This document shows, in pieces, positions 1 through 41,642 of a DNA stretch of 41,642 bases. Both the position numbers and the translations under genes were made by a program. How positions within the stretch are numbered: position 1 is the first letter of the stretch; each line of letters begins with the position of its first letter. The stretch comes from Egibacteraceae bacterium (GTDB lineage Bacteria; Actinomycetota; Nitriliruptoria; Euzebyales; Egibacteraceae). The notes beneath the pieces were generated by a model. It had not been told where the DNA came from and ran no database searches. It saw nothing but the letters and a program-made list of their open reading frames with translations. The stretch lies in the NCBI GenBank assembly GCA_040905805.1, contig JBBDQS010000051.1, forward strand, positions 1 through 41,642. Direction: 5' to 3'.

Positions 1-749
1 CGCAGGTGCTCGTCGACCTCAGTGCGCTTTAGGTCGGAGAGCTCGTCGCGCTGGGTCGCCGCGTCGGCGGCCAGCGAGTCGAGGGACACCTTCGCGCCGA
101 GCAGCTCGACCACCCGCTCGGCCAGGGCCAGGGTGCCCGCGAGGTAGCTGGCGCCCGCCAGGTAGTGCGGGACCCCCGCCCAGAGGCTCGTCGACTGCAT
201 CCCCGCCTCGGTGCAGGTGTGGTGCAGCACGCCGGTGATGCCCGTGGGTCCCTCGTAGCGCGTGGGGCGCAACCCGAGCTGGGCGCCGAGGACCAGGTCG
301 GTGGTGGTGCCCGTGACCGGCACCGGCCTGGTGTGCGCCGCGTCCACCTGCAGGGCCCCGAGGGTCACGACCAGCTCGACGCCGAGGTCCTGGGCGAGGT
401 GGGTGACCGCGGCGGTGAAGGTGCGCCACCGCAGGTTGGGCTCCGTTCCCTGGAGGACCACCAGGTCACGCTCGATGCCGGGGACCGCGCTCCAGGAGAA
501 CAGGTTGCCCGGCCATTCGATCCGCCGGCGGCCTTCCCCCGCGTTGCGCACGTGGGGCCGGGTCGCCTGGAAGTCGAAGAAGTCCTCCGGGTCGATCTCG
601 GCGAAGCCCTCGGCATCGGTCTCGGCGGCCAGCACCTCCACGGCCCCCGACGCCGCCTCCCCCGCGTCGTTCCACCCCTGGAAGGCTGCGATCAGCACGG
701 GCCGGCGCAACACGGGCGGCCGCTTGCGTATCGTCACCACGTTGGCCAC
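1..749 (-). CDS. PAC2 family protein (proteasome assembly chaperone-like), 3' end outside window
   Basis: Reading the minus strand from the GTG at 749 gives an open frame of 249 codons that runs off the window without a stop. The protein starts VANVVTIRKRPPVLRRPVLI and continues with AAFQGWNDAGEAAS, the N-terminal signature of bacterial PAC2 proteins, relatives of eukaryotic proteasome assembly chaperone 2. A later stretch around residues 165-200, GITGVLHHTCTEAGMQST and WAGVPHYL, fits the conserved core of the same family. A GAGGAG ribosome-binding site lies 7-8 bases before the GTG. The gene starts about 20 bases after the stop of the alpha/beta hydrolase upstream, so the two are probably one transcript. 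Actinobacteria with proteasomes commonly carry such proteins, but their molecular role in bacteria is not established. The family call is firm; the function is open. Confidence 0.85.
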   Translation of the reverse strand, partial: MANVVTIRKRPPVLRRPVLIAAFQGWNDAGEAASGAVEVLAAETDAEGFAEIDPEDFFDFQATRPHVRNAGEGRRRIEWPGNLFSWSAVPGIERDLVVLQGTEPNLRWRTFTAAVTHLAQDLGVELVVTLGALQVDAAHTRPVPVTGTTTDLVLGAQLGLRPTRYEGPTGITGVLHHTCTEAGMQSTSLWAGVPHYLAGASYLAGTLALAERVVELLGAKVSLDSLAADAATQRDELSDLKRTEVDEHL

Positions 750-768
750 GTCGTCGCTCCTCTCGTCC

Positions 769-1497
769 TCACGACCCGCCCGCTCGCCGCAGGAAGTCGG
801 TCAGCGCCGGCCCCACGATCCGGTGGCGGGTGAGCTGCACCTCGTGCCGGCCCGCCGGCACGACCAGCTCCTCGTCCCGCGCCAGCACGCGTCGCAGCTC
901 GGCATAGTGCGTCGGGTCGACCGCGGGGTCGCGGTCACCGCGCACCAGCAGGACTGGGCACCGCAGCGCCGTCAGCGCCTCCACGTCGACCCGCACCTCG
1001 AGCCCCGCGGCGTCGCGCCGGCACACGTCCTTCCACGCGTCGTCGCCGCCCTGGGGGGCGTGCAGACCCGCCAGGTGCTTGGCCCACACCGGGTACTGCG
1101 ACTCCAGCCGGTCGGGATCGAACTCGGTACGCCAGGCGGTCAACCCCTCGTGCTCGCGGATGCTCACCCCCACGAGCGTCAGGGACGCGAAGACGGCCGG
1201 TCGGCGGGTCGCGAGGTCCAGCGCCGCCTGCCCGCCCATGCTGAACGCCGCGACGTGCACGGGCCCATCCAGGTCGGTGAGGTAGCGCTCGACCGCGTCG
1301 ACCAGCACCCCGCGGGTGTAGGAGCCGTCCGCGGGCAGGGGCGTCCGGCCATGGCCGGGCAGGTCCGGAAGGTGCACGTGCCAGCGCTCCGCCAGCGGGC
1401 GGACCAGCTTGGACCAGTGGTAGCGGCCCGTGCCGATGCCCCCGTGCAGCAACACCAACGGCGCGGCGCTGTCCTGGCCCTCCCTCTCGGCGTACAC
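769..1497 (-). CDS. alpha/beta hydrolase
   Basis: The 242-residue protein is a complete single-domain alpha/beta hydrolase. The oxyanion-hole strand LVLLHGG is at residues 14-20, DLPGHG at 45-50, the nucleophile elbow AFSMGG around Ser86 (the first Gly of GxSxG is Ala), a probable acid Asp190 in RGDRDP, and the catalytic His218 in AGRHEV. No signal peptide is visible, so it is probably cytosolic. It starts with GTG at 1497; no alternative ATG, GTG or TTG in frame lies just upstream, and no strong Shine-Dalgarno site precedes it, so the start is less certain than the fold. It reads away from ychF, with a 95-bp shared promoter region, and is followed closely by the PAC2 gene. The substrate cannot be told; small-molecule ester or C-C hydrolases look like this. 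Confidence 0.85.
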   Translation of the reverse strand: MYAEREGQDSAAPLVLLHGGIGTGRYHWSKLVRPLAERWHVHLPDLPGHGRTPLPADGSYTRGVLVDAVERYLTDLDGPVHVAAFSMGGQAALDLATRRPAVFASLTLVGVSIREHEGLTAWRTEFDPDRLESQYPVWAKHLAGLHAPQGGDDAWKDVCRRDAAGLEVRVDVEALTALRCPVLLVRGDRDPAVDPTHYAELRRVLARDEELVVPAGRHEVQLTRHRIVGPALTDFLRRAGGS

Positions 1498-1592
1498 GGT
1501 GCCGATGCTAGTCGCCTTCGTGCCGGACGCAGCAGCGGCGGCCCGGCGGCGTAGCCTGGGCCGAGTCCCCCTCCACCCAAGGATGCGTCGCC

Positions 1593-2684
1593 ATGAGCCT
1601 GCAAGTCGGCATCGTCGGCCTGCCCAACGTCGGCAAGTCGACCCTGTTCAACGCGGTCAGCGCCGCGGGAGCCGAGGCGGCCAACTACCCGTTCGCGACG
1701 ATCGAGCCCAACGTCGGTGTGGTCCCGCTGCGCGACGAGCGCCTGGAGACGCTCGCGCGCCTGGCCGCGTCGGCCAAGACCACCCCGACCAGCGTGGAGT
1801 TCCTCGACATCGCCGGGCTCGTCGCCGGCGCGAGCCGCGGGGAGGGACTCGGCAACCAGTTCCTCGCCCACATCCGCGAGGTCGCCTGCATCGTGCACGT
1901 CGTGCGGTGCTTCGACGACCCGGACGTGGTGCACGTCGACGGCTCGGTCGACCCCGCCCGGGACGTGGAGGTCATCAACACCGAGCTCCTGCTGAAGGAC
2001 CTGGAGACGGTCGAGCGCCGGGCGGACCGCGCCGCGCGCACCGCCCGCGCCGGTGACCGGGCCGCCGTCGCCGAGGCCGAGCTGCTGGCCCGGCTGCGCG
2101 ACCACCTGGCGGCGGGGGAGCCGGCCCGCTCCTTCCCCCCCAGCGAGGAGGCCGCGGCGGTGTCCCGGGAGCTCGGCCTGCTGACCGCCAAGCCGGTCCT
2201 CTACGCCGCCAACGTCGGGGAGTCCGAGATCGCCGGCAACCACCACACCGACGTGGTGCGCGCCATCGCCGACAAGGAAGGCGCCGAAGCTCTGGTGGTC
2301 AGCGCCGAGGCCGAGGCGCAGATCGCCGAGCTCGACCACAGCGAGCGCGCCGAGTTCCTCGCCGACCTCGGGCTCGAGCACTCCGGGCTCGACCAGCTCG
2401 TCGCCGCCGCCTACCGCCTGCTCGGCCTGATCACGTTCTTCACGGCGGGCCCCACCGAGTCCCGGGCCTGGACCATCCGGGAGGGGACGAAAGCCCCCGA
2501 GGCTGCCGGGGAGATCCACAGCGACATGCAGCGCGGGTTCATCCGTGCCGAGGCGATCGACTACACCGCCTACGCCGAGCTCGGCAGCGAGGCGGCCGCG
2601 CGCGACGCCGGCAAGCTGCGGGTGGAGGGCAAGGACTACCTCGTCCGCGACGGCGACGTGCTGCTGTTCCGCTTCAACGTGTGA
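1593..2684 (+). CDS. ychF: Redox/ribosome-associated ATPase YchF (Obg family)
   Basis: A 363-residue YchF/OLA1 protein, the normal length. The P-loop is at residues 8-17 (VGLPNVGKST region), switch II is DIAGLV at 72-77, and the base-specificity motif is NVGE at 207-210 in place of NKxD, the hallmark of YchF, which prefers ATP over GTP. A helical insertion (about 130-195) contains many charged residues, and a TGS domain occupies roughly 280-363, ending in the typical KDYLVRDGDVLLFRFNV. The protein binds ribosomes and is linked to translation and stress responses in other bacteria. The ATG at 1593 gives the conserved N-terminus MSLQVGIVG and has AAGGA a few bases upstream. It is transcribed alone, divergent from the hydrolase. 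Confidence 0.97.
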   Translation: MSLQVGIVGLPNVGKSTLFNAVSAAGAEAANYPFATIEPNVGVVPLRDERLETLARLAASAKTTPTSVEFLDIAGLVAGASRGEGLGNQFLAHIREVACIVHVVRCFDDPDVVHVDGSVDPARDVEVINTELLLKDLETVERRADRAARTARAGDRAAVAEAELLARLRDHLAAGEPARSFPPSEEAAAVSRELGLLTAKPVLYAANVGESEIAGNHHTDVVRAIADKEGAEALVVSAEAEAQIAELDHSERAEFLADLGLEHSGLDQLVAAAYRLLGLITFFTAGPTESRAWTIREGTKAPEAAGEIHSDMQRGFIRAEAIDYTAYAELGSEAAARDAGKLRVEGKDYLVRDGDVLLFRFNV

Positions 2685-2810
2685 CTTGACGCGTGTGCCC
2701 GCTGGATCGGTATCGCTTTCGCGGGCGTCTTGATGAGGCAACACGAGCCATTGTGGAACTCAACAGGCTGTCGCAGAATCAGTCGACCGCGCCACCGTTG
2801 GCGCCCTGGG

Positions 2811-2868
2811 CGACGTGTCCGCGTTACGCGCACCCACGCCGGCGAAGTGTCCGCGTTACGACGTGTCC
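2811..2868. repeat. short direct repeats in front of the truncated sigma gene
   Basis: GTGTCCGCGTTACG occurs at 2815-2828 and again at 2847-2860 (32-bp period), and the overlapping CGACGTGTCC occurs at 2811-2820 and 2859-2868. They lie in the roughly 230-base stretch between ychF and the recognisable part of the sigma factor, which is less GC-rich than its surroundings and has no credible gene. The pattern resembles scars or ends left by a mobile element, but no transposase or clear terminal inverted repeat is present, so that origin is only a suggestion. Confidence 0.6.
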
Positions 2869-3474
2869 ATACGGCGGCTCCCCGTCCGCCAGCAGGCGTG
2901 TGCGCATGCTGGTCGGCGCGGCTTCAAGTTCTCGACCTATGCCACCTGGTGGATCCGCCAGGCCCTGCAGCGCGGGACGGCCAACACCGAACGCACCATC
3001 CGCCTGCCGACCGGCGTGCACGCCAACCTGCTGAAGGTGCGCGCGGCCGAGGCCCGCCTCGGCGCCGAGCTCGGCCGCCCGCCGTGCCTGGACGAGCTGT
3101 CCGAGGCGACCCGCCTGGACGAGGACGAGGTCCGCCAGGTGCTGGCGGCCGACTTCGCCGTGACGTCGCTGGACAAGCGGGTGTCCGCCGACGACGACGC
3201 CGCCGAGCTCGGCGCCCTGGTCGCGCGGTCCGGTGACGCGCCCGCGGACGAGGTCATCGATCAGCTGTTCCTCGAGGACGTCTTCGAGACCGCGCGCAAG
3301 AAGCTGTCGGAACGCAGCTGGTACGTGCTGAAGCGCCGGTACGGCCTGAACGGGTCGGAGCCGTCCACCCTGCAGGCGCTCGGCACCGAGCTCGGTGTGT
3401 CGCGGGAGACGGTGCGCAAGATCGAGCAGCAGGCCCTCGCCCGGCTGCAGCGCGCCCTGACGCCCGTGGGGTAG
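2815..3474 (+). pseudogene. 5'-truncated sigma-70 family RNA polymerase sigma factor (regions 2.4-4 only)
   Basis: From about base 2914 the frame encodes a primary-type sigma factor beginning in region 2.3-2.4 (GFKFSTYATWWIRQAL), followed by region 3 (RTIRLPTGVHANLLKVRAAE) and a complete region 4 with the -35 binding helix-turn-helix (ALGTELGVSRETVRKIEQQA). Regions 1.2, 2.1 and 2.2, which bind the core polymerase, are absent: the 33 codons before GFKF (MSALRAPTPAKC...) show no sigma similarity and lie across direct repeats. The open frame can be read from GTG 2815 as 219 residues, against 300 or more for an intact group 1/2 sigma factor. I therefore treat it as a remnant of a gene whose 5' half was lost, although the C-terminal fragment could still be translated. 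It ends 3 bases from the convergent aldo/keto reductase gene. Confidence 0.8.
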
Positions 3475-3477
3475 GCC

Positions 3478-4467
3478 TCAGGGGTGGCGCAGATCCCGAT
3501 CCGGGCGGCCGCCCGCCCGCGGGAAGTCCCACGGGTAGCCGCGGTCGGGCACGCTCACCCGGGTCAGCCGGCTGAGGTCGTCCTCGGCGAGCGCGAGGTC
3601 CGCAGCGGCCAGGCTCGCGTCCAGCTGGTCGGCGTGGCTGGCGCCGATGATGGGGATCGTCGAGGGCTGTGCCAGCACCCAGCCGACCGCCACCGTCGCG
3701 GGCTCGCTCCCCCGGGCGTCAGCGACCTCGCGGACCGCGTCGAGGGTGGCCCAGCCGCGCTCGTCGATGTTGTCCACGAACTGCGCGAAGCGGCCTTTGC
3801 CCTCCGCGGTCTCGCCCTGCACGTACTTGCCGGTCAGGAAGCCCGCGGCCAACGGGGACCAGGCCAGGATCCCCAGGCCGTTGGCGTGCGCGGCCGGCAG
3901 CGTCTCCAGCTCGATCTGGCGCTCCACCAGCGAGTACTGGGGCTGCAGGGACACGAAGCGGTCATCTCCTCTGGCCTCCTGCAGGCGACATGCCCGCTCC
4001 AGCTGCCAGCCGACGAAGTTCGAGATCCCCACATAGCGCACCTTGCCCGAGCGCACGAGGTCATGGAGCGCCGACAGCGTCTCGTCGAGCGGGGTGGTGG
4101 GGTCCCACGAGTGCAGCTGGAACAGGTCGACGTGGTCGGTGCCGAGGCGGCGCAGGCTCGCCTCCAGCGCCGCGATCAGGTGGCGGCGGTTTGATGAGCG
4201 GTCGTTGGGGCCGGGCCCGGTGGCCGCGTGGGCCTTGGTCGCGATGACGACGTCGTCGCGGTCCGCACCAAGCAGCTCCCCGAGGATCTCCTCGCTGCGT
4301 CCGCCGGTGTACACGTCGGCGGTGTCGAAGAAGGTACCGCCCGCGTCGCGGAAGCGTCCGACGATCGCCGCGGACTCGTCGCGATCTGCCGGGCCACCGA
4401 ACGTCATCGTGCCGAGGCACAGCTCGCTCACGACCAGGCCGCTGCGGCCGAGGTAGGTCTGCTGCAT
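3478..4467 (-). CDS. aldo/keto reductase
   Basis: A 329-residue AKR-superfamily protein, a TIM-barrel NADPH-dependent reductase. The catalytic tetrad is complete: Asp48 and Tyr53 in FFDTADVYTGG, Lys78 in VVIATKAH and His119 in LFQLHSWD. The N-terminus (YLGRSGLVVSELCLGTMTFG) and the C-terminal nucleotide-binding segment (PSTIPIIGASHADQL) are typical of the YajO/Tas-like bacterial group. The ATG at 4467 has AGGAG about eight bases upstream. The gene is convergent with the sigma remnant and divergent from tRNA-Val, whose likely -10 box lies only about 14 bases from this start codon. The physiological carbonyl substrate cannot be predicted from sequence. Confidence 0.93.
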   Translation of the reverse strand: MQQTYLGRSGLVVSELCLGTMTFGGPADRDESAAIVGRFRDAGGTFFDTADVYTGGRSEEILGELLGADRDDVVIATKAHAATGPGPNDRSSNRRHLIAALEASLRRLGTDHVDLFQLHSWDPTTPLDETLSALHDLVRSGKVRYVGISNFVGWQLERACRLQEARGDDRFVSLQPQYSLVERQIELETLPAAHANGLGILAWSPLAAGFLTGKYVQGETAEGKGRFAQFVDNIDERGWATLDAVREVADARGSEPATVAVGWVLAQPSTIPIIGASHADQLDASLAAADLALAEDDLSRLTRVSVPDRGYPWDFPRAGGRPDRDLRHP

Positions 4468-4496
4468 GATGTTCTCCTGCTACCATGTCGGGCTGC

Positions 4497-4569
4497 GGGC
4501 GGTTAGCTCAGTTGGGAGAGCGCCGGCTCGACAAGCCGGAGGTCACAGGTTCAAGCCCTGTACCGCCCA
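4497..4569 (+). tRNA. tRNA-Val (GAC anticodon)
   Basis: A full cloverleaf can be drawn: acceptor stem GGGCGGT/ACCGCCC (7 bp), D stem GCTC/GAGC, anticodon stem CCGGC/GCCGG around the loop TCGACAA, variable loop AGGTC, T stem ACAGG/CCTGT with loop TTCAAGC, and discriminator A at 4569. The anticodon at loop positions 34-36 is GAC, reading GUC and GUU valine codons. Position 33, almost always T, is C here. The 3' CCA is not encoded (ACCCC follows). A possible -10 hexamer TACCAT is at 4481-4486, eleven bases before the mature 5' end. Confidence 0.96.
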
Positions 4570-4680
4570 CCCCGTTGGATGATCGTGTCGCTCCGTACCC
4601 TGAGTCCCTTGCTGTCTCCCATGACTGGTCCTTCCTCGTGGGTCGTCTCCGGTCCCATCTGGTGCCGGAGCGCGGAAACC

Positions 4681-4944
4681 TCAGGCAGCGATTTCGTTGC
4701 CTTCCGCGTCGAAGGGATGCAGCTTGCGGGGATCGTGGCGCCGGAGCGCCTCGATCGCATCGTTGAGCTCGTCGGCATGGTCGGTGTGGGCACCGACGAC
4801 GTCGACCGCGCCTCCGACACCGGCTCCGGCCGCCACGCCACCGACGGTCGCCCGCACAGCCTTCTCGCCCATCCGCGCATCGGCCTGGCTGTGTCGGTGA
4901 CCGCCCGCCAAGGCGGCTTCGTCGGTGTGCTCGTCGCGGTCCAT
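4681..4944 (-). CDS. hypothetical small protein
   Basis: An 87-residue reading frame with a plausible ribosome-binding site (GGGAAGG eight bases before the ATG). The N-terminal third is acidic and histidine-rich (MDRDEHTDEAALAGGHRHSQ). It is followed by a Gly/Ala/Val stretch (residues 34-52, VGGVAAGAGVGGAVDVVG) resembling a glycine-zipper segment, and a C-terminus (NDAIEALRRHDPRKLHPFDA) that looks like ordinary protein sequence. I recognise no family. The long plus-strand frame over the same bases has no domain signal. It stands alone between tRNA-Val and the next small gene. It is probably a real gene, with modest certainty. Confidence 0.5.
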   Translation of the reverse strand: MDRDEHTDEAALAGGHRHSQADARMGEKAVRATVGGVAAGAGVGGAVDVVGAHTDHADELNDAIEALRRHDPRKLHPFDAEGNEIAA

Positions 4945-5108
4945 GGTCCGAGCCTTCCCCGGCGGCCCGTGGGCTCACACGCCCGTCACGTGGGAGCCGC
5001 CCTCGAGCCGCACCTGGTAGGCACGGTGGGCGCCCCCTCCGGAAGGGTTCGCTGCTGGCGCGGGCACCACTCCGTCGCGCGGGTCTTGGCGTGGCGTCTA
5101 CGACAGGA

Positions 5109-5315
5109 TTACAGGATGTCGCGGTTGCGGCGGTTGTCGGCGTCCAACCAGCCGCCATGGGACCCGCAGCACGGATTCGGGTTGTACCGGGACAGCCGCG
5201 TGCCGCATCCGGGGAACTCGCAGGACCGCGGTCGCGGCCCGGGGTGCTGGGTGAGCGGCTTGCCGTTCTGCAACGTCATGGCCCGCTCGACTCGGCGTCG
5301 GGGCATTGCATCCAC
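5109..5315 (-). CDS. small zinc-ribbon-like protein (CGTRLSRYNP motif)
   Basis: A GTG at 5315 preceded by a perfect AGGAGG with a 6-base spacer opens a 68-residue frame, VDAMPRRRVERAMTLQNG..., better supported than the much longer upstream extension of the same frame. The C-terminal half has four cysteines and a histidine in SCEFPGCGTRLSRYNPNPCC and GSHGGW, a C-x4-C ... C-C-x2-H arrangement expected to bind one zinc ion. Short proteins and domains with CGTRLSRYNP occur in actinobacteria and their phages, often beside regulators; I know no assigned function. The N-terminus is rich in Arg, compatible with nucleic-acid contact (inference). About 220 bases with no evident feature separate it from the next gene. 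Confidence 0.65.
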   Translation of the reverse strand: MDAMPRRRVERAMTLQNGKPLTQHPGPRPRSCEFPGCGTRLSRYNPNPCCGSHGGWLDADNRRNRDIL

Positions 5316-5539
5316 TGTCGACCTCCTGATCCACGCACGACGGGTTCGACGCGATCGCCGGCCAGGGACCGGGTCGGTATGCCGCACCCTACCCACCAGA
5401 AGGCGGGGCGAAACGGGCGGCGGCAGCACGCGAAGGCATGAGCGGAGGCCGGAGGGGGTAGCCATGTGGCGCACCAGGCCAATCGCGGAGCTGCCTCGAC
5501 GGTCTGCGTCGTCCCTGTTCGCCGACCGGGAGGGTCCTC

Positions 5540-6574
5540 GTGTCCATCGTGCCGCCCCCGCGCCCGTCACCTGCGCGCCCGGTCCTGCCCTCTCCGCGCG
5601 GCCCCCTCAGCGAGTTCGTCCTGGCGCACCTCGTCGCGCCACCGGGCCCGCTGCCCGCGGCGCCCGCAGCGGCCGACGACCCCCTTGCCGGCGACGACAC
5701 CCAGCTGGCGCTCTACCTCTGCTACGAGCTGCACTACCGCGGCTTCGCCGGAGTCGACGAGCGGTGGGAGTGGGAACCGTCCCTGCTCGCGTTCCGGCGG
5801 GAGCGCGAACAGGCCTTCGAGCGACGCCTCGCCGACGAGATCGGGGCGTTCACCGCGGACGGCGACGTGGCCACGGCACTGATCGACCTCCTGGACGCCC
5901 ATGACGGCCCGTCCCTCTCGCACACCATGCTCAGCACCGGCACGCTCGCCCACATGCGCGAGTTCGCGATGCACCGCTCGGCGTACCAGCTGAAGGAGGC
6001 GGACCCGCACAGCTGGGCGCTGCCGCGTCTGTCCGGCCCCCCGAAGGCCGCCCTGGTGGAGATCCAGGCCGACGAGTACGGGCAGGGCGTCTGCAAGGAC
6101 ATGCACGCCGAGCTGTTCGCCCTGACCATGCGCGAGCTCGGTCTGGACGACACCTATGGCGCCTACCTCGACCTCTTGCCGGGACCGACGCTGGCGACCG
6201 TCAACCTCGTGTCGCTCTTCGGGCTGCACCGGCGCCGGCGCGGGGCGCTGGTGGGTCACCTCGCCGTGTTCGAGATGACGTCGGTCGAGCCGATGGGGCG
6301 CTACAGCGCCACCCTGCGTCGGCTGGGACTGTCGGCGTGGGCGCGACTGTTCTACGACACCCATGTCGTGGCCGACGCCCATCACCAGACGGTGGCCGCC
6401 CGCGACCTGGCCGGCGGCCTGGTGCGCGCCGAACCCGAGCTCGCCCGCGACGTGCTCTTCGGGGCCCGGGCGATCATGCACGTGGAAGGTGCGTTCACCC
6501 GCATGATCCTCGCGGCGTGGGCCGCCGGGGGCACCGCGCTGCGCATGCCAGCCCGCCGCGAGTCCGTCGCGTGA
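5540..6574 (+). CDS. iron-containing redox enzyme family protein (haem-oxygenase-like fold)
   Basis: A 344-residue protein of the all-helical haem-oxygenase-like diiron superfamily. Candidate metal ligands are placed as the family expects: Glu63 in CYELHYRGF, Glu141 and His145 in MREFAMHRSAYQ, Glu174 with Asp178 and Tyr180 in LVEIQADEYG, then His275 and Asp279/His281 in YDTHVVADAHH, and His314-Glu316 near the end. Family members bind a dinuclear iron site and oxidise small substrates such as fatty acids or amino-acid derivatives. The first 50 residues are Pro/Ala-rich and probably disordered. The GTG at 5540 follows GGGAGG by about six bases. The gene stands alone, so its substrate is not suggested by context. 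Confidence 0.85.
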   Translation: MSIVPPPRPSPARPVLPSPRGPLSEFVLAHLVAPPGPLPAAPAAADDPLAGDDTQLALYLCYELHYRGFAGVDERWEWEPSLLAFRREREQAFERRLADEIGAFTADGDVATALIDLLDAHDGPSLSHTMLSTGTLAHMREFAMHRSAYQLKEADPHSWALPRLSGPPKAALVEIQADEYGQGVCKDMHAELFALTMRELGLDDTYGAYLDLLPGPTLATVNLVSLFGLHRRRRGALVGHLAVFEMTSVEPMGRYSATLRRLGLSAWARLFYDTHVVADAHHQTVAARDLAGGLVRAEPELARDVLFGARAIMHVEGAFTRMILAAWAAGGTALRMPARRESVA

Positions 6575-6720
6575 CGCCCACCCGCCGGGTCGCGGGGTGA
6601 GGACCCTGCCGGCGCCGGTCAGCGACGTGCTGCCCATCCGGTCCCGGGAGATGCCGTCCCACGCACCCCCGCGGCGCTATGCTCGGTCGTCTGGTCTGGT
6701 CTGGGGCAAAGGTGAGCTAT

Positions 6721-8034
6721 ATGCGCGGTCGTGTGGCAGGGGTGCTCCTCCTGGCGGCCTTGATCGTTGGCCTGCTGCCCCCGCTGTCGGCGACGGGCAG
6801 CGAGCTCGTGCCCCGTCTGCGCCACGTGGTGATGGAGGGCCTGCCGGCGGCCGTCACCGGCGAGGCCGGCCTGTCGCAGCAGGTCCTGGCGCCAGCCGCG
6901 TTCTCCCTGGTCGGGGTCTCGGTGCCCGAGGGGACCCGGGTGCTCCTGCGCACGGGCGACGCCGCGGGTGTCTGGTCCCCGTGGGTGGAGACCGAGGCGC
7001 TGGCCGACGACGGTGACGGGCCCGAGCCGGGCAGCCACGAGGCCGCCGAGGCCCGCCCGGGGTGGGAGCGGATGAGCGAGCCCCTATGGGTCGGTGAGGC
7101 GTCGCACCTGCAGGTGCGCGTCCTCGGGGGTGACCCCGGCGACGTCGCGGTCCACCTGGTGGACTCACTGGGCTTGTCCCGCTCCCTGCTGCAGCGGTTC
7201 GTGGATGCCTGGCGGGCGCCGTGGCGTGCGGCGGGCATCACCGAGGCGCAGGCGAGCACCCGGCCGCCGATCGTGACCCGGGCCCAATGGGGTGCGGACG
7301 AGTCGCGACGCCGTGGCAACCCCGCGCACTCGGCCAGCACCCGTGCGGGCATCCTGCACCACACCGCCGGCTCCAACGACTACACCCCGGAGCAGGCTCC
7401 GGGCATCGTGCGGGCGATCTACGCCTACCACACGGGCGCCCTGGGCTGGTCCGACATCGGCTACAACCTGCTCGTCGACCGGTTCGGGACCATCTACGAG
7501 GGTCGTGCCGGGGGGCTGGAGCAGGGGGTCATCGGTGCGCACGCCGGTGGTTTCAACACCGAGACGTTCGGGATCTCGATCATCGGCACCTTCATGTCCG
7601 CGCTGCCCCCGGGGCCCGCCCGCAGCGCGGCGGTCAGCGCGATCGCCTGGAAGTTCCAGCAGCACGGCATCAACGCCGACCCCAACGCCACCGTGGACAT
7701 CGTGAGCCGGGGGTCGACCCGCTACCCGCAGGGGGCGACGGCGCGCATGCACACCCTCTCGGCGCACCGCGACGTGTCGGCCACCGCGTGTCCAGGCGAC
7801 GCCCTCTACGCCCACATGGGCGAGCTGCGCCAGCAGGTGTACGCCGGTGTCCCACCCCCGCCGCCGGTGCCGGTGCCACCACCCCGTCGTCTGCTGCCGG
7901 ACCTTCCGGGCATGCTCCCCGAGCTCGACCTGCCCCTGACCGACGCCGACCTGCCGGTCACCCCGCCGACGGTCCCACCGGCGGTGTCCGAGCGCCGTCC
8001 CACCATGCGCCTGCGGGACCTCGTGCCGTGGTGA
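6721..8034 (+). CDS. secreted peptidoglycan recognition protein / N-acetylmuramoyl-L-alanine amidase
   Basis: The 437-residue product starts with a signal peptide ([20 protein letters not shown], cleavage expected near SATGS, about residue 26). An N-terminal region of roughly 150 residues precedes a PGRP/amidase_2 domain at about 180-365, beginning [13 protein letters not shown]. Zinc ligands are visible: the first His in ILHHTAGSN, the second His in LSAHRDV and the Cys in [21 protein letters not shown] and [13 protein letters not shown] are the usual core strands. The C-terminus is Pro-rich ([12 protein letters not shown] is nearly the real string) and may span the wall. The ATG at 6721 is preferred over the upstream in-frame ATG because it has AAAGGTG 6 bases before it and opens the signal peptide. 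It should cleave the lactyl-amide bond of peptidoglycan outside the cell. Confidence 0.92.
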
Positions 8035-8140
8035 CGGGGGCCTGTCCTCCTGGAGCGGGGTCCGCGACCGGCAACCGGTAGTCTGGAGGTCCACACCGCC
8101 GCTCGGGCGGTGCTGCTCCCCGAACCGAAGGACCGCTGGC

Positions 8141-9949
8141 ATGTCCGCACGCGAAGACCTGCGCAACGTCGCCATCGTGGCGCACGTCGACCACGGCAAG
8201 ACCACCCTGGTCGACGCGATGCTCTGGCAGTCGGGGGCGTTCCGCGCCAACGCCGACGTGAACGAGCGGGTGCTCGACTCCGGCGACCTGGAGCGCGAGA
8301 AGGGCATCACGATCCTCGCCAAGAACACGGCGGTGCGCCACGGCGACGTGAAGATCAACATCATCGACACCCCCGGCCACGCCGACTTCGGCGGTGAGGT
8401 CGAGCGGGGTCTGTCGATGGTCGACGGCGTGGTCCTGCTCGTCGACGCGAGCGAGGGTCCTCTGCCCCAGACGCGCTTCGTGCTGCGCAAGGCGCTCGAG
8501 GCCCACCTGGCGCTCGTGCTGGTCATCAACAAGGTCGACCGTCCGGACGCGCGCATCGCGGCCGTGCTCGACGAGGTGTACGAGCTGTTCCTGGACCTGG
8601 ACGCCACCGAGGGCCAGATCGACTTCCCGATCGTCTACTGCAACGCACGGGCCGGTCAGGCGTCGCTCGACCCTGCGGTCCCCGGCGAGAACCTCGGTCC
8701 GCTGTTCGACACCGTGCTCAGCGCCATCCCGGCCCCGACCTACGACCCCGAGCACCCGCTGCAGGCGCTGGTCACCAACCTCGACGCGTCGCCCTACGTG
8801 GGACGACTGGCCCTGTGCCGGATTCGTCACGGGACCCTGCGCCGCGGGCAGCCGGTCGCCTGGTGCCGCGTGGACGGCACCACCGAGCGGGTCAAGATCA
8901 CCGAGCTGTACGTCACCGAGTCGCTCGAGCGGGTCGACGCCGAGGAGGCCGGGCCGGGCGACATCATCGCCGTCGCGGGCCTGGACGAGGTCACCATCGG
9001 CGAGACCCTGGCCGATGCCGACGACCCCCGGCCACTGCCGGTCATCACGGTGGACGAACCGAGCCTCGGGATGACCCTCGGCATCAACACGTCCCCGCTG
9101 GCCGGCCAGGACGGCAAGAAGCTCACGGCGCGCCTGCTGCGCAACCGGCTCGACGCCGAGCTCGTCGGCAACGTCAGCGTGCGTGTGCTGCCGACCGAGC
9201 GACCCGACACCTGGGAGGTGCAGGGACGCGGCGAGCTCGCCCTGGCCATTCTGGTGGAGACGATGCGCCGCGAGGGCTTCGAGCTGACCGTCGGCAAACC
9301 CCGGGTCGTGACCCGCGACATCGACGGGGTGCGCCACGAGCCGATCGAGCGCCTGTCGGTCGACGTGCCCGAGGACTACCTCGGCGTCGTGACCCAGCTG
9401 CTCGGGCTGCGCAAGGGACGCCTGGAGCAGATGACCAACCACGGCAGCGGCTGGGTGCGCATGGAGTACCTGGTGCCGGCACGCGGCCTGATCGGGTTCC
9501 GCACCGAGTTCCTCACCGAGACCCGCGGCACCGGCCTCATGCACCATGTCTTCGACCGGTTCGAGCCGTGGCACGGGGACCTGCGCACGCGCCCCACCGG
9601 CAGCCTGGTGGCCGACCGCACGGGGACCACGACGGGGTTCGCGCTGTTCAACCTGCAGGAGCGGGGGACGCTGTTCCTCGGCCCCGGCATGCCCGTCTAC
9701 GAGGGCATGATCGTCGGGGAGAACGCCCGGTCCGAGGACATGGACGTCAACCCGACCAAGGAGAAGAAGCTCACCAACGTGCGCGCCTCCTCGTCCGACG
9801 ACATGGTCAAGCTGGTCCCCCACCGCCAGCTGTCCCTCGAGCAGGCCCTCGAGTTCATCCGCGTGGACGAGGCCGTCGAGGTCACGCCCAAGGCCGTGCG
9901 GCTGCGCAAGGCCGTGCTGAACGTGCGCGAGCGGCGCCGGGCCTCCTGA
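8141..9949 (+). CDS. typA: translational GTPase TypA/BipA
   Basis: A 602-residue elongation-factor-like GTPase of normal TypA length. The G domain has [15 protein letters not shown] (G1), a switch I region with [24 protein letters not shown] (G3) and NKVDRPDAR (G4). A beta-barrel domain II follows, then the EF-G-like domains and the TypA-specific C-terminus ([18 protein letters not shown] and [17 protein letters not shown]). TypA acts on the ribosome in assembly and stress adaptation. The ATG at 8141 has GAAGGA upstream. Many long frames on the opposite strand here are shadows produced by high GC. It is convergent with the winged-helix gene, 21 bases apart. Confidence 0.98.
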
Positions 9950-9970
9950 AACCCGTCTGGTGCGACCGCG

Positions 9971-10345
9971 TCAGGTGACCGCGGTGGCGGCGCACCGCCA
10001 CGACTCGACCGGCGAGGTGGCGCACCAGCACGCGGGCCCGCAGGTCCCCCGGCCGGCCATCGGCACGGCCCGCAGGCCGCCGACCAGCCGCCGGCCCTCC
10101 TCCTCACCGAAGGCGGTCAGGGCGTAGCGCCCGTCCGGCAACGCACACAGGTAGCCCTGGGCGGCGAGCCGTTGCAGATGCGCGGCGGCCTGCGCCGACT
10201 CGATGCCGAGGAAGTCGCGCAGCACGGCGGCGTCGAGACGGTCGTCGTACCCGCCGCCCCGTAGCCACAGCACGACCTCGAGCACCTCCTCGCGCCAGTA
10301 CAGGCTGCGCAGGGCTGGATCCTTGGGTTCCCCGACGGTGGTCAT
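9971..10345 (-). CDS. small winged-helix protein with C-terminal Cys cluster
   Basis: With the start at ATG 10345 (GGAG five bases upstream), a 124-residue protein results. Residues 10-100 look like a winged helix: helices around LYWREEVLEVVLWLRG and AVLRDFLGIESAQAAAHLQRL, then a wing with YLCALPDGRYALTAFG. The last 25 residues hold four cysteines, in GTCGPACWCATS and SWRC, which could form a small metal site and make the protein a redox- or metal-responsive regulator (inference). I do not recognise a named family. It follows nfeD on the same strand after about 100 bases, so the two could be cotranscribed. Confidence 0.7.
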   Translation of the reverse strand: MTTVGEPKDPALRSLYWREEVLEVVLWLRGGGYDDRLDAAVLRDFLGIESAQAAAHLQRLAAQGYLCALPDGRYALTAFGEEEGRRLVGGLRAVPMAGRGTCGPACWCATSPVESWRCAATAVT

Positions 10346-10444
10346 GGCTGCTCCGTTGCGGCGGATGGGTGCTCCGGACTCTGCCCCCGACCGTACGGGT
10401 TCAACCGCGGTGAAAGTCAAGGGGCGGGCGCGACATCGCGCTCC

Positions 10445-11791
10445 TCAGACGCCGGCGTCGGCCTCGGCCGGCTCGACGATCAGCTCCAGGCCCGCCATCT
10501 CCACGACGCGCACGCGGGTGTCGCGCTCCAGCGGCCCGCTGCGGCTGCGCGCGCGCCACAGCGCCCCGCTGACCCAGACCTGGCCCGTCTCGCCGTCGGC
10601 CCGGCGCACGACCCCGGTGTCGCCGATCATGGTGCCCCCCTGCCCGGAGAACAGCGGGCTCTTCTGGCTGCGCACGGCGAACCGCCCGATCCCGAGCGCC
10701 ACCACCCCCACGGCGGCCGCGATGGGCACCAGCACCTCGAGGCCGATAGCGACGCCGCTGGCCTCGGGGAACAGGAACAGCCCGCCGAGGACCAGCGCGA
10801 CCGCCCCGCCCACGGCGAAGATGCCGACCCCGGGCGCGAACAGCTCGGCGGCGAACAGGGCGGCCGCCAGCAGCAGCAGGGCCACACCAACGAAGTTGAC
10901 GGGCAGGACCGCCAGCGAGAACAGCCCCAGCAGCAGCAGGATGCCGCCGACGACCAGCCCCACCCCACCCGACGGACTGATGAACTCGTAGAGGATCGCC
11001 AGCGGCGCGATCGACATGAACAGGAAGGCGATCTGGGGGTTGGCCAGCGTCTGCAGGATGGAGCGGGTCCACGACAGCTCGTAGTCCACGGTGGTGGCGC
11101 CCGCAGTCGCGAGGGCCACCGTCTCACGGGTCCCTCCGGAGCGCACCAGCTCGACCTCGGTGCCGTCGATCTCGGCCAGCAGCTCGGTGAGGTTGGGGGC
11201 GACCAGGTCCACGGCGCCGACCTCCACGGCCTCGGTCGCCCCCGCCGACCGGCCCTCGCGGACCGCCTCCACCGCGAAGTCCACGTCGCGGCCGCGCTCG
11301 CGGGCGATCTCCGCGACGTAGGCGGCGAAGTCCTCGACCACCTTGTCGATGACCTCACCGCCCTGGGCGTCCACCGGGGTCGCCGCGCCGATGTTGGTCC
11401 CGGGCGCCATGGCGGCGACGTGCGCCGCGAAGGTGATCACGGCCCCGGCCGACGCCGCACCACCGCCCGGGGGGGACACGTAGACGACCACCGGCACGGG
11501 GGCCAGCAGCGCGGCCTGCACCATCTCCCGCGTCGACGTGACGAGCCCCCCCGGTGTGTCGAGCTCGACCACCAGCGCCGCATGCCCGCCGTCCTGCGCC
11601 GCACCGATCGCATCGGTGAAGTGTCCCGCGACGACCGGGGTGATCGGCCCGCGGATCTCGGCGCGCAGCACCGTGGCGCCCTGCGCGCGGGCCCCGCCCG
11701 CGGACAGCACCACGACGCCGAGCAGCAGCGCGACGGCGGCGACCAACCGGCGCGCGCTGCGGGACCTGGCCGAGGTGTGCACGACCCCCAT
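10445..11791 (-). CDS. NfeD family membrane-bound ClpP-class serine protease
   Basis: A 448-residue protein with the full-length (1b) NfeD architecture. A signal/anchor segment (LVAAVALLLGVVVLSAGGA) is followed by a ClpP-like protease domain at about 40-230, with the presumed nucleophile Ser in GGGAASAGAVI and general-base Lys in VIDKVVEDF. Four or five hydrophobic helices span about 275-375 (IAFLFMSIAPLAILYEFI onward), and a C-terminal OB-fold soluble domain (MIGDTGVVRRADG...VRVVEMAGLELIVEP) ends the protein. Archaeal homologues cut stomatin C-termini; no stomatin gene lies in the window. The start at 11791 gives the signal sequence but has no good ribosome-binding site. The same frame stays open for 450 further upstream codons, which is a GC artefact. 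The 86-residue gene ends 44 bases upstream. Confidence 0.93.
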   Translation of the reverse strand: MGVVHTSARSRSARRLVAAVALLLGVVVLSAGGARAQGATVLRAEIRGPITPVVAGHFTDAIGAAQDGGHAALVVELDTPGGLVTSTREMVQAALLAPVPVVVYVSPPGGGAASAGAVITFAAHVAAMAPGTNIGAATPVDAQGGEVIDKVVEDFAAYVAEIARERGRDVDFAVEAVREGRSAGATEAVEVGAVDLVAPNLTELLAEIDGTEVELVRSGGTRETVALATAGATTVDYELSWTRSILQTLANPQIAFLFMSIAPLAILYEFISPSGGVGLVVGGILLLLGLFSLAVLPVNFVGVALLLLAAALFAAELFAPGVGIFAVGGAVALVLGGLFLFPEASGVAIGLEVLVPIAAAVGVVALGIGRFAVRSQKSPLFSGQGGTMIGDTGVVRRADGETGQVWVSGALWRARSRSGPLERDTRVRVVEMAGLELIVEPAEADAGV

Positions 11792-11835
11792 TCTGGCACG
11801 CCGACCCCGCAGGGCGCCGCCCGGCGGGCGGGCGG

Positions 11836-12096
11836 CTACTCGATCGTGAGGGGCCTGGGGTCGTCGGATCCGGTCGGGTGCGCCACGGCCTGGACGTCGG
11901 CGTCGAACGGCGCACTGGCCATGCGCACCGCGACGCCGTCGACCAGGCAGTAGTCGAGCCCGATCACCCCACCGGCGTCGGCGACCGCGTCCATCGCCGG
12001 CTCCCAGAGCTCCTCGGGGACCTCCAGGGCGTCCAGCGGCCCGAAGCGCAGCTGGGCCTCGGAGATCAGCTGGCTGACGACCGTGATCGTGTTCAC
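11836..12096 (-). CDS. hypothetical protein, 86 aa
   Basis: A GTG start at 12096 with AGGTG five bases upstream opens an 86-residue, mildly acidic, soluble-looking protein (MNTITVVSQLISEAQLRFGP at the start). A central DYCLVDGVAVRM could be a beta-hairpin. No family is recognised and there are no membrane segments or metal motifs. It is divergent from the AI-2E-family permease and is followed by nfeD after 44 bases on the same strand, so it probably leads a small operon with it. The amino-acid composition and hydrophobic pattern look like a real protein rather than a shadow frame. Confidence 0.65.
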   Translation of the reverse strand: MNTITVVSQLISEAQLRFGPLDALEVPEELWEPAMDAVADAGGVIGLDYCLVDGVAVRMASAPFDADVQAVAHPTGSDDPRPLTIE

Positions 12097-12211
12097 GTCT
12101 GCACCTGACGAGCGTGTCGAGCACCCAGAGCCATCCGACGACGCTACCGCAGGCAGCGGGTCCTGGCGAGGTCACCGTTTGACCGGGGGTCGACCGGGTG
12201 AGGAAGGGTGC

Positions 12212-13375
12212 ATGACCGCTGACCCCTCGGCTCCGGCCCCCCCCGACACCACCGGGGGGCGGGGCGATCCGCGTCCCCTGGTCCGAGCCGGTCGCGTGGC
12301 CTGGGCGGCGGTGGGTGTGCTGGTGCTGCTCGTCGCCGCCGGGGTGGTCGTCGGACAGCTGTCCCTGGTGGTCATCCCCCTGGTGCTCGCCCTGTTCCCC
12401 GCGGCGCTGCTCGCACCCGCCGCCCGTCTGCTCAAGCGCCTGGGCGCGCCCCCGGCGCTTGCCGCCCTCGTCACCATCCTCGGGGCGCTGCTGGTCCTGG
12501 GCGCGGTGGTCGCGCTGCTCGTCCCCACCGTGGCCGCCGAGCTGCCCGCCCTCACCGAGTCGGCCCGTGCAGGCGTCGACGACCTGCTCCGAGCCGCGCC
12601 CTTCGAGGTCAGCGGCATCGGGGACGTCGTCGACGCCGCCGGTGAGCAGCTGGGTGAGACCGGCAATGTGGCCGACACGGCGGTCCAGACGGCCACGGCC
12701 GTCGTCCACGGGGTCGTGGGGCTCCTGTTCGGCCTGGTCGCCCTCTTCTTCTACCTGAAGGACGGGGAGCGGATCGCGGCAGCCATCGGCGACCTCCTCC
12801 CCGACCACACCCGGGTCCACGCGGCGGCAATCAGCCGGCGGGTGTGGACCACCCTGGGCCGGTACTTCCGCGGCCAGCTGCTCGTCGCCGCGGTGGACGC
12901 CGTGCTGATCGGTCTGGGCCTGCTGCTCCTCGGCATCCCGCTCGCGGTGCCGCTGGCGGTGCTGATCTTCTTCGGCGGGCTCTTCCCGATCGTGGGTGCC
13001 GTGACCAGCGGCGTGGTGGCGGTACTCGTCGCGCTCGCCGACGCCGGCCTCGCCACCGCCCTGATCGTGCTGGGCCTCATCGTGGCCGTGCAGCAGCTGG
13101 AGAGCAACGTCCTCGAACCGGTGGTCCTCGGCAAGACGCTGGCCCTGCATCCCCTGATGGTGCTCCTGGCGATCACCGCCGGGGCGGTCACCCTCGGCGT
13201 CCTGGGGGCGTTCCTCGCCGTGCCCGTCGCGGGGAGCGTCGCACGGGTGGTGGACTACCTCCGCGGCCGCGACGGGGAGGACGGGGAGGACGGGGAGGAC
13301 GGGGAGGACGGGGAGGACGGGGAGGACGGGGACGGGGAGGACGCGCCGGTCTCGGCGATGGCCAGCAGCTCGTAG
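12212..13375 (+). CDS. AI-2E family transporter (PerM/YdiK-like permease)
   Basis: A 387-residue polytopic membrane protein. Two N-terminal helices (about residues 30-75), another near 85-110, an extracytoplasmic segment (about 110-165), then a helix GLLFGLVALFFYLKDGER and the paired C-terminal helices with the family motifs FFGGLFPIVGAVTSG and QQLESNVLEPVVLGKTLALHP. These mark the AI-2E exporter superfamily (UPF0118). Members include putative autoinducer-2 exporters and Na+/H+ antiporters, so substrate is unknown. The ATG at 12212 follows GAGGAAGG and is far better than the in-frame upstream codon. The last 35 residues are a low-complexity Asp-Gly-Glu tail encoded by a 9-bp tandem repeat; the gene overlaps the convergent sucrase/ferredoxin-like gene by 121 bp across that repeat. 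Confidence 0.92.
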   Translation: MTADPSAPAPPDTTGGRGDPRPLVRAGRVAWAAVGVLVLLVAAGVVVGQLSLVVIPLVLALFPAALLAPAARLLKRLGAPPALAALVTILGALLVLGAVVALLVPTVAAELPALTESARAGVDDLLRAAPFEVSGIGDVVDAAGEQLGETGNVADTAVQTATAVVHGVVGLLFGLVALFFYLKDGERIAAAIGDLLPDHTRVHAAAISRRVWTTLGRYFRGQLLVAAVDAVLIGLGLLLLGIPLAVPLAVLIFFGGLFPIVGAVTSGVVAVLVALADAGLATALIVLGLIVAVQQLESNVLEPVVLGKTLALHPLMVLLAITAGAVTLGVLGAFLAVPVAGSVARVVDYLRGRDGEDGEDGEDGEDGEDGEDGDGEDAPVSAMASSS

Positions 13376-14235
13376 CGGGGCGGGCGGGCGGGCCCCCCCG
13401 CCTGGCAGGTCAGCGGTCGCTCTGCCGGGTCACGCGCGACCCGCATGTCGACGGCGAAGCCGGACGCGTCCGGGCCGCCGAACGTGATGCGAAACGCGTC
13501 CCCGGCCAGGCGGCGCCGCTCGCGGTAGGTGAGGTCCGTGACGTGGTGGAGGTCGCACGCCACCCGCAGGGCGTGCTCGGCGGCCTGGACGACGAAGGGG
13601 TGGCAGGACCGGCCGCGGTAGTGAGGCAGGTCGAGCAGACCCCGGTCGTACAGCGTGGCGATCCGCGGGCCGTCGGCGGCCGCCACGTGGCCGTAGTACA
13701 GCCCGTGGGGCATGCACACGAGGTTGCCCGCGAACCGGTCCCCGCCGATGTGGGAGCACTCCCACGTCTGCGTGGCGCGCGCTGCGGCCATCGCCTTGAC
13801 CAGGGGCTGCCCGAACTCCGCGCAGCACGCGTCGTGCCGGCCGTTGGTGCAGACCAGGTGCAGCGGCTCGTGGACCGGGGCGCCACCGACCGCTGCGCTG
13901 CGACCGAGCGCCGCCCAGTCCACGTCGAGCAGCTCCGCGACATCGTCGACCACCAGCTCCTCGACCAGCGCACGGTCGCTGCGCACGACGAAGCACCGCC
14001 GGCGGCCCGACGCACCGCCACCGGGGCGCCTGATGAGGATCAGCCTGGCATTGACCTGCTCGGCCACCGATCCGAGCTCGGCGGCCACCGCCGCCGGCAG
14101 CCGGCTCTCCAGGATCGCGTCCCGGCCCCAGGGCCCGGACTGCTCGAGGAGGATCCATCGCCGCACCAGGGAGGCGGTGCCGGCCAGGGGCTCTGCACGG
14201 GCCCGCGCCTCCGCGGCGCAGCGGTACCGCGTCAC
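13255..14235 (-). CDS. sucrase/ferredoxin-like family protein
   Basis: A 326-residue member of the sucrase/ferredoxin-like family, which has thioredoxin-like ferredoxin folds expected to bind a [2Fe-2S] cluster. Cysteine motifs stand where expected: LVCTNGRHDACCAEFG at about 128-143 and WECSHIGGDRFAGNLVCMPHG at about 157-177; PRIATLYDRG and LDLPHYRGRSCHPF follow. The GTG start overlaps the stop of the JmjC gene by 4 bases (GTGA), indicating translational coupling. Homology ends near RYELLAIAETG; the remaining 28 residues are a Ser-Pro-Ser tail translated from the 9-bp repeat that also encodes the tail of the convergent transporter, as if the original stop had been replaced by repeat sequence. 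It could supply electrons to a neighbouring oxygenase (inference). Confidence 0.87.
   Translation of the reverse strand: MTRYRCAAEARARAEPLAGTASLVRRWILLEQSGPWGRDAILESRLPAAVAAELGSVAEQVNARLILIRRPGGGASGRRRCFVVRSDRALVEELVVDDVAELLDVDWAALGRSAAVGGAPVHEPLHLVCTNGRHDACCAEFGQPLVKAMAAARATQTWECSHIGGDRFAGNLVCMPHGLYYGHVAAADGPRIATLYDRGLLDLPHYRGRSCHPFVVQAAEHALRVACDLHHVTDLTYRERRRLAGDAFRITFGGPDASGFAVDMRVARDPAERPLTCQAGGPARPPRYELLAIAETGASSPSPSSPSSPSSPSSPSSPSSPSRPRR
13271..13342. repeat. 9-bp tandem repeat (GACGGGGAG) in the overlap of two convergent genes
   Basis: Six perfect copies of GACGGGGAG fill 13271-13324; then comes GACGGG, one more full copy and GAC. The plus strand reads it as repeated Asp-Gly-Glu at the end of the AI-2E-family permease; the minus strand reads it as repeated Ser-Pro-Ser at the end of the sucrase/ferredoxin-like protein. 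Both genes lack any other sequence after their homologous regions, so the array probably grew by slippage at the point where they meet. Confidence 0.95.
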
Positions 14236-15383
14236 GACTCGATCATGAGCAGCGCCTCGCGGACCAGACGGGTGACCAGCACCCGGCGGCCCTCCTCGTC
14301 GAGGTGCCCGCCGAGGTCGCCCACGGCGAAGCGGTCCTGAGCCGCCACCCAGGCGACCGCCGGCGCGACCCGGCCGGGCAGGCGCACCGTGCGGTCGGCC
14401 AGCACCAGGGCCACGCCGTCGCCACGCTCCTCGACGCGGCACCACGACCCTGCCCGTCGGGTCACCACGGTCGCGTCGTCCACGGCATCGAGCGCCAGCA
14501 CCTGGTGCAGCTGGCCGGTGAGCGATGCCGGCCGCGACGACCAGAACCCGTCCGTCGCCGCGCGGGCGGCTTCGGCGACGTCCAGTGCCTCCACGCGTTT
14601 GGCGACCGCGCCCAACCGGTCGGCCAGGTCCCCGACCAGCGCGGCCGGGTCGTGGGCGAACCCGGGAGGCAGGCTGCCGTGGCCGGTGTCGTCAAGCGCC
14701 TCGGCGATCGCCGCATCCACGGCGCCCCGCAGCACCTGTTCCCAGGTCACCATCCGCACCCCGATGGTGACGTGCACGGAGGGGCGGTCGGTGGTGCGCG
14801 CCGCGTGACGGACACCCTGGGGCACGTACAAGCACTCCCCGGCTTCCAGGGACACATCCAGCTCGGCCGCGTCGGCGTCGGTGTACGTCACCCACTGCTT
14901 GCGCCCGACGGTCTGCAGGGCGAAGACGTCGTGGGCGTCGGCGTGGATGCGCAGGCCGGCGGCCACCGGCGGGGTCACGTAGGCGTTGGCCTGGACCGGA
15001 TGGGTGAGCACGCGCTCGAGGTCCCGGCAGAACGCCGCGAGCGGAGGCCAGGAACGCTGCAGGCCCTGCAGGACGATGGTGGCACCCTCGGCGAAGTGCC
15101 CGAAGACCTGGCCGGGGTCGGCCAGGTCGGAGACGGGCCGGGAGCCGATGCGGGCCCGTCGGGTGTAGGAGCCGACCGGCAGCGGCTCGCCATCGCGCAC
15201 CAGCCGGAAGGCCGGTGCGCGCAACCCGGAGGCCGTGACGAGGCGGTCCACGTCGTCCAGGGACAGCAGGTCGGCGTAGCCCTCGGGGCACCGGTGATGG
15301 TGCGGCTGCCGCCCCCACCGCGTGCCGAGGAAGGCCTCGACGTCGCCCACGCAGCGGGCGAGCGCGTCGGGGCGTGCGGGCAC
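14232..15383 (-). CDS. JmjC (cupin_4) 2-oxoglutarate/Fe(II) oxygenase
   Basis: A 383-residue protein with the ribosomal-oxygenase-like JmjC fold. The iron triad is intact: His147 and Asp149 in RIHADAHDVFALQ and a distal His193 in YVPQGVRHAARTT. GRKQW (160-164) follows the first two ligands as in other members, with Lys162 a possible 2-oxoglutarate contact. The C-terminal 170 residues are helical and then winged-helix-like, as in proteins that hydroxylate Arg or His of ribosomal proteins, or Asp/Asn in related branches. It starts at GTG 15383, only 14 bases after the stop of the acidic repeat peptide, and ends overlapping the next gene. That tight spacing suggests the peptide may be its substrate (inference). 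A plain ribosomal-protein hydroxylase is the alternative. Confidence 0.87.
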   Translation of the reverse strand: MPARPDALARCVGDVEAFLGTRWGRQPHHHRCPEGYADLLSLDDVDRLVTASGLRAPAFRLVRDGEPLPVGSYTRRARIGSRPVSDLADPGQVFGHFAEGATIVLQGLQRSWPPLAAFCRDLERVLTHPVQANAYVTPPVAAGLRIHADAHDVFALQTVGRKQWVTYTDADAAELDVSLEAGECLYVPQGVRHAARTTDRPSVHVTIGVRMVTWEQVLRGAVDAAIAEALDDTGHGSLPPGFAHDPAALVGDLADRLGAVAKRVEALDVAEAARAATDGFWSSRPASLTGQLHQVLALDAVDDATVVTRRAGSWCRVEERGDGVALVLADRTVRLPGRVAPAVAWVAAQDRFAVGDLGGHLDEEGRRVLVTRLVREALLMIES

Positions 15384-15397
15384 GGGAACGCCGGTCG

Positions 15398-15652
15398 TCA
15401 GGCGTCGGTCCCGTCGGCGTCGGCACCGTCGCTCGCGTCCGCGGCGTCCCCGTCACCCGAGTCCGCGGCGTCCCCGTCACCCGAGTCCGCGGCGTCCCCG
15501 TCACCCGAGTCGGTGCCGTCGGCGTCGGCGCCGTCGGCGTCGTCCTGGGCGACCGAGGCCGTCGTCGAGGCGGGCCAGACCGTCTCGATCTCGTCGTCGG
15601 TCAGGCTCATCGGCTCGTTGTCGGTGGGTGCCTGCGGGATCTGCGTGCTCAT
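15398..15652 (-). CDS. Asp/Ser/Gly-rich repeat peptide, candidate RiPP-type precursor
   Basis: An 84-residue peptide with a strong ribosome-binding site (AGGAG, 7-base spacer) before ATG 15652. Residues 1-36 form a leader-like part with ordinary composition (MSTQIPQAPTDNEP, then MSLTDDEIETVWPASTT). Residues 37-84 contain almost only Asp, Gly, Ala, Ser and Thr, including three identical DSGDGDAA units encoded by perfect 24-bp repeats. It has no signal peptide, Cys, Lys or Arg. It lies between a decayed ATP-grasp gene and a JmjC oxygenase that starts 14 bases after its stop. The leader-plus-repetitive-core layout beside an oxygenase resembles a ribosomally made, modified peptide, but I know no matching family; a plain acidic cytosolic protein remains possible. 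Confidence 0.7.
   Translation of the reverse strand: MSTQIPQAPTDNEPMSLTDDEIETVWPASTTASVAQDDADGADADGTDSGDGDAADSGDGDAADSGDGDAADASDGADADGTDA
15437..15508. repeat. three perfect 24-bp tandem repeats inside the acidic peptide gene
   Basis: The unit GTCCGCGGCGTCCCCGTCAC+CCGA is present at 15437-15460, 15461-15484 and 15485-15508 without a single difference. On the minus strand each unit encodes eight residues (Ser-Gly-Asp-Gly-Asp-Ala-Ala-Asp in one phase). Identical copies imply recent expansion or ongoing homogenisation, and the copy number may vary among strains. Confidence 0.97.
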
Positions 15653-15737
15653 GGCAAGGCTCCTGGGTCCACGGGTGCGTGCGGGCTGCGCTCGGTCGCG
15701 ACGCTATCGCCGCGCCTCGGGGGAGGCAAGGACGACG

Positions 15738-16612
15738 TCACTCGAACGCGAACCCCAGCTCGTCGACGCACTGGTCGTAGCGGGCGTGCAGCTGCTCCTG
15801 GTCGCTCGCCCCGATGTACACCTCGGCGAGCTTGTAGCTGTAGCTGTCCTGGTCGTGCAGCTCCGAGAGCCGGTCCCCGGGCTCGACGACCAGCTTGATC
15901 GTGGTCCCCCCGACGCGCTCCTCGAGGTCGCGGATCTCCTCCTCGGTGGGCACCCGCGCCACGACGCCGTCCTCACGGAAGACGCGCAGGAACCACTTCG
16001 CCGCACACCCGTACGGCCCTTGCCGCCGGGGCGCCCGCGGCGGCTGGCCCAGGGCGAGGTCCAGCATCAGGGCGTGGTTGGCCAGGCCGTCGACGTCCTG
16101 CAGCAGCGGTGCGTGGGACTGCGAGTGCCGAGGGTTGACCTCCAGGACCGTGACCTGCTCGTCGGTCCAGAAGAACTCGACGTTGAACGTCGAGTGGTCG
16201 AGGTCGACCCGGCGATCTCCGGGGGCAGGTCTGCGACCTGGTCCATGACGTACTCGAACGGCTTGCCGACGCGGCCGATCCCCTCGCGGAGCTCCTCGGC
16301 GGCTCGCTTCAAATCCTGCGCGTCGGTCACCTCGATCGCCAGCTCGGAGGAGAACGCCTTGACCGGCCTGATCCAGTAGGGATAGGACAGGTCGATGGCG
16401 CCCAGGTCGTCGTCGTCGAACGGGTCGACGGCGGTGAACCGCGGGTACTCGTCGATCACCTTGCTCTGCTCGGCCAGCGGGATCTCCTCCCCGTGCTGGA
16501 GCTCCTCGTACCTGAAGAGCTGGTGGAACGCGTACCGGTCCGCATCCGGCAGCGCCTGCAGGGTCTCCAGGTTGAGCTGGTCGAGACCGAGCACGAACAC
16601 GTTCTTGGGCAC
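15738..16612 (-). pseudogene. ATP-grasp family protein, frameshifted and internally shortened
   Basis: The first part (ATG 16612 to about 16210) reads MPKNVFVLGLDQLNLETLQA ... IDEYPRF ... YPYWIRPVKAFSSELAIEV ... GRVGKPFEYVMDQV. The second part, in another frame, reads DLDHSTFNVEFFW ... VTVLEVNPRHSQSHA ... LAAKWFLR-like CAAKWFLRVFRE and ends DELGFAFE at 15738. The parts join if one G is added to the GGG run at 16208-16210. EVNPRHSQSHA is the metal/ATP-binding end of an ATP-grasp carboxylate-amine ligase. Even rejoined, the product is about 291 residues, against roughly 400 as I remember the actinobacterial family. Two segments seem absent, after GEEIPLAEQ and at PPEIAG, the latter including most of the ATP lid. 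I judge it inactive. It leads the operon that continues with the acidic peptide and the JmjC gene. Confidence 0.75.
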
Positions 16613-16717
16613 AGCGGCTCCTCGCGGCGGGTCCGGGGCAAGAACTCGAGGATTACCCCTCGTGCCGGTCGCTACACCCTGTCATCGCCGCCCCGCCGCG
16701 GACGTTAGGCTTCGCCT

Positions 16718-16888
16718 ATGGACGCGCTGCTGTTCCTCGTGATCATGGTCGCCGGGCTGGCGGTGGCGGCGCTGGTGATCGGCCGCGCGCAGCGCGCCCC
16801 GTCCCCGGACGACCCGACCCGACCAGACCCCGCGCAAGCCCCGGCGGCGGACGACGAGGACGGCGGCGCGCCCGGCGGCGCCCCCTAG
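16718..16888 (+). CDS. single-pass membrane peptide, 56 aa
   Basis: ATG at 16718 opens a 56-codon frame: a 22-residue hydrophobic helix (MDALLFLVIMVAGLAVAALV) followed by GRAQRAP and a Pro/Asp/Gly-rich acidic tail ending DDEDGGAPGGAP. By the positive-inside rule the tail should be cytoplasmic. No strong Shine-Dalgarno sequence is visible. Its TAG stop shares a base with the GTG of the SpoIIE phosphatase (TAGTG at 16886-16890), which argues that it is a real gene translated together with it. It may tether or regulate the phosphatase at the membrane (inference); no family is recognised. Confidence 0.65.
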   Translation: MDALLFLVIMVAGLAVAALVIGRAQRAPSPDDPTRPDPAQAPAADDEDGGAPGGAP

Positions 16889-18132
16889 TGGGCAGCGCGG
16901 TCGGGTCCGAGGACACGAGCACGGGCGAGCGGGCCCTCGCCGGGCTGCTCGAGAGCTCCCACTACGCGGCACCGGAGGAGATGGCGTCCCTCGTCGCCCA
17001 CCACGCCGGCGAGCTCGGGGCTCAAGAGGCGGTCATGTACCTCGTGGGCTTCGAGCAGCGGCTCCTCGTCCCACTGCCCGGCGACGGCGTCCCCCAGCGC
17101 GAGGCCATCTCGGTGGACCACACCCTCGGCGGCCGGGCCTTTCGCACGATCGAGGTGATGCGCCGCGAGGTCGGCGACGGGCTACGCCTGTGGGTCCCCA
17201 TGCTGAACGGCACCGCCCGGGTTGGGGTCCTGGAGCTGGTCCTGCCGTGCGCCGACACGCTCACGGAAGGGCGCGCCCGCGCGTTCGCGGGGCTGGTGGC
17301 GACCCTGGTGATCACCAAGGGCCTCTACGGCGACGTCTTCACCCTCACCCGCCGAACCGAGCCGATGTCGCTGGCGGCGGAGATGCAGTGGGAGCTGCTG
17401 CCCCCGCTGACCTTCTCCGACGGCCGGGTCACCATCAGCGGGGTTCTGGAGCCGAGCCACCGGGTGGCGGGCGACACCTTCGACTATGCACTGAACGACG
17501 GGTGCCTGCATCTGCTCGTCATCGACGCGATGGGCCATGGCTTCGAAGCGACCCTGATGGCCACGGTGGTCATCGGCGTGTACCGCCATGCCCGCCGGCG
17601 CGGCCTGACCCTGCCCGAGACGTACGCGGCCATGGACGACGCGATCAACCGCCAGTTCGGCCTCGACCAGTTCGTGACCGGGCAGCTCGCCGAGCTGGAC
17701 ACGGCCACCGGACAGCTGCGCTGGCTGAACGCCGGTCATCCCCCGCCCCTGCTGACCCGGGGACAGCACGTGATCGGTGGGCTGTCGTGCGAGCCGACCC
17801 TGCCGATCGGCTTCGGCGGGGCGGTCGTCGAGGTCGTGGAGTATCAGCTTGAGCCCGGCGACCGACTGGTGTTCGTCACCGACGGCGTCTTGGAGGCACG
17901 CGCCCCGGACGGCGACTTCTTCGGGGAGGCCCGTCTAGGCGACCAGCTGCTGCGGGCGACCATGGCAGACGAGCCGGCGCCGGAGACCGTGCGGCGGCTG
18001 ACGAGCGCGGTCATGGAGCACCAGGACGGACCGTTGCGCGACGACGCCACGGTCGTCCTGGTGGAGTGGAGCGGACGCGAGCGCACCAGCCCCCTCACGA
18101 TCGGCCGTTCGTGGCCCCGTCCGCCTGCTTGA
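16888..18132 (+). CDS. GAF-SpoIIE PP2C-type serine phosphatase
   Basis: A 414-residue soluble protein. Residues about 10-150 form a GAF-like sensor (SLVAHHAGELGAQEAVMYLV and REAISVDHTLGGRAF). Residues about 165-400 are a SpoIIE/PP2C phosphatase domain with metal-binding aspartates in VAGDTFDYA, LLVIDAMGHGFEA and LRDDATVVLVEW; AGHPPPLL and DRLVFVTDGVLEAR are the other usual motifs. Such RsbU-like proteins dephosphorylate anti-anti-sigma factors (STAS proteins) to release alternative sigma factors; no STAS or RsbW partner lies in the window. The GTG start overlaps the stop of the preceding membrane peptide gene by one base. Confidence 0.92.
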   Translation: MGSAVGSEDTSTGERALAGLLESSHYAAPEEMASLVAHHAGELGAQEAVMYLVGFEQRLLVPLPGDGVPQREAISVDHTLGGRAFRTIEVMRREVGDGLRLWVPMLNGTARVGVLELVLPCADTLTEGRARAFAGLVATLVITKGLYGDVFTLTRRTEPMSLAAEMQWELLPPLTFSDGRVTISGVLEPSHRVAGDTFDYALNDGCLHLLVIDAMGHGFEATLMATVVIGVYRHARRRGLTLPETYAAMDDAINRQFGLDQFVTGQLAELDTATGQLRWLNAGHPPPLLTRGQHVIGGLSCEPTLPIGFGGAVVEVVEYQLEPGDRLVFVTDGVLEARAPDGDFFGEARLGDQLLRATMADEPAPETVRRLTSAVMEHQDGPLRDDATVVLVEWSGRERTSPLTIGRSWPRPPA

Positions 18133-18159
18133 GCGCCACGACGAGCCCCTGGGTACCAT

Positions 18160-18402
18160 GTGTGTATGGGTCCCACAGAGACCTGCGAGGTCTGCGGTAC
18201 AGAGGTCGCACCCCACGAGGCGGTGCGCGCCGAGTTGGCGCTGAGCGACGCGTCGATATGCCCCACGCCGATGAGCTTTCATCCTGCGTGCTATGAGCGT
18301 GCGACCGAGGTCTGGGAGCAACCCGGCGAGGCGCTGTGCGACGTCGACCCGGAGTTCCCCGAGACCGCCCACTGGCTGGCGCGCTCCCGCCGGGACAGCT
18401 GA
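18160..18402 (+). CDS. small cysteine-rich protein, 80 aa
   Basis: An 80-residue acidic protein beginning MCMGPTETCEVCGTEVAPHE. A CxxC pair (residues 9-12), then Cys34, His41 and Cys44 (SICPTPMSFHPACYERA), gives a zinc-finger-like set of ligands. The rest is rich in Glu and Pro (EVWEQPGEALCDVDPEFPET). Either ATG 18160 or ATG 18166 could be the start; neither has a clear ribosome-binding site. It follows the SpoIIE phosphatase by 27 bases on the same strand and may share its transcript. No named family recognised; the metal ligands and composition argue for a real gene. Confidence 0.65.
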   Translation: MCMGPTETCEVCGTEVAPHEAVRAELALSDASICPTPMSFHPACYERATEVWEQPGEALCDVDPEFPETAHWLARSRRDS

Positions 18403-18457
18403 GGCGTCTGCGGTCACGCCGCATCCGGGTTCAGCGGCGTCTCCGAAGCAGCACTCT

Positions 18458-18579
18458 GGAAGTGGGCGCGTGGCCAGGCCACCTCCCTGGGCGCGTCGCC
18501 AGGCCAGCGCACCACCCCGGAAGTGGGCGCGTGGCCAGGCCACCTGCCCGGGCGCGTCGCCGGGCCAGCGCACCACCCT
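18458..18579. repeat. 61-bp tandem repeat, two copies, with internal palindromes
   Basis: Copies at 18458-18518 and 18519-18579 differ at only four or so positions, and a partial third copy starts at 18580 (GGAAGGTGACC). Each has the near-perfect palindrome GTGGCCAGGCCAC (18470-18482 and 18531-18543), and the second half of each unit is a diverged version of the first (GCGTGGCCAGGCCAC versus GCGTCGCCAGGCCAGCGC), so the array derives from an about 30-bp hairpin unit. It fills most of the 288-base gap between the small Cys-rich gene and the NUDIX-like gene. It could act as an extragenic palindromic element or transcript-processing site (inference). Confidence 0.9.
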
Positions 18580-18690
18580 GGAAGGTGACCGCCTCGCCGT
18601 TGGCCGCCACCCGCCGCCCCTCGCTCCGCTGCGTCATACCGGGCGCAGGGTATCGTCCCGGGACGGAACGCGGTGTGGAAGGAACACAGG

Positions 18691-19230
18691 GTGTCGACGT
18701 CGACCCAACCCGGCAAGGCATGGTTGTCCGAGGAGGAGATCGCGCGGGTGCGCGAGCGCATGCCGATCGTGTACGTCGAGGCCGTGCCGGTCCGGGTCCA
18801 CCATCTGGGCGGGGTGGAGCGGGTCGGGTTGCTGCTGCGCAACCGGCCGGACGGCACCATCAGCCGGGCGGTCGTGTCGGGGCGGGTCCTGTTCGGTGAG
18901 ACGCTGCGCGAGGCCCTGTGGCGCAACCTGTCGAAGGACCTCGGTCCGGAGTCGTCACCGCAGCTGCCGCCGGACCCGTCGCCGTTCACCGTCGCCGAGT
19001 ACTTCCCCGCCGACGCCCGCCGCACCGGCTTCACCGACCCCCGCCAGCACGCGGTCGCCCTGGCCTACCTCGTGCCGGTGCAGGGCGAGTGCCGACCGGC
19101 GGAGGACACCCTCGAGCTGACGTGGCTGTCCCCTGCCGAAGCGATCACCCCCGGCGTGGTCGCGGAGATGACCGGCGGGCAGGACCGCCTGGTCCGCCTC
19201 GCGCTCGCGCACGCCGGCTGCCTGCCCTAG
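18691..19230 (+). CDS. NUDIX-fold protein (DUF4916-like) with degenerate Nudix box
   Basis: A 179-residue protein of the actinobacterial NUDIX-like family (DUF4916), N-terminus STSTQPGKAWLSEEEIARVR. The Nudix box should be G-x5-E-x7-R-E-x-x-E-E-x-G. Here Gly64, Glu70, Arg78 and Gly85 are in register (GRVLFGETLREALWRNLSKD LG), but RE is RN and the two metal-binding glutamates are Lys82-Asp83. It therefore probably binds a nucleotide-like ligand without hydrolysing it, or has another activity (inference). The GTG at 18691 is preferred, with GGAAGGA about 8 bases upstream; a GTG at 18673 is the alternative. It is convergent with the acyl-CoA mutase gene, 23 bases apart. Confidence 0.82.
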   Translation: MSTSTQPGKAWLSEEEIARVRERMPIVYVEAVPVRVHHLGGVERVGLLLRNRPDGTISRAVVSGRVLFGETLREALWRNLSKDLGPESSPQLPPDPSPFTVAEYFPADARRTGFTDPRQHAVALAYLVPVQGECRPAEDTLELTWLSPAEAITPGVVAEMTGGQDRLVRLALAHAGCLP

Positions 19231-19253
19231 CTAGCCCCGGCGATTCCCATGCA

Positions 19254-20924
19254 TCAGATGACCGGGGGCTCGGCGTAGGTGCCGAAGACGTCCTTCAGCG
19301 CGGCGCAGATCTCCCCCAGCGTGGCTGCCGCTCGGACCGCGTCCATGATCACCGGGATGAGGTTGTCGTCGGTTGCTGCGGCGGCGCGGAGTCGCTCCAG
19401 CGCCCGCACCGTGGCGTCACCGTCGCGGCGGTCGCGGTAGCTGGCGAGCTTCGCCCGCTGGTCGCGCTCCATGTCGGCGGAGATCCGCAGGATCTCCAGC
19501 TGGTCGTCCTCGACGGTGTCGGTGTGGACATTGACCCCGACGATGCGCTTCTCGCCCTTCTCCACCTGCTGCTGGTAGCGGAACGCCGCGTCGGCGATCT
19601 CCGCCATGAACCAGCCCGACTCGATGCCGCGCAGCATGCCGCCGGTGACCGTACCGTCGGGCGACTGCTCCAGGATGCGGGCCAGGTAGGCTTCCGCGTC
19701 CGCCTCGACCCGGTCGGTCATCCATTCGACGAACCACGAGCCCCCGAGGGGATCGACCGTGTTGGCGACCTCGGTCTCCTCGGCGATGACCTGCTGGGTG
19801 CGCAGCGCGACCCGAGCGGCGTGCTCGCTCGGTAGCGCGAGGACCTCGTCGAGCGCGTTGGTGTGCAGGCTCTGGGTGCCGCCCAGGACCGCCGCGAGCG
19901 CCTCGATGGCCGTGCGCACGACATTGTTGTCCGGTTGCTGCGCCGTGAGGGAGACCCCGGCGGTCTGGGCGTGGAAGCGCATCAGCATCGCCTTGTCGTC
20001 GGTCGCCCCGTACCGCGAGCGCAGCCACCGGGCCCAGATGCGGCGGGCGGCGCGGAACTTGGCGATCTCCTCGAAGAAGTCGATGTGGGCGTCGAAGAAG
20101 AACGACAGCCGGGGACCGAAGACGTCCAGGTCCAGCCCCCGGGCCTGGCCCAGCTCGACGTAGCTGAAGCCCGCGGCCAACGTGAACGCCAGCTCCTGGG
20201 CCGCCGTGGAGCCGGCCTCGCGGATGTGGTAACCCGAGACCGAGAGCGGGTGGTAGCGGGGCATGTGCTCGGTGGTGAACGCCATCAGGTCGCCGATGAG
20301 GCGCAGGTGCGGCGGGGGGGGGAAGAGCCACTCCTTCTGGGCGATGTACTCCTTGAAGATATCGGTCTGCAGCGTGCCCCCCAGCGCGGCCGGGGCGAAC
20401 CCCTGGCGTTCGGCGGCCACGCAGTACATGGCGAAGATCACCACCGCCGGGGCGTTGATGGTCATCGAGGTGGTGATGTCGCCGAGCGGGATACCGTCGA
20501 ACAGGCGCTCCATGTCCGCGAGGGTGTCCACCGCGACGCCGCAGTGGCCCACCTCCCCCTCGCTCTGCGGCTCGTCGGAGTCCCGCCCCATCAAGGTCGG
20601 CATGTCGAAGGCCACGCTGAGGCCGTGCTGCCCGGCCTGCAGGAGGTCGTGGTAGCGCTGGTTGGTGTCCTCGACGCTGCCGAACCCCGCGAACTGCCGG
20701 ATCGTCCAGGGCCGTCCGCGGTACATCGACGGGTAGACCCCCCGTGTGAACGGGTACAGGCCGGGAAAGCCGATCCGCGAGAAGTCCGGGGAGTAGACGT
20801 GCGGACCCACCAGCGCCGGCACCGGGACATCCGAGAGCGTCGTGAAGGCCGCGTCGCGTTCAGGGGTGGCGGCGCTGCGGCGCTCCCACTCGTCGGCGAG
20901 GCGCCGAAGGTCGTCGGGGGTCAT
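19254..20924 (-). CDS. acyl-CoA mutase large subunit (isobutyryl-CoA mutase-like)
   Basis: A 556-residue adenosylcobalamin-dependent mutase large subunit covering only the substrate-binding TIM barrel. The B12-binding domain is absent, so it must work with a separate small subunit not in this window. Two residues that separate mutases are visible: Phe78 in TIRQFAGFG, where methylmalonyl-CoA mutase has Tyr, and Gln196 in KEYIAQKEW, where it has Arg. Phe plus Gln is the isobutyryl-CoA mutase pattern, pointing to interconversion of isobutyryl-CoA and n-butyryl-CoA in valine or fatty-acid metabolism. Other motifs: LSVAFDMPTLMGRDSDEP, VSGYHIREAGSTAAQEL and HTQTAGVSLTAQQ (with AQTAG here). The gene stands alone, convergent with the NUDIX-like gene. 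It is often annotated simply as methylmalonyl-CoA mutase. Confidence 0.9.
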   Translation of the reverse strand: MTPDDLRRLADEWERRSAATPERDAAFTTLSDVPVPALVGPHVYSPDFSRIGFPGLYPFTRGVYPSMYRGRPWTIRQFAGFGSVEDTNQRYHDLLQAGQHGLSVAFDMPTLMGRDSDEPQSEGEVGHCGVAVDTLADMERLFDGIPLGDITTSMTINAPAVVIFAMYCVAAERQGFAPAALGGTLQTDIFKEYIAQKEWLFPPPPHLRLIGDLMAFTTEHMPRYHPLSVSGYHIREAGSTAAQELAFTLAAGFSYVELGQARGLDLDVFGPRLSFFFDAHIDFFEEIAKFRAARRIWARWLRSRYGATDDKAMLMRFHAQTAGVSLTAQQPDNNVVRTAIEALAAVLGGTQSLHTNALDEVLALPSEHAARVALRTQQVIAEETEVANTVDPLGGSWFVEWMTDRVEADAEAYLARILEQSPDGTVTGGMLRGIESGWFMAEIADAAFRYQQQVEKGEKRIVGVNVHTDTVEDDQLEILRISADMERDQRAKLASYRDRRDGDATVRALERLRAAAATDDNLIPVIMDAVRAAATLGEICAALKDVFGTYAEPPVI

Positions 20925-21111
20925 CGGGTCCGCCTGACGTCGTGCCGGCCGGCGCGGAGTCCGGGATGCCTAACAGGACTGCCCTGCCCATGCTATTGCC
21001 TCCACGTCGACCTCGACCGTGACGGTGCGGTGGGCGGCGGTGGCGGGCTACGATCCCGGCACGGCCGCGGCCCTGACCGGGACGCGGAGCCCAGCACCGA
21101 AGGGAGACGCG

Positions 21112-21726
21112 GTGGTCGTTGACGCGCAGCGTTGGGACCGCCAGTACGCCGAGCACGACCCCCCCACCTTCGAGGATCCCAGCGCCCAGGTGGCCGAGGA
21201 GGTTCTGCACCTGCCCCCGGGCCGGGCACTGGACCTCGCGGGCGGGCGCGGTCGGCACGCGATCCCGCTGGCCGAACGGGGCTGGGACGTCACCGCCGTC
21301 GACTTCTCCCAGCAGGCCCTGCGGCAGGGCGGGGAGCTCGCGGCCCAGCGGGGCGTCACGGTGCAGTGGGTCCACGCGGACCTGGAGTCCTGGGACCCGC
21401 CCGCGAGCGCCTTCGAGCTGGTGCTCATCGCCTACCTCCAGGTGGACACCGCAGTGCTCGCCGCCGTGCTCAGCCGGGCCGCGGGTGCCGTGGCACCTGG
21501 CGGTCGTCTGGTCGCCGTGGGCTACGGGCAGGACGCGTCCGGACCGACCCAGGCGGGTCCGTCCGAACCCGCACGGCGGTACGACCTCGCGGTCGCCACG
21601 GCCGCCGTCGGCCCTCTCGTGGTCGAGCGGGCCGAGCTGGTCGAGCGCACCATCGAGCGTGCGGAGGGCAGCCGGGTCGCCGTCGAGGCAGTGGTGCGTG
21701 CCGTGCGCCCGGCGGTGACCCCATGA
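21112..21726 (+). CDS. class I SAM-dependent methyltransferase
   Basis: A 204-residue Rossmann-fold methyltransferase of the small TehB/thiopurine-like type. Motif I is ALDLAGGRGRHAIPLAERG, motif II acid VTAVDFS, motif III region VQWVHADLESWD, and motif post-I FELVLIAYLQVD. The start is GTG 21112 with AAGGGAG five bases upstream; the longer in-frame ATG at 21019 has no support. The stop overlaps the start of the E1-alpha gene in ATGA, so both are translated together, although no obvious functional link exists between the two products. Substrate unknown; the family detoxifies small thiols and metalloids or modifies small molecules. Confidence 0.88.
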   Translation: MVVDAQRWDRQYAEHDPPTFEDPSAQVAEEVLHLPPGRALDLAGGRGRHAIPLAERGWDVTAVDFSQQALRQGGELAAQRGVTVQWVHADLESWDPPASAFELVLIAYLQVDTAVLAAVLSRAAGAVAPGGRLVAVGYGQDASGPTQAGPSEPARRYDLAVATAAVGPLVVERAELVERTIERAEGSRVAVEAVVRAVRPAVTP

Positions 21727-22817
21727 GCGATGTGCCGGCCGACATGGCCGTGCCGGAGTGCCTGCTCGTCGATGGCGCCGTGGTCCGCGAGCACCCTGCG
21801 TACGCGGGCTACCTCGCAGAGCTCGACGAGAAGGACTACCGCCGGCTCTACCGGTTCATGGCGCTGGCCCGGCGACTGGACACCCAGGCGGTCAACCTCG
21901 GTCGCCAGGGGCAGCTCGCCGTCTACCCACCCTCCCGGGGCCAGGAGGCGGCGCAGGTGGGTGCCGCCTACGCGCTGGCGGGTCAGGACTGGATCGTCCC
22001 GTCCTACCGGGAGCTCGGGATGGCGCTGGTCCGCGACGTGCCACCGGAGGCCCTCCTGCACCTGTGGCGGGGCACCTGGCACGGCACCTACGCGCCCGAC
22101 GCGCACCACTTCGGCTTGGTCTCCATCCCCGTCGGCACCCAGGCGCTGCACGCCGTCGGCTTCGCGATGGGCGCCCGTCTGGACGAGGCCGACCTGGTGG
22201 TCCTGGCCTGCATCGGTGACGGGGCGACCAGCGAGGGCGACGTCCACGAGGCGATGAACTTCGCGTCGGTCTACGACGCGCCCTGCGTGTTCTTCGTGCA
22301 GAACAACCAGTACGCGATCAGCGTGCCGGTGGCCCGCCAGATGCATGGCCCGACCATCGCGCACCGGGCGATCGGGTACGGCATGCCGGGCTACCGGTGC
22401 GACGGCAACGACGTGCTGGCGACCTACGCGGTGACGCGCCGGGCCGTGGACCGGGCGCGGGCCGGCCACGGGCCGTCCCTGGTCGAGGCCGTCACCTACC
22501 GCACCGAGGCCCACACCACCTCCGACGACCCCCGTCGCTACCGCCCGCCGGGCGAGCTCGAGACGTGGCAGGGCCGCGACCCGATCACCCGCTTCTCGGC
22601 GTATCTGGAACGCGAGGGGCTGCTCGGTGAGGACGTCCGCGCCGAGGTCGACCAGGAGGCCGAGCTGTACGCCCGGCGGGTACGCGACGCGGTGTTCGAC
22701 GCACCACACGGCGACCCGCTGGAGCTGTTCGAGCACGTCTACGTCGACCCCCCCACGGCCCTCGCCGAGCAGCGGGCGCTCCTGGCCCACGAGCTCGGGG
22801 AGGGCCCTGGGGGCTGA
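21723..22817 (+). CDS. pdhA: 2-oxoacid (pyruvate-type) dehydrogenase E1 component, alpha subunit
   Basis: A 364-residue E1-alpha subunit, normal length. The thiamine diphosphate motif is complete: GDGATSEGDVHEAMNF starting at 165 and ending in the QNNQYAIS at 193-200. The substrate-channel segment YPPSRGQEAAQVGAAYAL and WIVPSYRELG, and the phosphorylation-loop-like TYRTEAHTTSDDPRRYR, fit the PdhA/AcoA/BkdA group. E1-alpha works as a heterotetramer with E1-beta and passes the acyl group to E2, but neither E1-beta nor E2 follows; the next gene is on the other strand. It is translationally coupled (ATGA) to the methyltransferase gene. Pyruvate is the likeliest substrate; branched-chain 2-oxoacids or acetoin are possible. 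Confidence 0.87.
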   Translation: MSDVPADMAVPECLLVDGAVVREHPAYAGYLAELDEKDYRRLYRFMALARRLDTQAVNLGRQGQLAVYPPSRGQEAAQVGAAYALAGQDWIVPSYRELGMALVRDVPPEALLHLWRGTWHGTYAPDAHHFGLVSIPVGTQALHAVGFAMGARLDEADLVVLACIGDGATSEGDVHEAMNFASVYDAPCVFFVQNNQYAISVPVARQMHGPTIAHRAIGYGMPGYRCDGNDVLATYAVTRRAVDRARAGHGPSLVEAVTYRTEAHTTSDDPRRYRPPGELETWQGRDPITRFSAYLEREGLLGEDVRAEVDQEAELYARRVRDAVFDAPHGDPLELFEHVYVDPPTALAEQRALLAHELGEGPGG

Positions 22818-22853
22818 CCGGCGGACGACGAGGGCACCGGACACCGGTCTCGC

Positions 22854-23123
22854 TCACGAGAACCGTCCGCCGCGCCTGGTGCGGCGCAGCCGGGCGAGCC
22901 GCTCCTCCTGCTGGGCGCGCCGTTCGGCCTCGCCCGCGGAGTCGTGGCCGACCACCCGCAGGTCAGACGCCTCGCCCGTCACGAGCAGCCAGGCCCCCTC
23001 CCCGGCACCCGGTGGCAGCTGGTCGGCGGGCAGGTGGTGCTCCTGCTCGTCGGGGTCCACGAGCAGGACCGCGACGCCCTCGACGATGCGGTCCACGACG
23101 GCGTGCCGCGGGTCATCCGTCAC
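22854..23123 (-). CDS. DUF3006 domain-containing protein
   Basis: An 89-residue protein whose first 65 residues (AVVDRIVEGVAVLLVDPDEQ ... HLPADQLPPGAGEGAWLLV) form the small beta-rich DUF3006 unit. The C-terminal 25 residues are an Arg/Glu-rich helix (EAERRAQQEERLARLRRTRR). The GTG start at 23123 lies 11 bases inside the end of the metallo-beta-lactamase-fold gene, so the two are coupled. Pairing of a DUF3006 protein with a ComEC-like MBL protein is common in Gram-positive bacteria, which supports both calls. Its molecular role is unknown. Confidence 0.85.
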   Translation of the reverse strand: MTDDPRHAVVDRIVEGVAVLLVDPDEQEHHLPADQLPPGAGEGAWLLVTGEASDLRVVGHDSAGEAERRAQQEERLARLRRTRRGGRFS

Positions 23124-24087
23124 GGTCCCCCGAGTCGCGTATGGGCGGCGCGCCGGTCGCGGTCTGCACCCGCAGGTCGTCGCCGTCGGTGGTCACGATC
23201 ACCGTACCGTGCGCGGCGGTGCCGTAGACGGCCACATCGGCGCCGGTGAGACGATCGACGACCTCGTCGTGCGGATGGCCGTACTGGCTGTCCCGGCCCG
23301 CAGAGTAGACCGCCACCTGCGGCGACACGGCAGCGAGGAACGCCGCGCTGGTCGACGTGGACGAGCCGTGGTGGCCCACCTGGTAGACGTCGGCTGCGAG
23401 GGCGTTCGCAGCCGTGGCGACCATCCGCTGCTCGGTCTGCACCTCGGCGTCGCCGGTGAACAGGAACGCCACGTTGCCGTAGGTGACCCGGAACGCGAGC
23501 CCGTGATCGTGCAGATCCCCGTCCCCCGCGTCCGCCACGGGGTTGACGAACGCGAACTGCAGCGACCCGACACCGGTCCGCGCACCCGCTCGCGGCTCCT
23601 CGTACGTCGCGTCCGAGGCCTCCAGGGCGTCGAGGGCGCGGTCGAAGGTCTGGGTGGTGTGGGTGGTCGGCGACCACCAGACCTCGCCGACGTCGAAGCG
23701 CTCCATCACCAGGTCGAACTGGCCGAGGTGGTCCGCGTGGGGGTGGGTGACGGCCACGACGTCGATCGCGCGGACCCCGCTGCGCTCGAGGTACTCGACG
23801 ACGTCGGTGCCGGTGTGACGTCCCGCGTCGACCAGCACCGTCGCGTCCGGCGCGACGAGCAGGGTGGCGTCGCCCTGGCCCACGTCGATGAAGTGGACCG
23901 CCAGCTCACCCTCGGTGGGCGCGGGCACGCCAGCCACGCAGCCGGCGAGCAGGAGCGGCAGGAGCGGCAGGAGCAGCACGACCGGACCGGCCCACAGGCC
24001 GGCTGACTGGGGGGTGACGGCACGGCTGACGGTCGCTTCCTCCGGTCGGTGTGCCGACCATGATGCCCGTGCGCCACACCCGGGCAC
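23113..24087 (-). CDS. ComEC/Rec2-like metallo-beta-lactamase-fold lipoprotein
   Basis: A 324-residue protein with a long polar N-terminus, a hydrophobic stretch (VVLLLPLLPLLL) and a lipobox LLAGC ending at Cys50, so it is probably a lipoprotein on the outer face of the membrane. The MBL domain starts at LAVHFIDVGQGDATLLV and has the metal motif THPHADHLG (His115, His117, Asp119, His120), TGDAEVQ and VGHHGSST. This is the soluble nuclease/hydrolase part found at the C-terminus of the competence protein ComEC. Stand-alone secreted versions are presumed phosphodiesterases or extracellular DNA processors. It begins at GTG 24087 with a weak ribosome-binding site, and overlaps the DUF3006 gene. 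Confidence 0.9.
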   Translation of the reverse strand: MPGCGARASWSAHRPEEATVSRAVTPQSAGLWAGPVVLLLPLLPLLLAGCVAGVPAPTEGELAVHFIDVGQGDATLLVAPDATVLVDAGRHTGTDVVEYLERSGVRAIDVVAVTHPHADHLGQFDLVMERFDVGEVWWSPTTHTTQTFDRALDALEASDATYEEPRAGARTGVGSLQFAFVNPVADAGDGDLHDHGLAFRVTYGNVAFLFTGDAEVQTEQRMVATAANALAADVYQVGHHGSSTSTSAAFLAAVSPQVAVYSAGRDSQYGHPHDEVVDRLTGADVAVYGTAAHGTVIVTTDGDDLRVQTATGAPPIRDSGDRDG

Positions 24088-24143
24088 GTCGGCAGGCCAT
24101 GGCAGCGACGGTTCAACGGGGCGCGGGTGTGGTAGAAGGTTGT

Positions 24144-24704
24144 ATGCCTCTCGTGCGCCGCATCGCCCGCCCGTTGCTCGCCTCGGTCTTCGTCCCGAGC
24201 GGGCTGGACCAGCTCCGCCGCCCGGCTGCGGCGGACCCCGACGCCGTGAGGGTCGGACCCAGGGCCAGCGCCCTGCCCCCCCTCGGCGACCTGGACCCCC
24301 AGACGCTGGTGCGCGTCAGCGGCGGTGTCCAGCTGGCCGCGGGCAGCCTGCTCGCCGTCGGGCGGCTCCCGCGGATGTCCGCGATGGCGCTCGCCCTCAC
24401 GGTCGTGCCGTCAACCTTTGCCGCCCACCGGTTCTGGGAGGTGGATGATCCCGCGCAGCGCCAGCAGCAGCAGCACCACTTCCTCAAGAACCTGAGCATC
24501 CTCGGTGGTCTGGCCATCGCCGCGGTGGACACCCAGGGCCGGCCCGGGGTCGGCTGGCGCACCCGCCACACCGCCGAGCACGCCAAGGCAGCCGCCCACC
24601 GGACCCGTCGCCAGGCGCGCCTGGCCGCCAAGGCCGCCGACCGCACCCGTCAGGCCAAGGCCGCCCGGACCGGCCGCGCCGTCGCCCGGCGACGCGCCGC
24701 CTGA
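24144..24704 (+). CDS. DoxX family membrane protein
   Basis: A 186-residue DoxX-type protein. The opening MPLVRRIARPLLASVFVPSG is the conserved first helix, followed by VRVSGGVQLAAGSLLAVGRL, a helix MSAMALALTVVPSTFAAHRFWE and, after a QQQQHHFLKNLSILGG turn, a last helix. The final 45 residues are a strongly basic helical tail (repeated Arg, Ala, Lys, Thr) likely in the cytoplasm and possibly touching nucleic acid or membrane lipids. The ATG at 24144 has GAAGG four bases upstream. DoxX proteins have been linked to thiol or redox balance, with no defined reaction. The gene is divergent from the ComEC-like gene and convergent with the Rieske gene. Confidence 0.85.
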   Translation: MPLVRRIARPLLASVFVPSGLDQLRRPAAADPDAVRVGPRASALPPLGDLDPQTLVRVSGGVQLAAGSLLAVGRLPRMSAMALALTVVPSTFAAHRFWEVDDPAQRQQQQHHFLKNLSILGGLAIAAVDTQGRPGVGWRTRHTAEHAKAAAHRTRRQARLAAKAADRTRQAKAARTGRAVARRRAA

Positions 24705-24719
24705 CGCTGCTCAGCGTCC

Positions 24720-25514
24720 TCAGGGCGACGACACCCGCACGACGAAGGTCCGGCTCTCCCAGACGTCGGTGTCCCACGGCTTGGCGTAGTCGCAGCGCAC
24801 GGTCGCGGTGCCGGCGGCGCGGGCCAGCCCCGCCACCAGGTAGCGGGTCCCGTCGCCGTCCTGGTCCATCCGCTGTCCCCGCACCTCGACGGCGTCGCCC
24901 TCCACCGCGACGCGCCACAGGTGGTTTGGGCGGTACTGCGTGGGCAGATCGAGGTCGAACGCCTCGCCGGCCGCCACGTCGACGGTCTCCGGCGGGCGCT
25001 CACCGGGCCGCTCGTCGGCCGTGGGCGGCGCGACCGGGCGGGCGCCGCTGATCGGTGCCTCCGGCAGCGGCTCGTCACCCGTCGGGGGTGGATTGGGGCG
25101 CGCCCCGATCCACACCCACCCCTCGCGCTCCTCCACGGCGTAGGTGGGCAGGTAGCCGGGCTGGAGCCGGTCCAGCGCCTTCGGCGTCGCGTCACGCGTC
25201 GGCAGGACGTTGCGGCCCGTCCGGGGGTCGTAGACGAACTTGTGCTGCTCGCACCGGACCAGCCCGCCGAAGATGGTGGCCCGCCGCAACGAGGTCCCCT
25301 GATGCGGGCAGTAGGAGTCGAACGCGATGATCTCCCCGCTGGTCAGCCGGGTGAGCAGCACCGTGCGCCCGTCCACCTCGACCTCGCGGTACTCGGGGAC
25401 CGCGATCGTGCCCACCGTGGCCTGCTGACGGACCTGGCCGGCGTCGTGCTCGGTCGCCGTCGGCATCGGCAGCTCGTCGCTGGGCAGGGCGCGCTGCATG
25501 GGGACGTCGACCAT
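24720..25514 (-). CDS. Rieske [2Fe-2S] protein fused to a chagasin-like (I42) domain
   Basis: A 264-residue protein with no signal peptide. The Rieske domain (about 30-150) has both cluster-binding boxes: Cys69-Pro-His71 in SYCPHQGTSL and Cys88-x2-His91 in VRCEQHKFVYD. After a Pro-rich linker (about 155-190), the last 75 residues read GEAFDLDLPTQYRPNHLW ... GTATVRCDYAKPWD ... RTFVVRV. They follow the strand pattern and the conserved G-T-x-x-x-x-x-x-Y-x-x-P-W turn of inhibitor I42 (chagasin-type) domains. ATG 25514 with AGGAG 6-7 bases upstream is the start; the longer frame to 25601 is unsupported. Rieske proteins transfer electrons to oxygenases; what the second domain binds is unclear. Confidence 0.85.
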   Translation of the reverse strand: MVDVPMQRALPSDELPMPTATEHDAGQVRQQATVGTIAVPEYREVEVDGRTVLLTRLTSGEIIAFDSYCPHQGTSLRRATIFGGLVRCEQHKFVYDPRTGRNVLPTRDATPKALDRLQPGYLPTYAVEEREGWVWIGARPNPPPTGDEPLPEAPISGARPVAPPTADERPGERPPETVDVAAGEAFDLDLPTQYRPNHLWRVAVEGDAVEVRGQRMDQDGDGTRYLVAGLARAAGTATVRCDYAKPWDTDVWESRTFVVRVSSP

Positions 25515-25664
25515 CGCTGGCTCCTGTGAGACGGTGCGGGCGTCCAGGGTAGGGCCCCGATCGCGGAAACTGAGGATTTGGGCTCTCAGGGCTTTAGTCA
25601 TGCTCGCACGAGGCCGATGCTGCCGGTGTCACCACAAGACCCAAACGACAGCACAAGGACCATG

Positions 25665-28660
<2,996 letters not shown>

Positions 28661-28664
<4 letters not shown>

Positions 28665-31524
28665 CAGGGCCCGCCGATCCGTCCCTTCCGGCCACCACGC
28701 CGCCCTCGTCCCTGCGGTCGGCCCCGGTGCTCATCGTCGATGACACCGCGTCCAAGCGCATCGCCATGAAGGCTGCGTTGGCCCCGTTGGGTCATCGGGT
28801 CGTCGAGGCCGACGGTGGCGTCGCCGCGCTCCGCTGCGTGATGGCGGAGGACTTCGCCGTGATCCTGCTCGACGTCACCATGCCGGACATGGACGGCTTC
28901 GAGACGGCCAGGCTGATCCGGCAGCGGTGGCAGTCCGAGATGACCCCGATCATCTTCGTCACGGCTCTCAACGGTGACGAGATCGGGCAGGTGGATCACT
29001 ACGCGGGAGGTGCGGTCGACTTCCTCTTCGCTCCCGTCCCCCCGTCGGAGCTGCGCTCGAAGGTCTCGTTCTTCGCCCACGTCTTCCTCAATGCGCAACT
29101 TCTCGCTGCCAGAGCCAAAGTCGTGCAGGAGACCGCCGACCAGCTGAGATTCCTGACCGATGCGGCGCCGATCGGCATCTTCCAGACCGACAAGGACAAC
29201 CGCTACATCTACACCAACGCCCGCTGGAGTGAGATCACCGGCATATCGGAGAAGGATGCTGTCGGGCGTGACTGGGACTCGATCGTGGATGCGGGCTCAC
29301 GAGCGGAGCACGCGGTCGCCCTGGCCGACGGGGCGGCGCTGCGATACCGGTTCGAGATCGACCGGCCCGGCTCTGGGCCTCGGATCGTCTTTGCAACCAC
29401 ACGTTCGATCCCCGACGGCGACGGTGGACGAGCCGGCTGGGTCGGCACCCTCGCCGACATCACCGCCGAACGACAGGCACAAGCGACCCAACGATTCCAG
29501 GCGCAGCTGCTCGAGGCGGTCGGGGAAGCCGTGATCGCCACCGACCTCGACGGCAACGTGCGGTACTGGAACATGGCAGCCGAACGGATCTACGGCTGGC
29601 CGGCCAAGGAGGTGCTCGGGCGACCGATCTCGGAAGTCACCATCCCCACGGGCGACGCCGACCGGGGCAAGGAGATCATGACTGCGGTCGCCGCCGGACA
29701 GACGCTGTCGGGGCAGTTCAACGTCCGTCGGCGTGACGGCTCGACGTTCATGGCGCTGGTCACCAACTCGCCGATCCAGGACGAGGACTCCGGAGCGCTG
29801 AGCGGCATGATCGGCGTGTCAGCGGACATCACCGATCTGACCTCCGCCCAGGACCTGCTCGCCCGCCGTGCTGCCCAGCAGACCGCGGTCGCCGAACTCG
29901 GCCGCTACGCGTTGGCTGCCGACGACGTCGCCTCGGTCGCCAGAGCCGCCGAGACCACGATCACCGGGGTCCTCGGGGTCGGTGAGTGGCACGCCCGGGT
30001 GATCTGGTCCGACGAGCAGGACACCGCACCGACCGGTGGCCCAACCGACGGGGCCATCCGTGCCGAGGTCGGCGAAGCCGCGACGATAGCCGTCTGGAAC
30101 GAGCACCAGACGGCGCTCCCTCGCACGAGCACGAGTTCGTCAACGATGTGGCCAACCATCTCGACTTCATGCTCCAACGCGCCAGAGCAAACGCGCAGTT
30201 CGAGCACCTGGCGACACACGACCCGCTCACCGAGCTGCCGAACCGCACGTTGTTCCTCGATCGCCTCCACCAGGTGAGGCTGTCCGCCCGACGTTCCGGT
30301 CAGCCGTACGCGGTGCTGTTCCTCGATCTCGACCGGTTCAAGTTCGTCAACGACGGCCTCGGACACGACGTCGGCGACGAACTGCTCATCGCGGTGGTCG
30401 GCCGTCTGCGCGGCGTCATGCGCCCGTCCGACACCCTGGCGCGCTTCGGTGGCGACGAGTTCGCGATCCTCAGCCCGGACATCGACGGTGCACTGACGGC
30501 GTTGGCGATCGGAGAACGGATCCAGGGCGCCCTGGATGCGCCCGTACCGCTGCAGTCGGTGGAGCTGATGGCCACAGCGAGCATCGGGATCGCGGTAGGC
30601 GATTCCGAGACTGATGGCACCGCCCTCCTGCGTGACGCGGATGCCGCGATGTACCGGGCCAAGGACAGCGGACGGAACCGTGTCGCGCTCTTCGACGAAG
30701 CCATGCAGCGGCAAGCCCAGGACCACCTCGACCGCACCGCCGATCTCCGTGGCGCCCTCGATGGCGACCAGATCGAGGCGTACTACCAACCGATCATCGA
30801 CCTGGCGACCGACCGGATAATCGGCGTGGAAGCCCTCGCACGGTGGTGGCATACCAGTGAGTTCGTCGCCCCCGATCAGTTCATCGCACTGGCCGAGGAC
30901 GTCGGCCTCATCGACCATCTCGGCAGACACATCCTGAAGAAGGCCTGCCTTGCTGGGCTCGCCTGGGCGGACCTGTCCACCACCCCGTTCGTGCTCTCGG
31001 TCAACGTGTCGCCGCGGCAGTTCGTATCCGGCGGCCTGACCAGCACGGTCCTCGCAGCCTTGGCCGACACGGGCCTCGACGCCGCATGTCTGCACCTGGA
31101 GATCACCGAATCGGGCCTCATGAGCGACCCCTCCGTCCAGGCCACCATCGACGAGCTCCGTGAGCACGGCGTCCAGTTCGCCATCGATGATTTCGGAACC
31201 GGCTACTCGTCACTGGCCAACCTGCGGCAGCTTCCTGTCGACATCCTCAAGATCGACCGCACGTTCGTCAGCGGGATCACGACCAACCCTCAGGATCGTG
31301 CGCTCGTCACCGCTGCCATCGACCTCGCCCGCAGCTTCGGCTTGACCACCGTCGCCGAAGGCGTCGAGACCCCCGAGCAGCTCGGTGAGCTCAAAGCGCT
31401 CGGCTGCGACCTCGCTCAGGGCTACCTGTGGAGTCCCGCGATCGAGGCAGACAAGTTCACCGAACTGCTGCAGGGCTGTGACGGGCGCCTCCCTGGGGCT
31501 GGGGCTGTGAAGCTATCGGCGTAG
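28661..31524 (+). pseudogene. REC-PAS-PAS-GGDEF-EAL cyclic di-GMP protein with one frameshift
   Basis: Two frames make up one protein. The first (28661 to about 30115) has a receiver domain (Asp71 in AVILLDVTMPDMDGF), PAS domains at about 160-285 and 290-410, and the start of a GAF-like region. The second, from about 30112 to 31524, continues HEHEFVNDVANHLDFML, then a GGDEF domain (RFGGDEFAIL, intact) and an EAL domain (VEALARW, LEITESGL, IDDFGTGYSSL, KIDRTFV, VAEGVET). One added base in CGGCGCTCCC (30111-30120) restores a 954-residue protein. If the shift is real, only the REC-PAS part is made, and the GGDEF-EAL part is lost unless restarted; a sequencing error is equally possible. The start overlaps the histidine kinase stop (ATGA), so this is probably that kinase's response regulator. 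Confidence 0.85.
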
Positions 31525-31572
31525 GTGACACGACGTGGGCTCATGTCGCCCGGCGGGGCGGGGGCCGGGCGC

Positions 31573-33121
31573 TCACGCGTGCCAGGCTGCCAGATCGGCG
31601 ATGGTCGTCAGGGCAAGGTCGACGACCGCGTCGGCCTCCAGACGAACGAGCAGCTCGACGAAGTTGCGCAGTGTGGTCCACTGCTGGGTCCAGTTGCCGC
31701 TGCGCCGCCAGCCATCGATGACGTCGGCGAAGAACGGCAGGGCGGCCGCCGGGTCGCCGTATCGCCCCTGCAGGCTCGTCCCGGTGAGCCGGGAGATGGT
31801 CTCCACGAAGGAGGCCCCGCACGCGGAGGCGAGGGCCCCGGCCTCGTCCAGGATCGCCTGGGCCTCCTCGGGCGCGGTCTCCGCGCGGCACTCGCCTTGC
31901 GCGTAGCGGGCGAACGCCCGTGCGGCGGGCCCGGCCCGGGCGGCGACATCGGCCGCGGCATCAGCCTGGCCGGCCCCCTCGGCGAGGCAGCCCGCGTAGG
32001 CCACCACGAGGGCGCCGCTGGCCAGGCCCAGCGCTTCGCCGTCTGGATCGCCGCCGAGGCGCGCCAGCCGTGCCTGCTCCCGAAAGGCTGCCTCCGCCTC
32101 GGCCAGCCGTCCCTGGAAGTTGGCCACGTCACCCAGCGCCTCGAACGGGACGGCCATGGCCGGGTCGTCGGGACCCGGGCTGAGGTCGACCCCACGGTCG
32201 GCGAGGCGCCGGGCCCGATCGAGGTCGCCGCGGCGCCAGGCCGCCGTCGCCGCGGCCGCGTACACCTGCGGTGCCGTGGGCTCGTCGTCCATCCCCTCGA
32301 GCTGGAGTGCGTCCTCGGCCCAGCCGAGCAGCTCCCCGCCGGGACGCCAGTAGTCGAAGCGGTACAGCGCGGCGACAAGGCGGCCGAGCAGTGCGGTGTC
32401 GGCCCTGCGGCGGGCGCGCCGACGGGCCCCGCGGAGGTCGTCGAGGGCGCCTTCCAGCCAGCGCCGGCCCGCATCGCTCAGCGGTGGCCCGCCGGCCTCT
32501 TCGGCGCGCTCGGTGAACAGTGCCGCATGGCGGTCCGCGACCATACCGAGCTCCCCCCGGTCGGCCAGCCGCTGGCGGGCGAACGCGCGCAGTGGCTGCA
32601 GCATCCGGTACCGCCCCTGCCCCCCAGTGCCAATCGAGCCGCGGCACGCTCCTCGACCGCGACGCGGCGCCGTTCGGTCAGCCGCAGCGCCTCCGACCGC
32701 GCAACGTCGTCGGCGAACTCCGCGTAGGCCGGTTCCCGCCACAGCCCGAGCGCGCGGTCGAGCAGGACCCGCACCGCTGCGGGTTCGCCTTGCGGCGCTG
32801 GGCCTCGTCCAGCAGCTGCTCGAAACACCGGGCGTCGACCTCGTGCGGCTCGACCTCCAGGGCGTAGCCGGGCGCGCGGGTGACGATCAGGGTGCCTGGA
32901 CCGAGCTGCTCGCGCAGCCGCGCCACGTACGTCTGGATCGCGTTGCGCGGGTCGGCCGGAGGCTGCGCGCCCCAGAGCGCCTCGGTGAGCGCATCGACCG
33001 GGACCACCTGTCCGACGTCGGCGAGCAGCGCGGCCAGCACGGCCCGCTGGCGACGACTGCCGATCGCCACCGGTGCATCACCCCGACGGACCTCGAGTGA
33101 CCCGAGCACCCGGAACTGCAC
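31573..33121 (-). pseudogene. SARP/AfsR-type BTAD regulator, NB-ARC domain deleted and frameshifted
   Basis: From GTG 33121 the first frame gives an OmpR-like DNA-binding domain (VQFRVLGSLEVRRGDAPVAI, RQRAVLAALL, YVARLREQLG) and the start of a BTAD domain (VDARCFEQLLDEAQRR). Near 32790 the frame changes and BTAD continues (LLDRALGLWREPAYAEF ... EERAAARLALGG). Near 32615 the frame changes again and jumps to RYRMLQPLRAFARQRLADRG, a segment that normally lies after the NB-ARC ATPase, followed by a TPR-like tail to 31573. The ATPase domain (P-loop, about 300 residues) is missing entirely. An intact member would be a pathway-specific or global activator of secondary metabolism; this copy should be dead. 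It is convergent with the GGDEF-EAL gene. Confidence 0.85.
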
Positions 33122-33278
33122 GGCAGCCGCGTCCTTCCTCCGCGTCCGGCCAGCGTACGCCGCGGGCGGCCGTGATGTACGCGAGCCGTGACCGCGCCGC
33201 AAGGTCGGGCGCGCACGGTGGTCCCGTCAGGTCCGCGGCAGCCACGCAGCTGCGACGAAACCATCGAAGGAGTGCATC

Positions 33279-34385
33279 ATGACGCCGACAACCACCACGC
33301 CAGCTTCCGTCCGCCCCGAACCGCTCGACGAGCAGCGGGCCGCGGCGTTCGAGGAGGAGATGGTCGCCCTGCTGAACCACGGGGCTTTGAGCCTCATGGT
33401 CTCCATCGGCCACCGCACCGGCTTGTTCGACACGATGGCCCGCTGCGGTGCGGCCACCGTCGAGACGCTCGCCGACGAGGCCGGCCTGGACCAGCGCTAC
33501 GTCGCCGAGTGGCTCGGCGCCATGGTCACCGGGCGGATCGTCGAGCACGACCCCGACACGCGCACCTACGCGCTGCCGGGCGAGCACGCGCGGCTGCTCA
33601 CCCGGGCAGGGGACGAGAACCTCGCCGTGTTCGCGCAGTACGTCCCGCTGCTCGGCGCGGTGGAGGACGCCATCGTCGAGCGGTTCCGCCACGGCGGCGG
33701 CGTGGACTACGCCGCCTACCCGCGCTTCCACGAGGTGATGGAGGAGGACAGCGCCCAGACCGTCCTGTCGGCGCTGCGCGAGCACATCCTGCCGCTCGTG
33801 CCGGGGTTGGTAGATCGGCTCGAGCGCGGCATCCGGGTCATCGACGTGGGGTGCGGCCGCGGGCGGGCCCTGGTGGAGATGGCCGGCTGGTTCCCCAACA
33901 GCACGTTCGTCGGCTACGAACTCTCCGATGAGGCTGTGGGCTACGCCAGGGACACCGCCGCCAGCCGCGGCCTGGACAACGTGGCGTTCCACGCCCACGA
34001 CGCCGCGCACCTGACCGCGGAGGAGCCGCCGGGCGCCGCCGGGCTCGTCACCACGTTCGACGCCGTGCACGACCAGGCCGACCCCGAGGCGGTGGTGGCG
34101 GGCATCCGCCGCATGCTCGCCGACGACGGCGTCTACCTCGCCCAGGACATCGACGCGACCAGCACGCACCACGGCGACATCGAGCACCCGATCGGCCCGC
34201 TCCTCTACACGATCTCGTGCCTGCACTGCATGACGGTGTCGCTCGCGCGCGGCGGCGTGGGACTGGGCGCGATGTGGGGCCGTCAGCGAGCCCGCGCGCT
34301 GTTCACCGCCGCGGGGTTCAGCGAGATCGAGGTGCACACGCTCGACCACGATCCCCAGAACGCCTACTACGTGTGCCGCCCGTGA
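33279..34385 (+). CDS. class I SAM-dependent methyltransferase with N-terminal winged helix
   Basis: A 368-residue protein. Residues about 20-115 form the winged-helix/dimerisation region (ALSLMVSIGHRTGLFDTMAR, then a helix-turn-helix around ETLADEAGLDQRYVAEWLGA). The catalytic domain runs from about 165 with motif I VIDVGCGRGRALVEMA, acidic VGYELSDEAV, and post-I GLVTTFDAVHDQADP. This layout matches the rRNA/small-molecule methyltransferase group typified by actinobacterial class I enzymes beside regulators. The ATG at 33279 follows GAAGGAG by six bases. It is divergent from the SARP remnant, which might once have controlled it, and overlaps the convergent GGDEF-EAL gene by 19 bases. Confidence 0.9.
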   Translation: MTPTTTTPASVRPEPLDEQRAAAFEEEMVALLNHGALSLMVSIGHRTGLFDTMARCGAATVETLADEAGLDQRYVAEWLGAMVTGRIVEHDPDTRTYALPGEHARLLTRAGDENLAVFAQYVPLLGAVEDAIVERFRHGGGVDYAAYPRFHEVMEEDSAQTVLSALREHILPLVPGLVDRLERGIRVIDVGCGRGRALVEMAGWFPNSTFVGYELSDEAVGYARDTAASRGLDNVAFHAHDAAHLTAEEPPGAAGLVTTFDAVHDQADPEAVVAGIRRMLADDGVYLAQDIDATSTHHGDIEHPIGPLLYTISCLHCMTVSLARGGVGLGAMWGRQRARALFTAAGFSEIEVHTLDHDPQNAYYVCRP

Positions 34386-36385
34386 ATGAACCCGGCGGCG
34401 GGCCGACCGGCGGCGGGGAGCAGATCGGCGACCTCGGCCGAGCGCATGGGACGGCCGAGCAGGTAGCCCTGCGCCATCTCCAACCCGAGATGGCGGATGG
34501 CCTGGAGCTGCTCGACGGTCTCCACGCCCTCGGCCACCACCTGCATCCCGAGGCCCTGGGTCAGGGCGGCCAACGCCGTGACGATGGCCTGCTCCGTGCC
34601 GCGCTGACCCAGCCCGGCGACGAAGGAGCGATCCACCTTGAGGATGTCCAGGGGCAGCGTGCGCAGATGGGTGAGGCTGGAGTAGCCGGTGCCGAAGTCG
34701 TCGAGAGCGATGCGCAACCCGAGCGATCGCAGCTCGCAGAGGGTGGCCACGAGCGCCTGGTCGCCCTCGATGACGGCCGTCTCGGTGAGCTCGAGCACGA
34801 GATCCTCGGGACGTGCACCGGCGGCACGCACGGCAGCGGTGACCTTGGCCGCGAAGTCCGGCTCGGCGAGCTGGCACACCGACAGGTTCATGGCGACCAG
34901 CAGATCGTGGTCGTCGGGCATCTGCGCGCGCCAGCGCGCCGCCTGAGCGCAGACCCGGGTCATGACCCAGTCACCGATCGGGCCGATGAGCCCGCGGGCC
35001 TCCGCAATGGGGATGAAGAGCGCCGGCGAGACGAGCCCGTCGACCGGGTGGTGCCACCGCAAGAGCCCTTCAGCGCCGATCACCCGGTCGCCCTCGCCTG
35101 GGGCTGCCAGAGCCACGATCGGCTGGTAGACGAGCGAGAGCTCGCCCCTGGTGATGGCGTGTCGCAGATCCTGATCGAACTGGTCACTGCGCACGGCCTG
35201 GCTCCGCAGCGCGCTCGTGTACGTCTCGATCTCACCGGGACCGCGCTGCTTGGCGCGGTACATCGCGGCGTCAGCGCGGCGCACCAGCTCCTCCGCATCG
35301 CATGCGCCGTCGCTGATGGCGACGCCGACGCTGGCCGTCACCCGGGCGGCGCCCTCACGCTGGGAGAACGGCTTGCTGAGGCTGTCGACGGCTCGCTGGG
35401 CGATGCCCACGGCGGCTTCGGTGGTGGTGGCCTCGCACACCATGACGAACTCGTCACCGGACTGGCGGGCGAGCGTGTCCTGTGGGCGACAGATCGCGCT
35501 CAGGCGAGCGGCGACCTCGACCAGCAGACGGTCACCGGCGTCGTGCCCCAGCGTATCGTTGATCTGCTTGAACCCGTCCAGATCGACGAACAGCACCGCG
35601 AAGGGGCCGTCGCCGCGACGCTGCCTGGCCAGGGCCACCCCCAGCCGGTCCAACAGCAGGACCCGGTTGGGCAGGCCCGTCAACGGGTCGTGCAGCGACC
35701 GGTGGCGCAGCTGCTCCTCCAGGTGCAGGCGTCGTCCCACGTTGGCGAGCACGTTGTTGACCGAGCTGACGAACTCCCGGTCGGCGTCGTCCGGGTCGCC
35801 GGCGCTCCTGAGCACCAAGGGGTGCCGATCGGAGCCCGACGCCTCCCCCACCGCAGCCTCGCCGGCCAAGGTGACCGTGCAGCGCTCGGGCAGGGTCCCA
35901 CGGACGACCTCTGCGGTGTCGTGGGCGAAGGCGGTGAGGTCGCGCTCGGCCAGTGCCCGCTCACTGATGCTGGCCAACGCCGACGCCCTGGCGGTCCGCC
36001 GCTTCAACGCCGCCGTGATCACCTGCTCGTCCGCGAGCTGGGCGCGGGCGATATCACGCTGCTTGGCAGAGCGTTCCGACGGCACGACGTGCAGCTCGAG
36101 CTTCAGGGCGGCTCCCACGATGAAGAGCCAGGCACCCACGGCCTGCGCCACATGGACGATCAGGTCGTGCCCCTCGACCGGGTACACCCGGCCGCCGATG
36201 CCCAGGGTGTGCGCGACGATGTGCAGGTGCGTCAACCCGCAGGCGAGGAAGAACATGATCGCTGCCCCGCGGACGATCAGCACCACGGCCGGCGGGGCGC
36301 TCGGCATCCGGATCCTGGGAGCGACCACCAGCGCGATGACGAAGTAGCCGGCGCCGACGCTGCCGGCCAGGGCGACCATGGCCAC
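34367..36385 (-). CDS. membrane-anchored GGDEF-EAL protein with ethylene-receptor-like sensor
   Basis: A 672-residue protein. Three hydrophobic helices (about 2-22, 33-62 and 76-98) form the N-terminal sensor. The second holds FFLACGLTHLH with Cys49 and His53 spaced as the copper-binding Cys65/His69 pair (LCGATH) of plant ethylene receptors. A coiled linker and GAF-like region (about 110-235) precede GGDEF (about 240-400), where the signature is SGDEF (RQSGDEFVMV), and EAL (about 410-660), where the signature is EGLLRW. The remaining EAL motifs LELTETAV, LDDFGTGYSSL, KVDRSFV and VAEGVET are intact, so phosphodiesterase activity is likelier than cyclase. The start is GTG 36385; an AAAGGA lies 23 bases upstream, so the true start may differ. 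The stop overlaps the methyltransferase gene. Confidence 0.87.
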   Translation of the reverse strand: MAMVALAGSVGAGYFVIALVVAPRIRMPSAPPAVVLIVRGAAIMFFLACGLTHLHIVAHTLGIGGRVYPVEGHDLIVHVAQAVGAWLFIVGAALKLELHVVPSERSAKQRDIARAQLADEQVITAALKRRTARASALASISERALAERDLTAFAHDTAEVVRGTLPERCTVTLAGEAAVGEASGSDRHPLVLRSAGDPDDADREFVSSVNNVLANVGRRLHLEEQLRHRSLHDPLTGLPNRVLLLDRLGVALARQRRGDGPFAVLFVDLDGFKQINDTLGHDAGDRLLVEVAARLSAICRPQDTLARQSGDEFVMVCEATTTEAAVGIAQRAVDSLSKPFSQREGAARVTASVGVAISDGACDAEELVRRADAAMYRAKQRGPGEIETYTSALRSQAVRSDQFDQDLRHAITRGELSLVYQPIVALAAPGEGDRVIGAEGLLRWHHPVDGLVSPALFIPIAEARGLIGPIGDWVMTRVCAQAARWRAQMPDDHDLLVAMNLSVCQLAEPDFAAKVTAAVRAAGARPEDLVLELTETAVIEGDQALVATLCELRSLGLRIALDDFGTGYSSLTHLRTLPLDILKVDRSFVAGLGQRGTEQAIVTALAALTQGLGMQVVAEGVETVEQLQAIRHLGLEMAQGYLLGRPMRSAEVADLLPAAGRPAAGFIHGRHT

Positions 36386-36505
36386 CGTTGCCGTGTCGAT
36401 GACCGCGTTCCTTTCCTCTGAGGGCCCCGCCTGCTCCTACAGGGTCGGTCGAACGGACCAAGGCCCCAATGACCCGATGGGATGATCTTTCACCCCCCCA
36501 TATGA

Positions 36506-37267
36506 CTAGCGCATGGCTTCGGATCGGTACGGCCCAGCCCGCGGAGGTGACGGGATCGGGCGGGGGCCTCCGAGGCGTTCCTGGCGGCGGATCACCACGA
36601 TTCCCCCGAGGATGCACGCCCCGCCGATCAGCTGGCGCGGACCGGGCAGCTCGGCGAGCAGCGCCCAGGCCACGAGCACGGCGAAGAGCACCTCGGTGAG
36701 ACCGACGAACGAGGCGGACCGGGTGCCGAGCCGCAGGATGCCGCCGATCCCACTCAGGTAGGCCGCCACCGTCGAGACCAGGGCGAGCCAGCCGGCGGGG
36801 ACCACCCAGCTCACCGGCGCGCCGGCCAGCACCGTGTCCGACGTGGCGAAGGCCAGCGGCACCAGCCCCACCGCCCCCGCGAGCGCGATGACCACGGCAC
36901 CCACGGCCGTGCCGCCGGCCGCCATGACCAGTGGCGGCAGGTCGACGTCTCGCTGCTCGGAGATGGCGAAGAACGCCCCCAGGCAGACCGCGGCGAGCAG
37001 TGCCCACGCCACCCCGACCGGATCGAGGGACGCCTGGCCGGTGAGCTCGAGTACGAACGCGAGCCCCACAAGGGTCAGCGCCGCGCCGAGGAGCGTGGGG
37101 ATCCCCGGCAGGGCACGCTGACGCAGGGACGTCCAGGCGAGCAGCAGCACCGGGGCGAGGTACTCGATCAGCAGGGCGACGCCGACATCCAGGGTGCGGA
37201 CCGCGTTGAAGAAGCCGAGCTGCACACCGGCCATGGCGACGACGCCGTAGAGGACCACGGTGCGCAC
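36506..37267 (-). CDS. EamA/DMT family transporter, 5'-truncated
   Basis: A readable frame of 253 residues with about eight hydrophobic helices, starting at GTG 37267 (VRTVVLYGVVAMAGVQLGFFN). Helix segments and motifs such as DVGVALLIEYLAPVLL and ASFVGLTEVLFAVLVAWALL mark the drug/metabolite transporter family. Intact members have about 290-310 residues and ten helices; the frame upstream of the GTG continues GRWHPRAAA, as in homologues, but then loses similarity at about base 37290, exactly where a fragment of another gene begins. The first one or two helices are therefore missing and transport is doubtful. A truncated product could still be made, but no ribosome-binding site supports 37267. 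Confidence 0.75.
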   Translation of the reverse strand: MRTVVLYGVVAMAGVQLGFFNAVRTLDVGVALLIEYLAPVLLLAWTSLRQRALPGIPTLLGAALTLVGLAFVLELTGQASLDPVGVAWALLAAVCLGAFFAISEQRDVDLPPLVMAAGGTAVGAVVIALAGAVGLVPLAFATSDTVLAGAPVSWVVPAGWLALVSTVAAYLSGIGGILRLGTRSASFVGLTEVLFAVLVAWALLAELPGPRQLIGGACILGGIVVIRRQERLGGPRPIPSPPRAGPYRSEAMR

Positions 37268-37281
37268 CGCGGCGGCGCGCG

Positions 37282-37449
37282 GATGCCAGCGCCCTGCCGC
37301 GGCTCACCAGGCACGACGGGTGGGACTGGCACCTGCACCTCACCACGCCGGACGCGCCCCTGGTCGACCGGTTGGGCACCGAGGCCGCCATGGGCATCGC
37401 GGACCTGGTGCGGGCACAGGATCTCGGACGCCTCAAGCGCTGCGCCGCC
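37282..37449 (+). pseudogene. fragment of a CGNR zinc-finger (ABATE domain) regulator
   Basis: On the plus strand the frame encodes about 55 residues: ADASALPRLTRHDGWDWHLH, then LTTPDAPLVDRLGTEAAMGI and ADLVRAQDLGRLKRCAA. This is the central part of CGNR zinc-finger proteins, ending just at the first Cys of the zinc finger, with both the N-terminal ABATE region and the C-terminal C-G-N-R segment lost. There is no start codon of its own. Genes of this family are often placed head-to-head with an EamA transporter gene, the arrangement preserved here in broken form. I recognise the family from memory of the WDWHLH/AAxGIxDLVRA pattern, so an alignment is desirable. Confidence 0.65.
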
Positions 37450-37473
37450 GGCGCCGGGCACCCCCTCCCCCGG

Positions 37474-38688
37474 CTACTTCGGCAGCATCCACAGGGCGCG
37501 CACCGAGACGTCGGCGGGGTTGCGCCACGCGCGCACGGGTTCGGTGATGAGGATCGCGTCGCCCTGCTGCAGCGTCTCGTCGCTCTGGCCGATGGACAGC
37601 TGGAGGAGGCCGTCGAGGACGACCGCGTACTCCCGGCGCTTGGTGCTGAAGAACGGGCGGTTTCCCGACGCTCCCGGCTGACACTCCACGACGTACAGCG
37701 CCATGTCGAGGGACTCGACGATGGTCTCGACCCGCACGCCCGACTGGGCCTCCTCGGCCGTGCGATCGCTGCGCGGAAACACCCGGTGGGTCGACTGCCC
37801 GGCATCGGGCTCGCCGACCGGCACGCCCAGCGCCGCCCACACCCGCATGAGGACCTCGCCGGAGACTCCGGTGTGCCCGCGTTCGATCTGGGACAGCCCG
37901 CTCGCCGTCACCCCCACGCGCCGGGCCAGCTCGGCTTGCGTCAAGCCGGCGGCCACCCGCTGCTGCTTGATGAGCCGGCCCACACGCGGCCTGTCCAGCG
38001 GCGTGCGCTCCACGAGCCGCACGGTGTCGCCCTCCGCGACGAACTCGACCCGACCGTCGAGCAGGTCGTCGGGGCGACCCTGGGCCTTGCGCAGCTCCAT
38101 CCACTGCCGCTCCCCCTCGCGGCCGAGATCGATCACCACCTGCGTGACCTGCGCAAGCTTGGCCAGGAACGCGGGCGTGTGCGCGGCCCGCTCCAGCGTC
38201 CAGTAGGCGATGGTGCGTTCCTCGTACAGCTTCGGACACGCCCAGACGAACAGCGACAGCGCATCCTGCGCGCTCCAGCGCTGCTGCATCGCGGTGAGCC
38301 CGTCGAACACGTAAGTGGTGCCCGGCCCGAGGTCCAGCATGGCTTGCTGGAGCATGGAGCGGACATCTGGGAGAGTGGCTCCGGCCAGGTGCAGCACGCG
38401 CACGCCGGGGGGCGCCGCCTCGGCGTCCACGATCCCCGCGCAGTCCACGAGCAACAGGCGCTCGGGATCCCAGCCCGTCGCGAACCGCCGGTGGACCTCG
38501 CCCGGCGAGATGGCGAAGCTGATGAACACGAGCGGCGCGCGGTCGGGACCAGGCTGGAGGGCACTCGCCAGCACCAGGTCGGCGTCCGCCTCCTCGCCGA
38601 CCTGGAAGACGACGTTGTCGCCGGTGCGCAGGCCCCCCGTGAGCTCGTCGACGATCTCCTGCATGGTCGTCGGCGTATCCATCGCCAT
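37474..38688 (-). CDS. KaiC/RecA-like domain - XRE helix-turn-helix - cupin regulator
   Basis: A 404-residue, three-domain protein. Residues 1-230 resemble a KaiC/RAD55-type RecA fold: a first strand (GDNVVFQV), a Walker-B-like strand TYVFDGLTAM at 125-134 and a later strand VTQVVIDLG. The P-loop is gone, with VGEEADADLVLA in place of GxxxxGKT. Residues 236-290 form an XRE helix-turn-helix (AGLTQAELARRVGVTASGLS). Residues 310-404 are a small cupin (REYAVVLDGLLQLSIG ... GDAILITEPVRAW). ATG 38688 with GGG six bases upstream is the start; the longer frame to 38880 would cross the promoter of the divergent hydrogenase gene. The position suggests it controls that gene, by repression or activation, in response to a ligand (inference). 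Confidence 0.85.
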   Translation of the reverse strand: MAMDTPTTMQEIVDELTGGLRTGDNVVFQVGEEADADLVLASALQPGPDRAPLVFISFAISPGEVHRRFATGWDPERLLLVDCAGIVDAEAAPPGVRVLHLAGATLPDVRSMLQQAMLDLGPGTTYVFDGLTAMQQRWSAQDALSLFVWACPKLYEERTIAYWTLERAAHTPAFLAKLAQVTQVVIDLGREGERQWMELRKAQGRPDDLLDGRVEFVAEGDTVRLVERTPLDRPRVGRLIKQQRVAAGLTQAELARRVGVTASGLSQIERGHTGVSGEVLMRVWAALGVPVGEPDAGQSTHRVFPRSDRTAEEAQSGVRVETIVESLDMALYVVECQPGASGNRPFFSTKRREYAVVLDGLLQLSIGQSDETLQQGDAILITEPVRAWRNPADVSVRALWMLPK

Positions 38689-38711
38689 CGCGCGCCCTAT
38701 TTCTGGACCAA

Positions 38712-38761
38712 TATGAAGTAGCCCTTGATGTTTTCGTCTTAGGCAGTAGTCTGACTTCATA
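38712..38761. promoter_or_regulatory. 8-bp inverted repeat TATGAAGT...ACTTCATA bracketing the hydrogenase promoter
   Basis: TATGAAGT at 38712-38719 and its exact reverse complement ACTTCATA at 38754-38761 lie in an AT-richer patch between the divergent regulator and hydrogenase genes. Their starts are 42 bp apart, four helical turns, so both arms face the same side of the DNA. The right arm would overlap the transcription start of the hydrogenase gene. The helix-turn-helix protein encoded alongside is the obvious candidate to bind it (inference). Confidence 0.6.
38725..38752 (+). promoter_or_regulatory. possible promoter of the hydrogenase large-subunit gene
   Basis: TTGATG (38725-38730) and TAGTCT (38747-38752) are separated by 16 bp and match four of six and three of six consensus positions, including the key T, A and final T of the -10 box. 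They lie entirely between the arms of the inverted repeat. Transcription from here would give a leader of about 175 bases before the ATG at 38936. Weak matches are common by chance, so this is suggestive only. Confidence 0.4.
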
Positions 38762-38935
38762 CCGGTGGGTGTTGGCCACACCGACCGGATGGAGACCCTC
38801 GCCGACATGCCGCTCCTCGTCCCGCCGACCACGGTGGGACAGGTCGCAGGTCGCCGTCGATGGCGTCTCCAGCGTGCCACAACGCGCGGTCAGGTGACCG
38901 CTCCTCGCCCTGTCACGAGCCCAAGGAGTCGTTCG

Positions 38936-40822
38936 ATGTGCTTTAAGAACCTACCAGTTGAATTCGACGGCCAGGGAAAGGCCAGCCTGAAGGAGGGCGT
39001 GGGCAACCCCTGGGCGATCGACGGGGCAGTGAAGCCGAAGGGCTTCACCAAGGCCAAGCCGGCCCGCGTCGCCGGCGGTGCCGTGGCCACCGAGCCCAAG
39101 GTCCGCGACTGGATGATCGACCCGATCACCCGGGTGGCCGGCGCCCTGGCCATCCACGTCCAGATGGACCTGGAGAAGCGTGAAGCCACGGAATGCCACT
39201 CGATGGCGATGCTGTTCCGCGGCTACGAGCTGATCCTGGAAGGCCGCGACCCCCGCGACTCGATCGACCTGACCTCGCGGGCCTGCGGGGTGTGCGGCGG
39301 CACCCATGCCACCTGCTCCTCGCAGTGCATGGACATGGCCTTTGGCGTGCGGCCCCCACCCATGGGCGTGATCGCGCGCAACCTCGGTGAGCTGGCCGAG
39401 ATGCTCTACGACGCGCCGATCCACATGGGCCTGCTGGCGGGCCCGGACTACTCCACCCCGCTGGTGGAGGTCACCAACCCCGAGATCGTGCGCAAGGCCG
39501 AGAAGACCCTCGCGCCCAACTCGGGGCTGCACGGCTACGAGACGATCAAAGACATCATGGACGCCATGGCGCCCCTGACGGGCAAGATCTACCTCGAAGC
39601 CATCCAGATGACCCGCCTCGGCCGCGAGATGGTGAACCTGTTCTACGGCAAGTTCCCCCACCCCTCCACGCTCGTGCCCGGCGGGGTCACCACCACCATC
39701 ACCACCTCGACGTTCAACGAGTACAACTCGCGGCTCATGGGGTTCATCGACTACGCCAAGCGGGTCCAGGGCTGGTGGAACGACATCCTGGACTTCTTCC
39801 TGGAGTGCAACCCCCGCTACGCCGACGTCGGCAACCGGCCGATCAACATCATCCAGCCCGGCGCGTGGGACGACCCCGAGGCCTACGACGGCACCTACGC
39901 CAACATGAACAACTGGGGCAACCTGCGCCGAGCCTCGCCGGGCATCATCATCAACGGCGAGCTCCTGTCGACCGATCTCACCACGATCGACACCGGCATT
40001 GAGGAGTTCGTCGAGCACTCCTTCTACGAGGAGTGGAGCGGCCAGGGCCAGCGCTACCAGACCGACCCCATCGGCAACCCGGTCTCGCCCTACCACGCGT
40101 GGAACAAGATCACGATCCCCAAGCCCGGGGCTCGTGACTTCAAGGAGAAGTACACCTGGGACACCGCGCCCCGCTGGGACCGCCAGGTCGTGGAGACCGG
40201 CGTGTACGGGCGCATGTGGACCACCGCGCTGGCGCAGAAGGCCCCCTCCAGCGACTTCGTGGAAGCCACCGGCGACGGCCTGCGCATGCGCCTGCCCCGC
40301 GGCGAGCTGCCCGAGATGGAGATCTTCTGGAAGGTGCCCGACCGCCTGAACGCGTTCGAGCGCACCCGCGCCCGCGCGATGTCGGTCAGCTGGCACGCGG
40401 CCAACGCCCTGACGGTGCTGATGGAGGCCTACGACTACTGGCGACGTGGCGAGACCCGGGCGTTCACCCAGTTCAAGGTGCCCAAGGACGAGCGCCGGGG
40501 CGTGGGCTTCTGGGAGGCCTCCCGGGGGTGGCTCACCCACCACATGACGATCGACAAGGGTCGCATCGTCAACTACCAGATCAACACGCCCTCCACGATC
40601 AACGCGGCGCCGCGCGACCCCTGGGGCCAGCCCGGACCCTACGAACAGGCCGTGATCAACACACCGATCCTGGAGGAGAACGGCGACGACAACCTCAAGG
40701 GCATCGACATCCTGCGGACGATCCGCAGCTTCGACCCCTGCATGCCGTGCACCACCCACGTGGACACGGGCAGGGGCGTCATCTCGCGGGAGGTCAACTC
40801 CTGCTCATGCACCCTCGAGTAA
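38936..40822 (+). CDS. hhyL: [NiFe]-hydrogenase large subunit, group 1h-like (high-affinity H2 uptake)
   Basis: A 628-residue catalytic subunit. The four nickel-iron ligands are visible: Cys117 and Cys120 in RACGVCGGTHATCSS, and Cys602 and Cys605 in SFDPCMPCTTH. The 20 residues after His608 are the C-terminal extension that a specific endopeptidase removes after metal insertion. The N-terminal motif reads DPITRVAG, with Ala where most [NiFe]-hydrogenases have Glu (RxEGH). From memory, this and the ISREVNSCSC ending match the actinobacterial group 1h enzymes that oxidise atmospheric H2. ATG 38936 has AAGGAG seven bases upstream; the frame is open further 5' but without support. The small subunit, normally directly upstream, is absent; a divergent regulator lies there instead. 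Maturation genes are not in the window. Confidence 0.93.
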   Translation: MCFKNLPVEFDGQGKASLKEGVGNPWAIDGAVKPKGFTKAKPARVAGGAVATEPKVRDWMIDPITRVAGALAIHVQMDLEKREATECHSMAMLFRGYELILEGRDPRDSIDLTSRACGVCGGTHATCSSQCMDMAFGVRPPPMGVIARNLGELAEMLYDAPIHMGLLAGPDYSTPLVEVTNPEIVRKAEKTLAPNSGLHGYETIKDIMDAMAPLTGKIYLEAIQMTRLGREMVNLFYGKFPHPSTLVPGGVTTTITTSTFNEYNSRLMGFIDYAKRVQGWWNDILDFFLECNPRYADVGNRPINIIQPGAWDDPEAYDGTYANMNNWGNLRRASPGIIINGELLSTDLTTIDTGIEEFVEHSFYEEWSGQGQRYQTDPIGNPVSPYHAWNKITIPKPGARDFKEKYTWDTAPRWDRQVVETGVYGRMWTTALAQKAPSSDFVEATGDGLRMRLPRGELPEMEIFWKVPDRLNAFERTRARAMSVSWHAANALTVLMEAYDYWRRGETRAFTQFKVPKDERRGVGFWEASRGWLTHHMTIDKGRIVNYQINTPSTINAAPRDPWGQPGPYEQAVINTPILEENGDDNLKGIDILRTIRSFDPCMPCTTHVDTGRGVISREVNSCSCTLE

Positions 40823-40860
40823 CGCCACGCAGTGGAGTCGGTGACGACATGGAGGACGCC

Positions 40861-41265
40861 GTGAGCACTGATGTCAGCGAGTGCCCTGCCCGCATGGCCT
40901 ATGACACCCTGGTCGCCGAACCCGCGCTCAGCGCGTCGGGATACCGCGCCGTGATCACGGCGTTGCATCCCACGTGGGTGGAGGAGGTCGTGTGCCCTAT
41001 CCACATCGCGGTCGGCCATCTCCGTCGAGCCGCCGACGCCGTCGCGTCCGGGAGGGACCGGGACGCGCGGGCGGGGCACGCGGCCGCCCGGACGTACCTG
41101 TACCAAGCCCTGTCCGCCGCCCGGCTGCTGACCCACGAGGAACGACTGCAGGAGCTCGTGGTGGACACGCTGCTGCAGGACGCCCGACCCGAGGAGCCGG
41201 TGGGCTCCAGCAGTGGGCGCATCGTGCACGGGTGGGAGGCCTGGCGACGGACCGACGCACCGTGA
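40861..41265 (+). CDS. uncharacterised protein downstream of the hydrogenase large subunit
   Basis: A 134-residue, probably all-helical soluble protein. GTG 40861 is taken as the start because GGAGG lies five bases upstream; ATG 40849 in the same frame is the alternative (138 residues). The text includes ECPARMAYDTLVAEPALS, a central helix WVEEVVCPIHIAVGHLRRAA with a Cys-Pro-x-His, and a C-terminal part LLTHEERLQELVVDTLLQDA. I recognise no family. It begins 38 bases after the hydrogenase stop and is probably on the same transcript, so it may be an accessory or partner of the enzyme (inference). Confidence 0.75.
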   Translation: MSTDVSECPARMAYDTLVAEPALSASGYRAVITALHPTWVEEVVCPIHIAVGHLRRAADAVASGRDRDARAGHAAARTYLYQALSAARLLTHEERLQELVVDTLLQDARPEEPVGSSSGRIVHGWEAWRRTDAP

Positions 41266-41302
41266 CCGCGGGGCAGCCGCTGGCTCCGGCGGGTCCGGAG
41301 GC

Positions 41303-41642
41303 TTAGTCGCTGCCGTGGAGGTGGGCCAGGAGGCGGACCACGAACGTGGCCATCTGGTCGCGGCGGACCCCCGCACCCGGCCCGTAGGTGCCATCGGCGA
41401 ACCCCGAGGCCAACCCCGCCTGCGCCGCCCCGTTGACGTTGGCGAAGTGCGGGTTGCCCGCACCGACGTCGGGGAACGCCAGGGTCTGGCTCGCCAGGTC
41501 CTCCGCTGCGGCGAACGCCGCCGCGCGCAGCAGGAACGACGCCATCTGGTCACGGCGCACCGCCACGGTCGGGCCGTAGCTGCCATCGGATCGCGGTAGG
41601 GACCGCCCTCGCGGGCGGCCCCCCGCACAGATCCCAGCGTGC
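41303..41642 (-). CDS. S-layer homology (SLH) domain protein, C-terminal part
   Basis: The minus-strand frame is open from the window edge to the stop at 41303, so only the last 112 residues are seen. It has one nearly complete SLH repeat and the end of a preceding one. The first ends DGSYGPTVAVRRDQMASFLL, and the second runs AFPDVGAGNPHFANVNGAAQ through GLASGFADGTYGP to VRRDQMATFVVRLL. SLH repeats bind pyruvylated secondary cell-wall polymers or peptidoglycan, so the protein is probably displayed on the cell surface. The N-terminal, function-giving part lies outside the window. It is convergent with the uncharacterised gene after the hydrogenase. Confidence 0.85.
   Translation of the reverse strand, partial: HAGICAGGRPRGRSLPRSDGSYGPTVAVRRDQMASFLLRAAAFAAAEDLASQTLAFPDVGAGNPHFANVNGAAQAGLASGFADGTYGPGAGVRRDQMATFVVRLLAHLHGSD

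Follow-up and report, generated by a model that had tools for sequence, protein, structure and literature searches.

A gene trio for a peptide, a JmjC oxygenase and a Suc_Fer-like protein

The window analyzed here, a stretch of 41,642 nucleotides from an Egibacteraceae bacterium (contig JBBDQS010000051.1), carries on its minus strand, in this order, a frameshifted ATP-grasp gene and the genes for a short peptide, a JmjC oxygenase and a Suc_Fer-like protein. The peptide gene (15398..15652, minus strand), whose ATG has an AGGAG ribosome-binding site some 8 nt upstream, encodes an Asp-rich, precursor-like product of 84 residues with a leader and an Asp-rich repeat core (MSTQIPQAPTDNEPMSLTDDEIETVWPAST...DADGTDSGDGDAADSGDGDAAD...). 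The leader contains the motif LTDDEIETV (residues 17-25; 15578..15604, minus strand), which recurs across families, and the core (residues 37-84; 15401..15544, minus strand) is specified by a 24-bp tandem repeat that yields DSGDGDAA units. Searches with Pfam and NCBIfam models gave no significant family match for this peptide. Fourteen bases past its stop codon lies the GTG start of a 383-residue JmjC/ROX-type 2-oxoglutarate oxygenase with a C-terminal winged-helix domain (14232..15383, minus strand; PF08007, E=2e-18), whose gene overlaps by 4 bases (GTGA) that of a 326-residue Suc_Fer-like protein with a thioredoxin-like [2Fe-2S] ferredoxin domain (13255..14235, minus strand; PF06999, E=1.6e-19). 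The coordinates thus agree in full with the original prediction, which had described this one-strand order, the length of the peptide, the gap and the overlap.

The ATP-grasp gene (16067-16612 and about 15738-16250, minus strand) is a single gene in two frames, with a frameshift near 16205, and an intact paralogue is found elsewhere in the same genome. The original prediction had counted an ATP-grasp remnant as the first member of the operon; the gene is indeed present and broken, but it shows no linkage at other loci and is not part of the unit. In graspetide systems an ATP-grasp ligase is conserved with the precursor, and here the ligase accompanies the peptide at the window locus only. We reject a graspetide-type partnership because the gene is frameshifted, is not conserved at the locus, and has homologues in genomes that lack the JmjC protein.

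An AlphaFold2 model of the JmjC protein (pLDDT 90.8) has NO66, MINA53 and YcfD as its closest folds in the PDB. The intact His-x-Asp...His iron triad that had been read from the sequence is formed by H147-x-D149...H204, all three residues being invariant in 28 aligned orthologues, and with its PF08007 match and NO66/YcfD-like fold the protein belongs to the ROX-type oxygenases. The model of the Suc_Fer-like protein (pLDDT 88.5) finds thioredoxin-like ferredoxins as its top fold matches, with TLF/FeSI ferredoxins matched at a probability of 0.99-1.00 though weakly by E-value (about 0.04); C129, C137, C138 and H162 are invariant in the Suc_Fer-like proteins of these loci.

Spread of the association

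The JmjC/Suc_Fer pair recurs among related genomes, 36 of 61 of which have an orthologue of the JmjC protein, and at nearly every locus a peptide of 50-130 residues, in which the motif L-x-D-[DE]-[DE]-[IM]-x-T leads into Asp-rich repeats, is encoded directly upstream of the JmjC gene. JmjC matches occur in 58 of 396 genomes in a phylum-wide sample, and in 134 of 395 in a second sample from another actinobacterial class, a count that includes distant JmjC proteins. A scan with one genome per GTDB species returned 351 JmjC relatives; the best 80 of these 351, which we inspected, come from Nitriliruptoria-type metagenome-assembled genomes, Acidimicrobiia, Nocardioides, Aeromicrobium and Nostocoides. 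The original prediction had suggested looking for the same gene order in other actinobacteria; the peptide gene directly before the JmjC gene, usually with the iron-sulfur protein, is found in about 180 of the actinobacterial genomes examined. No virus-encoded copies were found, and plasmid homologues were distant cupin proteins only, with at most about 35% identity among the matches listed.

By one fixed criterion, an Asp-rich open reading frame (ORF) lies directly upstream of the JmjC gene in 184 of 187 distinct relatives at E<1e-70, or in about 182 by eye, since two of these ORFs (L295 and L308) look spurious. Broken down by E-value, 120 of 122 JmjC proteins at E<1e-100 have the peptide, and the other two fall at a contig edge and at a run of N; from 1e-100 to 1e-70 the count is 64 of 65 by threshold and 62 of 65 by eye; and among more distant JmjC proteins, beyond 1e-70, it is 0 of 11. 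At a threshold of at least 20% Asp, an upstream ORF is found for 104 of the 109 closest JmjC relatives but for none of 655 control genes taken from these loci, and at a looser threshold of 12% the counts are 106/109 versus 20/655. Peptide-bearing JmjC proteins group together on the tree, across which the trait changes only three times. Close homologues consistently lacking an Asp-rich neighbor, which the original prediction had named in advance as the finding that would count against a peptide dedicated to the JmjC enzyme, were not seen. Given this adjacency in about 180 genomes, the enzyme very probably has the peptide as its dedicated substrate, and the peptide would be the hallmark of a peptide-modification system.

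Across 63 loci, the peptide, the JmjC protein and the Suc_Fer-like protein are the only recurrent neighbors, and the peptide accompanies the JmjC gene in many families and genomic settings that have no other conserved neighbor. Near some Nocardioides loci there are genes resembling those of histidine/imidazole catabolism, which look like lineage synteny. The Suc_Fer gene follows the JmjC gene in most loci, and about 20 loci retain the peptide and JmjC genes without it, so that this nearly constant partner is probably auxiliary. At first, Suc_Fer loss seemed to go with core type; we discarded this link, as the loci lacking Suc_Fer carry both main core types.

Leader and core of the peptides

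The peptides, whose start codons were assigned by rule in our survey, combine a leader motif shared across families with cores that diverge in sequence yet remain Asp-repetitive. Nonsynonymous changes in the leader are fewer than synonymous ones (pN/pS = 0.149/0.405 = 0.37 over 644 pairs, a descriptive value because the pairs overlap), which marks the leaders as being under purifying selection. By sequence, a short gene beside a tailoring enzyme, with a conserved leader and a variable core, is the signature of a RiPP precursor. Upstream of the peptide gene, a search of 56 loci for regulatory palindromes found nothing clearly above shuffled sequences, only the strong ribosome-binding site.

The cores span 40-104 residues across the survey, and repeat number varies freely between loci. 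In the branch closest to the window peptide they form DADGTD/DGDATD ladders from units such as DADGT, DGDAT and DTT, and successive aspartates are spaced one or two residues apart in 1,864 of 2,019 intervals (92%). The distant branch uses (ADGG)n and EGPADGGxxGTPGVHDGGADGG units, in which 88% of core aspartates precede glycine, and rare core types include DADGQDAGPGPDTGPRDSD, GTYGPRD and TEDDENLDAPGEHSQDTGDE. Besides Asp, the cores contain much Gly, Ala and Thr/Ser; Thr/Ser make up only a few per cent of the ADGG-branch cores, and Asp and Gly are common to all abundant core types. In cores with a motif-called leader there are 1,759 Asp codons versus 43 Glu codons. Since GAC and GAG are one base apart, the residue and not merely its charge is conserved, and aspartate itself appears to be selected in the cores.

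Some divergent precursors are almost without a leader (for example MSEQNPEGPADGG), and in one sub-branch the leader is cut to a few residues. At divergent loci, loss of the leader motif accompanies divergence of the JmjC C-terminal domain: among 58 such loci with a similar catalytic-domain score, presence of the motif agrees with a recognizable C-terminal domain in 52 (35 + 17; Fisher 5e-9), and on inspection the six discordant loci look like errors in calling the motif or the start codon. This covariation amounts to about three events on the tree, so it supports, and does not establish, a role for the C-terminal domain in reading the leader. The domain gave no significant match to PqqD/RRE profiles.

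A proposed modification system, its alternatives and its relatives

We propose, with a probability of roughly 60%, that the trio is a RiPP-like peptide-modification cassette of Actinomycetota in which the JmjC enzyme iteratively oxidizes an Asp-repeat core, the best reading of the data overall. The product of the first gene would be a short precursor whose leader bears the acidic motif and whose long core repeats Asp-Gly-Ala-Thr/Ser units in tandem. This leader would be bound by the JmjC enzyme, probably via the enzyme's C-terminal winged-helix domain, and the enzyme would use Fe(II), O2 and 2-oxoglutarate for repeated oxidations of the core, the most likely site being the beta-carbon of aspartate. 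That the peptide is the substrate we consider highly probable from the gene association, and if it is, hydroxylation of aspartate is the likely reaction, a target that the selective conservation of aspartate fits. A Fe(II)/2-oxoglutarate oxygenase has no strict need for a ferredoxin, and we give about even odds to the idea that the Suc_Fer-like [2Fe-2S] protein acts as an electron donor, to hold the oxygenase iron in the ferrous state or to serve a second redox step. The product would be a repetitive polyanion, perhaps rich in beta-hydroxy-aspartate, for which a metal-binding role is plausible though speculative. No leader protease, transporter/exporter or regulator is conserved around the trio at the 63 loci; leader removal and export are thus unexplained, and the product may stay intracellular. 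More tentatively, and at somewhat less than even odds, these loci may represent a widespread, hitherto undescribed actinobacterial RiPP class in which Suc_Fer-aided, ROX-type JmjC enzymes hydroxylate long Asp ladders iteratively and so make poly-(beta-hydroxy-aspartyl) peptides, perhaps as intracellular, ribosomally made metal ligands.

The alternative that survives best, although unlikely, accepts the peptide as the JmjC substrate and changes the reaction: the enzyme might, for example, oxidize Gly, Ala or Thr/Ser, introduce a double bond or a cross-link, or cleave the peptide by way of an oxidized intermediate. The abundance of Gly, Ala and Thr/Ser in the cores and the Asp-Gly pairing of the second branch are compatible with such chemistry, 2-oxoglutarate oxygenases give diverse outcomes, and SmaO/SmaX of a graspetide cluster take Asp through hydroxy-Asp to aminomalonate (cited in PMC13097080). 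On the other hand, the residues that all abundant cores share are Asp and Gly, with Asp favored over Glu by about 40 to 1, and the scarcity of Thr/Ser in the ADGG branch speaks against those residues as the general target. Less likely again is that the peptide is a partner of the enzymes, acting as a disordered acidic metallochaperone, an iron buffer or a competitive regulator of the JmjC and Suc_Fer proteins. Both are iron proteins, Asp-rich repeats could be ligands for Fe(II) or Ca(II) without modification, and the free variation in repeat number and the lack of a conserved protease or transporter would suit such a role; a simple buffer, however, is hard to reconcile with a selected leader motif and diverging cores, should accept Glu in place of Asp, and would not lead one to expect the loci that keep peptide and JmjC without Suc_Fer. 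It is very improbable that the JmjC enzyme is just an ordinary ribosomal oxygenase, with a ribosomal protein as its target and the peptide an unrelated gene carried along by synteny: its nearest folds are those of NO66, MINA53 and YcfD, but the peptide tracks it through many families and contexts without another conserved neighbor, and is absent beside more distant PF08007 proteins. Finally, a spurious low-complexity ORF of high-GC DNA, as the 24-bp repeat and the many overlapping ORFs of GC-rich sequence might suggest, is already contradicted by the absence of ORFs with at least 20% Asp upstream of the 655 control genes when 104 of the 109 closest JmjC relatives have one, the leader pN/pS, the strong ribosome-binding sites before the ATG, and the same frame and leader motif across families.

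The substrates of NO66, MINA53 and YcfD/RoxA are His or Arg residues of ribosomal proteins, not Asp, and we know of no cognate precursor peptide encoded alongside their genes; the trio's JmjC protein resembles these enzymes in fold, HxD...H triad and C-terminal winged helix. Iterative oxidation of an Asp-repeat peptide would also set it beside JmjC/cupin-like oxygenases of RiPP clusters that hydroxylate a precursor side chain, as we predict for the trio. BipG, a JmjC RiPP hydroxylase of the biphenomycin pathway (PMC12707348), and PbsQ (PMC12257519) have ornithine within an FRF-type core as their substrate and work alongside an MNIO, a B12-radical SAM enzyme, an arginase and a TldD protease, and, unlike the trio, have neither Asp repeats nor a Suc_Fer partner. 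The other closest precedent besides BipG/PbsQ is the 2025 RRE-Finder update, which reports RRE-JmjC (PF08007) fusions with bacterial homologues in RiPP-like genomic contexts (PMC12710340); PF08007 is common to both, joined in those proteins to an RRE-like domain and in the trio enzyme to the C-terminal winged-helix domain, which gives no significant PqqD/RRE profile match. That report is a single sentence on fish and algal proteins with bacterial homologues at about 30% identity, which may include the trio proteins, and it describes no precursor family, Asp repeats or Suc_Fer protein. Beta-hydroxy-aspartate in a ribosomal peptide, our proposed product, has precedents in PesHI, an MNIO that beta-hydroxylates Asp in the nitrilobacillins (PMC13060819), and in SmaO/SmaX (PMC13097080), which concern a single or terminal Asp and no repeat ladder; the MNIO is a different enzyme family.

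Within the open-licence literature we found no description of Asp-repeat precursors, of a Suc_Fer partner or of the gene trio, so the original prediction's statement that no described RiPP class has this combination holds there, with the qualification that RiPP JmjC hydroxylases such as BipG/PbsQ are known. Because RiPPs and such hydroxylases already exist, we do not call the trio categorically new; we regard it as a RiPP variant and a candidate new RiPP class. The association is unusually strong. It gives a large orphan branch of JmjC enzymes a concrete candidate substrate that is encoded in the genomes of cultured bacteria, Nocardioides among them, so that the proposal can be tested directly by bringing enzyme, peptide and putative redox partner together in E. 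coli. If correct, it would add a RiPP class whose members are extremely repetitive and densely modified at Asp, assign a function to bacterial Suc_Fer-like proteins, and perhaps connect ribosomal oxygenases in evolution with the enzymes of peptide natural products.

The Suc_Fer-like protein, the putative redox partner, resembles Apd1/Aim32 and other Suc_Fer-like proteins in its PF06999 match, thioredoxin-like ferredoxin domain, Cys pair and first His. In Apd1 a second His ligand is provided by HxGGH; this is not the pattern of the Suc_Fer proteins at these loci, of which 110 of 111 have Asp at position 166 (HxGGD) and the remaining one has Cys. Paralogues elsewhere in the same genomes have HxGGH, HxGGC or HxGGD.

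Possible cluster-ligand position and repeat-coded tail of the Suc_Fer-like protein

The Suc_Fer-like protein carries an HxGGD site at residues 162-166 (13738-13752), a form that is found almost without exception in Suc_Fer proteins associated with these loci. Because paralogues encoded elsewhere often have HxGGH or HxGGC instead, the sequences suggest that a cluster ligand is altered in the locus-associated proteins. At its 3' end, the Suc_Fer gene overlaps a convergent AI-2E family transporter gene (+ strand, end at 13375), and within this overlap lie about 8 copies of a 9-bp repeat, GACGGGGAG (13271-13343), that codes for both an EDG-repeat tail on the transporter and an SPS-repeat tail on the Suc_Fer protein, the latter with pLDDT below 50 in the predicted model.

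Precursors at related JmjC loci

Closely related JmjC proteins are encoded at L078 (Nostocoides japonicum) and L077, yet their cores are wholly unlike (DADGQDAGPGPDTGPRDSD versus DADGTD), an apparent core replacement alongside which Suc_Fer is lost. At L078 only, the cassette is followed after a few kb (14363-15853 of that locus) by genes that inspection by eye assigns to a Fur/Zur-like regulator and a metal ABC substrate-binding-like protein. Precursors upstream of JmjC at L288 and L292 consist of nearly pure (GGAD)n repeats. L166 and L290 encode an acidic, non-repetitive peptide ending in GPT[IV]EPGA, without Suc_Fer or a recognisable leader motif, and possibly represent a third type of locus.

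ATP-grasp gene and a further repeat

The frameshift in the ATP-grasp gene (15738-16612) could be an assembly error or mark a real pseudogene; an intact paralogue is present elsewhere in the same genome (G000:C114:56031-56504). The window also contains a 61-bp direct repeat at 18458-18584 (about 2.1 copies, 93% matches).
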